A stretch of DNA of 64,000 bases from an uncultured Clostridia bacterium. Its GTDB lineage: Bacteria > Bacillota > Clostridia > Oscillospirales > Acutalibacteraceae. Position 1 is the first letter of the stretch, and each line of letters begins with the position of its first letter. Made by a program: the position numbers and the translations under genes. The notes under the pieces were generated by a model that did not search any database, was not told where the DNA came from, and saw nothing but the letters and a program-made list of their open reading frames with translations. Location: positions 31,577 to 95,576 of the forward strand of contig CANRAU010000007.1 in assembly GCA_947628665.1 (NCBI GenBank), in the 5' to 3' direction. Shown piece after piece: positions 1 through 64,000 of the stretch.

Positions 1-74
1 AGTGGAACATGCCGATTCGGACAAGCGAACACGGTATATCCCCTTGCGGTGATATGATAAAGGAAGGTAAAGGC

Positions 75-1727
75 ATGAAAAAAGGACTTAGTGCGGCGTT
101 GGCTCTTTTCCTGTTGCTGTGCGCGTGCTGTATTCCGACTTCGGCGGCAGGCGCTTCGCTGACGCTGAAAGCTGACAAGAACACGCTTAACGTGGGCGAC
201 ACGGTCACGGTCACGGTCAATATGTCGGGGAATCCCGGTATTGCTTCGCTGGATTTCAGCTTGTATTACGAATCTGACAAGTTACAGGTGCTTTCGCCGG
301 AGAGCCTGTTAAACGGCACAAACGGCTTTTTCGGTATGGAGTCCGTTAATCCGAATACAGCGGGCGTCATCGTCTATAGAAGCATGTCTATGAACTCCAT
401 CACTAAGAATGGCACGGTTTTGACGGTCTCCTTTAAAGTCCTGAGGCCGAATGCAAAATTTTCTGTTGGCGATTTAGAAGCACATACTAGCGGCGATCCA
501 GAGAAAGATAACGGTAAAATCCCGGAAGTTCCTGTCACGGCCAACACGCTGACGCTTTCGTGCGCACATAAAAACGCGACTTCTACACAAACCAAAGCGC
601 CGACCTGCACGGCGGCGGGTACGAAAACCGTGACCTGCAAGGATTGCGGGTATTCCCATACCGAGAGCGTTCCCGCGCTTGGGCACAGCTTCGGCACATG
701 GAGCGTCACGACGAAAGCGACCTGCACAAATCAGGGCGTCGAGACGCGCACCTGCACACGCTGCGGTGTGAAAGAGACGCGTGCGACCGCAAAGGCCGCG
801 CACACGCCGGGGGCTTGGACTGTGACGCAGGACGCGACCTGCACCAAGACGGGCAAACGCGTACAGCACTGCACCGTCTGCCAAGCGCAGATCGGCGAGC
901 AGACCATTCCCGCGAAAGGTCATAAAATAAGCGGTAACGGCGAAATCGTCAAAAACCCGACCTGCACCGAGCCCGGTGAAAAACGCGGCAAATGCAGCGT
1001 GTGCGGCGAAACGGCCGCCGTGGAGGTCATCCCCGCACTTGGGCATACATACGGTCCTTGGGTCACAACGCAGGAGGCGACCTGTACAAAAACAGGCAAG
1101 CAGGTACGTTCCTGCACCGTCTGTCAAAAGCAGACGGATGAAAAGGTCATCCCCGCAAAGGGCCATTCTGTTGCCGAATCCGCCTGGAAGGTCACCAAAG
1201 AAGCGACCTGCACCGAAGCGGGATCACGTGAGGGCAAATGCGCCGTATGCGGCGAAACCGTCCGTGAGACCCTGCCCGCGCTCGGGCACAAAGTCATTAA
1301 GGGCACCGTCATCAAAGAACCGACCTGCACCGAAGCCGGCGAAAAGCAGGGCGTCTGCACGGTGTGCGGCGAAGTAGCCGCTATTGAAACCATTCCCGCG
1401 CTTGGGCATACATTCGGAGAATGGATCGTGACCCGCGAAGCGACCGAAAGCGAAGCGGGCGAAAGGGAGCGCGTTTGCAGCGTCTGCGGTGAAAAAGAGG
1501 TCGAAGCCGTGCCGTTCGGCGCTGATGAAACCGATGCCGTCCCTGTGGGCGGCGATTTGGATACACCGTCCACAAATGACGATACGGAAAAACCCGCTTC
1601 GACGACGAAACAAAAGGTGATTTTCGGCGTTATCGGCGTCGCCGCTGTTTTGGCCGTTTCCGGCATTGCGGCGGGTATTACCATGGCGATCCGCAAAAAA
1701 CGCGATAACACGCAATCTTATCTGTAA
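75..1727 (+). CDS. Secreted cohesin-domain protein with tandem Cys-rich (CxxC) repeats and C-terminal TM anchor
   Basis: Signal peptide MKKGLSAALALFLLLCACC; N-terminal cohesin-like region (LTLKADKNTLNVGDTVTVTVNMSGNPGIASLDFSLYYES); repeated 'ATCTxxGxxxxxCxxCGxxxxExIPALGH' units; C-terminal hydrophobic segment followed by RKKR. Start placed at ATG 75, upstream of the signal peptide. Confidence 0.75.
   Translation: MKKGLSAALALFLLLCACCIPTSAAGASLTLKADKNTLNVGDTVTVTVNMSGNPGIASLDFSLYYESDKLQVLSPESLLNGTNGFFGMESVNPNTAGVIVYRSMSMNSITKNGTVLTVSFKVLRPNAKFSVGDLEAHTSGDPEKDNGKIPEVPVTANTLTLSCAHKNATSTQTKAPTCTAAGTKTVTCKDCGYSHTESVPALGHSFGTWSVTTKATCTNQGVETRTCTRCGVKETRATAKAAHTPGAWTVTQDATCTKTGKRVQHCTVCQAQIGEQTIPAKGHKISGNGEIVKNPTCTEPGEKRGKCSVCGETAAVEVIPALGHTYGPWVTTQEATCTKTGKQVRSCTVCQKQTDEKVIPAKGHSVAESAWKVTKEATCTEAGSREGKCAVCGETVRETLPALGHKVIKGTVIKEPTCTEAGEKQGVCTVCGEVAAIETIPALGHTFGEWIVTREATESEAGERERVCSVCGEKEVEAVPFGADETDAVPVGGDLDTPSTNDDTEKPASTTKQKVIFGVIGVAAVLAVSGIAAGITMAIRKKRDNTQSYL
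597..1500 (+). repeat. In-frame tandem Cys-rich repeats within the cohesin-domain protein
   Basis: Recurring 'gcgacctgcac...tgcggc...attcccgcgcttgggcat' blocks, each coding a CxxC unit. Confidence 0.7.
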
Positions 1728-1775
1728 AAAGCGTGCGGTTCGGATATTTTCGCAATACACAACGGATAAGCACCT

Positions 1776-1809
1776 ACCGACAGTCCGGCTACACAGACTG
1801 TCGGTTTTT
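1776..1809 (+). terminator. Intrinsic terminator
   Basis: ACCGACAGTC-loop-GACTGTCGGT followed by a short T-run. Confidence 0.7.
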
Positions 1810-1871
1810 GCTATCCAATGCAGTCGGCAAATACATCTTAGGAAAGTACGGACGAGAAAGTCGGTGAAACA

Positions 1872-4016
1872 ATGGAACAACCGTTAAACGAGGAACAACT
1901 TGCCGCCGTGACTTCGACAGAAGGCTGTGTGCGCGTCATTGCGGGCGCAGGCTCCGGCAAGACGCGGGCGCTGACGCACCGTTTTGCCTTTTTGGTGAAC
2001 GAAATGGGTATCCTGCCCGAAAATATTCTCTGCGTGACCTTCACCAACAAAGCGGCCAATGAAATGCGCCAACGCATCCACGACCTCATCGGCGACAACG
2101 ATACCGCCTATATCAATACGTTTCACGGATTTTGTGTTTCCGTGCTGCAGGAGGACAGCTACGCGGTACAGTACCCCAAGAGCTTTTTGGTTCTCGACAA
2201 CAGCGACATCGACGATATGCTGCGCATCATCTATGAAGAGCGGGGCTTAACGCTTCGGGATAAGACCTTTTCCGACGCGCGGGATATGATCGAAATACAA
2301 AAGCTCTTTAAAAAGCCGGAATATTATCTCGATATGATCGATCTGCCTTTGGACGCTCTGCATGAGAAATATCTGTGCGCGACTGCGACGGATGAAATCA
2401 TTTTCTACGGCTATTTATATCAGGAAAAGAAATGCTTTGGGCTTGACTACAACGACCTGATCAAATTCACGCTGTATATATTTTCTCAAAACGCGGAGAT
2501 CCGCCTGAAATGGCAGAAGCGTCTCGAATATATCATGATCGACGAATTTCAGGATATTGACCGTCTGCAATATGAGCTGATGGAGGCGCTGTGCGGGTAT
2601 CACAACAATCTGTTTATTGTCGGCGACCCCGACCAGACGATTTACACGTGGCGCGGCGCAAATGTGCAATATCTTTTGGATTTTGACAAGCATTTTCCGT
2701 CTGTCAAGACGGTTATGATGCTGAAAAATTACCGCTCCACACCGCAGATTTTGGCGGTCGCGAATTCGCTGATCGACAAAAATAAGCACCGCGTCAAAAA
2801 AGAGCTTGTCCCCGTTCTTTCGGACGGAGAAAAGGTCACGTTTCACTTTGCCGAAAACGCGGCGGCCGAGGCGGAATGGATCGTGTCACAAATCGGGGAG
2901 CTGCATGAAAAAGGTATCGCATACCGCGACATGGCGATCCTTTACCGCGCACATTATGTGACCCGTTCGGTGGAGGAGGCGCTTCTGAAAGCGAAACTCC
3001 CCTATCACATTTACAGCGGCATCCCCTTTTTCGGGCGGGCGGAGATCAAGGACGCGCTTTGCTATCTGCGCATGGTCGTCACACAGGACGATTTGTCCTT
3101 GCGGCGCATCGTCAACGTCCCGAAGCGGAATATGGGCAAGCGGCGTATGGCATTTTTGGAAAAATATGCCGAGGAAAACGCCTGCTCCTTATATAACGCT
3201 CTGAAACAAACTTTGGACGACGATATTTTCAAAGGGACAAAGGCGGCGCGTTTTGTACGTCTGATCGAGGATTTCTCCGCAAACTACACCGAACAGCCCG
3301 TATCCGATCTGCTCGCCAAGATTTTGAACGCGAGCGGCTATGAAACGATGCTGCGCACAGAGGGCAGTCAGGAGCGGCTCGACAATTTGGCGGAGCTCAA
3401 GCAGTGCGTACACGAATACGAAACGAGTTGCGGGGAAGAAGCGACGGCGGCGCATTTTCTAAGCCACGTCGCGCTGTTCACGAATGCCGACGCGGAAGCG
3501 CCCGCCGATAAGGTAAAGCTGATGACCGTCCATGCCGCGAAAGGACTGGAATTTCCCTTTGTATTTCTCTGCGGCATGAACGACGGCGTGTTTCCCTCCC
3601 GTAAGACCAGGGATCTCCTCGGCATGGAGGAGGAACGGCGGCTTGCGTTTGTCGCCATGACCCGCGCGGAAAAGCGGTTGTATTTGTCGGGCGCGGAGGG
3701 ACGTAATTTTGACGGTTCTCCCCGCTATCCGTCCCGTTTTGTGCTGGATATAGACAGCCGCCTTTTGACCTTTACAAAAAAGCCGAACGACGGCCTGATC
3801 GCGGACGCGCGGGCGTACATTGCGAACAGCGAAAAATATATGCCGGAAAACGAAAAGAGCACGCTGTTCCCCGTCGGCGCACGGGTTCGGCACGACTATC
3901 TCGGCGAGGGCAGTATTTTGGAGGCGGATACGGAAAAAGGCGCATACCACATAAAGTTTGATTCGATCCCGACCCCGCGTATCATCTCCTTTCGTGTAAA
4001 GCTCTCGCAGATATAA
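1872..4016 (+). CDS. UvrD/PcrA-family ATP-dependent helicase
   Basis: 714 aa; Walker A AGAGSGKT, DEFQDID, GDPDQTIYTWRGA, MTVHAAKGLEF, VAMTRAEKRL motifs. Confidence 0.93.
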   Translation: MEQPLNEEQLAAVTSTEGCVRVIAGAGSGKTRALTHRFAFLVNEMGILPENILCVTFTNKAANEMRQRIHDLIGDNDTAYINTFHGFCVSVLQEDSYAVQYPKSFLVLDNSDIDDMLRIIYEERGLTLRDKTFSDARDMIEIQKLFKKPEYYLDMIDLPLDALHEKYLCATATDEIIFYGYLYQEKKCFGLDYNDLIKFTLYIFSQNAEIRLKWQKRLEYIMIDEFQDIDRLQYELMEALCGYHNNLFIVGDPDQTIYTWRGANVQYLLDFDKHFPSVKTVMMLKNYRSTPQILAVANSLIDKNKHRVKKELVPVLSDGEKVTFHFAENAAAEAEWIVSQIGELHEKGIAYRDMAILYRAHYVTRSVEEALLKAKLPYHIYSGIPFFGRAEIKDALCYLRMVVTQDDLSLRRIVNVPKRNMGKRRMAFLEKYAEENACSLYNALKQTLDDDIFKGTKAARFVRLIEDFSANYTEQPVSDLLAKILNASGYETMLRTEGSQERLDNLAELKQCVHEYETSCGEEATAAHFLSHVALFTNADAEAPADKVKLMTVHAAKGLEFPFVFLCGMNDGVFPSRKTRDLLGMEEERRLAFVAMTRAEKRLYLSGAEGRNFDGSPRYPSRFVLDIDSRLLTFTKKPNDGLIADARAYIANSEKYMPENEKSTLFPVGARVRHDYLGEGSILEADTEKGAYHIKFDSIPTPRIISFRVKLSQI

Positions 4017-4100
4017 ACAAAGGCCGTGTTGCCTGCAAAACGGACTTGCAATATGCATGGGTAAACCCGCAAGCAGTGAAAAGATAACAGGCCAAAAAAA

Positions 4101-4124
4101 GCCCGGCAAGAGCCGGGTTTTTTT
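4101..4124 (+). terminator. Intrinsic terminator
   Basis: CCCGGC-aaga-GCCGGG followed by TTTTTTT. Confidence 0.8.
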
Positions 4125-4180
4125 GCAGTTTCTTTGGAATCAAGCGTATATGCCGTATATCTTTTCGGTGGGAATGCAGT

Positions 4181-6358
4181 TTATCTGACGGCGACGCGGT
4201 CTTTCGCCTCTTGATACATGGCTTCGATCTCCGCCAAATGCGTATAGTTTTCCGCCTGCACGATCAGGTTGTGCGCGTTTTCATACGGGGCGACGATGCG
4301 TCTGTAGACCGATACGCCGTGCACATACGCTTTCAGCTCCCGACGGGCAAGGACATTCTCGCGCAGGGAGTGCGTTTCGCGGTTCTGCAAGGTCTCCTGC
4401 ACTTTCCTGTTGGGTTCTGTTAAATGATCGCGCCCGACCTTTTGAAGCAGCTTTGCCGCCGTTTTCTCGGTTCTCGCAAGCGCGATGGCGTCCGCACGAA
4501 TCTCGCGTTCCTCTTTCGTGCCGTGCGGGAGCGCTTTGGCTTTTGCCATGCGCGCTTTCCAGTCGGCATATTCCGCAACCTTCCCCTGCGCGACCGTCTC
4601 TTTGGCAGCCGCAAGCTGTGTCTGATAGCGGGTCGTGTCAAACTTTTGCAGTTCCTCCAGCACAATGGGCAGGCTTTCGATGATCTCGTTTTGCTGCCTT
4701 ACCTCGCGGATCGTCCGCTTGGCCTCGGCAATGGCCGCCTTGCGGCTCTCCTTCTGCGCCTCTGTTTCTTTGGGGAGCTTACGCGCGGCCTTCAAAGGCG
4801 CTTTGTCGATTTTCTGCTTTTGAGCGCCCGCATATTTTTGCGCGTCGCGGATGAGATCCACAGCTTCAATTAACTGCGCGTCATCCAAAACCCCGTCGCC
4901 GAAATCCTCAAACATCGAGCGAATTTTCAGCACGTTGACATAGCCGCGATGCTTGCTTTCCGTCAAATCATAGAACAGGTACGGGATCACGTTCAAAACC
5001 GCGCCGATCACGGCACACGTAATGAGCATCCCGAAAAGATTGTTGCGCAGCGTGTCGTCATACAGCACGTTGTAATCTTCGTGTAAACCCAATTTTTCCT
5101 GCAAGGACGGAATGATCAACCCCGTAAAGAAGCCGAGTACCGTGCTGATAAAGCCCATAGGCCCAAACAGGCCGTCTACGCGCACGCCCGTTTTCCACTG
5201 GTGATAGTCGCGCATATCCGCCTGCAGATTCGGCATGTACACATTGCCCAGACAGTTGACGAAATTGTTTAGATAAAAGACCACGCACACCATAAACAGA
5301 TTGTGGTATGTAAAGTAAAGGATCGTGAGCAGGACGATATTGGTCAGGTTGCTGAGGATCAGCAAATTTCGCTTACCAAGCAATTTAATCAAAAACGGCA
5401 CGGCGATCAGCGCCCACAGCGCACCGTTGCCGTTAATGGTGTTGACGACCCCTAACAGCGCCTGCTTTGCGCCACCGTAAGCATACACAAACGACCAGCT
5501 AAGCACCGCGCCGTAGGCGTTCTCTAAAAATCCCACCCACGAAGCGGAGGTGATGATCCAAAAGTACTTGTTTTTCGCCACCTCGCGCACGGAGTCGGCA
5601 ATGCTGACATATTCGAGTCCCTTTTTCGGGAGAATGATACGCTCTTTGAGCTTGGGGAAGAAGATCAGGATCACAACAAGCCCAACGACCGTAAATCCGG
5701 GGTAAATAATGCGGTAGGTTTGGATATTGTTCAAGCCGAACGTCCACCCCGCGACCGTGGGAATGACCAAATTGGTGATAGAGGGCGCAAGGGAGTAAAT
5801 GATCTGTGAAATGCTCATGACGTTGGCACGTTCCTGCGCATTCGGCGTGATGATCTGCTGGAAATACGCCCACCCCTCATTATAGAAGCACAGGAAAATT
5901 TGCAGCACCATATAGAAGAACCAGACGACCACGGCTTTGGTCACATAGCTCCAGTGTTCATACGGCAGCCAGACAAACACCGTGGATATGGCGATGAGCG
6001 GGAACGGCGTGCGGATCATAAACGGAATGAATTTGCCGCCCTTCATGTGGTGGTTGTCGAAATACCAGCCGCGGAAAAAGCCGAGCGGTATGCCGATGAC
6101 GTTTGCGACCATCAGCATGATCTGCAAATCCAGCGGCCGCAGACCGATGCTCGCGCCGACCAGAAAATTTCCCGCGTCCAGACCGATGGTGGACGCCAAA
6201 AGCGACGCCCAATGCACACCGAAACCGGCCGCACCGATCATTACGACCTCTTTGTACGGTACATAATTCCCTTCGGCAGGCGTATTCCAATAGCGTTTTC
6301 CGATATCTATGGCGCTGTGGATCTTGCTTTTGAGCGCAGCGCTTCGACCGGATTTCAT
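4181..6358 (-). CDS. MFS (GPH-like) transporter with long charged C-terminal extension
   Basis: 725 aa; multiple TM segments typical of sugar/cation symporter-type MFS; last ~230 aa highly charged and predicted helical. Confidence 0.75.
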   Translation of the reverse strand: MKSGRSAALKSKIHSAIDIGKRYWNTPAEGNYVPYKEVVMIGAAGFGVHWASLLASTIGLDAGNFLVGASIGLRPLDLQIMLMVANVIGIPLGFFRGWYFDNHHMKGGKFIPFMIRTPFPLIAISTVFVWLPYEHWSYVTKAVVVWFFYMVLQIFLCFYNEGWAYFQQIITPNAQERANVMSISQIIYSLAPSITNLVIPTVAGWTFGLNNIQTYRIIYPGFTVVGLVVILIFFPKLKERIILPKKGLEYVSIADSVREVAKNKYFWIITSASWVGFLENAYGAVLSWSFVYAYGGAKQALLGVVNTINGNGALWALIAVPFLIKLLGKRNLLILSNLTNIVLLTILYFTYHNLFMVCVVFYLNNFVNCLGNVYMPNLQADMRDYHQWKTGVRVDGLFGPMGFISTVLGFFTGLIIPSLQEKLGLHEDYNVLYDDTLRNNLFGMLITCAVIGAVLNVIPYLFYDLTESKHRGYVNVLKIRSMFEDFGDGVLDDAQLIEAVDLIRDAQKYAGAQKQKIDKAPLKAARKLPKETEAQKESRKAAIAEAKRTIREVRQQNEIIESLPIVLEELQKFDTTRYQTQLAAAKETVAQGKVAEYADWKARMAKAKALPHGTKEEREIRADAIALARTEKTAAKLLQKVGRDHLTEPNRKVQETLQNRETHSLRENVLARRELKAYVHGVSVYRRIVAPYENAHNLIVQAENYTHLAEIEAMYQEAKDRVAVR

Positions 6359-6652
6359 GCCGACATCTCCCCTTTTCCTTTCTGTTTTGGCTGTCGTTGC
6401 ACAGCTTTTGTAACATTATAACAAATTTTTACGCGCAAATAAAGTGAAAAATAAGAAAAAAGCAAAAAAATTATTGTGAAAAGATTCAAAAAATTCTCCT
6501 GAAACGCCGCGCTGCACAAATCATTATCGTTAAATTTGCACAAATTTTTGCTTGGGTTTTTAGGGCTTAATACGAAAATCGGCAAATCGCATATCATTTT
6601 TCTGCAAAATATGCTATACTTTCTTTACTAGACCATTGGGAGATGCTACGAC

Positions 6653-7633
6653 ATGGAATTCCTGACCAATGAATTTACCTACCCCTCCGCTTCCGGACTT
6701 TGCGATATTTTCGCGCAAAGCGTCGCGCCCGCCGACTTCGGCGCGGTCAAAGGCGTGGTGCAGATCGCCCACGGTATGGCGGAATATTCCAATCGCTATG
6801 CCCGCTTTGCCAAAGCGCTTTGTGAAAACGGCTACGCGGTGTATATCAACGATCACCTGGGTCACGGCGCATCCGTCGCGCGTGAGGAGGAATTGGGCTT
6901 TTTCGGCGACGACGGTCCGAACAACCTTGTGGAGGATATGAAACAGCTGACCGACATTGCGCGGCAGGAGTACCCGCACGTTCCCCTGTTTTTATTCGGC
7001 CACAGCATGGGGTCTTTCCTCGCGCGCAAATATACGGCAAAATACGGTCATATGCTCGACGGCGCGGTCTACTGCGGCACAAGCGGTCCGAACCCGGCAG
7101 TGGGCATCGGGATCCTGCTCTCGAACGCCATCGCCAAAAGCGAAGGGAAGCTGTACCGCTCGAGCTTTATTGACAATATGGCCTTCGGCACATACAATAA
7201 GAAAACGCCGAAAAAGACCAAATTCGACTGGCTCTCCCGCGATGAGAAAGAGGTCAAGAAGTATATACAGGATAAAAGCTGCGGTTTTGTCTTTACCGTG
7301 GGCGGCTTTGCGACGCTGTTTTCTGTCCTCAAAGAAGTCTCTGCCAAGACCTGGTACAGCGCTGTACCCGCAGACCTGCCGATCCTGCTCATCGCGGGCG
7401 ACAACGACCCCGTCGGCGAGTATGGCAAGGGCGTGACCGAGGTGTACAAGACCCTGCGCAAAACGGGACATGCCGGTACGGTGATGAAGCTCTATCCGGA
7501 AGCGCGCCACGAGCTGCTCAACGAGCTCAACCGCGACGAGGTCACGGCGGATTTGATCGACTGGCTGAACGCGCACATACAGACCCCGAAGGAGGCGCAG
7601 GCGGCGTCCGCTTCCCCTGCAAAGACGGTTTAA
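6653..7633 (+). CDS. Alpha/beta hydrolase (lysophospholipase-like)
   Basis: GHSMGS nucleophile elbow, HGMAEYSNRYARFA, NDHLGHG motifs, C-terminal catalytic His region ARHELLNE. Confidence 0.88.
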   Translation: MEFLTNEFTYPSASGLCDIFAQSVAPADFGAVKGVVQIAHGMAEYSNRYARFAKALCENGYAVYINDHLGHGASVAREEELGFFGDDGPNNLVEDMKQLTDIARQEYPHVPLFLFGHSMGSFLARKYTAKYGHMLDGAVYCGTSGPNPAVGIGILLSNAIAKSEGKLYRSSFIDNMAFGTYNKKTPKKTKFDWLSRDEKEVKKYIQDKSCGFVFTVGGFATLFSVLKEVSAKTWYSAVPADLPILLIAGDNDPVGEYGKGVTEVYKTLRKTGHAGTVMKLYPEARHELLNELNRDEVTADLIDWLNAHIQTPKEAQAASASPAKTV

Positions 7634-7719
7634 GAACTCGGCAAAATCCACAAAGCAAAGTGGGAAAAGCGGGGGAAGTTGTTAAACCCTCCAATATTCA
7701 AAATTCATGCTTTTTTCTC

Positions 7720-7748
7720 TTGATTTTCTTTGTCAAAATCGGTAGAAT
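7720..7748 (+). promoter_or_regulatory. Sigma-70-type promoter of the purine cluster
   Basis: TTGATT - 17 bp - TAGAAT, about 220 bp upstream of purE. Confidence 0.65.
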
Positions 7749-7902
7749 GGTTGTGTAATTTTTACTAACGGAGGAAACGGCCTTGTTTTTTTCGGCGGCA
7801 CACGGTGGGGCAATCCAAATCGAAATTCTGCCTTTCTGCAAGTGCAAGCGTTTGGCCGCAGACACCTGTGTACAAACAGGCAAAAAGCAAATGCAAACGA
7901 TA

Positions 7903-7931
7903 ACGGCGTAGTGCAACCTACGCCGTTTTTC
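7903..7931 (+). terminator. Leader terminator/attenuator upstream of purE
   Basis: AACGGCGTAG-tgcaac-CTACGCCGTT plus T-run, between the promoter and the purE start. Confidence 0.7.
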
Positions 7932-7965
7932 TGTTTCCGAATCTGAAATCAGCGAGGTAAAAAAG

Positions 7966-8457
7966 ATGAAAAAAGTTGCCATTGTTATGGGTTCTGACAG
8001 CGACCTGCCCATTGCCGAAAAGGCGGCGCAGCAGCTAAAGGATCTGGGCATTCCTTTCGAGGTACACGTCATGTCCGCGCACCGCACGCCCGACGAAGCG
8101 TGCGCTTTCGCGAAGTCTGCAAAGGAAAACGGCTTCGGGGTACTCATATCCATTGCGGGTATGGCGGCGCATTTGGGCGGCGTTCTTGCCGCCAACACCA
8201 CGCTGCCGATCATCGGCGTGCCGGGAAAATCCTCGTTTGAGGGCTTAGATGCACTGCTGGCCACGGTGCAGATGCCCTCCGGCATCCCCGTCGCGACGGT
8301 CGCGGTGAACGGCTCGAAAAACGCGGCGATCCTCGCAGCGCAAATGCTTGCGCTGTCGGACGCGGCGCTCGACGAAAAGTTGGTTGCCATGCGCAAAACC
8401 ATGGCTGACGAGGTGCGCGCGAAAGACAGAAAGATCGCCGCACAGTTTTCCGAATAA
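7966..8457 (+). CDS. purE: 5-(carboxyamino)imidazole ribonucleotide mutase
   Basis: MGSDSDLP, SAHRTPD, AGMAAHLGGV, LATVQMPSGIPVATV motifs. Confidence 0.95.
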   Translation: MKKVAIVMGSDSDLPIAEKAAQQLKDLGIPFEVHVMSAHRTPDEACAFAKSAKENGFGVLISIAGMAAHLGGVLAANTTLPIIGVPGKSSFEGLDALLATVQMPSGIPVATVAVNGSKNAAILAAQMLALSDAALDEKLVAMRKTMADEVRAKDRKIAAQFSE

Positions 8458-8511
8458 CGGTTGCTTATCATTCTTACCGATTTATAATCTTACAAAGAAA
8501 AGGTGAAAATC

Positions 8512-9222
8512 ATGGAAAAACGTGAACAGTTGTATGAGGGAAAAGCAAAGAAGGTCTTTCGCACGGACGACCCGGAGCTGTTGATCGTCGATTACAAGGA
8601 CGACGCGACCGCCTTCAACGGCGAAAAGAAAGGCACGATTATGGGCAAGGGCGTGGTCAACAACCGCATGACGAACCATGTGTTTGCCAAATTGGAGGAA
8701 GCGGGCGTACCCACGCATTTGGTCAAGGAGCTTTCCGACCGCGAAACGCTCGTCAAAAAAGTCTCGATCGTTCCGCTGGAGGTCATTGTGCGCAACGTGG
8801 CGGCGGGCAGTTTTTCCAAGCGCATGGGCGTTGCGGAAGGCACGCAGCTGCTTTGCCCGATTTTGGAGTTCAGCTATAAAAACGACGACCTGGGCGACCC
8901 GTTTATCAACGACGATTACGCACTGGCGCTCGGCCTTGCCACACAGGAGGAGATCGATACGATCAAAGCCTATACCCGCAAGGTCAACGAATTCTTAAAG
9001 GCATATTTCCTGTCGGCGGGCATGAAGCTGATCGACTTCAAAATCGAATTCGGCAAGACCTCGGACGGGACGATCATTCTGGCGGACGAGATCTCGCCCG
9101 ATACCTGCCGCCTGTGGGACGTCAACACCAACGAAAAGCTCGACAAGGATCGTTTCAGACGGGATATGGGGAATGTCGAAGAAGCGTATAACGAGGTATT
9201 CGAGCGTCTGGGGTTGGCGTAA
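8512..9222 (+). CDS. purC: Phosphoribosylaminoimidazole-succinocarboxamide synthase
   Basis: [37 protein letters not shown] motifs; ATG at 8512. Confidence 0.96.
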
Positions 9223-9267
9223 GCCATCCCCTGCGATTTATTTTCGGAAGAAAAAATGAGGTAAAGC

Positions 9268-10710
9268 ATGTTTAACAGCATCCATGAAGAATGCGGCGTA
9301 TTCGGCATTTACAGCCCCGCCACGGCGGACGTTGCCTCAAGCGCCTATTATGCGTTGTATGCGTTACAGCATCGCGGGCAGGAAAGCTGCGGGATCGCCG
9401 TAAATGACGACGGCGTTATTACCTGCTACAAAAACGAGGGGCTTGTCAACGAGGTTTTCAAAAAGGAAACGCTGGAAAAGCTCGGCAGCGGGCAAATGGC
9501 GGTCGGGCATGTGCGCTACGGCACGACGGGCAGCAACGGCATTCAAAATGCGCAGCCGATGGTCGTCAACCATATCAAGGGCAGCATGGCTTTGGCGCAC
9601 AACGGCAATCTCACGAACGCCGCGGAGCTGCGTGAAACGCTGGAGATGAACGGTTCGATCTTTCACTCCACGAGCGACACGGAGGTCATTTCTTACATCA
9701 TCACCAAGGAGCGTATTTCTGCGCCCTCCATTGAGGCTGCGGTTTTTGCGGCGATGTACCGCTTAAAGGGCGCGTATTCCCTGATCATTATGTCCCCTTC
9801 CAAGCTCATTGCCGCGCGCGATCCGCTGGGCTTCCGTCCGCTTTGCATCGGGCAAAAGGACGGGCAGATTTTATTCGCTTCGGAGACCTGCGCGCTGCAC
9901 GCCTTGGGCGCGGCCTATATGCGGGATGTACGCCCGGGTGAGATCGTTGTCGTGGACAAATACGGTATGCGTTCCATTGAGGGACATTGCACCGACCAAA
10001 AAAAGGCGCTTTGCGTATTTGAATACATCTATTTCGCCCGTCCGGATTCGGAAATCGAGGGCTGTTCGGTACACCTTGCCCGCCGCAAGGCAGGCGCGTT
10101 TTTGGCGCAGCAGCACCCCGTGGAGGCAGATGTGGTCGTCGGCGTGCCGGATTCCGGCATCGACGCGGCCATGGGCTACGCCGAGGAATCGGGTATCCCC
10201 TACGGCCTTGGATTCATCAAAAATAAATACATCGGGCGGTCGTTTATTCAGCCAACGCAGGAACAGCGCGAGAGTGACGTGCGCATCAAGCTCAATGCGG
10301 TGTCTTCCACCGTGCGGGGCAAGCGCGTGGTGATGATCGACGATTCCATTGTGCGCGGCACGACCTGCGCGCGCATTGTAAAGCAGCTGCGCGACGCGGG
10401 CGCGCGGGAAGTGCATGTACGCGTTTCCGCGCCGCCGTTTCGACATCCCTGCTATTTCGGCACGGACATTGATTCCGCCGAGCATTTGATCGCCAACAAC
10501 CACAGCATCCCCGACATCTGCAAGATCATCGGCGCGGATTCCTTAGGGTATTTAAGCGAAGAAAGCGTCCTGCATTTGGCGGACGGCTGTCCGCTGGACT
10601 TCTGCGCGGCGTGCTTTAACGGCGATTACCCCATAGAGCCGCCCAAAATCAACGCCAAATCGAAATTTGAAACCAAAATCAGTGAGAAAAAGACGGGAGG
10701 CAACGCATAA
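9268..10710 (+). CDS. purF: Amidophosphoribosyltransferase
   Basis: N-terminal CGVFGIY glutamine amidotransferase, ALQHRGQES, PRPP motif VVMIDDSIVRGTT. Confidence 0.97.
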   Translation: MFNSIHEECGVFGIYSPATADVASSAYYALYALQHRGQESCGIAVNDDGVITCYKNEGLVNEVFKKETLEKLGSGQMAVGHVRYGTTGSNGIQNAQPMVVNHIKGSMALAHNGNLTNAAELRETLEMNGSIFHSTSDTEVISYIITKERISAPSIEAAVFAAMYRLKGAYSLIIMSPSKLIAARDPLGFRPLCIGQKDGQILFASETCALHALGAAYMRDVRPGEIVVVDKYGMRSIEGHCTDQKKALCVFEYIYFARPDSEIEGCSVHLARRKAGAFLAQQHPVEADVVVGVPDSGIDAAMGYAEESGIPYGLGFIKNKYIGRSFIQPTQEQRESDVRIKLNAVSSTVRGKRVVMIDDSIVRGTTCARIVKQLRDAGAREVHVRVSAPPFRHPCYFGTDIDSAEHLIANNHSIPDICKIIGADSLGYLSEESVLHLADGCPLDFCAACFNGDYPIEPPKINAKSKFETKISEKKTGGNA

Positions 10711-11747
10711 TGGAGCGTAGTTTTTCGGAAAGCTATAAAAACGCGGGTGTGGACATCACGGCAGGGTATCAATCGGTCGAACTGATGAAAGCGCATATCG
10801 GGCGGACGCTTACGGACGGTGTTGTATCCGACATCGGCGGCTTCGGCGGGCTGTTCGCGCCGAAGCTCCAAGGCATGGAAAGCCCCGTACTCGTCAGCGG
10901 GACGGACGGCGTCGGCACAAAGCTGCGGATCGCCATGCTTTTGGATAAGCACGATACCATCGGCATCGACTGTGTGGCCATGTGCGTCAACGACGTGATC
11001 TGCTGCGGCGCGAAGCCGCTGTTTTTCCTCGATTACATCGCCTGCGGCAAAAACATACCCGAGAAGATCGCGTCGATCGTTTCGGGCGTGGCGGAGGGCT
11101 GCGTGCAGGCGGGCGCGGCGCTCATCGGCGGCGAAACGGCCGAGCATCCCGGCATGATGGCAGAGGATGACTACGATTTGGCGGGCTTTACCGTGGGGAT
11201 CGTGGATCGCGCCAAAATTTTTGACAACAGCAGCGTTTCTGCGGGCGACGCCGTGATCGCGCTCCCCTCTTCGGGTGTGCATTCCAACGGCTTTTCGCTG
11301 GTGCGCAAAATTTTGGACGTGGAAAACCGCGATCTTTCCTGTTTTTCCGACGAGCTTGGCGAGACGATCGGCGAGGCGCTTCTGACTCCCACCAAAATTT
11401 ATGTAAAGCCCCTGCTGGAGCTTGCAAAGCAGATCGAAGTCAAGGCCGTTTCGCACATCACGGGCGGCGGATTTTATGAGAACATTCCGAGAAGCCTGCC
11501 GAAAGGCTGTACGGCGAAAATTGACCGTCAAGCGCTTCGCATTCCGCCGATCTTCGCGCTTTTGCAAAGGACGGGCAACGTCCCCGAGCGCGATATGTTC
11601 AACACCTACAACATGGGCGTGGGCATGAGCGTCGTAGTCGCGGCGGACAAGGCCGACGAAGCACTCCGCATACTTCGCGCCTGCGGCGAGGACGCGTACT
11701 GCATCGGTGAGATCGTCGAGGGCGACGGCGGCGTGGAGATAAAGTAA
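10710..11747 (+). CDS. purM: Phosphoribosylformylglycinamidine cyclo-ligase
   Basis: GVDITAGYQSVELMK, GTDGVGTKLRIA, GGETAEHPGMM, HITGGGFYENIPR. Confidence 0.97.
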   Translation: MERSFSESYKNAGVDITAGYQSVELMKAHIGRTLTDGVVSDIGGFGGLFAPKLQGMESPVLVSGTDGVGTKLRIAMLLDKHDTIGIDCVAMCVNDVICCGAKPLFFLDYIACGKNIPEKIASIVSGVAEGCVQAGAALIGGETAEHPGMMAEDDYDLAGFTVGIVDRAKIFDNSSVSAGDAVIALPSSGVHSNGFSLVRKILDVENRDLSCFSDELGETIGEALLTPTKIYVKPLLELAKQIEVKAVSHITGGGFYENIPRSLPKGCTAKIDRQALRIPPIFALLQRTGNVPERDMFNTYNMGVGMSVVVAADKADEALRILRACGEDAYCIGEIVEGDGGVEIK

Positions 11748-11756
11748 GGGAATCGT

Positions 11757-12383
11757 ATGAAAAACATCGTTGTATTGGTTTCGGGCGGCGGCACAAATTT
11801 ACAGGCGCTTTTGGATGCGGAGCATCGCGGCGAGATCCCGAACGGGAAAATCACCTGCGTCATCTCTTCCAAAGCGGACGCCTATGCCCTCACGCGCGCA
11901 CAAGAAAACGGCGTGAAAACGCGGGTGCTGGTGCGCAAGGACTATCCCGATATTGCCGCATACTCCGCCGCCATGGTCAAAGCGCTGCGGGAGGAGCAGG
12001 CCGATCTCATCATTTACGCGGGCTTTATGACGATTTTGGACGAGCAGGTCGTAAACGCCTTCCCCTACCAAATGATGAACGTGCATCCCGCGCTGATCCC
12101 CTCTTTCTGCGGCAAGGGCTATTACGGTCTGCGCGTGCATGAGGAAGTCCTGAAACGCGGTGTAAAGGTGACGGGAGCGACCGTGCATTTCGTCACGGCG
12201 GAATGCGACGGCGGCCCGATCATTCTGCAAAAAGCGGTCGAGGTACGCGAAGGCGACACGCCCGAAATTTTGCAAAGGCGCGTGATGGAAGAGGCGGAGT
12301 GGAAGCTGTTGCCGAAAGCCGCACAGTTGTTTTGCGACGGAAAAATCTCCGTTGTAAACGAGAGGACGATCCTGCATGAATGA
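11757..12383 (+). CDS. purN: Phosphoribosylglycinamide formyltransferase
   Basis: VSGGGTNLQALLDA, NVHPALIPSFCGKGYYG, GATVHFVTAECDGGPII. Confidence 0.96.
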   Translation: MKNIVVLVSGGGTNLQALLDAEHRGEIPNGKITCVISSKADAYALTRAQENGVKTRVLVRKDYPDIAAYSAAMVKALREEQADLIIYAGFMTILDEQVVNAFPYQMMNVHPALIPSFCGKGYYGLRVHEEVLKRGVKVTGATVHFVTAECDGGPIILQKAVEVREGDTPEILQRRVMEEAEWKLLPKAAQLFCDGKISVVNERTILHE

Positions 12384-13119
12384 GGAGAAATTCACAGGCA
12401 AGGCGCAGTTGTATGCCGCCTATCGCCCCTCCTATCCGGCCGCGTTGCTCGATTGGCTGTATCAGGAGACAGGCGCGCGGTATGTTGCGGACATCGGCGC
12501 GGGTACGGGCATTTTTACGCAGTGCCTGCTTCGGCAATTTCCGTTCGTAACGGCGGTCGAGCCGAATGCCGATATGCGCGCGGTGCTGGCAGAAGCGCTT
12601 TCGGGGAAAGTGAAGATCGTGGACGCGCCGGCCGAAGCCACGACGCTTGCGAGTGCATCCGTGGAGCTGGTGACGGCGGCACAGGCGTTTCATTGGTTCG
12701 ACAAGCCCCGATTTAAAGCCGAGTGCCAACGGATTTTAAAGCCCGAAGGAAAGCTTGCCGTGATTTGGAATGAGCGCGTGCAAACGCCCTTCGCCGAAGC
12801 GCGCAACCGCGTGTGCATGGAATACTGCGGCAAATACCACAGCGGCCATGTGGACACGGGCTATGCCGATTTTGACGGCGACACCTTTTTGCGGCAGGAA
12901 TATTTCAGGCATACGGACTATTTTGCGGTCGAAAATCCCGTATCCATGACCAAAGAACATTTTATCGGCGATACGCTTTCGCGTTCGTATGCGCCAAAAG
13001 AACAGGAGGAAACGTATTCCCCGTTCGTTGCGCGTTTGGGGCAGGTTTTCGACGAATTCAGCCGCGACGGGCGCGTCACGCTCCTGTATCGGACGACCTG
13101 TTATCTCGGAAATTTTTAG
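12376..13119 (+). CDS. Class I SAM-dependent methyltransferase
   Basis: VADIGAGTGIFT SAM motif; AQAFHWFD methyltransferase-11-like motif; overlaps the purN end. Confidence 0.85.
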   Translation: MNEEKFTGKAQLYAAYRPSYPAALLDWLYQETGARYVADIGAGTGIFTQCLLRQFPFVTAVEPNADMRAVLAEALSGKVKIVDAPAEATTLASASVELVTAAQAFHWFDKPRFKAECQRILKPEGKLAVIWNERVQTPFAEARNRVCMEYCGKYHSGHVDTGYADFDGDTFLRQEYFRHTDYFAVENPVSMTKEHFIGDTLSRSYAPKEQEETYSPFVARLGQVFDEFSRDGRVTLLYRTTCYLGNF

Positions 13120-13209
13120 GCGATCCGCACCGACGGCCGTGCAGATGCGCGGCAACGGCGGCTCATTTTGCGGTGTTGCCTTGAATATTTAGTGAAAGGA
13201 CGAATTTTT

Positions 13210-13926
13210 ATGCACACCCGTTCCATTGAAGAAGAGCTTTCCTCCATGCGCTACCCAGGCAGAGGCATCCTCATCGGGAAAAGCGCCGACGGCAAAAACG
13301 CTGTGATCGCCTATTTTATAATGGGCAGAAGCGTGAACTCCCGCAACCGCATTTTTGAAGCGACTGAGGACGGCATTCGCACTAGGGCGTTCGACGAGTC
13401 CAAAATGACCGATCCGCATTTGATCATTTATGCGCCGGTTCGGGTACTCGGCAACAAAACCATCGTGACCAACGGCGACCAGACCGACACGATCTATGAA
13501 CTGATGGACAAGCAAATGACGTTTGAGCAGGCGCTGCGCACCCGCGAATTCGAGGACGACGCGCCCAACTACACGCCGCGCATTTCGGGCATTGTGCATT
13601 TGGAAAACGGCGATATGAACTTTGCCATGTCGATTTTAAAATCCGCCGACGGCAATGCGGACTCCTGTGAACGCTTCACGTTTGCGTATTCTAACCCCCA
13701 AAAAGGCCAGGCAAAATTCATTCATACCTACCGCTGTGACGGCGATCCGTTGCCGAGTTTTGAGGGCGAACCCAAAACGCTCTCGCTGCCGGACACCGAT
13801 ATAGACGCCCTCGCTTCGCTTATTTGGAACGCCTTGGATGCGGACAACAAGGTTTCTTTGTTCGTGCGGTATCTCGATTTGGAAAGCGGTACATACGATG
13901 ACCGCATCATCAATAAAAATCAGTAA
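13210..13926 (+). CDS. IMP cyclohydrolase, PurO-like stand-alone family
   Basis: MRYPGRGILIGKSADGKNAVIAYFIMGRSVNSRNR; lies next to an AICAR transformylase lacking the cyclohydrolase domain; start at ATG 13210. Confidence 0.82.
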   Translation: MHTRSIEEELSSMRYPGRGILIGKSADGKNAVIAYFIMGRSVNSRNRIFEATEDGIRTRAFDESKMTDPHLIIYAPVRVLGNKTIVTNGDQTDTIYELMDKQMTFEQALRTREFEDDAPNYTPRISGIVHLENGDMNFAMSILKSADGNADSCERFTFAYSNPQKGQAKFIHTYRCDGDPLPSFEGEPKTLSLPDTDIDALASLIWNALDADNKVSLFVRYLDLESGTYDDRIINKNQ

Positions 13927-13939
13927 AAGAGGATTTGCT

Positions 13940-15115
13940 ATGAAAGAATTGGAACTCAAATACGGCTGCAACCCCAATCAAAAGCCCTCCAAAATTCTGA
14001 TGCAGGGCGACAAAGAACTCCCGATCACGGTATTGAACGGCAAACCCGGCTACATCAACTTTTTGGACGCGTTCAACAGCTGGCAATTGGTCAAGGAACT
14101 CAAAGACGCGCTGCATCTTCCCGCCGCGGCTTCGTTCAAGCACGTCAGCCCTGCGGGCGCGGCAGTCGGTCTGCCGCTTTCGGACACCCTTAAAAAAATC
14201 TATTGGGTGGACGATTTGGAGCTTTCCCCGCTCGCGTGCGCTTACGCCAGAGCGCGCGGCACGGACAGGATGTCCTCCTTCGGCGACTGGATCGCGCTTT
14301 CCGACGTCTGCGACGTCCCGACCGCAAGATTGATCGCGCGGGAGGTCTCCGACGGCATTATCGCCCCGGGATATACGCCCGAGGCCTTGGAAATTCTGAA
14401 AGGCAAGCGCAAGGGCGGCTACAACATCGTGCAGATCGACGCGTCTTACGTCCCCGCCCCCATCGAGCATAAGGACGTGTTCGGCGTGACTTTTGAGCAG
14501 GGGCGCAACGACCTGAAAATCGACGAAAGCTCGCTTGCAAACCTCGTGACCGAGAATCAAACGCTGCCCGCAAGCGCCAAGCGCGATCTGATCATTTCGC
14601 TCATCACCTTAAAATACACGCAGTCCAATTCCGTTTGCTATGCGAAGGACGGCCAGACCATCGGCGTCGGCGCGGGGCAGCAATCGAGAATCCATTGCAC
14701 GCGTCTCGCGGGCAACAAAGCGGACATTTGGCATTTGCGCCAGCATCCGAAGGTGCTTGGGCTTGATTTCATCGACAGCATTACGCGTCCCAACCGCGAC
14801 AACGCCATCGACGTGTATATTTCGGACGAATATGAGGACGTGATCGGCGACGACGTATGGCAAAACACCTTTAAGACCCGTCCCGAGCCGCTGACCCGCG
14901 CCGAAAAGCAGGCATGGCTCTCCCAGTTTCACGACGTATCGCTCGGTTCGGACGCATTCTTCCCGTTTGACGACAACATCGAACGTGCGCGCCGCAGCGG
15001 GGTTTCCTATATCGTACAGCCGGGCGGCTCGATCCGCGACGACATCGTGATCGCATGCTGCAACAAGCACAACATCGCCATGGCGTTTACGGGTATGCGC
15101 CTGTTCCATCATTGA
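13940..15115 (+). CDS. purH: AICAR formyltransferase (PurH C-terminal domain only)
   Basis: LKYGCNPNQKP, SFKHVSPAGAAVG, KYTQSNSVCYAKDGQTIGVGAGQQSRIHCTRLA, DAFFPFDDNIERA; no MGS/cyclohydrolase domain. Confidence 0.93.
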   Translation: MKELELKYGCNPNQKPSKILMQGDKELPITVLNGKPGYINFLDAFNSWQLVKELKDALHLPAAASFKHVSPAGAAVGLPLSDTLKKIYWVDDLELSPLACAYARARGTDRMSSFGDWIALSDVCDVPTARLIAREVSDGIIAPGYTPEALEILKGKRKGGYNIVQIDASYVPAPIEHKDVFGVTFEQGRNDLKIDESSLANLVTENQTLPASAKRDLIISLITLKYTQSNSVCYAKDGQTIGVGAGQQSRIHCTRLAGNKADIWHLRQHPKVLGLDFIDSITRPNRDNAIDVYISDEYEDVIGDDVWQNTFKTRPEPLTRAEKQAWLSQFHDVSLGSDAFFPFDDNIERARRSGVSYIVQPGGSIRDDIVIACCNKHNIAMAFTGMRLFHH

Positions 15116-15141
15116 TCCATTGTAAAGTGAGGTAAGCGACT

Positions 15142-16425
15142 ATGAAGCTCCTGGTGGTCGGCGGCGGCGGCCGCGAGCACGCGATTATCAAAAAACTCCG
15201 CGAAAATCCCGAAGTGACCGAGATTTTCGCCTGTCCCGGCAACGGCGGTATCGCCATGGACGCGACGAACGTGGACATCGGCGCAAAGGACATCGACGGC
15301 ATTGTGGATTTTGCCGTGCGTGAACAGGTGGATTTCTGCGTCGTTGCGCCCGATGATCCGTTGGTTCTCGGCTGTGTGGACGCGCTCGAAGCGAAGGGCA
15401 TCCCCTGCTTTGGGCCGAATCAAAAGGCGGCGATTTTGGAGGGCAGCAAGGTCTTTTCAAAAGGACTTATGCAAAAATACGGCATTCCGACGGCAAAGTA
15501 CGCTGTTTTTGACGACCCCAAAGCGGCTGTTGCGTATATCCGCGAGCAAAACCAATTCCCGACCGTGATCAAAGCGGACGGTTTGGCGTTGGGCAAGGGC
15601 GTCATCATCGCCGCGACGCTCAGCGAGGCCGAGGCGGCGGTCGCTTCCATTATGGAGGACAAGCTCTTCGGCGACAGCGGCAACCACATTGTGGTGGAGG
15701 AATTCCTGCAAGGCCCTGAGGTTTCGGTGCTGAGCTTTACCGACGGCAAAACGATCGTGCCTATGGTCTCCTCCATGGATCACAAACGCGCGCTCGACGG
15801 CGATCGGGGCTTAAACACAGGCGGCATGGGTACGGTCGCGCCGAATCCGTATTACACGAAAGAGATCGCCCAAGTGTGCATGGACACCATTTTCCTGCCC
15901 ACCGTTCGTGCGATGTGCAAAGAGGGCAGACCTTTCAAGGGTTGCTTGTACTTCGGCTTGATGCTGACCGAAAACGGCCCGAAGGTCATTGAATACAACT
16001 GCCGCTTCGGCGATCCCGAAACGCAGGTGGTACTGCCGCTTCTCAAAACCGATCTGCTCACGATTATGCAAGCCGTACACGACGAACGGCTCGCCGACGT
16101 GAACGTCGAATTTGACCCAAAAAGCGCGGCGTGTGTGATCGTCGCTTCGGGCGGCTATCCGCAAGCCTACAAAAAGGGTTGTGTGATGTCCTTCGGGAAC
16201 GTCGACAACCTGCCCGATGTCACCGTTTACCACGCGGGAACGGCCGAGAAAGACGGTCGGCTCGTAACAGCGGGCGGACGCGTACTCGGCGTGACCGCTA
16301 CGGGCGAAGATTTGCCCGCCGCACTCCAAAAAGCCTATGCCGCCGCTCAGGAAATTCAATTTGAAGGCGCGTTTTACCGCAGGGACATCGGTGCGCGCGC
16401 ATTAAAAGCGCTCGAAAACGAATAG
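15142..16425 (+). CDS. purD: Phosphoribosylamine-glycine ligase
   Basis: MKLLVVGGGGREHAI, CFGPNQKAA, GLNTGGMGTVAP, EYNCRFGDPETQ. Confidence 0.97.
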   Translation: MKLLVVGGGGREHAIIKKLRENPEVTEIFACPGNGGIAMDATNVDIGAKDIDGIVDFAVREQVDFCVVAPDDPLVLGCVDALEAKGIPCFGPNQKAAILEGSKVFSKGLMQKYGIPTAKYAVFDDPKAAVAYIREQNQFPTVIKADGLALGKGVIIAATLSEAEAAVASIMEDKLFGDSGNHIVVEEFLQGPEVSVLSFTDGKTIVPMVSSMDHKRALDGDRGLNTGGMGTVAPNPYYTKEIAQVCMDTIFLPTVRAMCKEGRPFKGCLYFGLMLTENGPKVIEYNCRFGDPETQVVLPLLKTDLLTIMQAVHDERLADVNVEFDPKSAACVIVASGGYPQAYKKGCVMSFGNVDNLPDVTVYHAGTAEKDGRLVTAGGRVLGVTATGEDLPAALQKAYAAAQEIQFEGAFYRRDIGARALKALENE

Positions 16426-16434
16426 GAGGCAACC

Positions 16435-19400
16435 ATGGTTTACCGAATTTATGTGGAAAAGAAACGGCAGTTTGCCGATGAAGCGGCAAGCCTGCTTTCC
16501 GATATTCGCACGCTTCTGCGCATAGATTCCGTCAGCGATCTGCGCCTGTTTAACCGCTATGATGTGGAAAACATCGACGAAGCGCTCTTTAAGGCGTGTG
16601 AACGCACCGTATTTTCCGAGCCCCAGCTCGACAACACCTATGCGCACCTGCCGCAGGCGGACTGCGCCGTATTCGCGACGGAGTATTTGCCCGGGCAGTT
16701 TGACCAGCGAGCGGATTCCTGCGCGCAGTGTATCCAAATCGTATCGCAGGGCGACAAGCCTACCGTGCGCACCGCGAAGGTCTATATGATTTTCGGGAAG
16801 GTCTCCCCCACCGAGCTGGACGCGATCAAAAAATATGTCATCAACCCCGTAGAAAGCCGCGAAGCCTCGCTCGACCGCGTTGACACTCTGCACATTCCCT
16901 ATGACGTGCCGACCGAAGTCGAGGTGCTGACGGGCTTTACGAAGCTCTCCAAGGCCGAGCTGTCGGAATTCGTCCGCAAATACGCACTCGCGATGGACGA
17001 CGCCGACATTACTTTCTGCCAAGCGTATTTTAAGAGCGAACACCGCGACCCGACCATTACCGAAATTCGCATGATCGACACCTACTGGTCGGATCACTGC
17101 CGCCACACCACCTTTTTGACCACGATCGACGGCGTGCAGATCGACGACCCCGCCGTGCAGGCCGCCTATGACCGTTATGTCGCCCTGCGCAAGACGCTGG
17201 GGCGCACCAAACCGCAAAATCTGATGGATCTTGCGACCATAGGCGCGCGGTATTTGAAGCACACGGGGCAGTTGAAGAATCTGGACGAATCCGAAGAGAT
17301 CAACGCCTGCACCGTCAAAATCAAGGTAGATGTAGACGGCAAGGATGAGGATTGGCTGTTCCTGTTTAAAAATGAGACACACAACCACCCGACGGAGATC
17401 GAACCTTTCGGCGGCGCGGCCACCTGCATCGGCGGCGCAATCCGTGATCCGCTTTCGGGGCGCGGCTATGTGTATCAGGCCATGCGCGTGACGGGGGCTG
17501 CCGATCCGTTAAAGCCCGTCAGCGAAACGATGACGGGCAAGCTCCCGCAGCGCAAATTGGTGACCACCGCCGCCGCAGGCTACAGCTCCTACGGCAACCA
17601 GATCGGTCTTGCCACGGGGCAGGTCGATGAAATTTACCATGCAGGGTATGTGGCGAAACGGTTGGAGATCGGCGCGGTCGTCGGCGCAGCGCCCGCCAAA
17701 AACGTTCGCCGTGAAAGACCCGACCCGGGCGATGTGATCGTGCTGCTCGGCGGCAGAACGGGACGCGACGGCTGCGGCGGCGCGACGGGTTCTTCCAAAT
17801 CGCACAAGCTCTCGTCTTTGGCGCAATGCGGCGCGGAAGTGCAAAAGGGTAATGCGCCCGAGGAACGCAAGCTGCAAAGGCTGTTCCGCAATCCCGACGC
17901 CACGGCGCTGATCAAACGCTGCAACGACTTCGGCGCGGGCGGCGTTTCGGTCGCCATCGGCGAGCTTGCGGACGGTTTGCATATCGATTTGAATAAAGTC
18001 CCCAAAAAATACGAGGGGTTGGACGGCACGGAGTTGGCCATTTCCGAGTCGCAGGAGCGTATGGCCGTTGTGCTTGCACCCGAAGACGCGGACGCTTTCT
18101 GTGCGCTTGCCGCAGAGGAAAATTTGGAAGCCACAGTCGTGGCGCACGTCGTGGCCGAGCCGCGCCTGACCATGGAATGGAACGGCAAAAAGATCGTTGA
18201 TATTTCGCGCGAGTTCTTAAACTCCAACGGTGCGGAAAAGCACACGCGCGTGACGATCACGGCGGCACAGCCCATCGAAAAGACCGTCGCGGGTTCGACC
18301 AATGCCGACAAATTCCGCACGCTTGCGGGCGACCTCAATATTTGCTCGAAACGCGGCCTTGCCGAACGCTTCGATTCGACCATCGGCGCAAACACGGTAC
18401 TGATGCCCTTCGGCGGCAAATATCAAATCACGCCCGCGCAGAGTATGGCGGCAAAGCTGCCCGTGCTCGACGGCGATACCAAAACCTGCTCGGTGATGGC
18501 GTGGGGCTACAACCCCTTTATCACGGAAAAGAACCCCTATCTCGGCGCGTATTTGGCGGTCGTGGAATCCGTTTCCAAGTTAGTGGCGAGCGGCGCGGAT
18601 TTGGATAACTGCTGGCTGACCTTCCAGGAATATTTTGAGCGCATGACCGAAGATCCCACCCGCTGGGGCAAGCCTGCGGCGGCATTGCTCGGCGCGCTGA
18701 CCGCGCAGTTGGAACTGGGGCTTGCTTCCATAGGCGGCAAAGACTCCATGAGCGGCACGTTTGAGGATATCGACGTTCCGCCCACTTTAGTCTCCTTTGC
18801 GGTCTCCGTCTGCAATTCGGACAACGTCATTTCCCCCGAATTCAAGCTCCCCTCCTCCAAGCTCTATTATATCGAGCCGCAAAAGAACGCGGACGGGACG
18901 TTCAACACCGAAAGTCTGTTGGCGGTTTATAAAAAAGTCGCGGCGCTTATCGCCGAGAAAAAGGTGCTTTCCGCTTTTACGCCCACCTACGGCGGCATTG
19001 CGGAGGGGCTGATGAAAGCCGCGTTCGGCAACCGCATCGGCTTTAAGCTTGCCCACACATTCCCGCAGGATAAGCTCTATACCTACAGCTACGGCGCATT
19101 CGTGCTGGAAGCGGTCGAAGAACTGGACGATCTCACCGTACTCGGCGAAACGACCTATGATTATTCGCTGAAAATCGGCATTGAGACCATTGATTTAAGC
19201 GAGCTGTGCGCCGTTTATGAGGATAAGCTCGAACCCGTATTCCCCTGCAACATCCAAACGAAGCAAACGCCTGTTGCCCCGCTCGAATACCGCGCCGAAC
19301 ACCGCGCCGCGCCGAAGATCGGTTTTGCGAAGCCTCGGGTACTCATCCCCGTATTCCCCGGCACAAACTGCGAATACGATACGGCGCGCGCCCTGCTTCG

Positions 19401-20130
19401 CGCAGGTGCATACCCCAAGATCATGGTGATCCGCAACCTGTCCGCCAAGGATATTTCCGAAAGTGCCCAGGCGTTCTCCAAAGCGCTGTCGGATGCGCAG
19501 ATCGTGTTCATCCCGGGTGGCTTCTCGGGCGGCGACGAACCCGACGGCAGCGGCAAGTTCATTACGGCGTTCTTCCGCAATCCCGCTGTGAAAGAGGAAG
19601 TCCACAAGCTGCTGCAAACACGCGACGGCTTGATGGCAGGTATCTGCAACGGCTTCCAGGCGCTCATCAAATTGGGGCTTGTCCCTTACGGCGAGATCAT
19701 CGACCCGCGCGCCGATACCCCCACCCTCACCTTCAACACCATCGGCCGCCACCAGTCGCGGCTGGTGCGCACGCGGGTGGCCTCCAACCTGTCCCCGTGG
19801 CTTTCGGGCGCAGAGGTCGGCGACGTGCATACCGTTGCCATTTCGCACGGCGAGGGCAGATTCGTTTGCCCGCAGGAACTGATCGGCACGCTCATTGAAA
19901 ACGGGCAGATCGCCACGCAGTATGTGGACGAACTCGGCAATCCCACCATGGATATTCGCTGGAATCCCAACGGCTCGCTCCTGGCCGTAGAGGGCATCAC
20001 CTCCCCCGACGGCAGGATATTCGGCAAAATGGGACACTCCGAGCGTTTCTCCGACAACGTCTACAAAAACGTGGACGGTATCAAGGACAACGGCATGTTC
20101 CAAAACGCCGTCGATTACTATAAAATCTGA
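16435..20130 (+). CDS. purL: Phosphoribosylformylglycinamidine synthase (single-chain)
   Basis: 1231 aa; TYWSDHCRHTTF, KNETHNHPTEIEPFGGAATCIGG, SIGGKDSMSGT, C-terminal glutaminase FPGTNCEYDTARA and GICNGFQALIKLG. Confidence 0.97.
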   Translation: MVYRIYVEKKRQFADEAASLLSDIRTLLRIDSVSDLRLFNRYDVENIDEALFKACERTVFSEPQLDNTYAHLPQADCAVFATEYLPGQFDQRADSCAQCIQIVSQGDKPTVRTAKVYMIFGKVSPTELDAIKKYVINPVESREASLDRVDTLHIPYDVPTEVEVLTGFTKLSKAELSEFVRKYALAMDDADITFCQAYFKSEHRDPTITEIRMIDTYWSDHCRHTTFLTTIDGVQIDDPAVQAAYDRYVALRKTLGRTKPQNLMDLATIGARYLKHTGQLKNLDESEEINACTVKIKVDVDGKDEDWLFLFKNETHNHPTEIEPFGGAATCIGGAIRDPLSGRGYVYQAMRVTGAADPLKPVSETMTGKLPQRKLVTTAAAGYSSYGNQIGLATGQVDEIYHAGYVAKRLEIGAVVGAAPAKNVRRERPDPGDVIVLLGGRTGRDGCGGATGSSKSHKLSSLAQCGAEVQKGNAPEERKLQRLFRNPDATALIKRCNDFGAGGVSVAIGELADGLHIDLNKVPKKYEGLDGTELAISESQERMAVVLAPEDADAFCALAAEENLEATVVAHVVAEPRLTMEWNGKKIVDISREFLNSNGAEKHTRVTITAAQPIEKTVAGSTNADKFRTLAGDLNICSKRGLAERFDSTIGANTVLMPFGGKYQITPAQSMAAKLPVLDGDTKTCSVMAWGYNPFITEKNPYLGAYLAVVESVSKLVASGADLDNCWLTFQEYFERMTEDPTRWGKPAAALLGALTAQLELGLASIGGKDSMSGTFEDIDVPPTLVSFAVSVCNSDNVISPEFKLPSSKLYYIEPQKNADGTFNTESLLAVYKKVAALIAEKKVLSAFTPTYGGIAEGLMKAAFGNRIGFKLAHTFPQDKLYTYSYGAFVLEAVEELDDLTVLGETTYDYSLKIGIETIDLSELCAVYEDKLEPVFPCNIQTKQTPVAPLEYRAEHRAAPKIGFAKPRVLIPVFPGTNCEYDTARALLRAGAYPKIMVIRNLSAKDISESAQAFSKALSDAQIVFIPGGFSGGDEPDGSGKFITAFFRNPAVKEEVHKLLQTRDGLMAGICNGFQALIKLGLVPYGEIIDPRADTPTLTFNTIGRHQSRLVRTRVASNLSPWLSGAEVGDVHTVAISHGEGRFVCPQELIGTLIENGQIATQYVDELGNPTMDIRWNPNGSLLAVEGITSPDGRIFGKMGHSERFSDNVYKNVDGIKDNGMFQNAVDYYKI

Positions 20131-20149
20131 TCCAAAGAATCCGATCCCG

Positions 20150-20196
20150 AAAACCGCCCTTTTCCCCTGTTTTGCAGGTGGGAAAGGGCGGTTTTT
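20150..20196 (+). terminator. Intrinsic terminator after the purine cluster
   Basis: AAAACCGCCCTTTTCCC-loop-GGGAAAGGGCGGTTTTT. Confidence 0.85.
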
Positions 20197-20311
20197 CTGC
20201 GAGGCTTCCAACCCGCAGAACCGTCGTTTCGGATGCTTTATTTGACTTTTTTGACGCTATAAATTAGAATGGTATGTGGAATTGTTGAAATGATAAAGCG
20301 GAGGAATTGAT

Positions 20312-20932
20312 ATGACCAAAAGCAAAATATGCAAAGGCGTTTTAATCGCTGTTTCCTGTGTTGTTTCCGTTTTTGCCATCGTTCTTGTGTATTATTTTTC
20401 TACGACCATGTCTGTGCAAGGGTGTATCGATTATTGCCTGGAAAACACATCGCGAAATGCAACCGATTTTGACAGACTGGGCGACGGGCGCTATGTGGAA
20501 GACTATGCCTATTTCATCGCAACAGACGGCGATTCCTCCAAACCGCAAGAGGTTTTTGTTTTCAAGCGGAAATTTTTCGGTTCGATTTCTGCTTTTGACA
20601 GGTATGAATTTGTGATGAGCAGTACGCCAAGTGGCAAAGAAGGCGAAGACAAATTCGGTTCTATACAGTTTTTCACAGTAAACGATGACGGGGAAAAGGA
20701 ACCGGACTCCACACTGCTGTTCTTTGGCGCCACGAAGGATTCCGATATAACGGAATACGAATACACATTGACTACGAGAGAAGGGTCAAATGTGTACAGG
20801 GGAAACGTTGTAAAAGGCACTACTTTCTGGTTCGTGAAGTTTTTCGGCCTGCGTAATGATGAGAACTATAAAAAAGTCATTTCGGATGTAAAATTTTACG
20901 ACAGAAACGGTGATTTGGTCGGGATTTGGTAA
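20312..20932 (+). CDS. Hypothetical protein with N-terminal signal/TM segment
   Basis: 206 aa; KICKGVLIAVSCVVSVFAIVLVYYF hydrophobic N-terminus; no family recognised. Confidence 0.6.
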   Translation: MTKSKICKGVLIAVSCVVSVFAIVLVYYFSTTMSVQGCIDYCLENTSRNATDFDRLGDGRYVEDYAYFIATDGDSSKPQEVFVFKRKFFGSISAFDRYEFVMSSTPSGKEGEDKFGSIQFFTVNDDGEKEPDSTLLFFGATKDSDITEYEYTLTTREGSNVYRGNVVKGTTFWFVKFFGLRNDENYKKVISDVKFYDRNGDLVGIW

Positions 20933-20950
20933 AAATATAGGTATGCCCCC

Positions 20951-20979
20951 TTGATTTTTCCCGGACGAGCCAGTATAAT
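20951..20979 (+). promoter_or_regulatory. Sigma-70-type promoter upstream of the DUF1846 gene
   Basis: TTGATT - 17 bp - TATAAT. Confidence 0.6.
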
Positions 20980-20989
20980 ATATTGTGTC

Positions 20990-21033
20990 ACACTTCGGTT
21001 CTGTGGTGTAGCCACGGAATCGAAGTGTTTTTT
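20990..21033 (+). terminator. Near-perfect ~18-bp hairpin terminator just downstream of that promoter
   Basis: ACACTTCGGTTCTGTGG-tgta-GCCACGGAATCGAAGTGT followed by TTTTTT. Confidence 0.8.
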
Positions 21034-21106
21034 ATTGTAAACAGCCCCGTGGGGTGTCCGAATCGCACAAAAATCGGATAAATTGCTTTATTTTGGGAGA
21101 ACAAAC

Positions 21107-22588
21107 GTGAAAATCGGATTTGACAACGACCAGTACCTCAAAACCCAATCCGCGCGTATCCGCGAGCGCATTGCCTCGTTCGGCGGCAAGCTGTATTTGG
21201 AATTCGGCGGCAAAATTTTTGACGATTACCATGCGTCACGCGTGCTGCCCGGCTTTTTGCCCGACAGCAAAATGAAAATGCTGCTCGAACTCAAAGACGA
21301 CGCCGAGATCATCATCGCCATCAATGCCAACGACATTGAAAAATGCAAAATACGCGGCGACATCGGCATCCCCTATGAGCAGGATATTTTGCGTCTCATC
21401 GATACATATCGTTCGTTCGAGTTACCCGTATGCGGCGTCGTGATGACGCAGTACGGCGCGCAACCCTCCGCTGTCGCCTTTGAGGAACGCCTGCAAAAGC
21501 TCGGCGTGCGGGTCTACCGCCATTACACCATCGAGGGCTACCCCGCCAATATCCCCGTGATCGTCAGCGACAACGGCTTCGGCAAAAACGACTTTATCGA
21601 AACCTCGCGTTCGCTGGTCGTGGTCACAGCGCCGGGGCCGGGCAGCGGCAAAATGGCGGTTTGCCTTTCGCAGCTTTACCATGAGCATAAACGCGGCGTG
21701 CAGGCGGGATACGCCAAATTTGAGACGTTCCCGATCTGGAATCTGCCGCTCAAGCACCCCGTCAATCTGGCGTATGAGGCCGCGACGACCGATCTCAACG
21801 ACGTCAATATGATCGACCCCTTCCATTTGGAAGCCTACGGCGAAACAACCGTCAACTACAATCGGGATATTGAGATTTTTCCCGTACTCAACACGATTTT
21901 TGAAAACATTTTCGGGCAGTCCCCGTACAAATCCCCGACCGATATGGGGGTCAATATGGCGGGCAATTGCATTATCGACGACGACGTGGTCTGCGAAGCC
22001 TCCCGTCAGGAGGTCATTCGCCGCTATTATAAGGCGCTCGTCGCCGCGCAAAACGGCGAAACGGTGCAAAATGAGATCCGCTCCTTAGAGCTGCTGATGA
22101 AGCAGTCGGGCGTGACCCCCAACGACCGCAAATGCGTACCCGCCGCGCTGCAGGTCAGCGAGCTGACCCATGCGCCCGCAGCGGCTATGGAATTGCCCGA
22201 CGGCAGCATCGTGGTCGGCAAGACCAGCGACCTTTTGGGCGCGTCCTCGGCGCTGCTTTTGAACGCGCTGAAGAAACTGGCGAATATCCACAGCGATATA
22301 GACCTCGTTTCGCCCGTGGTCATCGGGCCGATCCAGGATCTGAAAATCAATCATCTCGGCAACAAAAATCCGCGTCTGCACACCGACGAGGTGCTTTTGG
22401 CGCTCTCAATCTCGGCGGCGACCAATCCGACCGCCGAGCGCGCCATGGGTGCACTCCCGCTTTTGCGGGGCAGCAATCTGCACTCCACCGTCATCTTATC
22501 GGAGGTCGATCTGCATACCTTTGCAAAATTAGGCGTACTCGTCACCTGCGAGCCGAAACGGCAAACGCGCACATTGTATCACAAATAA
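21107..22588 (+). CDS. DUF1846 domain-containing protein
   Basis: KIGFDNDQYLKTQSARIRERIASFGGKLYLEFGGKIFDDYHASRVLPGF, characteristic of the DUF1846 family; GTG start at 21107. Confidence 0.88.
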   Translation: MKIGFDNDQYLKTQSARIRERIASFGGKLYLEFGGKIFDDYHASRVLPGFLPDSKMKMLLELKDDAEIIIAINANDIEKCKIRGDIGIPYEQDILRLIDTYRSFELPVCGVVMTQYGAQPSAVAFEERLQKLGVRVYRHYTIEGYPANIPVIVSDNGFGKNDFIETSRSLVVVTAPGPGSGKMAVCLSQLYHEHKRGVQAGYAKFETFPIWNLPLKHPVNLAYEAATTDLNDVNMIDPFHLEAYGETTVNYNRDIEIFPVLNTIFENIFGQSPYKSPTDMGVNMAGNCIIDDDVVCEASRQEVIRRYYKALVAAQNGETVQNEIRSLELLMKQSGVTPNDRKCVPAALQVSELTHAPAAAMELPDGSIVVGKTSDLLGASSALLLNALKKLANIHSDIDLVSPVVIGPIQDLKINHLGNKNPRLHTDEVLLALSISAATNPTAERAMGALPLLRGSNLHSTVILSEVDLHTFAKLGVLVTCEPKRQTRTLYHK

Positions 22589-22654
22589 TGCAATCTGTTT
22601 TTTGAATTGGGGAATTCACCGCGAAGCTCTGCCTTCGCAAAAGGGGAAGTTTTT

Positions 22655-24259
22655 ATGGCAGCAAAATACATCTTTGTCACAGGCGGCGTTGTCTCGGGCT
22701 TAGGCAAGGGCATTACGGCGGCGTCGCTCGGGCGGCTTTTGAAGGATCGCGGGCTTTCGGTCACGGTCATTAAGCTCGACCCGTATTTGAACATCGATCC
22801 CGGTACGATGAATCCGATCCAGCACGGCGAGGTATTTGTCACCGACGACGGTGCGGAGACCGACCTCGATCTCGGGCATTACGAGCGTTTCATTGACGTA
22901 AGTCTCACCAAAAACAGCTCCTGCACCTCGGGCAGCGTGTACTACAACGTGCTTTCCAACGAGCGCAAGGGCGTTTATGGCGGGCAAACGATCCAGATCA
23001 TCCCGCACATCACCAACGAGATCAAGCGCCGCATCGCGCTCAACGAGACAGAGACGACCGACATCGTCTTAGTAGAGATCGGCGGCACGGTGGGCGACAT
23101 CGAGAGCCAGCCGTTTTTGGAGGCGATCCGTCAATTTGCGCAGGAGCGCGCGGGTGACTGTATGTTCGTACACGTCACGCTTGTGCCGTACCTCGGCGCG
23201 TCCATGGAACTGAAAACCAAGCCCACGCAGCACTCCGTCAAGGAGCTTTTGGGGATAGGCATTCGCCCCGACATCATCGTGCTGCGCACCGAGCATCCCA
23301 TCAGTCAGGACATTAAGGATAAAATCGCGCTGTTCTGCAACGTACCGTCCAGAAACGTGATCGAAAACCGCGATATGCCCACGCTGTACGAGATCCCCAT
23401 GGCGCTCGAACAAGAAGGCATTGCCGACATCGTGGTCGAGCGTCTCCGCTTATCGTGCGGCGAACCCGACCACAAGGATTGGCGCAACATGATGGAAAAG
23501 AACGCCAATTTGAAAAAGCGGGTCAACATTGCGCTCGTCGGGAAATATGTGGAGCTACACGACTCGTATTTGAGCGTGAATGAGGCGCTCAAGCACGGCG
23601 GGCTTGACCACGACGCGCAGGTCCATATCGATTGGGTGGACTCCGAAACGCTCACCGATGCAAACGTCGCCGAACGCCTCTCTGACGCAGACGGCATTTT
23701 AGTCCCCGGCGGCTTCGGCACGCGCGGCATCCCCGGGAAAATCTGTGCGGCCAAGTACGCGCGCGAGCATAAAGTACCGTATCTCGGCATCTGCCTGGGG
23801 CTTCAAATCGCGGTCATTGAATTTGCGCGCAACGTATTGGGGCTTGACGCCAATACGACCGAGATCGACCCCGACACGAAGCATCCCGTCATTTACCTGA
23901 TGCCCGATCAGCACGATGTGACCAATCTCGGCGGCACAATGCGTTTGGGGCAATACCCCTGTATGCTCGACCCCGAATCCAAAGCCTATGCGGCATACAG
24001 CCAACAGCTGATTTACGAGCGGCATCGTCATCGCTATGAGGTCAACAACGATTACCGTGATTTGCTGGAAGCCAACGGTATGCATATTTGCGGTGTTTCG
24101 CCCGACAAGCACATTGTGGAAATGGTCGAATTGAAAGACCATCCGTGGTTTGTCGCTTCGCAGGCGCATCCCGAATTCAAATCGCGTCCTACGCGGCCGC
24201 ATCCCCTGTTTTCGGGGCTGGTCGGCGCGGCGGTCGCCTACAGAGAGCAGAGAAAATAA
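22655..24259 (+). CDS. pyrG: CTP synthase
   Basis: [53 protein letters not shown]. Confidence 0.97.
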
Positions 24260-24311
24260 GCAAAAATCCGAACATATCACCCAAAAGGTGTATGTTCGGA
24301 TTATTTGACTT

Positions 24312-24396
<85 letters not shown>

Positions 24397-24428
24397 CTAT
24401 TGACTTTTCCTGCGCTGAAGGCCCGAGG

Positions 24429-24504
24429 TGGAGCTGGTGGACGGACTCGAACCCCCGACCTGCTGATTACAAATCAGCTGCTCTACCAACTGAGCTACAC
24501 CAGC
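24429..24504 (-). tRNA. tRNA-Thr (TGT)
   Basis: Complement GCTGGTGTAGCTCAGTTGGTAGAGCAGCTGATTTGTAATCAGC...CACCAGCTCCA. Confidence 0.93.
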
Positions 24505-25230
24505 ATTTCAACGCTCGACTATCATAGCATACAAAACTCGTTTCGTCAAGAGTATTTTTGCTTTTTGCGGACAAGTTTTGTGTATGATTACAATTGTTGT
24601 GTTACAATAATTGTAAACCACATCCATGTCCCAGCTTTTCGTTAAAAAACATTGCAATTTTTTTCGCATTATGTTAAAATTTTTTCACGCCCTACAAAGG
24701 CAATGAAAGGAGCGTGGTCTTAGTGACCAAACTTTTGAACTTGCCCTGCGCTTTGATGAGTGTCATTAATGTACCATTTGATGACGCAAGACGTGCTTGC
24801 TATAGGGCAAATTAATCAGCGAGTGCCTATCGCTTAAGAAGCACAGTTTTCATTGATGCGAAGTGTACTGCCTTTGTTCGCAATCCCGGTAACATATAGT
24901 CGCGAATATATGTAGAGCCAGAGCCTTGAGCCAGAGCCGGGACGTGAAAAACTTCATTGCTATAAAATAGGCCATAAAGGTGTTGGATTCGTAGTACGTC
25001 CAGCGCCTTTCTTGATCTTCACAGTCAGTAAAAATGACGAAAAAGCTACAGCATCGTAATACATCACGATATAAAGGCCTATTTATTGCTACCAAATCGA
25101 AAATATTTACTATACGTTCAGTCTCTCTTTGATCTATTATCCCTTTCTAAAAATAGGTAGTAATTAAGCTGGAAAATCATATCTATCAGAATGGAAGCGT
25201 GAAATTCAAAGAATAATTCTCTAAAACGGT

Positions 25231-25336
25231 CATTTTATGCTCCGTATTTGACTTGCATTTTTGATTCTTTAAATATGAGGCTTGGCCAAACAGACTATTT
25301 TTTCAAAAATCAAAAAAGTAAAAAGCCCCCGAAAGG
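25231..25336. repeat. Degenerate copy of the prophage right-end (integrase 3' flank, arm-site region)
   Basis: Aligns by eye over ~106 bp with 63614-63719, including GTATTTGACTTGCAT, AGACTATTTTTTCA and AAAAGCCCCCGAAAG. Confidence 0.75.
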
Positions 25337-25398
25337 TTTGAACTGCTCCAAATTGTACGGACAGTACAAAAGCCCCCTGTGGTAGGAGATATTAAGGA

Positions 25399-26253
25399 TT
25401 AAGCAACGAACTGACTTCGCAATTCAAGCGGGGTCAGTTTTGTTTTGAATTGAATACGCTGATGGTTGTAAAAGTGGATGTACTCAGCTATGAGGAGGCG
25501 AGCCTCCTCATAGGTTTTGAGTTTGACACGGTAAATGCACTCTGTTTTGAGAATAGAGAAGAAATTTTCAGCCAGAGCATTGTCATAGGGATTACCCCGT
25601 CTTGACATTGACGGCGTTATGCCGTATGATTGAGTTAGCTTAAAGTACGCTTGTGAGGTATACTGAAAGCCTTGGTCACTGTGGAGTTGCAGCTCTGCGG
25701 TGACCTTCTCTTTTCTCTTGGCCGCTCTGATCGTACTTAAAACAAGATTGATGTTCTGCTCCGTTCCGGTCTTGTAGGCCACAATACTGTTGTCATACAG
25801 ATCACGGATAACGGACAGATACAAAGTGCCTTGTCCGGTCTTGATGTATGAAATATCTGTCACCCACTTTTGGTTTGGTCTTTCTGCCTTAAAATCTCTG
25901 TTTAACAGATTGGGATAACGATGCAGATATTCTCCGTAATTGCGGTATTTCTTTCTTCTCACCACAGATAGCAGATTATATTTCTGCATAACTCGCAGGA
26001 TGGTTTTCGGATTATGATGAATCTTCTGTTTTTCAAGCCAGATATGTACTCTGCGGTATCCGTATGTTTTACCGCATTCCTCTTGACACTCCCGTATCTT
26101 TTCCGCCAGCGGCAGATCCTTTGCCGGCATATCCATCCTTGATACAAAGCCGTAGTAGCCACTTCTGGATACTTCAAAAAATCTGCACATTTCACTGATG
26201 CTGTATTTATCTTTGTACCGGTAGATCACCCTGTATTTTACGCTTGTTCTCAC
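25399..26253 (-). CDS. IS3-family transposase OrfB (DDE/rve integrase core)
   Basis: HTH_21-like VSRSGYYGFVSR; QKWVTDISYI, LHSDQGFQYTS, GNPYDNALAENFFSILKTE. Confidence 0.95.
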   Translation of the reverse strand: MRTSVKYRVIYRYKDKYSISEMCRFFEVSRSGYYGFVSRMDMPAKDLPLAEKIRECQEECGKTYGYRRVHIWLEKQKIHHNPKTILRVMQKYNLLSVVRRKKYRNYGEYLHRYPNLLNRDFKAERPNQKWVTDISYIKTGQGTLYLSVIRDLYDNSIVAYKTGTEQNINLVLSTIRAAKRKEKVTAELQLHSDQGFQYTSQAYFKLTQSYGITPSMSRRGNPYDNALAENFFSILKTECIYRVKLKTYEEARLLIAEYIHFYNHQRIQFKTKLTPLELRSQFVA

Positions 26254-26585
26254 TTCCTTTCGGTGAGCGAGAGAAAATCCCGCATCAGTTCATTTTCCAT
26301 TTCCAATGATTTGATCTTTGCTTCCTTACAAGCAAGGATGTATCTGAGTTCGGCAATCTTATCTTCCTCGCTGACTACATAATCCTTTGGCGGTCTGCCT
26401 CTCTTTTTCAGGGCGATTCCTGCTGCAAGTTTTCGCTGCTTTCTGTTATATCTTTTTGTGAACTCATGAATTTGCTCTGCTGTAAATCCTAGTCTTTCTC
26501 CTATTTCTTTTCGCGTTAGTCCTTTTTCTTTCAATTCTATTATCTCTTTTTCATACGTTTGGATATGTCGATATTTCTTTGCCAT
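26250..26585 (-). CDS. IS3-family transposase OrfA (HTH)
   Basis: KGLTRKEIGERLGFTAEQI HTH; C-terminal coiled coil; 4-bp overlap with orfB. Confidence 0.85.
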   Translation of the reverse strand: MAKKYRHIQTYEKEIIELKEKGLTRKEIGERLGFTAEQIHEFTKRYNRKQRKLAAGIALKKRGRPPKDYVVSEEDKIAELRYILACKEAKIKSLEMENELMRDFLSLTERK

Positions 26586-26849
26586 AAAAATTCCCTCCTG
26601 CAGTTGTTTCTTTCATTCTACCACAGGAGGGGCCTTTTTTCTATTGTCCGTTTTTACTGGACTTGTTCAGGTTTGTCCATCAAGCGCGCTCGGGAGCTTA
26701 TTGGAACGCAGTAACCTACGCTTTGCTGTAAGATGAACACCCCTTGCAGCCGGTGATTGCTAGACACGCAAAATTAAATCCAACACTATGCTTCGCATAC
26801 AGCATTCACCACTAAATGGGAATTTATATTGATGATAATTATATATGAT

Positions 26850-27431
26850 TTACGAAAGTTTATACTTAAAATAATCTTCCCGCAGAATGCCGCGCTCAAC
26901 AACGTCTACCCGTTCGCCGGTCATAAGAAGCCGGTATGCTTTTCTGCGCGTCCCTTCATATTTTAAGCCACATTTCTCCATGACGCGCGACGAGCCAATG
27001 TTCTCCGCCGCGTGGCTACCATTTATGCGATAGAATCCGACCTCCTCAAAGCAGTAGCGTAAAACCTCCATAAGTGCTTCGGTCATAATTCCTTTACCCC
27101 ACCATGCCTTGCTTATGCAGTAGCCAATCCCCCCTGTCTCCTGATAGGCGTCAACTGTTCCTGCCTCGATGTCACCGATGAGAATGTTCCTATCTTTCAA
27201 TACAATAGCCCAATGATAGCACTCTAGCCGTTTGCATTCCTCCTCCCATGCTTTCAAAAGAGCATGGGTAAGGGAAATATCGCCGTGCGGCATCCACGTC
27301 AAATATTTGGTCACGTCCGGGTCGTTCATCCAGTTGGCGAACGCTTCCTCGGCATCGCTTTCTTTCCACGGACGCAAGATAAGCCGCTCCGTTTGTAATT
27401 CCTTTGTACCTTTATGTTCCATTTTCATCAC
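26850..27431 (-). CDS. GNAT N-acetyltransferase (RimJ/RimL-like)
   Basis: TERLILRPWKESDAEEAFANWMNDPDVTKYLTW, GYCISKAWWGKGIMTEAL, NIGSSRVMEKCGLKYEGT. Confidence 0.9.
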   Translation of the reverse strand: MMKMEHKGTKELQTERLILRPWKESDAEEAFANWMNDPDVTKYLTWMPHGDISLTHALLKAWEEECKRLECYHWAIVLKDRNILIGDIEAGTVDAYQETGGIGYCISKAWWGKGIMTEALMEVLRYCFEEVGFYRINGSHAAENIGSSRVMEKCGLKYEGTRRKAYRLLMTGERVDVVERGILREDYFKYKLS

Positions 27432-27577
27432 CTGTGTCGTTATAAATTCAGTTTATTGTGCAATGATAGCACAAAAAGACGTGTAAATCAAATGGCACAG
27501 GCACTTATTTAGAGGTATCGTTAAAAGATGCGCGTCCCAAATCTATATTGTTCCGTTTACAGTAGGCCAAGCATATT

Positions 27578-27922
27578 TTACAACAGTTGAATTTGAATAC
27601 CAACCACTCCGTAGGTATCCTGCTGTTCCTTTGTATAGTACGCGTCCATATCTCTTGGAGAAGCGGCCTCAAGATTTTGTTCGGTATATCCGCATTCCGG
27701 CAGGGGAAGCGCACGATAAAGTGCATCAAAGGAATCATAGATGAAAAGGTTTACGACTTGAGTCCTTAACTTTTGGCTCGGATCATCACTGTTCACAAAG
27801 CAAATGTCGTCTCCGATTTGAATGCGCCTTCTTTTTTCATCATATAAACGCAGCTCGATTGTTTTCTCTCCGCTTCGAATCCGCTCAAACGGTGACGGGA
27901 AAAGTTTCATCGTGTGTTCCAT
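27578..27922 (-). CDS. ASCH-domain protein
   Basis: LFPSPFERIRSGEKTIELRLYDEKRRRIQIGDDICF. Confidence 0.8.
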   Translation of the reverse strand: MEHTMKLFPSPFERIRSGEKTIELRLYDEKRRRIQIGDDICFVNSDDPSQKLRTQVVNLFIYDSFDALYRALPLPECGYTEQNLEAASPRDMDAYYTKEQQDTYGVVGIQIQLL

Positions 27923-27960
27923 CTATTGCTCTCCTGTACAAATAATAAAAAGAAAAACAA

Positions 27961-28003
27961 AACACCAATCTTGATAAGCCTTTGTATCAAAATTGGTGTT
28001 TTT
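27961..28003. terminator. Bidirectional hairpin abutting attL
   Basis: AACACCAATCTTGATA-loop-TATCAAAATTGGTGTTTTT. Confidence 0.7.
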
Positions 28004-28053
28004 ATTTGGTTGCGGGGGTGGGACTTGAACCACACGACCTCCGGGTTATGAGC
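28004..28053. repeat. attL (50-bp repeat, 3' part of tRNA-fMet)
   Basis: ATTTGGTTGCGGGGGTGGGACTTGAACCACACGACCTCCGGGTTATGAGC, identical to 63749-63798. Confidence 0.93.
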
Positions 28054-28101
28054 GCATATTGTCCATAGCAAAATCGTTGAAACATAAACATTTTTAAATA
28101 T

Positions 28102-28123
28102 TTGACTTGCAAATTGACTTGCA
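28102..28123. promoter_or_regulatory. Candidate integrase arm-type sites (left arm)
   Basis: TTGACTTGCA at 28102-28111 and 28114-28123. Confidence 0.55.
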
Positions 28124-28268
28124 TACATTTCTATAATGAAAGTAACCCGTTCACTGACACCGTTTAGTCTTTAATATAATATCTAATATCAGACCGACAG
28201 TATATTCGCAAGACAGAATTCATTTATAAAGCAAAAAGCGAGACGGATATAAATCCTATCTTGCTTTT

Positions 28269-28332
28269 TTACTTCCCCACTTCCGGCAAGGGCTTTCCGC
28301 TTTTTTGGTTCTGCCTTGCGGCGCAGATCTAA
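28269..28332. repeat. 36-bp hairpin repeat units (left of moron cassette)
   Basis: TTCCCCACTTCCGGCAAGGGCTTTCCGCTTTTTT followed by GGTTCTGCCTTGCGGCGCAGATCTA. Confidence 0.6.
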
Positions 28333-28395
28333 TGTGGGTAAAATTTGTTTTCTGTAATCCTAAAACCCTAACGTAAAAAATTTTTAAAAAGCCTA

Positions 28396-28424
28396 TTGAC
28401 AATACGCCAAAATTGGAGTAATAT
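28396..28424 (+). promoter_or_regulatory. Near-consensus sigma-70 promoter of the moron cassette
   Basis: TTGACA - 17 bp - TAATAT. Confidence 0.8.
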
Positions 28425-28472
28425 GTAAATGTAATCAAGAGGGGCGATACCCGAACAGAAAGGACGATAAAA

Positions 28473-28781
28473 ATGACAAAATATGAAATCAAAAAAGCCA
28501 CAAGAGAAATTAGAGGTTACAAAAACCGTAACAAAATCTGCGAGGGCTGCACGCTTGAGGGCAATGGCGATATTTTTGACGAAATCGTTAAATCTTTTGA
28601 TAGTAAAGACGAGGCTCTTAATGCTCTCAAAACGTACAAGTCGAAAATAGAGATAGCCGGCGATCTGTATATGGTCACTGAATACTTCGTTCAGGAAAAC
28701 GAATATGACGAGGACGGCGAATGGATAGATGGCGGCGATATTTGGGAATTTTCTCCTTTGCCTGAAGAGGTGGAAGCGTGA
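28473..28781 (+). CDS. Phage/moron hypothetical protein (102 aa, acidic)
   Basis: Independent promoter; overlaps the downstream HTH gene by 4 bp. Confidence 0.75.
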   Translation: MTKYEIKKATREIRGYKNRNKICEGCTLEGNGDIFDEIVKSFDSKDEALNALKTYKSKIEIAGDLYMVTEYFVQENEYDEDGEWIDGGDIWEFSPLPEEVEA

Positions 28782-29059
28782 GACGGAGATACGGAGACTG
28801 CATCCGCAAGGACGGGAACTGCACACTTTGCGATCTTGTGAATTGTGGGTGCGACTGTCACAATCGTGAAATCAACAAATTTACGTGGGCGCGTATGGCG
28901 GCAGGATTAGATCAACCGACGCTCGCTAAAGCAGCAGGGGTAAACATCAGTCAAATTCAAAAACTTGAACGCGGAGAAATCAAGATCGAAAATCTAACCG
29001 CCAAAAATCTATTTGCCCTCGCCGATGCAATCGGATGCAATCCTAAAGATTTAATCTGA
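28778..29059 (+). CDS. XRE-type HTH protein with N-terminal Cys cluster
   Basis: MAAGLDQPTLAKAAGVNISQIQKLERGEIKIENLTAKNLFALADAIGCNP; N-terminal CTLCDLVNCGCDCH. Confidence 0.85.
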   Translation: MRRRYGDCIRKDGNCTLCDLVNCGCDCHNREINKFTWARMAAGLDQPTLAKAAGVNISQIQKLERGEIKIENLTAKNLFALADAIGCNPKDLI

Positions 29060-29116
29060 TCGATCAAACACGGTGCGGAGCGGACCGCATTTAAAAAGTT
29101 CTTCCATAAGGAAATC

Positions 29117-29160
29117 CGTCCCAAAGGTTTAGAAATTCTAACCTTTGGGACGGTTTTTAT
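29117..29160 (+). terminator. Intrinsic terminator of the moron cassette
   Basis: CCGTCCCAAAGGTTTAGAA-TTCTAACCTTTGGGACGG followed by TTTTT. Confidence 0.88.
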
Positions 29161-29177
29161 TTTCTTCTTATTTTTTC

Positions 29178-29286
29178 GGGTTCTGCCTTACGGCGCAGAT
29201 TTACCGCTTTTTTGGGTTCTGCCTTACGGCGCAGATTTACCGCTTTTTTATGTTCCAGTTCACGGCTTGGACTGGCCGCTTTTTCC
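29178..29286. repeat. 36-bp hairpin repeat units (right of moron cassette), 2 near-identical plus 1 degenerate
   Basis: GGGTTCTGCCTTACGGCGCAGATTTACCGCTTTTTT period 36 (29178, 29214), degenerate third unit from 29250. Confidence 0.8.
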
Positions 29287-29406
29287 AATCCCTACTTATC
29301 GACAAGGAATGTACGTTTTTAAGTGGCAACGCTCTTAACGGTCTGCTAAGAGCGTTGCCAAATGCCCATCCGCAGGACGCGAAAAGGCTGTTCTTCGCCG
29401 CACGTT

Positions 29407-30504
29407 TCACGCCGTTTTCACGATGCGAATCTGCACGCGGTCTATAGGCTTGCCCGTAATGCCCGCATAGCCGCTGGGATTTACCGTGTTGTAATTCCGA
29501 ACCCACGGGAGATACCCTCCGCCGACGGTAGACACGCGGTATTCCACGGCGTATCCGGGCAAATCCACGAGCGTCATTTGCAGCATATCCATTTCCTTGC
29601 CGAGCACGCCCGCATAGCCGTCCGTGTTCTTCGTGTTGTAGTCCGTGACCCAAGGATACCACTTGCCGCCTTTTGTATGTACGCGGTATTTGATCTTTCC
29701 CTTGGACAACCCTGCACGGATGGCGTTCACAGCTTTGCCGGTGATACCCGCGTAGCCGTCCGCATTCTTCTCATTGTAATTCTCTACCCAGCCGAGCCAT
29801 GACTTGCCCGTGTAGGTCTGATACTCCACGTCGATGTGGTCATTTGCGGGCCGTGCGCTCGCTGCGGGCTTCGGCGCTTCGACCTTGTATCCGTTATAGC
29901 CTCCCGCCTGAATGAGGGTAGGATAATCCTTGTACGCAATATCCATATCCACCCTGCCGCCGATGCCGTCGACCGCGCCGTCCGAGGTGTATTGCCATAT
30001 GCCGTATTTCCCCGTAAACGTGGGCTTGGATGTCCACTGCGCCAGCCAAATGTCGTATTTAGCCTTGCAATCCGCATCGATCTTGGTATCCAGCCAGCTT
30101 TTATTTGCGTACACCGAAACGTAGTACCCAGCCGCTTTTACCGTATCGCAAAACGCGCGGATGATGTTGGAAATGACGGCAGTGCTTAGACCTGATTGCT
30201 TAGCGTCCTCGATGTCGAATGCCACTGGATATGCAAATTGCTTGCCCTTAATCCAGCCAAGGAACGTCTGTGCTTCCTGCTTCGCCTGCTCGGCGTTCAT
30301 GGCGTAACTGTAATGGTACGCCCCTACGGGGATACCCGCCGCCGTCGCGCCCGCGTAGTATTCCTCGAAGCGTTCGTCCTTTTGCTGGTCATAACGCCCG
30401 TAGCCCGCCCGCAGCATGGCAAATTGCACGCCCGCCGCCTTGACCTTCGTCCAGTCGATTTTGCCTTGATGCTTGCTTACATCTATGCCTTTGATCTCCG
30501 CCAT
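29407..30504 (-). CDS. Endolysin: GH25 muramidase with three C-terminal W-rich (ChW-like) repeats
   Basis: GIDVSKHQGKIDWTKVKAAGVQFAMLRAGYG, AFDIED; three 'xxWxxxYNxxxxxGYAGxxGKxxxxxxxxL' repeats. Confidence 0.92.
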   Translation of the reverse strand: MAEIKGIDVSKHQGKIDWTKVKAAGVQFAMLRAGYGRYDQQKDERFEEYYAGATAAGIPVGAYHYSYAMNAEQAKQEAQTFLGWIKGKQFAYPVAFDIEDAKQSGLSTAVISNIIRAFCDTVKAAGYYVSVYANKSWLDTKIDADCKAKYDIWLAQWTSKPTFTGKYGIWQYTSDGAVDGIGGRVDMDIAYKDYPTLIQAGGYNGYKVEAPKPAASARPANDHIDVEYQTYTGKSWLGWVENYNEKNADGYAGITGKAVNAIRAGLSKGKIKYRVHTKGGKWYPWVTDYNTKNTDGYAGVLGKEMDMLQMTLVDLPGYAVEYRVSTVGGGYLPWVRNYNTVNPSGYAGITGKPIDRVQIRIVKTA

Positions 30505-30507
30505 GGT

Positions 30508-30768
30508 TCAGTCCTCCTTAGGTGCTATGTAGGTAAGCGCCTGTTTGCTGTCCGACAATCCCGCTGTAGTGGGATCGGTGACGACGCCAAGGATCGTGAG
30601 TACGGAAAACAGCGCGTTGACCACGGCCAAGAGCTTGTTCCCGAGATCTCCGAGGTCGAGTTCAAACCCAAATACTGCGGCTGCGACCTGCACGAGCAGG
30701 AGCAGCGCCGGGATTATGGCCAGCCAAAAGGTTTTGCTTTTTAGGCGTACTGTCCAGTTGATTTTCAT
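30508..30768 (-). CDS. Phage holin (phi LC3-like family)
   Basis: MKINWTVRLKSKTFWLAIIPALLLL ... LGVVTDPTTAGLSDSKQALTY. Confidence 0.9.
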   Translation of the reverse strand: MKINWTVRLKSKTFWLAIIPALLLLVQVAAAVFGFELDLGDLGNKLLAVVNALFSVLTILGVVTDPTTAGLSDSKQALTYIAPKED

Positions 30769-30781
30769 GTTTTTTTCCTCC

Positions 30782-31036
30782 TTAATTTTGTTTTTGTTCC
30801 AAATCACTTATGCGGTGATTGATAACCTTGATTTGTTCTTCCACGACGGGGATGCGTTTTGCGAAATTGTTATGCTCGCGCACTTCTCTGGTCAGCTCGT
30901 CGATTTTTGTGTCCGTCACAGCTTGAGCGATCTCGATCTGCGACTGCGTTTTTCTTCCCGCCGCCATATTTGACAGGATCACGCCCGCCAAGGTCACTAC
31001 GCCGCTGATGATGGCTACTATGATTCCCTCTGTCAT
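30782..31036 (-). CDS. Small TM plus coiled-coil lysis-module protein (XhlA/holin-like)
   Basis: N-terminal TM, RIPVVEEQIKVINHRISDLEQ coiled coil; beside the holin. Confidence 0.65.
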   Translation of the reverse strand: MTEGIIVAIISGVVTLAGVILSNMAAGRKTQSQIEIAQAVTDTKIDELTREVREHNNFAKRIPVVEEQIKVINHRISDLEQKQN

Positions 31037-31404
31037 TCGCTTTCACCCTCCTCGGTGTCGGGCGGCGTCGGGAATTCGATGTTGAACGGAAAACCTTCCT
31101 GCTCGGGTAAGTCCCTCAAAAGCTGCCGATACTTTGCCCACCTTCCAGTAAAGATTTTTGCAAGCGAGGCGATAAACTTCGTCGCGGACGAAGTATCAAG
31201 CCCCAAGCGGTCAAGCGTCATTTCCTTATCGCTGCTATCGAGTAGCTTATTTCGGATTTTTCGGGCAAGCTCCGCCGCCTCTTCTGCATCCTCAGCCGCA
31301 CAGGCTCTTTCGTACGCAGCCTGCAAGGTTTCCATCAGTTCTGCCTTTTGCGCGTTCGCCATAGCCTCCACTTGGGCGAGCCTTTTGTATATACTTTCAT
31401 TCAT
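31033..31404 (-). CDS. Phage hypothetical protein
   Basis: Late operon, 4-bp overlap with the next gene. Confidence 0.6.
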   Translation of the reverse strand: MNESIYKRLAQVEAMANAQKAELMETLQAAYERACAAEDAEEAAELARKIRNKLLDSSDKEMTLDRLGLDTSSATKFIASLAKIFTGRWAKYRQLLRDLPEQEGFPFNIEFPTPPDTEEGESE

Positions 31405-31422
31405 AGTTTTGTACCTCCAATT

Positions 31423-32604
31423 TTAGGCGATTATGCAGGCAGGGGCGACGGCTATAGTTTGGTTCGCTGGGGTGTTATCTAATTTGCCGGTGGTACCCCC
31501 CAATATTCTCGTTCTGGCCGCGTCCGTAGGCATGGGAGAGCGTAGCCTACAATGACGCGCCGTACCTGCGGCGTCGCGTTTGATTTTTTCTGCGTTTGTG
31601 AATCCTTCATAATATGGGAGCAATTCGCCGTCTTCCCCGGAGCCGTAAATTTCCGGCTGCGATAGCAGGAAAAACTTGTCCTCAATGTTGTATGTTTGGT
31701 CAGCGGTAAACTCCGTACCGTCAAGGCTCTCTACTTCGTATATAGAGTTTGTGTGGCAAGGAATAATCGCTGGTTGCACCACCTCTAAAAATTCCGCCGG
31801 CAAGCCGTGCATAAAGCCGTTGTATTTTGTAGCCCAGGACGGGGCACGGTCAAATCGGTTCGTCGGCTTCCACACTGAGCCCGCCTCTGCATCGCTGTTA
31901 AGCCATTGTCTCACAGCACTTTGCGCGTAGTTGTTCGAGCCGTGTCTGATGCGGTGCGTGTGGTTCATATTCGCAGTCTTGCCGTCTGCCGTGCCAAGCA
32001 TTGTTCCGTCCGTGCCCTCAGTAACTGTAATGTCGCTTTCTATCGCCTGCGTCGAGTCGGCGCTCGGGTATGTTCTTATTTTAATATCGGTTGCCTGTTT
32101 CGCATATTCCCACGGAAACGTTATTTGGCCACCTGCGGGGAGGGGCTTTGTTAATGTGAACATCAGTGTTTTCCCGCCGCCGTATCCTGTATCATAGCCA
32201 CTTAGTAGCGTGAAATGATACGTTCCCGCAGCAAGTCCGCTTTCTGCGTAGTAAAGCGCTTCGGCTTCGTCGAATGCCATGCCTTTATATGCGCCCGCCG
32301 AGTTGCTATAGACATATTTCGTCTCAAGCGTCATAGTGTGCTTGTAATTTTTGTTCGCCGCCAAGTGCTGATCATGGCCGCGAACTACCCATACGATGGT
32401 TGTATCTTCGTTGGAGTCGTGCGTAGTGAACTCGTAACCGACGGGGAATGTGCTCGGTGCAAGTCCCATTTTCACGATTTGAGCTATTGATTTCCAGGAA
32501 GATACTTCCATACCGCCCTCTCTGTTGGCCGCTATAAGCGCAAGTAAAGCGTTCATCGTGTCAAATTGCTCTGCGCTTGGAAACAAGTGGTTAAAATCTG
32601 CCAT
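31423..32604 (-). CDS. Tail fibre/receptor-binding protein with DUF6273/C-type-lectin-like C-terminus
   Basis: ARHCRLRSPMPTDAARTRILGGTTGKLDN...VAPACII resembles the CLec-fold tips of DUF6273-type proteins. Confidence 0.6.
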   Translation of the reverse strand: MADFNHLFPSAEQFDTMNALLALIAANREGGMEVSSWKSIAQIVKMGLAPSTFPVGYEFTTHDSNEDTTIVWVVRGHDQHLAANKNYKHTMTLETKYVYSNSAGAYKGMAFDEAEALYYAESGLAAGTYHFTLLSGYDTGYGGGKTLMFTLTKPLPAGGQITFPWEYAKQATDIKIRTYPSADSTQAIESDITVTEGTDGTMLGTADGKTANMNHTHRIRHGSNNYAQSAVRQWLNSDAEAGSVWKPTNRFDRAPSWATKYNGFMHGLPAEFLEVVQPAIIPCHTNSIYEVESLDGTEFTADQTYNIEDKFFLLSQPEIYGSGEDGELLPYYEGFTNAEKIKRDAAGTARHCRLRSPMPTDAARTRILGGTTGKLDNTPANQTIAVAPACIIA

Positions 32605-32608
32605 TTTT

Positions 32609-33205
32609 TCAGCCTCCTATTTTTGTAATTTCTAAAGCGGGGTGTCCGCTTGAAATTCTGAATTTGCCGAGATACTTTGTATTGCCGTCGCTGTCCGTAA
32701 TCACAATGCCGTCTACCCCGTTTTTCGTAGCCTCTTCGATTGCTTCTGCCACGCTTTCGGCCGTTTGAATCTCAACGCCTTCACCTACGGGCTTCCCCTT
32801 TGCAGTCAATTGCAAATGCGTGCCGTCCACTTGCAGATCGGTCGGTACGGGCGTTCTTTGCGGAACAGTCCCCGACGGCTCTGCGTCGTCATCGTATCCC
32901 GTTTTTTCTACGTTGACGAACGATTCCGTCGCGGTACGGAGATTGCCGCCGAAAACGCTGACGTAGAAGCGCGGCGCTTCGATGACCTCCCACGGTACGG
33001 TGCATGCCCCGTTTTCGTCCAAATCTGCGGTAAACGACTTACCGTCTGAAAACCTGCGAAATACGGCGGTTTTTTCCGACACGCCATTCCAGTTCTCCGA
33101 AAACTGAAACACCGCGCGATACTGATTGCGGCTCTTTGCGACAACCAACGGCTCGCTTATACTTTCCAAAAGCTGCCCGTTTACATTGAATTTAATGTCC
33201 GTCAT
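32609..33205 (-). CDS. Phage baseplate upper protein-like (BppU N-terminal-like)
   Basis: FQFSENWNGVSEKTAVFRRFSDGKSFTADLDENGACTVPWEVIEAPRFYVSVFGG. Confidence 0.65.
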   Translation of the reverse strand: MTDIKFNVNGQLLESISEPLVVAKSRNQYRAVFQFSENWNGVSEKTAVFRRFSDGKSFTADLDENGACTVPWEVIEAPRFYVSVFGGNLRTATESFVNVEKTGYDDDAEPSGTVPQRTPVPTDLQVDGTHLQLTAKGKPVGEGVEIQTAESVAEAIEEATKNGVDGIVITDSDGNTKYLGKFRISSGHPALEITKIGG

Positions 33206-33227
33206 ATATAAAGCGCCCCTTTCGCTT

Positions 33228-34373
33228 TCAGCGGTACAGCGTATACAGATTTTCTTCTATCCGTCGAATCTGTTTCTGTATCGTGTTCCCTACAAACATA
33301 TCTTCTCTGCCCGACGTGATGCTGGTATATTCCTTCGTGATGGCATCGAAGTCAAATGCAAGCATATCCGTTTCCACAGAATTTCCGTTTCCAAGATAGA
33401 TTCGGAAATGCGTATACGGCACGATGATCTCCGGGTTGCTCATATTTTCGTATTCAAGGGTCTTTGAAAGATCCACAACGGAAAATGTGCCGTTTGCGGC
33501 CGGAAGATCCGCCCCCGCCGCAAATTCTGCGGCCGCCTTTTTTCGTAGAGCCTCCTGCGCCAGCTCCTCAGTCGCATACTTGCCTTCCTCTTCCCCGACA
33601 CACACGTCGCTGTAATGTATGCGTCGCACTTTCGGATAGGCGTACTCGTTGATTCTCGGACTGTCTACATATTTTTCCGGGAGCTTTAATAAGGTTTGCC
33701 CGTCCGCTTTCAGTCCTGTCGGCATGATCCGTGTCGTGACTTCTGAAAAGTCCAAGTGTAAGCCTGCTTCCGCAAGGTTTTTTCCGTAATTAACGGTAAA
33801 ATATGTCGTCTCATCTCTATTTATTGTGAATGTTCGGTTGTCCCGATCCAGCACACCGCCCCAGCGGTTGATGAAGCTGTTGTCCTGATCGCCTATCAAA
33901 GCCTCGACCGGGTTCATCATTTCCCAATAAGCGGTATTTTTTGTTGGAACGTCAGAACTTCCTTGGAAATTCCAAAGCGACCATTTGTATTGATATTGCA
34001 GTCCCGCAAACAGGCTTTCCATGGCTTGCGCTCCCGTGCAGTTTGTAGGACGGGTATCCTCTATGAAGTTATCCATCAGATCATAAAAGACATGCCGCGC
34101 CAAAATGGTTTTGGTACTTAAATCTGTCTCAATTTCGTAAATCCGAAACCACTGCTTTTCATGCTTCGGCGTCGGGACTTCCAAGATCCGCCCAATCGTG
34201 CAGTATTCGTCATCCGTGCCGATTTCCATTCGCACCGAAAGATCCCCATTCTTTTCTCCATGCACAACACAGGAAAGCGGGGTCAGCAGGGCGATCATGG
34301 TGATTTCGACACTTGGTACGACTCCCTGTTCGCTGTCCGGCTTGTCCGTCCAAATGGAAATCATAAAAACCAC
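33228..34373 (-). CDS. Tail-associated protein (prophage endopeptidase tail/Tal-like)
   Basis: Position after Dit; STKTILARHVFYDLMDNFIEDTRPTN typical of siphovirus tail endopeptidase N-terminal domains. Confidence 0.75.
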   Translation of the reverse strand: MVFMISIWTDKPDSEQGVVPSVEITMIALLTPLSCVVHGEKNGDLSVRMEIGTDDEYCTIGRILEVPTPKHEKQWFRIYEIETDLSTKTILARHVFYDLMDNFIEDTRPTNCTGAQAMESLFAGLQYQYKWSLWNFQGSSDVPTKNTAYWEMMNPVEALIGDQDNSFINRWGGVLDRDNRTFTINRDETTYFTVNYGKNLAEAGLHLDFSEVTTRIMPTGLKADGQTLLKLPEKYVDSPRINEYAYPKVRRIHYSDVCVGEEEGKYATEELAQEALRKKAAAEFAAGADLPAANGTFSVVDLSKTLEYENMSNPEIIVPYTHFRIYLGNGNSVETDMLAFDFDAITKEYTSITSGREDMFVGNTIQKQIRRIEENLYTLYR

Positions 34374-35134
34374 CCCCGATGCGTGACCTTCAAGTTCGGA
34401 AAGGTCTCTTCTTGTGATTTTAACGTACTCACTTCAAGAATATTTTCGCCTTCGTGAAGCTGTAGCGGGAAATCTGTCGTCAAGTACCCCTGTTGTAGCA
34501 GATTTTCCCCTTTTTCCGTGTAGAACAGACCTCTTTCATTGTCGAGGTATATTTTACCCGCAGACGACGATATAGACGTTATTACACTTTTTCCATTCAG
34601 GGCGAGGTTGAAAATACCATCTGTTTTCTTTGTGATTTCTGCAAAAAATGGACAGGGTACGTCCGTGACTACGCGCACCTTCACGCGGTTGTAAGTACGA
34701 AACAGATCTGTGCTTTGAACCCCTCTGCTGATTTTCTCCTCCGAAGATTCTTTAAACGGAAATGTTTCCATAGCCAGCGTCGCGCGCCGCCACTGCCGGA
34801 AAAAGCGGTTAAAGCTCCAACCCTCCGTGATGGAGACGGTATATCGGTATTGCGGTTCATTGGAAAAGATGATTTTCCCGCTGCCGCGCAGCAGCTTGTG
34901 GATCGCGGGGATCTTCCCCTCGTCCAACGCGACTATATCAAACGCCTTGGTGTAGGAATCATAGATGTTTTCGCCCTGCTTTTTTGTCAATGTGCCGCTT
35001 CGTCCTAGTATGACGATAGTTTCCACGCGTTCCGTCGGGCGTTGGATGTCGGGCATATGCTCGATGTGTATGGAGAGTTCCCGGCTGTCAATCATTCCAC
35101 CCGAATCCGGGAAGAAAAGAAAATAATTGCGCAT
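34361..35134 (-). CDS. Distal tail protein (Dit-like)
   Basis: Position between tape measure and Tal; N-terminal Dit-like region. Confidence 0.72.
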   Translation of the reverse strand: MRNYFLFFPDSGGMIDSRELSIHIEHMPDIQRPTERVETIVILGRSGTLTKKQGENIYDSYTKAFDIVALDEGKIPAIHKLLRGSGKIIFSNEPQYRYTVSITEGWSFNRFFRQWRRATLAMETFPFKESSEEKISRGVQSTDLFRTYNRVKVRVVTDVPCPFFAEITKKTDGIFNLALNGKSVITSISSSAGKIYLDNERGLFYTEKGENLLQQGYLTTDFPLQLHEGENILEVSTLKSQEETFPNLKVTHRGWFL

Positions 35135-38100
35135 TTACCTTTGTCCTTTCCCCGTCAGCATATTTCTGGTCAGCCGTTCGATTTGATTGGACAGCTTGCG
35201 AATGTCCGTATCGTTCCGAACCGTCAGATTTTCGACTTTTAACAATGCTTCAAAATGTGAAGAGTTATCCGTATTCGTTGTTGTGCTGCCGCCGAACGCT
35301 GCAGCCCTCTGCGCCGAAAATCTTTGCTTCATTGCGCTGCTTATCGCGCCGGCGTCCAGGAACTGCGCGCGCACTTTCTGCACGTATCCCTCGGACAGGC
35401 GCATATTGTCTCGTATTTTTCGCGGCGTCTCGGAAAAGGTTTCTATGAAGTCTTCCGATATCCTGTCCGCTTCGTCCAGGAGCGACTGTTTGTTTTCTTT
35501 AAGCCCGATGGTGCCGCCGCCTATAACATCGCGACCGAAGAGACGGTTCATCACGCGCGACGGAGAATGAATATCGAATTTTTCCTTTATTTTAGAAATA
35601 AATCCATCTGCGATTTCCGTTGCTTTCCGATATAGTTCCCCGCTTTTTTCCTTGATCCCATCAATCATGCCCTGCATGGTTTCCCGGAACTTCTTTTTTG
35701 CCTTGTTCGGCAGATTGTCGTAGATGCCTAAAAACTGATCAAATGTTTTTTTGCTTTCGTTGGTGATTTTTCCCCCATAGGTTTCCGTATTGGCGCTCAT
35801 TTCGACCCAAGTGGCAAGCTCGTCGGAATTAAGTTGCTGCATTTCAGCGGACATTTGCTTTTGTATGTCCTTTTTATTCCCGTGATACCTCCACCAAGCG
35901 GCTTGTTGCTGCTGCGTTTTTTGCTCGGTCGACAGAGTTGTATTGCTCTCAATTTTTGCCAGTTCGTCGCTGTACTGCTGTTCAGCGGTCGTTAATTGTT
36001 CATTCAGCGAAATAATATTTTGCAAATGCTCGTCGCCTTTGATATTTTGCTCATAGTAGCCCTGAGTGACAATTTCATTGACCCGTGTAAATTTATCCTC
36101 TGCGGCCTTTACGGCTTGGTCGTAGTCCTTCTGCGCCTGCTGCTTGCGCCTTTTATACTCCTCGGCAGACATACTGCCCTCGACCTCATATGCCTGCTGC
36201 AAAAGCAACACGGTGTTGTTGTGCTGCTCTTTGGCTAAATCTAAAGTTTTATTTTTAGCCTCTTCCGCAGATTGTATCAAGTCTGCCGCATTGTCTTTGG
36301 AAAAATCGGTAGTGGTCTGCGCAATGGTGATGGCGGCGTCCTGATATGCTTGCTGTAATTCAAGCTCCTTTTGAGACGTCTCCGCGAGCTTTTTAAAGAG
36401 GTCGTTCAACCTTTGGATTTCGCCGTCCGTCAGCGCTCTGCGTTCCTCTGCGGCGTTCCTGGCTATGGTTGTGATGTCGCTCTGCAGCTGATCTACTTCC
36501 GCGCTGATCGATGCGCTCTTTTCGGAACTGACTATGATCTCGCTGTTTAATCCCGCCAGCAGATCGGTAGCGTTTGCAACGGTCTCATTCCACTTTCCGA
36601 AGCCGGAGAGCATCTTTTCCACGCCTTCGGTCACGGCGCGGTCTCCCTCGGTCAGCTTTCGGTAAGCCGCATACAATCCGGCTGCCGCCCCCGCTGCGGC
36701 GACAAGGCCGATGATCAGCGGCGCACCCGCACTGAATAGCCCCGCAAGGGACGTTGTGGACGCCGCTACGCCTTCCGTCGCGCCTTTTGTTTTGGTCAAA
36801 GCCGAAATGATCTTGTTGAGCGGGCCTGTATATGTACCCGCCTTGATTTCCTTGGTGACTTTGATAAGACTGCTTGCCGATTTGGTGACCTTTCCGACGC
36901 CCGTCGTGAGGCTGCCAAGCGTCCGAAGCGTAGGTCCGCCTGCGGCGACGACGAGCGCAAACGTAGCGATGGCCTTTTGCGTCCCGCTATCCAGCTTGCC
37001 GAATTTTTCCGCAAGCTCCCCGATGCTTCCCGCGACATTGGCTATAGTAGGAAGAAAATTATCTCCCATCGTGATCGCAGTATCCGTCAGCTGCTGTTTC
37101 GCCTGCGCCATTTTTCGCCCGGTCGTATCCATTCTTTTGTTGACTTCGTTTTGCAAAGCATCGTTTTTGTTCCACGCTTTGTTGGCCATATCTACGCTCT
37201 TGTTCAAAATTCCCTCGGACGAAGAAAGCGCAAGTACGGCATTGGATAGTCGTACCTCCGTTAAGCCCATATCCTGCAGGATTTCGACGCTGTTTTTTCC
37301 TGTTTTGCTCGTATCGCGAAGACCGTCTATAAACATACCCAAGGCTGCAACGGAATCTTTTCCGTACGCTTGTATAAACTCGTCTGCCGTCACGCCCGCA
37401 ACCTTAGAAAACTGCTCCAGCGATTTTGCGTTGGACATTAACGTCTTCAGCTCTTTCGTGGTCATATTAAGGTCTACGGCTAAATCTTTGAAGTCACTCG
37501 AACTCCAGCTCGCAAGATGCTCCAATTCTTCCAAGGACATACCTGTCTTTTTAATCGTTTTAGATGCATTTTCGTATGTATTTACCGACAAATCCATCTT
37601 TTTCATGAGCTTTGAAATCGCCGAGCCGCCCGCCTCCGCCTCAATGCCGACAGAGGAAAGTGCAGTTGCGATTGCGAGCATCTGCGGCTCTGTTTTCCCC
37701 GTGATTTCACCCGTGGCGGCAAGCCTCGTTGTCATTTCGATAATGGCGGATTCGCTTGTAGCAAAGTTGTTCCCCAAATCGACAATTACAGAGGCTAATT
37801 TTTCGTAATCATCAGCGGACATTTTTGTAATGTTCGAGAATTTTGCAAGCGCGACGGCGGCTTTCTCTGCGCTTACATTGGTGGACATACCAAGCCCGAC
37901 CATTACTCTTGTAAATTCCGCTATGTCATCCGTTTTTATGCCGAGCTGTCCGGCCGCTTCGGCGACGCCCGCTATTTCCGTGGCATTTTCTCCGTATTTG
38001 ACGGATAGATCCCGTATATCTCCGCTCAGCTTTTCTAACTGTTCAGACGTACCGTCAACGGTTTTTACCACCCCGGCGAACGCGTCCTCATATTGGATTG

Positions 38101-38812
38101 CCGCCTTTGCCGCCGCGCCGCCTGCCGCTAAAATAGGCACGGTGAGGTACTTCGTCATCTTCGAGCCCGCTTTTTCGAGCTTGCCGCCGACTTCTTCGGC
38201 TTTATTCCCGAACTTTTCCAGGCTTTCACGCGCCTTTGCCGCTTTTCCTTCATGCTCGGACAAGGTTTTATTCGCCTTTTCAAGAGAGGCGCGCATATTG
38301 TTCAAAGAAGCACTGGCGTTCTCATGCTTGGTCTTTAAGTCAACAGCGGTATCGGCGCAGGCGCGTTCTCGGTTTTGGGCGGTTTCGTATGCATCTTTTA
38401 AGGCATTGACATTTGCCCGTTGTTCGGCAAAACGATCCGCAAGCTCTGCTTCGGTCGCGCCTGCCTTTTTGGCGGTCTCCTCCATTTTTTGGAGAGCCGC
38501 ATTCGCTTCTTCATATTTTTGCTTGGCGTCGTCCGTCCCTTCTGCAAATGCCTTCTGCTGCTCGATAGACCGCTCATAGGCGGCTTTCAGCGTTTTGACT
38601 TTTTCCTCCTGCGCCGCGATTTGCTTCGTGAGACCTTGCGCTTTCACCTGCGCCTTTTCATACGCCGTGCCGCCGTCCTTCAAGGCAGATGCGGCGTTTT
38701 TGGTCTCGGCCTTGATCAGCTTTTGTTCTTCGGCCAACTTTTTCATGGTCGCCGAAAATTCGCGTTGCCCGTCAACGCCTAACACAACGCGTAGATCTGT
38801 TTTTGTTGCCAT
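35135..38812 (-). CDS. Tape measure protein
   Basis: 1225 aa; N-terminal coiled coil; central phage-tail TP901-type region; hydrophobic segment LIIGLVAAAGAAAGLYAAYRKLTEG. Confidence 0.95.
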   Translation of the reverse strand: MATKTDLRVVLGVDGQREFSATMKKLAEEQKLIKAETKNAASALKDGGTAYEKAQVKAQGLTKQIAAQEEKVKTLKAAYERSIEQQKAFAEGTDDAKQKYEEANAALQKMEETAKKAGATEAELADRFAEQRANVNALKDAYETAQNRERACADTAVDLKTKHENASASLNNMRASLEKANKTLSEHEGKAAKARESLEKFGNKAEEVGGKLEKAGSKMTKYLTVPILAAGGAAAKAAIQYEDAFAGVVKTVDGTSEQLEKLSGDIRDLSVKYGENATEIAGVAEAAGQLGIKTDDIAEFTRVMVGLGMSTNVSAEKAAVALAKFSNITKMSADDYEKLASVIVDLGNNFATSESAIIEMTTRLAATGEITGKTEPQMLAIATALSSVGIEAEAGGSAISKLMKKMDLSVNTYENASKTIKKTGMSLEELEHLASWSSSDFKDLAVDLNMTTKELKTLMSNAKSLEQFSKVAGVTADEFIQAYGKDSVAALGMFIDGLRDTSKTGKNSVEILQDMGLTEVRLSNAVLALSSSEGILNKSVDMANKAWNKNDALQNEVNKRMDTTGRKMAQAKQQLTDTAITMGDNFLPTIANVAGSIGELAEKFGKLDSGTQKAIATFALVVAAGGPTLRTLGSLTTGVGKVTKSASSLIKVTKEIKAGTYTGPLNKIISALTKTKGATEGVAASTTSLAGLFSAGAPLIIGLVAAAGAAAGLYAAYRKLTEGDRAVTEGVEKMLSGFGKWNETVANATDLLAGLNSEIIVSSEKSASISAEVDQLQSDITTIARNAAEERRALTDGEIQRLNDLFKKLAETSQKELELQQAYQDAAITIAQTTTDFSKDNAADLIQSAEEAKNKTLDLAKEQHNNTVLLLQQAYEVEGSMSAEEYKRRKQQAQKDYDQAVKAAEDKFTRVNEIVTQGYYEQNIKGDEHLQNIISLNEQLTTAEQQYSDELAKIESNTTLSTEQKTQQQQAAWWRYHGNKKDIQKQMSAEMQQLNSDELATWVEMSANTETYGGKITNESKKTFDQFLGIYDNLPNKAKKKFRETMQGMIDGIKEKSGELYRKATEIADGFISKIKEKFDIHSPSRVMNRLFGRDVIGGGTIGLKENKQSLLDEADRISEDFIETFSETPRKIRDNMRLSEGYVQKVRAQFLDAGAISSAMKQRFSAQRAAAFGGSTTTNTDNSSHFEALLKVENLTVRNDTDIRKLSNQIERLTRNMLTGKGQR

Positions 38813-38876
38813 TTAGCCCGCATCCTTTTCTCTGCAACAAGGCGTTTGACGCCGTCATACAATGTTTTATTCGTTA

Positions 38877-39413
38877 TTACAGCCAGGAGATGTCGTCTCC
38901 GAAGTATTCCTCTTTCAGGTTTTCTTCGGCCATGAAAGCGGAAAGCATCGCGCTTATACTTCGCGGCGACGCGTTCAAAACGTCCTCCCGACCCATGTGC
39001 AGAGCCTGCACGGCAAGCTCTGCGAAATCGTTCAAAAAGGACGCGCCCGCCGTTTCTCCGCCGTCTGCTTCCCGCTGCGCCGTTGTTTCTTCATCCGGCA
39101 GATAGTGAGCAAGTCCCGCCGTCGTTTGGATAAAATAGGCGTTCAGCAGCGTCGGTCGGAACTCCCGCTCAAACAGCGCCTGCGTATAGCTTCGGTTGTT
39201 CGCTTTCAAAGCCCCGTACACAAGAGCTTTTACGCAAAAGCTGTCGCCCGTCAGCGCGCCCTCGATCAGCTGTTCCGCTTCGACGTCCTGCCCGTGTGCG
39301 CCCGCGTAAAACGCGGCGCAGACGACGGCGCGATTGTTCCATCGCGCCTGTCTGCGGACGCCCTTTAATTGAATTTCATTGGTGAAAATTGCAAAATCCG
39401 TCAGTCTTCTCAT
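38877..39413 (-). CDS. Tail assembly chaperone-like protein
   Basis: Position between major tail protein and tape measure; C-terminal ENLKEEYFGDDI. Confidence 0.6.
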   Translation of the reverse strand: MRRLTDFAIFTNEIQLKGVRRQARWNNRAVVCAAFYAGAHGQDVEAEQLIEGALTGDSFCVKALVYGALKANNRSYTQALFEREFRPTLLNAYFIQTTAGLAHYLPDEETTAQREADGGETAGASFLNDFAELAVQALHMGREDVLNASPRSISAMLSAFMAEENLKEEYFGDDISWL

Positions 39414-39427
39414 ACTGCTTTACACGG

Positions 39428-40084
39428 TCATTTTGCTGGAACTTCGGCAATCTTTTGATCTTTAGATGCTCGGACTGCTTCGGTAATATTCGGTTCTTGC
39501 ACGGCGGTGAACCACTTTTCGATTTTGGAAGTGCTTGCGTTCTCCGAATCGGAACGCAGGGAGTATTTGCACGCGCCGTCCGATGTGCGGCAATAGAAAT
39601 TGCCCTCAATAGCGCCTTCCACGCTGTAGGTGATAGACTCTTTCTTCTTGGTCTCGTAGCTTTCCTCGTTCGGCTTAAACGAACCCTTGTACAGCGTTAC
39701 ATACTTGAAGTTCTTTTTATCGGACAAAGGCGTGCGGAACATGAATGCAAGCTCCGGCGGCTTGTCCGTGTTGGATACGATGATCCCGCCGTCTTCGTCG
39801 ATTTTATGACCGAATATCAACGCGCGCATATGGTCGTCCAGCTGCGAAGCCTCAAAGCTCAGCGTGTAGCCGATGATCTCGCTCTCGTCGTATTCGACTT
39901 CGTCTTCGCTTTCCAATGTCCCCGTCGCCAAAATAGGTGTGATGGTCGCTTTGATCGCCCGTGCGAAGTATTCGGGCGTTTCGTAGGTCGTCCCCTCTGC
40001 ATCGTCTTTTGTCAGCAGCGCGACATATGCGCTTTCAAGCCCTATGGGCAGCGGGACTTTTGCTTTTACTCTGTTTTTTGCCAT
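39428..40084 (-). CDS. Major tail protein (phi13-type)
   Basis: KVPLPIGLESAYVALLTKDDAEGTTYETPEYFARAIKATITP; synteny. Confidence 0.88.
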   Translation of the reverse strand: MAKNRVKAKVPLPIGLESAYVALLTKDDAEGTTYETPEYFARAIKATITPILATGTLESEDEVEYDESEIIGYTLSFEASQLDDHMRALIFGHKIDEDGGIIVSNTDKPPELAFMFRTPLSDKKNFKYVTLYKGSFKPNEESYETKKKESITYSVEGAIEGNFYCRTSDGACKYSLRSDSENASTSKIEKWFTAVQEPNITEAVRASKDQKIAEVPAK

Positions 40085-40098
40085 GATAAGACCTCCTG

Positions 40099-40449
40099 TT
40101 AAATGATGTAACGGATCACGGAAAGCTCTCCGTGATAGTATCGCGTGTCCTTTTCGTAGTCCTCAAAATCCAGCATTTGCACGCAGGCACCTAAATTTTC
40201 GGCCGCGTTTTGGATCTGCGCGCAAACGCTTTCCAAATCCTCGCTTTTGGTGAAGACCGACACCGTATACCCGAATGCGTCTGCGTGCGGCTCGTCATCG
40301 GTTTGCAAGACGTGTTCCGCAGAAGAGAGTCGCCACACAAAGTATGCATCCGGCTTTTCCCCGCGCAGAGCCGGATCCCAAAAGCCTCGGCTGCAGGGAA
40401 TGCGGCATGCTTCGCTGATTTTCAGAAAAAAATCCCGAACAGACAGCAT
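40099..40449 (-). CDS. Tail completion/minor capsid-type protein
   Basis: Synteny; start MLSVRDFFLKIS at 40449. Confidence 0.6.
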   Translation of the reverse strand: MLSVRDFFLKISEACRIPCSRGFWDPALRGEKPDAYFVWRLSSAEHVLQTDDEPHADAFGYTVSVFTKSEDLESVCAQIQNAAENLGACVQMLDFEDYEKDTRYYHGELSVIRYII

Positions 40450-40898
40450 TATTTCATACCTTCTTTCAGTTCCTGCACGCCCGCTTGCAGGGCTTTCTGC
40501 GCGTTGGCGGAAACGGTTGGGATCCAAAACGGCTTTGCAGGTAAATTGCTTCTGCCGTATTCGGCGACGACGAGCTTGTATATCTGCTTGTCGGCGTTCC
40601 AGTTTTTAACCGCCTTGCCGCCCTTCTTTGCCTTCGGAATCCCGCGCTGCTTTAGCCATATGACCACCTGCGCGGAATCCTTTTGCCTTTTCGGCTTCGT
40701 CTTCGCGATAACCTCTTTCAAGTGCCTGTATGCGGTGTTTTTCGCGTCGTATGGCGCGGCGGCAATCAGCGCGGGGCGGATGACGTCCGCCATTTTATTG
40801 CAGGCGGTGTCCGTCCTGCCCGTGACCTTTGCCCCCAGCTCGTCCAACTCGCGGATCAGATCGTCGTTGTTAACAAGCATTGAAATCTCCATGATCAC
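40449..40898 (-). CDS. HK97 gp10-like tail component
   Basis: LIRELDELGAKVTGRTDTACNKMADVIRPALIAAAPYD. Confidence 0.78.
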   Translation of the reverse strand: MIMEISMLVNNDDLIRELDELGAKVTGRTDTACNKMADVIRPALIAAAPYDAKNTAYRHLKEVIAKTKPKRQKDSAQVVIWLKQRGIPKAKKGGKAVKNWNADKQIYKLVVAEYGRSNLPAKPFWIPTVSANAQKALQAGVQELKEGMK

Positions 40899-41197
40899 AT
40901 CTCCGCAAGTGCTAAAACGGTTGTTCGGGGGAGCGTGTCATTTTTGTGCTGCGCTTCCTTGATGATGAATCTGTCGCCGACGATCTCCGCCAAAAAATTC
41001 GCTTCGACGTCCCGCCGCTGCGGGATGTGGATCACGCGCACAATGTGCACGTCCGCATTGAGTGCTTGATAATAGCGGGTCACGCCGACGCGCTCTTCTC
41101 CGAAGTCCAGCGTGACGAACGCTTCTCCTTCTCCTGGGCGACATATGCGTACCCTGCCGTCCGCAAAGCTCTCAAATTCAGCTCGTTGTTTCTGCAT
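40895..41197 (-). CDS. Head-tail adaptor/closure protein
   Basis: Size, synteny. Confidence 0.65.
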   Translation of the reverse strand: MQKQRAEFESFADGRVRICRPGEGEAFVTLDFGEERVGVTRYYQALNADVHIVRVIHIPQRRDVEANFLAEIVGDRFIIKEAQHKNDTLPRTTVLALAEM

Positions 41198-41471
41198 TTC
41201 CGCCGTCCTCCTTTGCTTCCAAATGGAGGCTCAGCAGCTCCTCCGCGTAGTCCGTCTTAAACTGCGCGAAAGCGTCGCTGAAAATGTAGCGGCAACAATC
41301 GAAGAGCAGCTGGCGCGCAAAAGCGTCTTCGGCGAAATCGACAGACCGCCCTGCCGCTCTCTGTATGATGTTTTCGGCGCGTTTCCAAATCGCCTGTACG
41401 CTTTCGTCTGTGTGCACATCGCTCCACGTGATGTTTAACTCACGCTTTACGTCTTCAAGTGTTACCGCCAT
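41178..41471 (-). CDS. Head-tail connector (gp6-like)
   Basis: TLEDVKRELNITWSDVHTDESVQAIWKRAENIIQRAAG. Confidence 0.78.
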   Translation of the reverse strand: MAVTLEDVKRELNITWSDVHTDESVQAIWKRAENIIQRAAGRSVDFAEDAFARQLLFDCCRYIFSDAFAQFKTDYAEELLSLHLEAKEDGGNAETTS

Positions 41472-41482
41472 ATTTTTACTCC

Positions 41483-42676
41483 TTATTCAGCGGGAAGGGC
41501 TTCCGTTTGGACTGGAAATTTCAGTTCTTTCAATCCGGAAATATCCAAGTATTGGAAAATGTTGTTGTCCTTTGCGCGGCCGTTCCCGTACATTTTGATC
41601 ACAAACGTGGTCAGATCGTCTAAGAGCTTAAACGACTTGTCCGCCGTGATCTTGCCGCCGCTTGTTCCCGCGCCGAGGCCGAAGAAATACTTTTTCTCTA
41701 CGCCGAGAATGGCTTTCCCGGAGGCGACCGCTGCGGATTGCACGATCTTCGTCTCTACAGGGAACACGTTCCGTTCATAACCTGTCTGCCGCAAAAGGGT
41801 GGTCGCGGGCATGACTTTTTGGTAGTTGTCTGCCGGGTTTACGATGAGGATGAGAGCGGACAGAACACGCGCTTTTCCCTTTTCGTCCACGGCCATTTTG
41901 GAAAGCAGATTGCCGTATGTCTTCGGGGAAAAGTCCGTGATTTTAATCGGGGATTTCTCCGGATAGCCCGTTTCGCTGTTCACGTCAACCCCAGCACCGA
42001 TTTGGCGGATCATGCCGATAGGCTGACCCTTCACGCCCGTGCCGTTGATGATCCCATCTTCACAGCCGAGCGACAACGCCTCCGCAAGCAGTGTGCGGAC
42101 GTACTTTTCTACCCATACAGGGCCTAAGTCGAGCATATCGTTGGACATGAACATATAGGCCGTCAGCTTGTTTAACGTCAGCGTCACGACGTCTACGCTT
42201 CCCTCGATCTCCTTGGTGATGGCGCTGTTCAACTCGCCCCACGCCGCCTTTTGCGCCTCGGACGTTTCCATAATGAACTTCGTGAGCGCCGCAGTATCGA
42301 CAAAATTCACCACATCCAAAAGCGGATGTGCTTTCTTCATGTCTTCAAAGATCGCGACAAATTCGCTTTCGGGCAGGACTTTGGAAAAATCCGTCATAGC
42401 CTTTTCCACGTCGCCGGATTTACCCGCTTCGATGAAGCCCTTAAAATAGCTCTCCTCGTCGCTTGTGAGAACACGCAATCCGCGCTGCGCAAACAACGCC
42501 TTGTCGGCCTGTGTTGCATCAAATTCCGTCGCCTGCGAAAGGATGTCGCTTTCGATGTGCTTAAAGAAGTCCGTGAATGCCTTTGCAACGTCGTCCTCGT
42601 TGTTATCGCGCATCGCTCTTGCAAGGTTGTCTGCGAATTCTTTTCTTGTGGCTTCCATAACCATTTGTGCTTTCAT
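41483..42676 (-). CDS. HK97-type major capsid protein
   Basis: N-terminal scaffold-like region, LTAYMFMSNDMLDLG, GVKGQPIGMI motifs; synteny. Confidence 0.92.
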   Translation of the reverse strand: MKAQMVMEATRKEFADNLARAMRDNNEDDVAKAFTDFFKHIESDILSQATEFDATQADKALFAQRGLRVLTSDEESYFKGFIEAGKSGDVEKAMTDFSKVLPESEFVAIFEDMKKAHPLLDVVNFVDTAALTKFIMETSEAQKAAWGELNSAITKEIEGSVDVVTLTLNKLTAYMFMSNDMLDLGPVWVEKYVRTLLAEALSLGCEDGIINGTGVKGQPIGMIRQIGAGVDVNSETGYPEKSPIKITDFSPKTYGNLLSKMAVDEKGKARVLSALILIVNPADNYQKVMPATTLLRQTGYERNVFPVETKIVQSAAVASGKAILGVEKKYFFGLGAGTSGGKITADKSFKLLDDLTTFVIKMYGNGRAKDNNIFQYLDISGLKELKFPVQTEALPAE

Positions 42677-42690
42677 GGGATACCTCCTGT

Positions 42691-43398
42691 TTACTGTTGT
42701 AAAAATTTTAAAAACCCGACCAAAATCGGTTGTGGGCTCGTTTTCGGCGTTTCTGCGCCGCTTGTCTCGGTAGACACTTTTTCTGCTGCTTTTGTAGTCC
42801 CCGCGTCCTTTTGTGCGGGAACGGCGACAAAAGAAACTTCATAAGCGTCTGTAATTTTTGCCAGTCGGACTGCGCAAAGTTTTCCGTCATAGTCCTTTCC
42901 CGCGCTGTGGCCGCAGCTGAGTGATGTCCATCCAGTAACCTCTTGCCCGCAAACGGAGCAAATCCGCTTCTGACATCTGCATCCTACAGATACTTCTTTT
43001 TTGATGCCCGCTTCGATCTCTGCGATCAAGTCCGCATTCTTGGAAAGCCGTGGGATGAAGATATGCAAAACAAGCGCCGTGTACGGCTCTCCGAGCTTTG
43101 TCGTGCGCGTATCGTCCGCAACGACTTCCGAATCATACACACGTGCGACCTGGTTTTGCGCGGCCGGAATATGATCCGAAATGACTGGCTTGCCACGGTA
43201 TAGATTACACAATTCTTGCAATGCATCGACGGTAAAACTTTCGCCGTCTCGGTCTACTTCATTCGAGCAGGCGCGCACTTTGAAAACAAACACTTCTTCT
43301 GCCGTAAGCTCTTTTAGGGTGAATTGGTTGATTTTTTCAAGCTCTCCCGCATCCGCTTCGAGCGATTTTACAACCGCTACTTTAGATGTCCTATCCAT
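42691..43398 (-). CDS. Head maturation (prohead) protease-like protein with zinc-ribbon insertion
   Basis: Synteny; CSVCGQEV...LSCGHSAGKDYDGKLC; DAYEVSFVAVPAQ motif. Confidence 0.75.
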   Translation of the reverse strand: MDRTSKVAVVKSLEADAGELEKINQFTLKELTAEEVFVFKVRACSNEVDRDGESFTVDALQELCNLYRGKPVISDHIPAAQNQVARVYDSEVVADDTRTTKLGEPYTALVLHIFIPRLSKNADLIAEIEAGIKKEVSVGCRCQKRICSVCGQEVTGWTSLSCGHSAGKDYDGKLCAVRLAKITDAYEVSFVAVPAQKDAGTTKAAEKVSTETSGAETPKTSPQPILVGFLKFLQQ

Positions 43399-44554
43399 TC
43401 TGTTGTCCCTCCTTTCCCGCGGCCTCGATCGGCTGATAATTCCGCGTTATATAATGCATGCGGCTCCATTCCGTATTGAGCGGCGCGTCGCCGAGACGGA
43501 CGCGCAGCTCGTCTATGCAATAGCCGCCGCTTGCAATCAGCTTATCTATCGCCTCCGACACGGAGAACGGATCGATCCGTTTACAGGCCGAATCGTCGAC
43601 CTCAAATTGAATCCCCTTTTGCAGGTTTTCAAGCGATAACTCTTTTCGGGAAATCTCTGTTTGCATTTGCTCAAGGATCGGCCGCACGGCAAAATTTAAA
43701 AACTGATCGATGTTGTCTTTTGTTGCCGTAGATTCACCCGTGCACAGCAATAGCGCCGACGGAATGTGAAAAGCCTCTGCCGTTCGGTTAAAGATTTCCT
43801 TCGTTAAGAGAGGGATATCCTCCGCGCTTTGCTGCTGGTGATACTTGCCGAGTTCTTCATACTCGAAGCCTTTGCGCAGCGTCAATGCAGAGCTTTTTTC
43901 AGAGCCTAAAAACTCCGCTATCCGTTTCCCGAGCTTTTCATCTTCTTTCTGCTGGCTGTCCTTTTCCGCGCCTCCGACGATCGTCCCGAGCTTCAAGATC
44001 CCTTTTGCCGTGTTGTTTTTTCGGTATTTTACTGCGGCGGATTCCAGCAGTGTCGCGTATTGTGTCGCTGCTTCGAGCAAATAGGCTTTTGTTCGCTTAT
44101 CCTGGTATGTAAAATACAGCACTCTGCCGGACTTAAAACAGCCTTTGAGCGTGTCCCCGCTTTTGGAAATGTCATAGAAAACATCCTGCGAAAAACCGTA
44201 CTCGTCTCTTGAAAAGCTATCCGCCACAAACATGCCCCGCTTGCAGTTGATTGCAAGCGCCTCTCCTTTTGTGAGCATTTCCCGTACCAGCTCGTAAAAG
44301 AATTGCTGCTTGTTCTGATTCGGATTCGGTTCAACATTCCACCTGTACCAGTCCTGCGCGAAAACAGGTTCTCCATTTTGCTTAAAATTGAATTGCGCGA
44401 GCGAAACCGTCTTTGCGATCAGACCGATCGCGCAGTCGATGGAAAACCTTGTGATTGCCAGCGTTTCCCGCAGCTTGTCCGCTTCCTCTTCGCTGATCAC
44501 GCAGCCATTTTTTGCGCCCCAAACTATGCTTCTTAATGTTTCAAAAAAGCCCAT
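43391..44554 (-). CDS. Phage portal protein (HK97-type)
   Basis: NPNQNKQQFFYELVREMLTKGEAL; FHIPSALLL; synteny. Confidence 0.9.
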   Translation of the reverse strand: MGFFETLRSIVWGAKNGCVISEEEADKLRETLAITRFSIDCAIGLIAKTVSLAQFNFKQNGEPVFAQDWYRWNVEPNPNQNKQQFFYELVREMLTKGEALAINCKRGMFVADSFSRDEYGFSQDVFYDISKSGDTLKGCFKSGRVLYFTYQDKRTKAYLLEAATQYATLLESAAVKYRKNNTAKGILKLGTIVGGAEKDSQQKEDEKLGKRIAEFLGSEKSSALTLRKGFEYEELGKYHQQQSAEDIPLLTKEIFNRTAEAFHIPSALLLCTGESTATKDNIDQFLNFAVRPILEQMQTEISRKELSLENLQKGIQFEVDDSACKRIDPFSVSEAIDKLIASGGYCIDELRVRLGDAPLNTEWSRMHYITRNYQPIEAAGKEGQQNG

Positions 44555-44566
44555 ATTTTTTCCCCT

Positions 44567-46213
44567 TTAGGCATAATAAATACTGATCGCGTCGCCGTAG
44601 TCTTTATAGTCGGGCAGCTTATCCGCCTGCGTCATGGCGGCGGCAAACGCCATAAACCCGTCTGTTTTTCGGCTTTTTGCCTCGATCTTTTCAAAAACAA
44701 GATTGCCTTTTTTGTCTTGCGCGATGCCGACGTTGTTCGCACACCAACGAAAGAACGGATCATCCCCGCACGCAAGCCTCTGATTGTCAAGACAACTCAT
44801 GATTTCGGGCGCGATCATCATCAGATCGGACGGCCGCACCAATTTCAGATTGCCGTCTCTGCCACTCTCAAATCCCATTGTGTCAAGGCTCTTTTTTACG
44901 ATTCCGTATCGGAAATAGTCCACCGCCGCCGCGACGTATGTAAGCCCCTGTTCTTCCTGTTCCGCAATCAGCCAGTTAATGAGCAGCTCCGGCGAAATCT
45001 CCACGCCCTCCACGAACGTCAGCAGGCCCTTTTGCGCCCATTCGTGCAGCGGCGCGCGAATTCTTTCAAGGTCGGGATTGCTTTTTAAGATAAAGCCATG
45101 CTCCCGCCATTGCAACAGGTCGCCTTGCCTGGTTAAATGCCCAACTACAGCGAAATCCCGCCTTGACGCGAAGTCCATCGCCGCCACGGCTTCCTGTCCC
45201 GCGTAATAGGTCGTTTCCTGTTTACTTGCAAGCAGATTTTTGTAATCGGTGACCCTCTGTTCTCTGCTCTCAATGGGGAAATTCAACCGTTTTGTGGGAA
45301 ATTCCAGGTTGCCGCTTGACTGCCGTTTGTAATCCGCATACTGCCTTTGCATTTCGGCCATGAGATTTGGCATATACCGCAGGGATGGGTTCGCTTTTTC
45401 CCACATTTCCGGCATATCAATTTCCTCTTGGCTTTCGATACAGCATAGAAACGGAAGCATACCGTTGTCGTCATACAGTCGGTTCAGAATATCCTTGCCC
45501 TGCTGCTTATAATCATCGAGCGGGCCTTCCCGCACCCAGCCGTCTGAACTCGTAATGGTACGTCTTGGATGCGGCTTTTTTCCCATGCCCGAATTGCCGA
45601 CGTTGATTAGGTCGTAATTTTGGTACTGATGCACTTCGTCATAATCAATTTTCCCCTGCCGCCCCGAATCCTTTGTTTTTGCGTTCCCTGTTCTGTACCG
45701 ATACCTGGATTTCGTTTGCAGGTTGATGATTTCTTCCTTGTTCCAGTAAAAGAAGTGTTTCAGCTTCGGCGTGCTTTCCAAAATGTCATGCAGCTCTTCA
45801 AACGTCGTTTTTGCCTGATCCTCCGATGTGGCGAATGTGTCGATGTGATACTGCATAATGCCGTTTGCCGGCGTCAAAAGGCAGAAGTCCTCAAAACTTA
45901 AATAGCCGTTTTTCCCCGTCCCGCGTCCGAGATATAGCAGCAGCGTCGGCCATCGCGGCGTGCCGTCCGCACGGTATGTGCAGCAGTGCAATCCGAACAC
46001 GAAGCGTTCCCATGGAAACAACCGATAGGGAAAGTATTTTTCATACGTCATATACGTCTCAAACTGTTTTACGTTGAAAAACAGGTCCTCTTTTTCAAAG
46101 CAGTCGGATACAAGCTCCATAAGTTTTTGCTGCCAAACGCACGTATGGATCTCCCCGTCGAGAACCATTCGCGGGTATTCCCCGATTTCTTTCGGGATAT
46201 GCGCCATGCTCAA
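44567..46213 (-). CDS. Terminase large subunit
   Basis: WPTLLLYLGRGTGKNGYLS; IDYDEVHQYQN; C-terminal nuclease-like region. Confidence 0.93.
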   Translation of the reverse strand: MSMAHIPKEIGEYPRMVLDGEIHTCVWQQKLMELVSDCFEKEDLFFNVKQFETYMTYEKYFPYRLFPWERFVFGLHCCTYRADGTPRWPTLLLYLGRGTGKNGYLSFEDFCLLTPANGIMQYHIDTFATSEDQAKTTFEELHDILESTPKLKHFFYWNKEEIINLQTKSRYRYRTGNAKTKDSGRQGKIDYDEVHQYQNYDLINVGNSGMGKKPHPRRTITSSDGWVREGPLDDYKQQGKDILNRLYDDNGMLPFLCCIESQEEIDMPEMWEKANPSLRYMPNLMAEMQRQYADYKRQSSGNLEFPTKRLNFPIESREQRVTDYKNLLASKQETTYYAGQEAVAAMDFASRRDFAVVGHLTRQGDLLQWREHGFILKSNPDLERIRAPLHEWAQKGLLTFVEGVEISPELLINWLIAEQEEQGLTYVAAAVDYFRYGIVKKSLDTMGFESGRDGNLKLVRPSDLMMIAPEIMSCLDNQRLACGDDPFFRWCANNVGIAQDKKGNLVFEKIEAKSRKTDGFMAFAAAMTQADKLPDYKDYGDAISIYYA

Positions 46214-46545
46214 AGTGTATCGCCGTCCGCCGAAATAAACTGGTCGGTTGTGATGCCCAATTTTTCCAAAATGGCCTGCTTTTGCTTGGAAACGGCTACC
46301 TTGTCCTTGATGCTTGGATTATTAACGATTTTAGAAACCCCCGTGGACATCTTCTCTTCATAATTGATGCCCCGCTTTTTGATGTCCGCCGCCAGTTTCT
46401 TCTCCAGTCTCCAAAAATTCATATACTCCTCGACCAAATCCGCGAAGTGCGGCGCGTCCGCCTCTTTGGCTTGCAGCTGTTGATACAGAGACGCGCGGAT
46501 CTGCGATTCTGTCGGCTTCTTCCGCTTTTCGGTCATCAGTCCCAC
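46210..46545 (-). CDS. Terminase small subunit (P27-like)
   Basis: Synteny; 4-bp overlap with the large subunit; VSKIVNNPSIKDKVAVSKQKQAILEKLG. Confidence 0.75.
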   Translation of the reverse strand: MGLMTEKRKKPTESQIRASLYQQLQAKEADAPHFADLVEEYMNFWRLEKKLAADIKKRGINYEEKMSTGVSKIVNNPSIKDKVAVSKQKQAILEKLGITTDQFISADGDTL

Positions 46546-46865
46546 CTCTCCTTTTGGCGCGTTTCTTTCGCATAAATTTCCGGGTGTCGCAATTTATGGC
46601 AATCCTCGCAAACAGCCTCCATATTGCTCTCGGTCAAAGCGAGTTCGGGATGGTCTTTCAAGTGCTTTTTGTGGTGGAGCGTGGTCGCGCGCCTGTATTT
46701 GCGCACTTGCTTACCGTCTATACCGCCGTTCCAGCAGACCTCGCAGCGATTTTTCTTTTTCTGCATTACGCGTGCGCGAAAAGATACCCACGCATAGGTT
46801 TTGTAAAAGTTTTTTCCGCTTTTCCAAAGACGCCGCACCCATTCTGCGGTTTCCGATTCTGTCAT
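46536..46865 (-). CDS. HNH endonuclease
   Basis: CEVCWNGGIDGKQVRKYRRATTLHHKKHLKDHPELALTESNMEAVCEDCH. Confidence 0.9.
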   Translation of the reverse strand: MTESETAEWVRRLWKSGKNFYKTYAWVSFRARVMQKKKNRCEVCWNGGIDGKQVRKYRRATTLHHKKHLKDHPELALTESNMEAVCEDCHKLRHPEIYAKETRQKERWD

Positions 46866-46986
46866 AAAGTTCCGCTTCTTTCTTCGTCGTCGGGACCGTT
46901 TGGCAAATGTCCCGCCCCGACTTTTCGGGGAGAAGAGAAAAGGAAAGCCTCGTAAGGTTTTTACCCTACGAGACTATTGTATCCTT

Positions 46987-47027
46987 GCAGTATGTCCCCT
47001 TGGGGTGGCTTTTAAGGGACGTACTGC
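46987..47027. other. Large structured hairpin upstream of the HNH/terminase operon
   Basis: GCAGTATGTCCC ... GGGACGTACTGC with G:T wobble; a second hairpin CTCGTAAGG-TTTTTA-CCCTACGAG lies to its left. Confidence 0.55.
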
Positions 47028-47029
47028 GC

Positions 47030-47386
47030 CTATATGCAGCGGTTGAGATTTGAGAAAAATGCCTTGCGGAATGCATAAAAAGTTTTTCGATCCATAGGAA
47101 CGGACAAATGCTTATAGTTTGTGTCGTGGACTATATTCTCAAAAAGCGCCTTTTGCACATTATGTTCGCCCTCTGTCGTGATCTGAATGGCTCGATCGAT
47201 CGTCTCTTTTTTGTGCAGACACGCTTCTTTTGTCTTTCGATCCGCTTCGGTGGGGTCTTCCATACCGTCAATTTCCCGAATTTTCCGCACGTATTCGTCG
47301 TATTGTCGGCACAGCGCTTTTAATTCATCATACCGCGCGTCCGAGATCCCGTATTGCTGCAAATGCAGCCGCCTTTGATTCGCCAT
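47030..47386 (-). CDS. Phage hypothetical protein
   Basis: MANQRRLHLQQYGISDARYDELKALCRQYDEYVRKIREI; RBS upstream of ATG 47386. Confidence 0.75.
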   Translation of the reverse strand: MANQRRLHLQQYGISDARYDELKALCRQYDEYVRKIREIDGMEDPTEADRKTKEACLHKKETIDRAIQITTEGEHNVQKALFENIVHDTNYKHLSVPMDRKTFYAFRKAFFSNLNRCI

Positions 47387-47430
47387 TGGTTTCCTCCTTT
47401 TATACTTCCCTTGTGCAACAAAGCCAAGAT

Positions 47431-47727
47431 TTACCGCTCCATATTGATCGGCGTGCCGACCGTTCCGGCGCTCTCGGAGCTGTCTGTCGTTTTGAAATAC
47501 TCGCCCGGCATCGGATACATAAAGCGAAACATTGCATAGTTCGCTACGTCGCACAGATATTCTGTATTCCCTGTTTTCTTGAATTTTTCAAGGCACAATT
47601 CCAATGAGCCAATCGCATCTACACGTCCCGATCCGAAGTTTTCCCGAGCCGGGCCGTATTTGTGGTAACTCATTTCGCATCGGTTTTGGCGCAGTTTATC
47701 GAATTCAAAACTATAGTCTTTTGGCAT
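47431..47727 (-). CDS. Phage hypothetical protein
   Basis: MPKDYSFEFDKLRQNRCEMSYHKYGPARENF; RBS AAAGGGGG. Confidence 0.72.
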   Translation of the reverse strand: MPKDYSFEFDKLRQNRCEMSYHKYGPARENFGSGRVDAIGSLELCLEKFKKTGNTEYLCDVANYAMFRFMYPMPGEYFKTTDSSESAGTVGTPINMER

Positions 47728-47731
47728 AAAA

Positions 47732-47929
47732 TCAGCCCCCTTTTTCCTTTGGCTTGGAATTAGATTCATTCGGATTGCTCTTATGTACGCTTCTCACCAT
47801 TGCCCGCAGGCATCCGTATGGACATTTGATCTTCGCACAGTAAGCAGTCTTTTCGGACGTCTGCACGCGCCAAATACATCGTTCCGCCGTGCAGAAGTAC
47901 CGTAGCTTTTTATCCATCTTTGCCTCCAT
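47732..47929 (-). CDS. Small Cys-rich phage protein
   Basis: CTAERCIWRVQTSEKTAYCAKIKCPYGC. Confidence 0.6.
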   Translation of the reverse strand: MEAKMDKKLRYFCTAERCIWRVQTSEKTAYCAKIKCPYGCLRAMVRSVHKSNPNESNSKPKEKGG

Positions 47930-48018
47930 TCTGTTTATTAAATAAAATTGTGATTTTTTTAATAAAGCGGTCATTTTCGGTCTTTTATTAAAGCGAATTT
48001 AACTTGTGACAAGGGTCA

Positions 48019-48237
48019 TTATTTCCGTCCATAGCGATTTTTATTTCCTCTTATTCTCTTTCCAACAAATAGACCAAATTCAAATAATTTGTCTATTGCC
48101 CAAAAGAATATGAGCAACGGCACACCAATAGGCCACAGAAACAGCATTACTACGGTCGGTCTGCCCGCTGTATCAGGTATTGCACCCATGAAGAAACAGC
48201 CGATTACAAGATACAGTACTACGAATATACAAATCAC
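48019..48237 (-). CDS. Small membrane protein
   Basis: 72 aa with two hydrophobic segments. Confidence 0.55.
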   Translation of the reverse strand: MICIFVVLYLVIGCFFMGAIPDTAGRPTVVMLFLWPIGVPLLIFFWAIDKLFEFGLFVGKRIRGNKNRYGRK

Positions 48238-48252
48238 CGCTTATTCCTCCTT

Positions 48253-48552
48253 TTACACCAAATCCATTTTTGCGCCGCAATTCGGGCAGTAGTTACAAAC
48301 TGCGTCTTGTGGCATAAGGCATTGATCGCAGTATACAACTGTATCATCAGACCCGTTTTTAACCCATTTTCCATGTCGCACCGGTTCGGCGTCAATAGTA
48401 GGAATATTATCGATCACGCCTAAAATTTCATCCCATGCGTCAAGTCGTATTCGGTCATCTCCATAAACATATTGCCGCCCATCAACCGGGCATAAGGCTT
48501 TTTGTTTTTCTTCGATTATTGCGATGACATTCTCTGTCGTAATCAGTCTCAT
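48253..48552 (-). CDS. Phage zinc-ribbon protein
   Basis: VVYCDQCLMPQDAVCNYCPNCGAKMDLV. Confidence 0.7.
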   Translation of the reverse strand: MRLITTENVIAIIEEKQKALCPVDGRQYVYGDDRIRLDAWDEILGVIDNIPTIDAEPVRHGKWVKNGSDDTVVYCDQCLMPQDAVCNYCPNCGAKMDLV

Positions 48553-48568
48553 TAAAAATTCCTCCTAC

Positions 48569-48676
48569 TTATTTCGGTAAGGTATCCTCACGCGAAATGG
48601 CATTATTGTCCTCGCTGTCAAAATCACAATCGATAAGCTCGTCTAAATCGCTAAAAAGCCATTCAAAATTTATCAT
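48569..48676 (-). CDS. Small acidic ORF (35 aa), translationally coupled
   Basis: MINFEWLFSDLDELIDCDFDSEDNNAISREDTLPK; start overlaps the upstream gene's stop; below the ORF-track size cut-off. Confidence 0.5.
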   Translation of the reverse strand: MINFEWLFSDLDELIDCDFDSEDNNAISREDTLPK

Positions 48677-49046
48677 GGCACACCAACCTTCCTATCTCTT
48701 TCGGCAAATCGATATAGACAATGATCGCCTTTTTCCACGGAAGATTATTGTAACGCGATCGGCACGATTCTACCGTCAGCGCGTTGAATTCGTCGTCGCT
48801 GAGATATCGAGCTAAAACCTCAAGCACATTTGAATTTCCTTTGATAAACATCTCGCCACGTTCATTTCCTAAGGCGATAATGTATTCATCGACGCGTGCT
48901 ACACCCCACGTCCCAAGCCAATATTCGCAGATTTCTCCAGCTATTTCCCCATCAACTATCGGAAACACAGGCAAATCGGGATTTTCCTGCATGAGCCTAA
49001 AAAGCTCCGCACGATTGTTCTTTTCTTTTGCGCTAAGCGTTGTGTT
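48663..49046 (-). CDS. Phage hypothetical protein
   Basis: MNTTLSAKEKNNRAELFRLMQENPDLPVFPIVDGEIAGEICEYWLGTWGVARVDEYI; internal start at 49046 preferred. Confidence 0.72.
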   Translation of the reverse strand, partial: NTTLSAKEKNNRAELFRLMQENPDLPVFPIVDGEIAGEICEYWLGTWGVARVDEYIIALGNERGEMFIKGNSNVLEVLARYLSDDEFNALTVESCRSRYNNLPWKKAIIVYIDLPKEIGRLVCHDKF

Positions 49047-49302
49047 CATCTCTTTTCCTCTCCATGCATTCAAGCATAGCCATACAAGACGCCATAGTAT
49101 GTATTGCTTCTTGATATATTTCCTGTTCTTTCTTATAATCTGCGCAAAGCCCCAATTCATTCACAGCTTTGCACATTTCACCGTATTCCTCACCAATAAT
49201 CGACAGCCATACAACTGATAGGTGATTTTGCTTTCCCCACTTCTTGTCTTGTCGTATTCTTTCTTTCAATACATCTGATATAATTTTCTCTTTTATTTCC
49301 AT
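49033..49302 (-). CDS. MazG-like phage protein
   Basis: VLKERIRQDKKWGKQNHLSVVWLSIIGEEYGEMCKAVNE. Confidence 0.7.
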   Translation of the reverse strand: MEIKEKIISDVLKERIRQDKKWGKQNHLSVVWLSIIGEEYGEMCKAVNELGLCADYKKEQEIYQEAIHTMASCMAMLECMERKRDEHNA

Positions 49303-49374
49303 TGCGGTTACCTCTCTTTCCCCTTTATTTTATCGCACAACAGTAAGAATGTTGTATACACCTTTTCGTCTTTA

Positions 49375-50190
49375 TCACCAATTAACGACCATGTTTACAG
49401 CTTCTTTTTGCTGTTCCTGCGTGAGACGCGTATATATAGCTGTCGTCGATACGCTCGAATGTCCCATTACATCCGCAAGCAGTGAAAGGTTCGGATTTTT
49501 CTTTAGAAACTCTATTGCAAATAAATGTCTAAATGAATGCGGGTGCATTACCTTTTGATTGATTTTATATCTTTTAGAAAGTTGCAAAAGCATTTGCGAA
49601 AATCCTCTTGTAGATATTTGATTTCCATATCTGTTTACGCAAAGATAGTCATTCGGCTTCAAATCTTTATAATATTCTTTTGCGTCTTTCTGAAAAGAAT
49701 ATGGAATATATATCCGGCGTATTTTCCCTTTAGTCCACATTTCTGCATAACCACGGTCAAAATCAGATTTCTTTAACCTTATATATTCGCTGATCCGTGC
49801 CCCTGTCACTGCAAGAAGTTTAATATTAAAATACCATTTATAATTTTTGTCATTTAAAAGGCATCGTAATAATTTATTGTACTCTTCTTCAGAAATAACA
49901 TTGCTAATCGCCGTAGCTTGATGAACCTTTAATGTTTTAATCCTATTTTCTCTGTGATTAACCATGTCGCAATAAGCGTTATAGGCGTTAATTTTAATAT
50001 TTATGCTTTTAGGCTTTAATCCGCTTTCTTCCAAAACCTTTTTCCATTCAAGGGCATTTTTCTTGTTATCTTCATCATAGAGTTGAAAAAATTGTTTTAT
50101 TGCGGTAATATATGCCCTTATAGTGTTTACGGACAATTCTTTTTCTTGTAAATAAGACCAAAATTTTTCTATTTCATTCTTTTTATCCAC
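49375..50190 (-). CDS. Second tyrosine recombinase (XerD-like)
   Basis: LAVTGARISEYIRL ... HPHSFRHLFAIEFLKKNPNLSLLADVMGHSSVSTTAIYTRL, i.e. R...HxxR...H...Y catalytic set. Confidence 0.92.
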   Translation of the reverse strand: MDKKNEIEKFWSYLQEKELSVNTIRAYITAIKQFFQLYDEDNKKNALEWKKVLEESGLKPKSINIKINAYNAYCDMVNHRENRIKTLKVHQATAISNVISEEEYNKLLRCLLNDKNYKWYFNIKLLAVTGARISEYIRLKKSDFDRGYAEMWTKGKIRRIYIPYSFQKDAKEYYKDLKPNDYLCVNRYGNQISTRGFSQMLLQLSKRYKINQKVMHPHSFRHLFAIEFLKKNPNLSLLADVMGHSSVSTTAIYTRLTQEQQKEAVNMVVNW

Positions 50191-50228
50191 GACGCGTTTC
50201 CTCTTTCTTTAGATTTGTACAAGCCAAT

Positions 50229-50714
50229 TTATACCGTTCTTTTTTCATTTTCTCTCCACGGAGATTTTAAACTTGCAACCTTTTGACTTTTCAACAAATC
50301 TTCATAACAATTTTTGCAGTAAAGTTTATCGCTAAGCACTGGCTGTCCGCAGCGCAAACATAGTCCTTCCCGCTTACGAATATCCGGAATAAGTCCACGC
50401 TCGTGCCTTTCTCTTTTTCGCCTTTCAGCAGTCTCCATATTATGCGACTTCGCCTTTATAAAATGTTCATAGCAATATAATCCGTGTGTTGCCGGTTTTG
50501 AACATCTAATGCAAATCCCATTTTCTTTATGTTCTTGATAAAGTTCTCTGCGCCGTTCTTGATATTCGTGTGCTTTAACAGGATCATACGTTTTTGCATT
50601 TATTTCCCTTATTTTATCAAGGCAATCAAAACAAAACTTCCTATGTGGCGCAGCCTTTTGTTTTCCGCATTTATGGCAAAATCCGTGTTCTGTCAACCAT
50701 TCATAATCTGTCAT
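50229..50714 (-). CDS. Phage protein with three zinc-finger-like CxxC pairs
   Basis: FCHKCGKQKAAPHRKFCFDC; ICIRCSKPATHGLYCYEH; LCLRCGQPVLSDKLYCKNC; start at 50714. Confidence 0.75.
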   Translation of the reverse strand: MTDYEWLTEHGFCHKCGKQKAAPHRKFCFDCLDKIREINAKTYDPVKAHEYQERRRELYQEHKENGICIRCSKPATHGLYCYEHFIKAKSHNMETAERRKRERHERGLIPDIRKREGLCLRCGQPVLSDKLYCKNCYEDLLKSQKVASLKSPWRENEKRTV

Positions 50715-50871
50715 TAAGGATTCCCCCTGATTGCATTTTAAGCTTATTAGCATATTCTGCGTTGACTATCTGGTCAACCGTCGCTAAAAAATTGAGCGTC
50801 GCTTTAACTTGATTTACCGTGTTAATAACGAGCAATTCATTCAACTCGTTTAAATCTCTTTGATCTGTCAA
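50701..50871 (-). CDS. Small ORF (56 aa, TTG start), translationally coupled
   Basis: (M)TDQRDLNELNELLVINTVNQVKATLNFLATVDQIVNAEYANKLKMQSGGILNDRL; bridges the stop of the upstream gene and the start of the downstream gene; missed by the 60-aa cut-off. Confidence 0.55.
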   Translation of the reverse strand: MTDQRDLNELNELLVINTVNQVKATLNFLATVDQIVNAEYANKLKMQSGGILNDRL

Positions 50872-50872
50872 T

Positions 50873-51352
50873 TCATTCCGCCGGTAAGAGCAGGCAGTCG
50901 GTAAGAGCAGGCAGTATGTGCGGCGGTGTTCCGATTCTGTACGCTTCTGAAATTTGTGGTTTCATGAATTCGCCGACAGTCGTACCGCCCGGAAGAACGA
51001 TATTTGACATGAACTCATCTTCAAACACGGAGATCCCGCATTCTACCGCCTCCAGCTTCGCTTGAATCACGAGCTTTAGAGCGCGCCAGCGTTGCCGACA
51101 AGCCTGTTCCCACGCATCATATTGGCTGTTTTCTGACCGTTCACTCCCTGTCGGCGTCAATGCAAACTCTTCCATTCTTGGAAGGGGAAGCATAAATTTG
51201 ACCTGGCGATCAAACATGGTGAATCCGATCAAAGCCTTGCCCTTCTCCGTTGCATACGCGAAGTTTTCCGCTCCGTACCGTACAAGGATTTTTTCAATTT
51301 CCAGTCTCGACAGTTCGGACGAAACGTTTGTGCTTTTAGCGTATTGTGCCAT
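50873..51352 (-). CDS. Phage hypothetical protein
   Basis: 159 aa, conserved-looking phage early protein; C-terminus altered by a 17-bp tandem duplication. Confidence 0.72.
   Translation of the reverse strand: MAQYAKSTNVSSELSRLEIEKILVRYGAENFAYATEKGKALIGFTMFDRQVKFMLPLPRMEEFALTPTGSERSENSQYDAWEQACRQRWRALKLVIQAKLEAVECGISVFEDEFMSNIVLPGGTTVGEFMKPQISEAYRIGTPPHILPALTDCLLLPAE
50882..50915. repeat. 17-bp perfect tandem duplication
   Basis: CGGTAAGAGCAGGCAGT x2. Confidence 0.95.
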
Positions 51353-51390
51353 TATTTTTTTCGCTCCTTTTCATGGTTATATCTCCGCTC

Positions 51391-52776
51391 TTATTTTCTG
51401 ATATATTCCCCTATGTACCCGATTACGCGGAGCGCACACGGGATAGCCAGTGAGTTTCCGAGCTGCCGATAGCGCGTTCCGTCGGAGTCCAGTTTGTTGT
51501 ACCAACGCACAAACTGTTCTCTCGTTGGTAGTTTCTTTACGGCCTGACCGCGAATTTGCTTATCGAGCAAATACACTTTTATGAAAAAATCGTATTCGCT
51601 CTCGCTCATATCTTCGATTTTTGGCAGTACCGTCCAGTAATCGGGGTAGCCTTGCAAGCGCTCGCATTCGAGTGGTGTTAAGCGGCGCACGACCCAAGCG
51701 AAAGTGTTGCAGCGTGGATCACCGCCGTTACGATCGATCGTCCGAGCTATTTGTGTCTCGTATATACCGCTGTGTGGGTTATCGGACTGCATTGCATTGC
51801 TTGCCATAGATGATATGTTATACATCACTATTTTCTGATCGTGCATACAGTCAAGCGCATCCGTTTTGTGAGACAATCGTGTGTTGTCAACCTGACCGTT
51901 GCCTATAGCATAGCAAACCGCTGACGGATCTCTAATAGCGATTGTAGGCTCGCATACGACAGTCGAGAAATCCGGCACACGGCTGTTGTGGCCTGCCGTT
52001 ATTGTCGGCGAGGTCATTCCATCGCCGTTTCCCCGGCAGTCGAAGATTCTGCAATCGCTTTCAGCGCGTTTTCCAGCATCTGCGGTAGTTGCTTTCCTCT
52101 CCGCTTCGCGCGGCGTAAGATACCTTTGCACGCCGTCCTGCTTAAATAGTATTTTTTCGGCACAGTCGCTTCCAAAACTTCCGATAAGGTAGATTCGACG
52201 CCGACGTTGGGGGACGCCCCAATATTGAGCGTCGAACAGTCGCCAGGCAACGCATATTCCGCGCCCTCGAACCACTCCGGCGCTTGCCCATCTCCCACTT
52301 GCAGGCATTGGAATATCGGCTTTTGTGATTTCTTCCAGCACGGCTTGAAAGTCGCGCCCATTACGGCTGGAGAATGCTCCGGCAACGTTTTCCCAAACAA
52401 GGAAAGTTGGATACCGTCCATTTGTAGCTCGCCTCATTTCATAGATGATTCTGATCGCTTCAACAAAAAGCCCGCTTCGCGTGGTTTCGTCGTCGCCCTT
52501 TTCTTCGTGTTTAATTCCCTTGCGCTTTCCAGCGACGGATAGGTCCTGACAAGGCGAACCGAACGTGATTATATCCACGGGCGGGATCTTTGCGCCGTTG
52601 ATCTTTGATACATCGCCGTAGTGCTGCATTTCGGGGAAATGATATTTTGTGACCGCGACGCATGCGGGGTCGATCTCTGCCGCCCATACCGGGATTATGC
52701 CGGAAATCTCCGCACAGAGCGGAAATCCACCGATCCCGTCAAATAGGCTGCCGAGCGTTATGCGATTGTTTTCCAT
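51391..52776 (-). CDS. DNA cytosine-5 methyltransferase
   Basis: LGSLFDGIGGFPLCAE, FGSPCQDLSVAGKRKG, ENVAGAFSSRNG, RRRIYLIG, RYRQLGNSLAIPCALRVIGYI; ATG at 52776. Confidence 0.96.
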   Translation of the reverse strand: MENNRITLGSLFDGIGGFPLCAEISGIIPVWAAEIDPACVAVTKYHFPEMQHYGDVSKINGAKIPPVDIITFGSPCQDLSVAGKRKGIKHEEKGDDETTRSGLFVEAIRIIYEMRRATNGRYPTFLVWENVAGAFSSRNGRDFQAVLEEITKADIPMPASGRWASAGVVRGRGICVAWRLFDAQYWGVPQRRRRIYLIGSFGSDCAEKILFKQDGVQRYLTPREAERKATTADAGKRAESDCRIFDCRGNGDGMTSPTITAGHNSRVPDFSTVVCEPTIAIRDPSAVCYAIGNGQVDNTRLSHKTDALDCMHDQKIVMYNISSMASNAMQSDNPHSGIYETQIARTIDRNGGDPRCNTFAWVVRRLTPLECERLQGYPDYWTVLPKIEDMSESEYDFFIKVYLLDKQIRGQAVKKLPTREQFVRWYNKLDSDGTRYRQLGNSLAIPCALRVIGYIGEYIRK

Positions 52777-52777
52777 G

Positions 52778-55285
52778 TTATGCCTGCCCCACGTTCCCAA
52801 GCAAATCGAACAAAGTAGGCACGTCCTTTTCTTCATCCGCTTCGCGCAGATACCCGACACCGTCTCGAAAATATCCGTTGTTCAACTCAATTCCGATGCC
52901 GTATCTGCCGTTATCGACAGCGACCTTTGGAACGGTCATGATGCCGCCGAACGGATCTAAAACAACGTCGCCTGGATTGGAGTATCGGTTAATGATTCTT
53001 TCCACAATGTCGATCTGCAGTGGACAAACGTGCATTTCCTGCCGCCGTCTGCTTTGTGTTGAATTAAGCGTGCGCATACGCAAAATATCATCCCATACTT
53101 CATCTGACCAGCTTCCCGGAGCGACTACCATAAAGCTCGCGGGAAGTTTGTTTTCGGCGTCCAGTTCCTTTGCCAGCTGAACGTGTTCGGCATAATCATA
53201 AACATGATCTCGGCTATACTGCCGATAAACCTTTTGCAGATTTGTGACAGGTGCTGATACAAGTTCCTCTTTCGTGACCAGCCGATCTCCGCTTGAACGC
53301 CAGTAGCCGTGTGCGTCGATTTGCCACTGTGCGCGAGTGTATTCCTCTTTCGTTTTGACTACAGGAACATCTGCATAGGCTCTCGACGTGTCGCTCGGCA
53401 ATTTCCGAAAAAGCAATATGTATTCCGGACAACCGACGCCCATCTTCGTGCCGTCCTTGCATTGCTCCGTCCATCCGAGGCGATAGGTTTGATTGTTTTC
53501 TCGGACAACATCGGTCACGACCGTAATCATACCGAAGTATTGAAATCCATGCTGCATATAGTGCCTGATGCACATGGCGTGGAATGGTTCCATGGTCGGA
53601 AATCCTGTCCCCGTCGCATTGCCGAATAAAACCCTGTCCTTAACATGAACCGCCATAACGCGCCCCGGTTGTAAAATACGAAGCAACTGCGGAGATAGGA
53701 AATCCATCTGTTCAAAGAAACGCTTTGTGTTCTCGTTATGCCCGAAATCGTTGTAGCTCGGTGTGTATTCGTAATGGTTGGAAAACGGGATACTTGTAAG
53801 GATCAAATCTATGCTGTTTTCATCCATTTCCGTTGTTTCCAAAACACAGTCATTGTTGACGGCTGTGAAATGCTTCCCTTGTATTTGCACTCTCTCAACT
53901 CCTATCGTTCGCGCGAGCTTGTCAATCTGCGATACACCCGCAAGCCCGTATTTTTTCACGATCTCCTGCATTTTTTGGGAAAGGTAGTCATGATTTTTCC
54001 ACTTTTCCATCAGCGTATCTAAAATCGGTTGCTCCGCTTCGGTATAAATGATATCGATGATGACCTGCTCCGTTTGCAAAAATCTGTAAATGCGGTGAAT
54101 GGCTTGTATGAAATCATTGAATTCATAATCAATTCCCACAAATATGGCGCGGTGACAATGTTTTTGAAAATTGCAGCCCGACCCCGAGATGCTCTTTTTG
54201 GTCGCAAACAGTCGTGTTTTTCCGTTTGAAAAGTCTAAAACACGACGCTCCCGTTCGTCATAGTCCATAGCGCCGTAAATATCGACCACGCCCGGAATTT
54301 GTCTTTTGATTTCATGCCGCTCCGCTTCGAGATCATGCCACAGAATAAAATGCGCCTCGGGGTCACTGTCTATGATCTCCTTCGCTTTTGCAATACGCTT
54401 GCATATGGATACCTTTTTTTCATTCGCCGCATCCGATAGACTGACGGCCGCATCGCGCAAAAACTTGATCTGTCCGTCTTTTTCCTGCCCCTCAAAGTAT
54501 GCGTCCGCTATCTTGTGCGTGCGCACGTCTAAAGGCGGCAACGCATAGCCTGTGTCGTCATAGCCTAAATCTGACGGCAAGTGAATGAATAAAGCCCATG
54601 TCGACATCCAAATCCAAAACTCTTCTTCTTTGTGCGGATACAATGTCAGATTGTTCGCTTTTGTGCTGTCACGCTTGAAAAAACGCGTTAGCGCCTGCCC
54701 TGTATCCATAACCTCTAAATATCCTGCATAGTGGATAAGCTCTTTGTACTTATTGGGAGATGGCGTCGCTGTGGATACGAGCTTATACTCTACCCCTTTG
54801 AATTTATCTAAAAAGGTCTGATATGTCTTACTGCCGAAGCTGCGCAAAACGGATGCCTCATCAAGACTTGTCGCGGTAAATCGCTTGGGATCTATATCGC
54901 CGTCCCGCACGCGTTCATAGTTTGTCAGCACTATATCCGTATCGGCCGCTTCCGCCTCTGCCATCGTCTTAACGTATTTGGGGGGCTTTTCCCAACCTAA
55001 AATATTTACTGCGTCCATTTGGAACTCTTGTTTAACGCCTAACGGTACGACGATTATCGCTTTGCCGCCTTTGTGCGCCGTTATGATTCTGCAAAATTCC
55101 AGCTGCTGAACCGTTTTTCCAAGTCCGAAGCTCTCAAAAAGCGCGCGTCTGCCGCCGCGTACCGCCCACTGCACCGCATCCCGCTGATGCGGTTTCAGTT
55201 TCGGGCTGATTTCGCTTTGGCTGATTTCAAATCCCGATATGGGCGCAACTTCGATCTTGGATTTTAAGAATTGGATATAATTCAT
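52778..55285 (-). CDS. SNF2/DEAD-type helicase fused to a beta-class DNA N4/N6-methyltransferase
   Basis: Helicase half: PHQRDAVQWAVRGGRRALFESFGLGKT, VLTNYERVRDG, QAIHRIYRFLQTE. MTase half: DLILTSIPFSNHYEY (motif IV) then VVLDPFGGIMTVPKVAVDNGRYGIGIELN (motif I). Confidence 0.92.
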   Translation of the reverse strand: MNYIQFLKSKIEVAPISGFEISQSEISPKLKPHQRDAVQWAVRGGRRALFESFGLGKTVQQLEFCRIITAHKGGKAIIVVPLGVKQEFQMDAVNILGWEKPPKYVKTMAEAEAADTDIVLTNYERVRDGDIDPKRFTATSLDEASVLRSFGSKTYQTFLDKFKGVEYKLVSTATPSPNKYKELIHYAGYLEVMDTGQALTRFFKRDSTKANNLTLYPHKEEEFWIWMSTWALFIHLPSDLGYDDTGYALPPLDVRTHKIADAYFEGQEKDGQIKFLRDAAVSLSDAANEKKVSICKRIAKAKEIIDSDPEAHFILWHDLEAERHEIKRQIPGVVDIYGAMDYDERERRVLDFSNGKTRLFATKKSISGSGCNFQKHCHRAIFVGIDYEFNDFIQAIHRIYRFLQTEQVIIDIIYTEAEQPILDTLMEKWKNHDYLSQKMQEIVKKYGLAGVSQIDKLARTIGVERVQIQGKHFTAVNNDCVLETTEMDENSIDLILTSIPFSNHYEYTPSYNDFGHNENTKRFFEQMDFLSPQLLRILQPGRVMAVHVKDRVLFGNATGTGFPTMEPFHAMCIRHYMQHGFQYFGMITVVTDVVRENNQTYRLGWTEQCKDGTKMGVGCPEYILLFRKLPSDTSRAYADVPVVKTKEEYTRAQWQIDAHGYWRSSGDRLVTKEELVSAPVTNLQKVYRQYSRDHVYDYAEHVQLAKELDAENKLPASFMVVAPGSWSDEVWDDILRMRTLNSTQSRRRQEMHVCPLQIDIVERIINRYSNPGDVVLDPFGGIMTVPKVAVDNGRYGIGIELNNGYFRDGVGYLREADEEKDVPTLFDLLGNVGQA

Positions 55286-55707
55286 ATGTCCTTTCTCCCT
55301 GTTATCGTTGCCCCATCACTTTTTTTACTACAGATCGTTGCTTTTTTGAGCGCTTCGTCCAAATCAAAGCTGCTTGTTTTACTCGGTCTGTTGTCGTAAT
55401 TTCCCTCCATGATTTTTGAAAAGTTTTCGGGCTTTAGGATCCAGTCGATCCCGCATTTGCCCCACCGCCCGTTGCGGCCGCTTAAGAAATCGCTTTTTTC
55501 AACCCGGGCAAAGACTTCACCGAGCTTATTGCAACCGTATCGGCGGATCGCTCGTTTTGCGCGGTCGGTCCTGCCCGGCGACCACGTGTCCACATCCATC
55601 GGCTTCGGCAGGCTCGGACATTTTTGTATAAACAGATCACGCAGATATTTAAGGTCTTCCTTGGTGACTTTTATTTCCATTTTGGCTCTCCTTTTTTTGC
55701 TGTTCAA
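55282..55707 (-). CDS. Phage replication-protein-like (C-terminal replisome type domain)
   Basis: VEKSDFLSGRNGRWGKCGIDWILKPENFSKIMEGNYDNR, typical of phage replication-protein C-termini. Confidence 0.7.
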   Translation of the reverse strand: MNSKKRRAKMEIKVTKEDLKYLRDLFIQKCPSLPKPMDVDTWSPGRTDRAKRAIRRYGCNKLGEVFARVEKSDFLSGRNGRWGKCGIDWILKPENFSKIMEGNYDNRPSKTSSFDLDEALKKATICSKKSDGATITGRKDI

Positions 55708-55926
55708 ATGCAGAAAAACATAATTTCGAGCCTTTTTTCAGGCTCTTTTTGTCGGCCTTTCCGCTTCGGGTTTTCGCATATATAGTTTTTTATTGAATGA
55801 TAAGAAATCCCGTGTTTTCCGCTTCGGGGACGCCTCAAAAAACACTCGCGCGCGTATTTCCCGCTTTTGTCATAAGGGGCTGCGGTCTACACACCCTTTT
55901 TATTTGCGGCGTTTTTTGACCCCGGG

Positions 55927-55945
55927 GGACTATGGAATGTAGTCC
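55927..55945. other. Hairpin overlapping the rep stop codon (candidate origin/nick-site structure)
   Basis: GGACTA-tggaatg-TAGTCC. Confidence 0.4.
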
Positions 55946-56856
55946 GTCGTGATCCATTCGTCCTCCTCCCACCGAGGCGGCGCGCCATCGGTTCGATACA
56001 GAACCGCCGACAAATACCAATGCCCATTGTATGTGTTGAATCTTGCGTAGCCACGCAGGAAGCGATACCCTTTGTATATCCTTTCCCAAAACGCCCGATC
56101 ATCGACCCGCTCGGTCGCCATGCGTGCGACCGTCGAGCGTGCGATCATCCCGTCCTTTATCTTTTCTTTTGGGCGTTGAAGGTTTCGCGAGCAGCTGAAT
56201 CGCTTTGCACCCTGCGGGTCTTTGCTCATGTATTTGGCGGCCGCTTCGGGTCCGAACTTGTCCGGCTGATAGTTATTGCAATTTGTTCGCAGTCCGTTCG
56301 TCCACATTGCCTCCAATGTCTTGCTGTCAATGCCGCCTGTCAGGAACAAATGAAAATGCCAGTTCACGCGCCCTGCATAGATTCCTCTTTTGTAAGTCTG
56401 CTTTTCGATTACGTAAATGTATTTGAACGGCGCTTCCAGCTTTTGGATCGCCGCCCGCAGCTTCTCCACGGCGGACGATAAGTACGGATTTTCCGGCATC
56501 TTCGCCGCTGCGCTTTCTGCCGCTGCCAAGTCTTTACGCAACCGCTTCGCTTCCGATTTCCTCTTTGTTTTCACGCGGCGAAGATAGTTTACTATATCCC
56601 GCCGCGCTTCCGCTTCCGACTGTGGGGCTTTTGCAGGTTCGTATGTCGGGTGCATGAGATAGTCCGTTGTATTAAAGTTCGCATTCGCGTATCGGATCAG
56701 CTTTTTTGTAGCCTGCACCTGATTGTATCTTTTCTGCTCCGCCGTGGATGGCTTTGTCTTCGGCGCGCGGGTTGGCAGGCGGCGACCGTCTGCGAAAACC
56801 GGGTAGAAGTCCGCTTCCAAGAGCGGCCCTGAGTATGTTCGCTTTTCTCGTTGCAC
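55930..56856 (-). CDS. HUH-endonuclease-like rolling-circle replication protein
   Basis: HUH motif NWHFHLFLTGG; Y motif EAAAKYMSKD followed by RFSCSRNLQRP. Confidence 0.7.
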   Translation of the reverse strand: MQREKRTYSGPLLEADFYPVFADGRRLPTRAPKTKPSTAEQKRYNQVQATKKLIRYANANFNTTDYLMHPTYEPAKAPQSEAEARRDIVNYLRRVKTKRKSEAKRLRKDLAAAESAAAKMPENPYLSSAVEKLRAAIQKLEAPFKYIYVIEKQTYKRGIYAGRVNWHFHLFLTGGIDSKTLEAMWTNGLRTNCNNYQPDKFGPEAAAKYMSKDPQGAKRFSCSRNLQRPKEKIKDGMIARSTVARMATERVDDRAFWERIYKGYRFLRGYARFNTYNGHWYLSAVLYRTDGAPPRWEEDEWITTDYIP

Positions 56857-56868
56857 TTTATCCCGCCC

Positions 56869-57348
56869 TCACTTTCTCGCGAGCTGCGGCATATCCGCAA
56901 AGACGTGATTGTTGACCCGTCCTGTTAATTCAAACACGGCGTTGTATAGGGCGGTGCGGAGATATGTTTTTGTATGCTTGATTTCATATGTCGCTTTCTC
57001 GTAGTTTTCGATCACGTGCAGGACGTGTTCGTGGCAGAGGCGATTGTAGATTTCTGCCACCCATTCGGCAGTCAGAGCATTTCCGGCGATCCGCACGGTG
57101 GCGGTATCCGGCAGTTTCAAGACCTCCGCAATGATCATCGCAATTTCTTCCGCTTGCTGTACATCTTTTTGATCGAAGCAATCAAAATCGATTTGCGCCT
57201 TTACGGTTTCGAGAAGTGCCGAGAACGACATCGCCCTTTTCACCTCTGCGGGGAAATGCCGGACTTGACTTGACGCTGACTTTGACTTTTCGCATAACGC
57301 TTGATGATTTCTTTGTTCCATTTTGGCGACCTCTCTGTTTTCGTTCAA
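56869..57348 (-). CDS. Phage hypothetical protein
   Basis: 159 aa; early operon. Confidence 0.65.
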   Translation of the reverse strand: MNENREVAKMEQRNHQALCEKSKSASSQVRHFPAEVKRAMSFSALLETVKAQIDFDCFDQKDVQQAEEIAMIIAEVLKLPDTATVRIAGNALTAEWVAEIYNRLCHEHVLHVIENYEKATYEIKHTKTYLRTALYNAVFELTGRVNNHVFADMPQLARK

Positions 57349-57420
57349 ATTTGCGCGGCCTTGGTTGATGAAATACTATACAATACAAGGCCGCTCGCGG
57401 GCATAAAACCCGCTATCCTA

Positions 57421-57449
57421 TTGACTTTTCGCCGCCGCTGTGCTATCAT
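57421..57449 (+). promoter_or_regulatory. Sigma-70 promoter for a plus-strand small RNA
   Basis: TTGACT - 17 bp - TATCAT, antiparallel to the surrounding operon. Confidence 0.7.
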
Positions 57450-57455
57450 AAATAT

Positions 57456-57529
57456 GTAGTTAGGACAGGGCGGCGTAAAGTCGTTTTGCCGGGGCTTTCC
57501 GAGTGGGATCGGAAAGCCTTTATTTTTTT
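57456..57529 (+). ncRNA. Candidate ~74-nt prophage small RNA (OOP-like position)
   Basis: Promoter immediately upstream; internal CGGC...GCCG hairpin; ends in GGCTTTCCGA-gtggga-TCGGAAAGCC + TTTATTTTTTT. Confidence 0.6.
57493..57529 (+). terminator. Intrinsic terminator of the small RNA
   Basis: 10-bp GC-containing stem followed by TTTATTTTTTT; no T-run on the opposite strand. Confidence 0.82.
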
Positions 57530-57545
57530 GTGTCCGGCGGTGTGC

Positions 57546-57767
57546 TCATGTCCGCTTCGCGGCGTGAATCGGGCGACCGTTTCGGATGTTTTGGATCATG
57601 TCGAACACTTCCTGCACGGATGCTTCGCCATACATATGTTGCAACCGTTCCATGGCGGAGCTTGTCCCGTCGGTTTCGGTGTTTTTAAACTTGGATTTTC
57701 TGCAATCGCAATGTTCGCCTGGGTCTAAATTTGCCCCGCAGTAGGGGCAGGTACGATAAAACGCCAT
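57546..57767 (-). CDS. Small zinc-binding phage protein
   Basis: RTCPYCGANLDPGEHCDC. Confidence 0.7.
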   Translation of the reverse strand: MAFYRTCPYCGANLDPGEHCDCRKSKFKNTETDGTSSAMERLQHMYGEASVQEVFDMIQNIRNGRPIHAAKRT

Positions 57768-57823
57768 GCTGTGACCTCCTTTTTAATAATTGTTACAAAT
57801 TACTCCTCCTGAGAATTTACTCC

Positions 57824-58912
57824 TTAATATCCAACGCCGATATAGTCGAGTACCCGCGACCAGCCGTATTTTTCGCCCGTGTTCGGGTCGGTACAACAGT
57901 TGAACATCCAATATTCCCATTCTTTTGGATTTCTCTCTTTCAACTGGTCAAATCTGTGCGGGCGTTTTTCGAGATGAATTCCAAATCCGCACATGGAACA
58001 CCCTGTACGTTGCGCCTTCGTGGTGTATAGCGTTCCATCGTCGCGTCGTTCGATTGTTCCGTAAATTTCCGGAACAGGCACGTTAAGGTCAAGTGCAAGC
58101 TGAAGAAGATCCTGCCGATTGAATATTGCAAACGGTGCTGATCTAATGGTCGATTTTCCAAAATAGTTGCATCCATTTATCCGCAAAGATTTAGCACGTC
58201 TTCCACCCTCCGAAGCCATAAGCCCTAAGAAGGGAACGCTGTTATGTTCTTTTGCCCAGTCGTCGCAGGGTTTTTCCTTTAAGTAATAGCAGCATTTAGA
58301 TGACACCTTAAAATTTGGTATTTGATAGTTTGTTCCCTCAACGTCATTTGCATATCCGCCGAATTTTTCAAGCCATTTCTGTGACATTTTCATTCTGCTA
58401 TTTTTTTGAAACCCACCGTATGCACCTGTTTCCCCGGTGATGATCGCATGCCTAACGGTCTGATTCTTTTCTGTAGGATGAGCAAGCGTTTCAATTTTTG
58501 CCGCGATCTCTTTTGATAAAACTGGGAAGCCGAATTCCTGTAATATTTCCGGCTTTGTCCAGTAGTGAGGGTGCCCTGCGTCATCGATGTACTTTACCGT
58601 GGATTTCAACCGTTCAATTCCAAGCTGTTTATGTACTTCCTGTATGCTTTTATCTTCCAAGTGCGAAACACTGATTCCAGGTGCATCGATGTGAATTGAA
58701 TTTAGAAAAAGAAAAAGCGTGATACTATCTAAACCACCGACCGAAACGTGATAGTTTAACCCTCGGGCATCGCATTCATTAACAAACTCCCGCGCTCTGA
58801 TCTCCGCATGGCGCACCTTGAGTTCGTAAGGTAGTTGTTCCTTGACCATGAAAGCGGAGATACGCTCCTGCCCGCCAATCCTCTCCATGCGTTCTAATAC
58901 ATTCTCAGTCAT
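57824..58912 (-). CDS. Phosphoadenosine-phosphosulfate-reductase-family (PP-loop) protein
   Basis: HVSVGGLDSITLFLF PP-loop; CxxC-rich C-terminus TGCSMCGFGIHLEKRPHRFDQLK. Confidence 0.85.
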   Translation of the reverse strand: MTENVLERMERIGGQERISAFMVKEQLPYELKVRHAEIRAREFVNECDARGLNYHVSVGGLDSITLFLFLNSIHIDAPGISVSHLEDKSIQEVHKQLGIERLKSTVKYIDDAGHPHYWTKPEILQEFGFPVLSKEIAAKIETLAHPTEKNQTVRHAIITGETGAYGGFQKNSRMKMSQKWLEKFGGYANDVEGTNYQIPNFKVSSKCCYYLKEKPCDDWAKEHNSVPFLGLMASEGGRRAKSLRINGCNYFGKSTIRSAPFAIFNRQDLLQLALDLNVPVPEIYGTIERRDDGTLYTTKAQRTGCSMCGFGIHLEKRPHRFDQLKERNPKEWEYWMFNCCTDPNTGEKYGWSRVLDYIGVGY

Positions 58913-59194
58913 TTATACAGCTTCCTTTTCTTTTTGTTTTTCGATTTCATTTGTCGGCTTATATTTGCAGAGCATGGCCGCGAAGCGGAAAAACGTAATG
59001 TGCTGTCGCCTACACGCGCGGTAGATCGCGGATGCATCCTTGGATACGGAGATCAAATACCTCCGCAGTCTTTTTTTGCATTCGATTGCAAAAGACGCAA
59101 CACGATGCTCAAATGCAATCAGCTTGTCCTCGGCGAAAAATCCTGCGATCAGCAATATCACTGCAAACGCTTCAAATATGGTTCGTATGTACAT
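58913..59194 (-). CDS. Phage hypothetical protein with N-terminal hydrophobic segment
   Basis: MYIRTIFEAFAVILLIAGFF. Confidence 0.55.
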   Translation of the reverse strand: MYIRTIFEAFAVILLIAGFFAEDKLIAFEHRVASFAIECKKRLRRYLISVSKDASAIYRACRRQHITFFRFAAMLCKYKPTNEIEKQKEKEAV

Positions 59195-59234
59195 GTGGTT
59201 ATGGCCTCCTTTCGCTTATAGTGTTTTTCAACGA

Positions 59235-59453
59235 TTAACTGAGCCACTGTTTTTGGAAATACTCTCGGACGCTATCTCGGTCAACCAACCACTTGTTGCC
59301 GAACTTATTTCCTTTGATTTTTCCCTGCCGTATGTACTTTATAGCTGTTACATCCGAGCAGCGCAAAAGGCAGCAAACATCGGTCAGTTCCATGAGAACA
59401 GGAATTCGTTCCCAATCTGTATATGTTCTTGTGAATCTCATCGGCATTGCCAT
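59235..59453 (-). CDS. Excisionase-like HTH protein
   Basis: LTDVCCLLRCSDVTAIKYIRQGKIKGNKFGNKWLVDRDSVREYF (HTH_17-type). Confidence 0.8.
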   Translation of the reverse strand: MAMPMRFTRTYTDWERIPVLMELTDVCCLLRCSDVTAIKYIRQGKIKGNKFGNKWLVDRDSVREYFQKQWLS

Positions 59454-59531
59454 TCCCTCACCTCCTTATACGGTCATGTCCTATGCCCCGCAGAAAGGCA
59501 TTTGCGGTTAAACCCTTTTGCCTTTAAGCTT

Positions 59532-59547
59532 CTCGCATTTTTGCGAG
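59532..59547. promoter_or_regulatory. Operator-like palindrome O1
   Basis: CTCGCATTTTTGCGAG directly after the Cro-like stop codon. Confidence 0.65.
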
Positions 59548-59754
59548 TTAGCTGGCAAAAAAAATACGCGTAGTTTCTGAATCCGAAAGATTGAGCAATT
59601 TACAAATCTTTTCAGCCTGCCCTATGGAAAATGACTGCGAATTCTTTTTTTTCCTATACCAAGTGGCTTTATCGATATTGAGATGTTTGACCATATCGGA
59701 AACCGTAATATTTTGTTCGCGCATTTTTTCTTCTAACAACTGAATATTTGCCAT
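59548..59754 (-). CDS. Cro-like HTH regulator
   Basis: EKMREQNITVSDMVKHLNIDKATWYRKKKNSQSFSIGQAEKICKLLNL; RBS GGGAGGTG upstream of ATG 59754. Confidence 0.85.
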   Translation of the reverse strand: MANIQLLEEKMREQNITVSDMVKHLNIDKATWYRKKKNSQSFSIGQAEKICKLLNLSDSETTRIFFAS

Positions 59755-59775
59755 GATTTCACCTCCCTTGCCCAT

Positions 59776-59804
59776 ATATTACTCGCATAAATGCGAGTTG
59801 TCAA
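59776..59804 (-). promoter_or_regulatory. PR-type early promoter with operator O2 filling the spacer
   Basis: Minus strand TTGACA - ACTCGCATTTATGCGAG (17 bp) - TAATAT. Confidence 0.82.
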
Positions 59805-59810
59805 CCCTAA

Positions 59811-59828
59811 ATTTGCAAAAATGCGAAA
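59811..59828. promoter_or_regulatory. Operator-like site O3
   Basis: ATTTGCAAAAATGCGAAA. Confidence 0.6.
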
Positions 59829-59843
59829 AAATAAAATATAAGT

Positions 59844-59873
59844 GTTGCATTTTTGCAAATTTGGTGATAAACT
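59844..59873 (+). promoter_or_regulatory. Repressor promoter overlapping operator O4
   Basis: TTGCAT - 17 bp - TAAACT; O4 GTTGCATTTTTGCAAA (59844-59859) covers the -35. Confidence 0.65.
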
Positions 59874-59895
59874 AAAACTCACGAGGTGAATTGTA

Positions 59896-60375
59896 GTGGA
59901 AATTTATGAGAGAATTAAGGCCAGACGCAAGGAAATTGGAATGTCTGCTGAAACAGTTGCAGAAAAACTTGGCGTTTCTCCCGCGACAATCTATAGATAT
60001 GAAAACAATGATATAAAAAAATTTCCAACAGATATATTAGCTCCTTTGGCAGAGGTTCTTCGCACTACCCCCGCATATTTGCTTGGCGTTGAAAACAAGT
60101 CATCGGAATCCGCCGAACCCCCGTTCGCTCTATCCGAAAAGGAAAAGACCGTTGTGCTTGCCTACCGTGCGCATCCTGATATGCAAAATGCTGTAGACCG
60201 TCTGCTTGGTTGCACTGATGATTCGGAAGCCGGCGATCCTGATGACACGGTACAAGTTTATATGGCGGCACGCTCCAAAAACGGAGCGTATGAACCCGCT
60301 GGCTATCGCAGTATCAGCAAAGAACTGCTTGAAAAACTGCAAAATGCGCCCGAAGTCAAGGACGGCGAGATATAA
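59896..60375 (+). CDS. Phage repressor (XRE/CI-like)
   Basis: ERIKARRKEIGMSAETVAEKLGVSPATIYRYENNDIKKFPTDILAPLAEVL. Confidence 0.9.
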   Translation: MEIYERIKARRKEIGMSAETVAEKLGVSPATIYRYENNDIKKFPTDILAPLAEVLRTTPAYLLGVENKSSESAEPPFALSEKEKTVVLAYRAHPDMQNAVDRLLGCTDDSEAGDPDDTVQVYMAARSKNGAYEPAGYRSISKELLEKLQNAPEVKDGEI

Positions 60376-60392
60376 CCTTTAAATAAAAAATT

Positions 60393-60417
60393 CCCGTCAG
60401 TATATACTACTGACGGG
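60393..60417. other. Hairpin between repressor and ImmA/IrrE genes
   Basis: CCCGTCAGTA-tatac-TACTGACGGG without T-run. Confidence 0.6.
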
Positions 60418-61022
60418 TGATTGGATTGAATATTTACGGTGCATATAAAAATGTACGCAATTCCGTATGGAAATTTTTGATTGACTTTAAAATCTCGGCT
60501 CTGCCTGTAGATTTAAAACAAATCGCAAAGCAGGCAGATATTCAGATTTTGCAAAACGCGGATGTGCATATATTGATGCCGTCGCAGTCCGGCTGTTCCT
60601 TGTTCGGCGGAGGCAAATGGTTTATAGTGTATGACGACTCAGACAGTATCCAGCGTCGCCGTTTTACAATCGCGCATGAATTTGGTCATATATTTTTAGG
60701 TCATGAACTGAAAGATGGCTACCGTCACACGCGCACCTTTGCAGAGGACAAGCCGCAATATGAGACCGAAGCGGATATTTTTGCAAGCCGACTGCTCATG
60801 CCTGCGTGTGTGCTTTGGGGACTGAATTTGCACACCGCACAGGAAATTGCAGCGGTCTGCAACGTGAGCCTTACCGCAGCACAGATACGAGCCAAACGCA
60901 TGAAAGAACTCTACGCGCGAAATATGTTTGGCACGCATCCGCTTGAACGGCGCGTGATGGAACAGTTTAAACCATATATAATCAGTAAAAATCCCGAAGC
61001 GATCCGCTTCGGGGAAGAATAG
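60417..61022 (+). CDS. ImmA/IrrE-family metallopeptidase
   Basis: RRRFTIAHEFGHIFLGHEL (HExxH), ETEADIFASRLLMPA; start could alternatively be TTG 60426. Confidence 0.93.
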   Translation: MIGLNIYGAYKNVRNSVWKFLIDFKISALPVDLKQIAKQADIQILQNADVHILMPSQSGCSLFGGGKWFIVYDDSDSIQRRRFTIAHEFGHIFLGHELKDGYRHTRTFAEDKPQYETEADIFASRLLMPACVLWGLNLHTAQEIAAVCNVSLTAAQIRAKRMKELYARNMFGTHPLERRVMEQFKPYIISKNPEAIRFGEE

Positions 61023-61072
61023 AGGAGGATTTTATGTATTGTCAAAAATGTGGAAAAGAAGTGAGCGGAAAC
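60992..61072. repeat. 81-bp direct repeat, copy 1
   Basis: 80/81 identical to 61741-61821. Confidence 0.95.
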
Positions 61073-61714
61073 TACTGCTCAAATTGCGGAGCGGCTGTCG
61101 TCACCTTGCCTAACGACGCCATAGAGCAGACGGCGACGGAACCTATTACAACTTCTGCCCCCGATTTCCCTGTTAAAAAAGTCAGGTCCTCTAAGCCTCT
61201 ACATATAATCGGGATTATTCTTTCTATTCTCAATTTTTTTGCCACAGCTTATTTAATCTTTACTTCTGCATTATCATTTGATGTCGATTATGTCGACGTT
61301 ACGATATGGATAGCAGCTTGTTGCGCGCCATTTTCCCTCTCGGTACTCCTCGGTTCTGCTTTCCGAGGAAAAAGTAAAATTGTGTCATCTATTTTTTATA
61401 TGCTCTCCATCTTCCCCTCAATCTTTTTGTGCTGCATAAATGTTGCTTACACGGGGGACTTTCTTATATCTGCACTTCTCACGATTCCATTTGTTGTATG
61501 TGCTTGGATTTTTGGAAATCGCTGTGTACCCCAAAAAACTGCAAAGGTACAGATTTTAGCCTATGCTTTATTTGTCGCTTTGATTGGCGGTTTGGTTCTT
61601 TATCTATATAGCGGGGAAATTGCCCTCAATCATGCTGCAAGTGAATTGTTTGAAGGAATGGCCGAATACAGTTTTATGGATGAAGTCGAAACAGCAAAAA
61701 ATTTGTTTGAGTAA
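61034..61714 (+). CDS. Zinc-ribbon membrane protein (multi-TM)
   Basis: MYCQKCGKEVSGNYCSNCGAAV; at least four TM segments. Confidence 0.8.
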   Translation: MYCQKCGKEVSGNYCSNCGAAVVTLPNDAIEQTATEPITTSAPDFPVKKVRSSKPLHIIGIILSILNFFATAYLIFTSALSFDVDYVDVTIWIAACCAPFSLSVLLGSAFRGKSKIVSSIFYMLSIFPSIFLCCINVAYTGDFLISALLTIPFVVCAWIFGNRCVPQKTAKVQILAYALFVALIGGLVLYLYSGEIALNHAASELFEGMAEYSFMDEVETAKNLFE

Positions 61715-61740
61715 ACGGATTGGAAATATAAAATGATATT

Positions 61741-61821
61741 TCCCGAAGTGATCCGCTTCGGGGAAGAATAGAGGAGGATTTTATGTATTGTCAAAAATGT
61801 GGAAAAGAAGTGAGCGGAAAC
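61741..61821. repeat. 81-bp direct repeat, copy 2
   Basis: Contains the same hairpin, RBS and first 13 codons as copy 1. Confidence 0.95.
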
Positions 61822-62355
61822 GACACGCCCAAATCTGACCCCGCCCCCGCTGCGGCGGCAAGCAACGGTTCTGCGGAAAATGTTCCACCCGTCGAAAGCA
61901 CCGCTTCGACGGCGGACATCACCTCTACAGTCGGCGTTGATCCGACAAGCGACTCCGCCTCTACCAAAAGCTCCGATTTTAAAATTAAGATATTTTCCTA
62001 TATTATCGTTTTAATTCTCGTCTTTGGTATTTCTTTTGGCGTCGTTCATTTTCTGTTTGGCGGTAAGGAGGAAGAGGAACAACACCCGACTTTTATTGAT
62101 AATAAAGTTGCCGCTGAAATCGCCTTAGAGGATTATGTCAAGTATCCCGACACATTAGAACTCTCCTTCTACGAGGAAGATTGGCAGTTTGTAACAAATG
62201 ACAACAAGCGTGTAAAAATGGAAAGCACCTTTACTTGCCAAAATGCATTTGGCGTACCTGAACGGCATAGTTTCGTCTTAATCCTCACTTATTCTGATGA
62301 TTACGAAAATTTCACAATAAATGATTTGACTATCGACAAAGAGGAATACATATAA
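61783..62355 (+). CDS. Membrane protein with half zinc ribbon (single TM)
   Basis: MYCQKCGKEVSGND then Ser/Thr/Ala-rich linker, one TM, soluble C-terminal domain. Confidence 0.75.
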   Translation: MYCQKCGKEVSGNDTPKSDPAPAAAASNGSAENVPPVESTASTADITSTVGVDPTSDSASTKSSDFKIKIFSYIIVLILVFGISFGVVHFLFGGKEEEEQHPTFIDNKVAAEIALEDYVKYPDTLELSFYEEDWQFVTNDNKRVKMESTFTCQNAFGVPERHSFVLILTYSDDYENFTINDLTIDKEEYI

Positions 62356-62426
62356 TATATCTTTCAACGGAATTAGATGTGATGTACCTTTTTAATGAAA
62401 TGATTTTCTCAAAATAGGGTGATTTT

Positions 62427-63563
62427 ATGCCAAAAAAATCCAACACGCGCCGTGCCGACGGAAGAATCGCTGTACAGGTATATCTTGGACGGGTAAACGG
62501 AAAACGGCAATATAAAACCGTCTATGGGAAAACACAGAAAGAAGCCGATCAAAAGGCTACTGCTCTGAAAGCAAAATTGAATAAGGGACTGGATATATCC
62601 GGTGGAAATGATACTTTCGGCGCATGGTCTACGTTTTGGTTACAGTCTAAAAAAGTAAACGTTGTGCCTGAGCATTATCATCTTCTTGAAAGTCGGCTGG
62701 CTTTTTTTACCCAAAGAATATCACAACAAAAAATAACAAGCATTCGTCCTGTAGATTTGCAGCCCATGTTTGATGAATTGTCCATTTGTAACCCGCACAC
62801 AGGAAAGCCTTCCGCAAAGAAAACACTGCGTTCCTATCACCAAATTCTTGTTTCTGTATTTGATTATGCAATTGATAATCGGATAATAGACTTCAACCCA
62901 GCTGAGAGAATTCACTTGTTGAAAACTGCTCCGCAAAAAACGCGTCGTGCATTAACCAAAGAAGAACGAAGGCGTGTTGACGAATTCGAGCATAGAGGAA
63001 AAACAGCAATCATGCTTTTGATGTACTCCGGTCTGCGCCGTGGCGAGGCAACCGCGCTTCGTTGGTCTGATATTGATTTGGTCAACGGCACTATCACTGT
63101 TTCGAGATCATATAACTATAAAGCAAAGGCTTTTAAATCTCCAAAAAACGGAAAATCCCGATGCGTTTTTATACCTAATAAATTAGTTCAATATTTGAAA
63201 CAAATACCTCATAAAAGCGAAAATGATTTTGTTATCGTTTCCGCAAAAGGAACTATGATGTCTATTGACGCATGGGATCGCCTTTTGGAAAGCTATCTTT
63301 TTCAAATGAACTATAAGTATGGCGGATTTACTTGCGGCTTACACACAAATGAAAAAATACCAATGGTGATCGAACCGTTTGGTCTACATGACCTTCGCCA
63401 TACATTCTGCACGATGATGTATGAAGCTGGAATTGACGTGCTTGTTGCGCAGGAGCAAATGGGACATGCCGACCCGAAAACTACTTTAAATATTTATACA
63501 CATCTGCAAATGGAACATAAAGCAACAAATATTTCAAAATTGAACGATTATTTGTCTGAGTAA
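62427..63563 (+). CDS. int: Phage integrase (tyrosine recombinase)
   Basis: N-terminal AP2-like/arm-binding region; MYSGLRRGEATALRWSDI, HDLRHTFCTMMYEAGIDVLVAQEQMGHADPKTTLNIYTHL; adjacent to attR. Confidence 0.96.
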   Translation: MPKKSNTRRADGRIAVQVYLGRVNGKRQYKTVYGKTQKEADQKATALKAKLNKGLDISGGNDTFGAWSTFWLQSKKVNVVPEHYHLLESRLAFFTQRISQQKITSIRPVDLQPMFDELSICNPHTGKPSAKKTLRSYHQILVSVFDYAIDNRIIDFNPAERIHLLKTAPQKTRRALTKEERRRVDEFEHRGKTAIMLLMYSGLRRGEATALRWSDIDLVNGTITVSRSYNYKAKAFKSPKNGKSRCVFIPNKLVQYLKQIPHKSENDFVIVSAKGTMMSIDAWDRLLESYLFQMNYKYGGFTCGLHTNEKIPMVIEPFGLHDLRHTFCTMMYEAGIDVLVAQEQMGHADPKTTLNIYTHLQMEHKATNISKLNDYLSE

Positions 63564-63618
63564 ATGATAAAACGGAGCAAAAATCAGCTAACCAAAGCTG
63601 TTATTTTTTCCTCCATTT

Positions 63619-63652
63619 TTGACTTGTATTTGACTTGCATCTTTGACTCTTT
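63619..63652. promoter_or_regulatory. Candidate integrase arm-type sites (right arm)
   Basis: TTGACTTGTA (63619), TTGACTTGCA (63630), TTGACTCTTT (63643). Confidence 0.55.
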
Positions 63653-63707
63653 AAGTATAAAATTGGGCGAAATAGACTATTTTTTCAGATTTCCAAAAAG
63701 CAAAAAA

Positions 63708-63747
63708 GCCCCCGAAAGCCTTGTAAAACAAGCACTTTCGGGGGTTT
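63708..63747. terminator. Bidirectional intrinsic terminator at the integrase end
   Basis: GCCCCCGAAAGcCTTGtaaaaCAAGcaCTTTCGGGGGttt. Confidence 0.85.
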
Positions 63748-63748
63748 G

Positions 63749-63828
<80 letters not shown>

Positions 63829-64000
63829 ATATGGTGCGCACACTTGCTGTGTGCCTAAGTATAATACTATACTCTTTTGCGTTTGTCAAGCAAAATTTTA
63901 ATTTTTTCGTTTTATAAATTTTGAAGGTTGATTGTAAAATGAAATAGGACATATAGAAAAAGTCATAGCAGACGTGGTATAATTGAAGTTACCACACAAA

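Follow-up and report, generated by a model that had tools for sequence, protein, structure and literature searches.

The DNA analysed here (64,000 nucleotides, referred to as the window) contains a prophage of ~35.7 kb that is bounded by 59-nt repeats at 27995–28053 and 63740–63798, the right one of which overlaps a tRNA gene. Judged by their translations, genes on the − strand of the prophage look like terminase, portal, capsid and tail genes. The second gene to the left of a short promoter–terminator unit on the + strand (Table 1) encodes a 308-aa protein, Rep, which matches PF23343 (REP_ORF2-G2P) above the cut-off and phrog_3584 (replication initiation, 1e-61). The HxH and YxxK motifs are near-invariant in an alignment of 61 Reps; H167, H169 and Y209 are kept in 58–60 of the 61 aligned relatives and are invariant in a second set (n = 16). 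The AlphaFold model of Rep (pLDDT 86.6) matched siphovirus and microvirus replication proteins in a viral library. A PDB sequence search with the Rep profile returned no match, and a PDB fold search with the model gave nothing significant, with pMV158 RepB appearing only at E about 1; the evidence for the fold is that of the viral structure library and the motifs. Because of the PF23343 and phrog_3584 matches, the conserved H/H/Y residues and the matches of the model to viral replication proteins, the protein is identified as an HUH-type rolling-circle initiator.

Table 1. Features in and upstream of the rep region of the prophage; coordinates are positions in the window.
Feature	Position	Strand	Description
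HUH rolling-circle replication initiator (Rep)	55930–56856	−	H167, H169, Y209, K212; PF23343, phrog_3584
DUF6017 protein	56869–57348	−	lies between origin and rep; ATG at 57321 is the likelier start
Inverted repeat around putative nick site	57355–57394		GCGGCCTTG / CAAGGCCGC
Putative double-strand origin (dso)	57363–57393	−	conserved block; core 57372–57392, TYGTYG-like flank
Short hairpin GCGGG...CCCGC	57397–57413		between origin motif and promoter
Extended −10 promoter	57421–57449	+	TTGACT, 17-nt spacer, TGC-TATCAT; points away from rep
Promoter −35	57421–57426	+	TTGACT
Promoter extended −10	57441–57449	+	TGC upstream of TATCAT (57444–57449)
Promoter hairpin	57423–57482		arms 57423–57436 / 57469–57482, 13/14 complementary; encloses −10 and start site
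Predicted RNA, ~74 nt	57456–57529	+	candidate primer and/or antisense RNA; from fold
Intrinsic terminator	57491–57529	+ only	stem 57491–57520 (12 pairs), then T-run

Several other features of the prophage were recorded. Directly behind Rep, 55282–55707 encodes a protein that resembles the C-terminal part of DnaD-type helicase loaders; the Rep operon mixes theta-type and rolling-circle parts. A single ORF (52778–55285) combines a DNA helicase with a DNA methyltransferase domain and lies beside a further DNA methyltransferase gene (51391–52860). Besides the integrase (62427–63563), the prophage carries a second integrase-type tyrosine recombinase (49375–50190). The adjoining genes 61034–61714 and 61783–62355 have a common 84-nt start region that is 98% identical (N-terminus MYCQKCGKEVSGN), are each preceded by a nearly identical hairpin, and diverge after the start region. 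An 87-nt direct repeat, 80% identical, occurs at 25244–25330, outside the left prophage end, and at 63626–63712, near the right end; both copies adjoin tRNA genes and may have been left by an integration that took place earlier at a similar site.

The promoter–terminator unit lies in an intergenic gap, and neither flanking gene is cII-like. The original prediction, in which the unit was proposed to resemble the OOP RNA of phage lambda, placed in this gap an opposing + strand promoter followed by an RNA of ~74 nt with an internal hairpin, a one-direction terminator and no credible ORF. The promoter was confirmed, with an extended −10 element in addition, and transcription would be expected to start at ~57456. 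Two hairpins make up the predicted fold of the 74-nt RNA (−33.1 kcal/mol, z −5.0), in agreement with the predicted internal hairpin and terminator, and the ORFs that overlap it begin with TTG or GTG and look spurious. The gap has the predicted length of 197 bp with the TTG start of the DUF6017 gene at 57348; with the likelier ATG at 57321, which is preceded by a good ribosome site, it is 224 bp. The inverted repeat overlapping the promoter, the conserved block closer to rep and the nature of the neighbouring Rep were not part of that prediction. The Rfam gathering score was reached in the window by three tRNAs only, with no family match for the predicted RNA.

Since shuffled DNA has no fewer promoter-like and terminator-like sites (10 promoter-like sites in an 8-kb stretch compared with 11.1 in shuffles, and 8 terminator-like sites compared with 10.5), this one sequence by itself is unconvincing and comparison is needed. 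When the prophage was scanned for promoters scoring at least 10 that overlap an inverted repeat, the repeat of this unit scored 11.5; none of 25 shuffles attained this, their maximum being 8.

Relatives of Rep were found in 40/398 genomes sampled in the host family and in 64/396 genomes of the order sample, as well as in Latilactobacillus, Terrisporobacter and Faecalibacterium phages and one Paraclostridium plasmid record. The genome counts came from whole-genome searches; a Rep search of a genome-contig collection yielded no related loci, and a DNA search with a 1-kb block found no match among phage records. Tailed dsDNA phages with HUH rolling-circle initiators thus seem common in gut Firmicutes. 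In the open literature we found no description of the second-strand origin of such phages.

Upstream of rep, 53/61 Rep loci, including those of temperate tailed phages, carry a near-invariant motif, TnGTnGnTnnGnTAATAnnCAnTACAAGnCCG, which reads about CGGGCTTGTAATGGGTATTAAC on the rep strand. Seven of its columns are invariant or nearly so among 47 non-redundant loci (two of TAATA, the AC and AG of TACAAG, and one near it). In the window the core is AATACTATACAATACAAGGCC on the + strand and GGCCTTGTATTGTATAGTATT on the − strand, and this copy is the sole match in the window to a looser origin pattern. The weight matrix of the motif was trained partly on Rep loci; a motif-only scan of 85,462 species genomes, which is independent, returned 22 loci (two of them repeating earlier loci), and all 21 with room for the gene carry Rep on the expected strand (E ≤ 1e-24). 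The motif was not found upstream of rep in the Faecalibacterium phages Toutatis and Lelie (L062 and L063), whose Reps are distant relatives. The Rep proteins of phiX174 (protein A) and pC194 nick after CTTG in CTTG-ATA. The CTTG of the motif resembles these sites and points to nicking of the rep strand in the prophage as well; the nick is predicted after CTTG on the − strand, at about 57386/57385. The motif predicts both an origin and its initiator from sequence alone.

The promoter–terminator unit recurs beside this motif. Among the 47 loci, promoters located on the side of the motif that faces away from rep (p ≤ 0.05 against dinucleotide shuffles) were found on the antisense strand in 24, compared with 3 on the rep strand. 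The motif-only loci gave the same picture, with a promoter score of at least 10 on the antisense strand in 12/22 and on the rep strand in 1/22. A terminator (−10 kcal/mol or better) follows on the promoter strand in 28/31 promoter-bearing loci and on the opposite strand in 5/31. The −35 begins 16–72 nt from the motif, and most loci have, in a position equivalent to 57397–57413, a hairpin of differing sequence between motif and promoter. The combination of promoter and overlapping inverted repeat, together with the conserved arrangement, is convincing where single promoter-like or terminator-like matches are not. Conservation of the two in related prophages had been named as the test of the original prediction and was borne out, as was its picture of a self-terminating unit that opposes the early operon beside a replication gene. 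By these counts, the short transcription unit is real, and its conservation extends from phages of Clostridia to those of Lactobacillales. Roughly half of the loci show no clear −35 but a weaker, TATA-rich core, and some (L047, L053, L073 and L077–L080) contain little besides the origin motif. Among those without a clear −35 but with the TATA-rich core kept (L013–L016, L020, L023, L028, L034, L042, L048, L084 and L091), the core is often palindromic, e.g. CTATATTATATAGG, and often followed by a hairpin. Such loci may start the same RNA in another way or may have lost the function.

The promoter overlaps a hairpin that begins within the −35 and extends beyond the start site; as single-stranded DNA it folds with a z of −5.7 in the window. 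Across loci, the −35 and spacer pair with DNA 15–40 nt into the transcript, and many of them have a stem whose first paired base is the third of the −35. The sequences of the arms vary among loci and their complementarity is kept. For each locus, complementarity of the −35 and spacer was scored against the 62 nt that follow the −10, both in that locus itself and in all the others. It averaged 8.17 for the own locus and 5.45 for the others, a difference reached in 0/20,000 permutations (23 loci); in eight new loci the averages were 7.31 and 5.21 (p 0.0003). The single-strand pairing profile of the 23 loci rises from the third base of the −35, is high in the spacer, falls off once the −10 is reached and recovers in the right arm. 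The mean z of the promoter hairpin is −2.8, with 14/23 loci below −2, compared with −1.1 and 4/23 loci for the 5′ part of the RNA alone. By these comparisons, the conserved feature is the hairpin that includes the untranscribed −35 and spacer, not the internal hairpin of the RNA. Because one arm of the hairpin is absent from the small RNA, selection acts either on single-stranded DNA or on the mRNA of the opposite strand. A hairpin on one of these molecules can account for a covarying untranscribed arm; a small-RNA model cannot. The asymmetry of G–T wobbles, judged by eye, was too sparse to indicate which strand folds.

On balance, and with slightly better than even confidence, we read 57355–57529 as a rolling-circle origin cassette in which an RNA-polymerase-primed single-strand origin (sso) lies next to and 5′ of the dso. 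The short opposing RNA unit most likely serves to start second-strand synthesis rather than lambda-OOP-like regulation. Rolling-circle elements copy their displaced strand from an sso, often a folded region that is read as a promoter by the host RNA polymerase; plasmid sso's are orientation-specific and mostly located upstream of the dso, so that they are exposed only once the leading strand is nearly complete (PMC4595007). The prophage has an HUH Rep and a linked origin motif, which, judged by its genes, place it among such elements. Rep would nick the rep-coding (−) strand at the conserved CTTG motif, and leading-strand synthesis would displace this strand, exposing the region just 5′ of the nick last. 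The displaced strand would then fold such that the stem holds the −35 and spacer double-stranded and the loop exposes the −10 and start site. This folded promoter would be recognised by the host RNA polymerase, giving a short RNA in the + direction on the displaced strand; transcription would end at the terminator, and the RNA would prime second-strand synthesis. On the strand that should be displaced, the unit is located 5′ of the dso, and its orientation is constant relative to rep and dso, the strand predicted to be nicked being the one indicated by the CTTG resemblance. The fold, the 23-locus profile and the covariation all point to a single strand that forms a promoter-containing hairpin, and position, orientation, hairpin and promoter fit an sso by analogy with plasmids. 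A scan of pUB110 for the same promoter-hairpin geometry, made blind, had its top match at 1320 (+), antisense to rep, in a block common to unrelated small plasmids, which we take to be ssoU. The match was reached in 2/40 shuffles and is thus not rare, and as a positive control it is no more than suggestive; scans of pC194, pT181 and M13 gave no clear match to this geometry. Several points stand against an sso, among them the loci that lack a clear −35 or have little besides the origin motif. The near-consensus promoter and terminator should also be active in double-stranded prophage DNA, which a pure single-strand promoter does not need; the −10 in the loop of the displaced strand is present as its template side, whereas sigma reads the other one; and the early mRNA could form the hairpin just as well.

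The main rival reading is that the + strand RNA is an antisense control RNA, which would pair with the leader of the early/rep mRNA and lower Rep synthesis through attenuation, a block to translation or RNase III cleavage, like lambda OOP or the antisense RNAs of rolling-circle plasmids; such an RNA could hold Rep off in the lysogen. The promoter and terminator look designed for double-stranded DNA, the predicted RNA is complementary over its whole length to intergenic sequence of the rep operon, and its size of ~74 nt and its place fit those of plasmid RNAs such as pT181 RNAI (87 nt) and pSK41 RNAI (~83 nt, ~100 nt upstream of rep; PMC5703833); in four loci (L010, L012, L021 and L022) some 80 nt separate the −35 from rep. 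However, the RNA lacks the −35 and spacer that form part of the paired arm, and the 5′ hairpin of the RNA itself is not conserved. Attenuation or sequestration would also need a second partner for this arm nearer rep; a search for a rep-side partner of the left arm, as in a pT181-type switch, gave no own-locus signal (p 0.14 to 0.67). Copy control would moreover be of little use to a lytic phage. We consider antisense control rather unlikely as the main function, although an antisense effect on the early mRNA is conceivable, and sso and antisense RNA may both be true. An all-in-one origin, in which a promoter hairpin next to the near-invariant nick motif acts as an antisense RNA gene in double-stranded DNA and as a primer site in single-stranded DNA, is put forward tentatively, as a doubtful extension of this idea. 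If it is correct, one element would couple Rep control with second-strand synthesis, and it would be carried by a widespread group of tailed temperate phages of Clostridia and Lactobacillales.

Control through supercoiling or through Rep binding is also possible, with the covariation less well explained. A strong short unit could leave in its wake negative supercoils that aid extrusion of the dso hairpin for nicking, in line with the short distance of the −35 from the motif, the strong promoters reading away from it and the hairpin between the two; such transcription-coupled activation leaves the covariation of −35 and spacer with transcribed DNA unexplained, and we regard it as improbable. 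That the repeats are half-sites for a Rep dimer, their specificity drifting with each Rep, would agree with arms that differ between loci with diverged Reps. The length and spacing of the arms are too variable for this (the right arm starts 1–32 nt after the −10), and the repeat is locked to promoter positions, which makes Rep half-sites very improbable. For the favoured RNA-polymerase-primed sso, the motif makes strand, nick and primer directly testable, and the covariation signature could be used to find promoters active on single-stranded DNA.

Compared with known systems, the unit resembles lambda OOP RNA (77 nt), which is self-terminating and opposes the early operon beside the replication genes (PMC3349717), a likeness at the level of sequence. 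OOP is antisense to the end of cII and lies near a theta-type origin (PMC3349717), whereas the prophage RNA is intergenic, with no cII-like gene whose 3′ end it could oppose, and belongs to a rep operon with an HUH Rep in place of a theta-type origin with O/P-like genes, the DnaD-like protein notwithstanding. Of the proposed OOP likeness, the short opposing self-terminating unit therefore stands, and the regulator role is disfavoured by the conserved untranscribed arm and the HUH Rep. The plasmid antisense RNAs pT181 RNAI, pMV158 RNAII and pSK41 RNAI are of the same size and lie upstream of rep on the opposite strand, and a short RNA opposite the rep leader is predicted here as well, judged from its sequence only. 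Mutually exclusive leader structures of the pT181 and pSK41 type were not found, there being no self-specific pairing partner on the rep side, and the conserved pairing involves untranscribed DNA. The predicted hairpin is also similar to Frpo of F-type plasmids, in which a single strand imitates a double-stranded promoter by folding (PMC11541004); Frpo drives genes of the leading region in conjugation, whereas the prophage unit would give an RNA of ~74 nt without a gene. The closest match in presumed mode of action, a putative one, is to ssoA and ssoU of Gram-positive rolling-circle plasmids, in which a folded single strand is recognised by RNA polymerase and primed with a short RNA. These origins are orientation-specific and lie 5′ of the dso in most plasmids (PMC4595007, PMC5703833), as the prophage unit would. 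In contrast to ssoA and ssoU, the unit described here occurs in tailed temperate phages, is fixed beside the dso, and has a near-consensus promoter and an intrinsic terminator.
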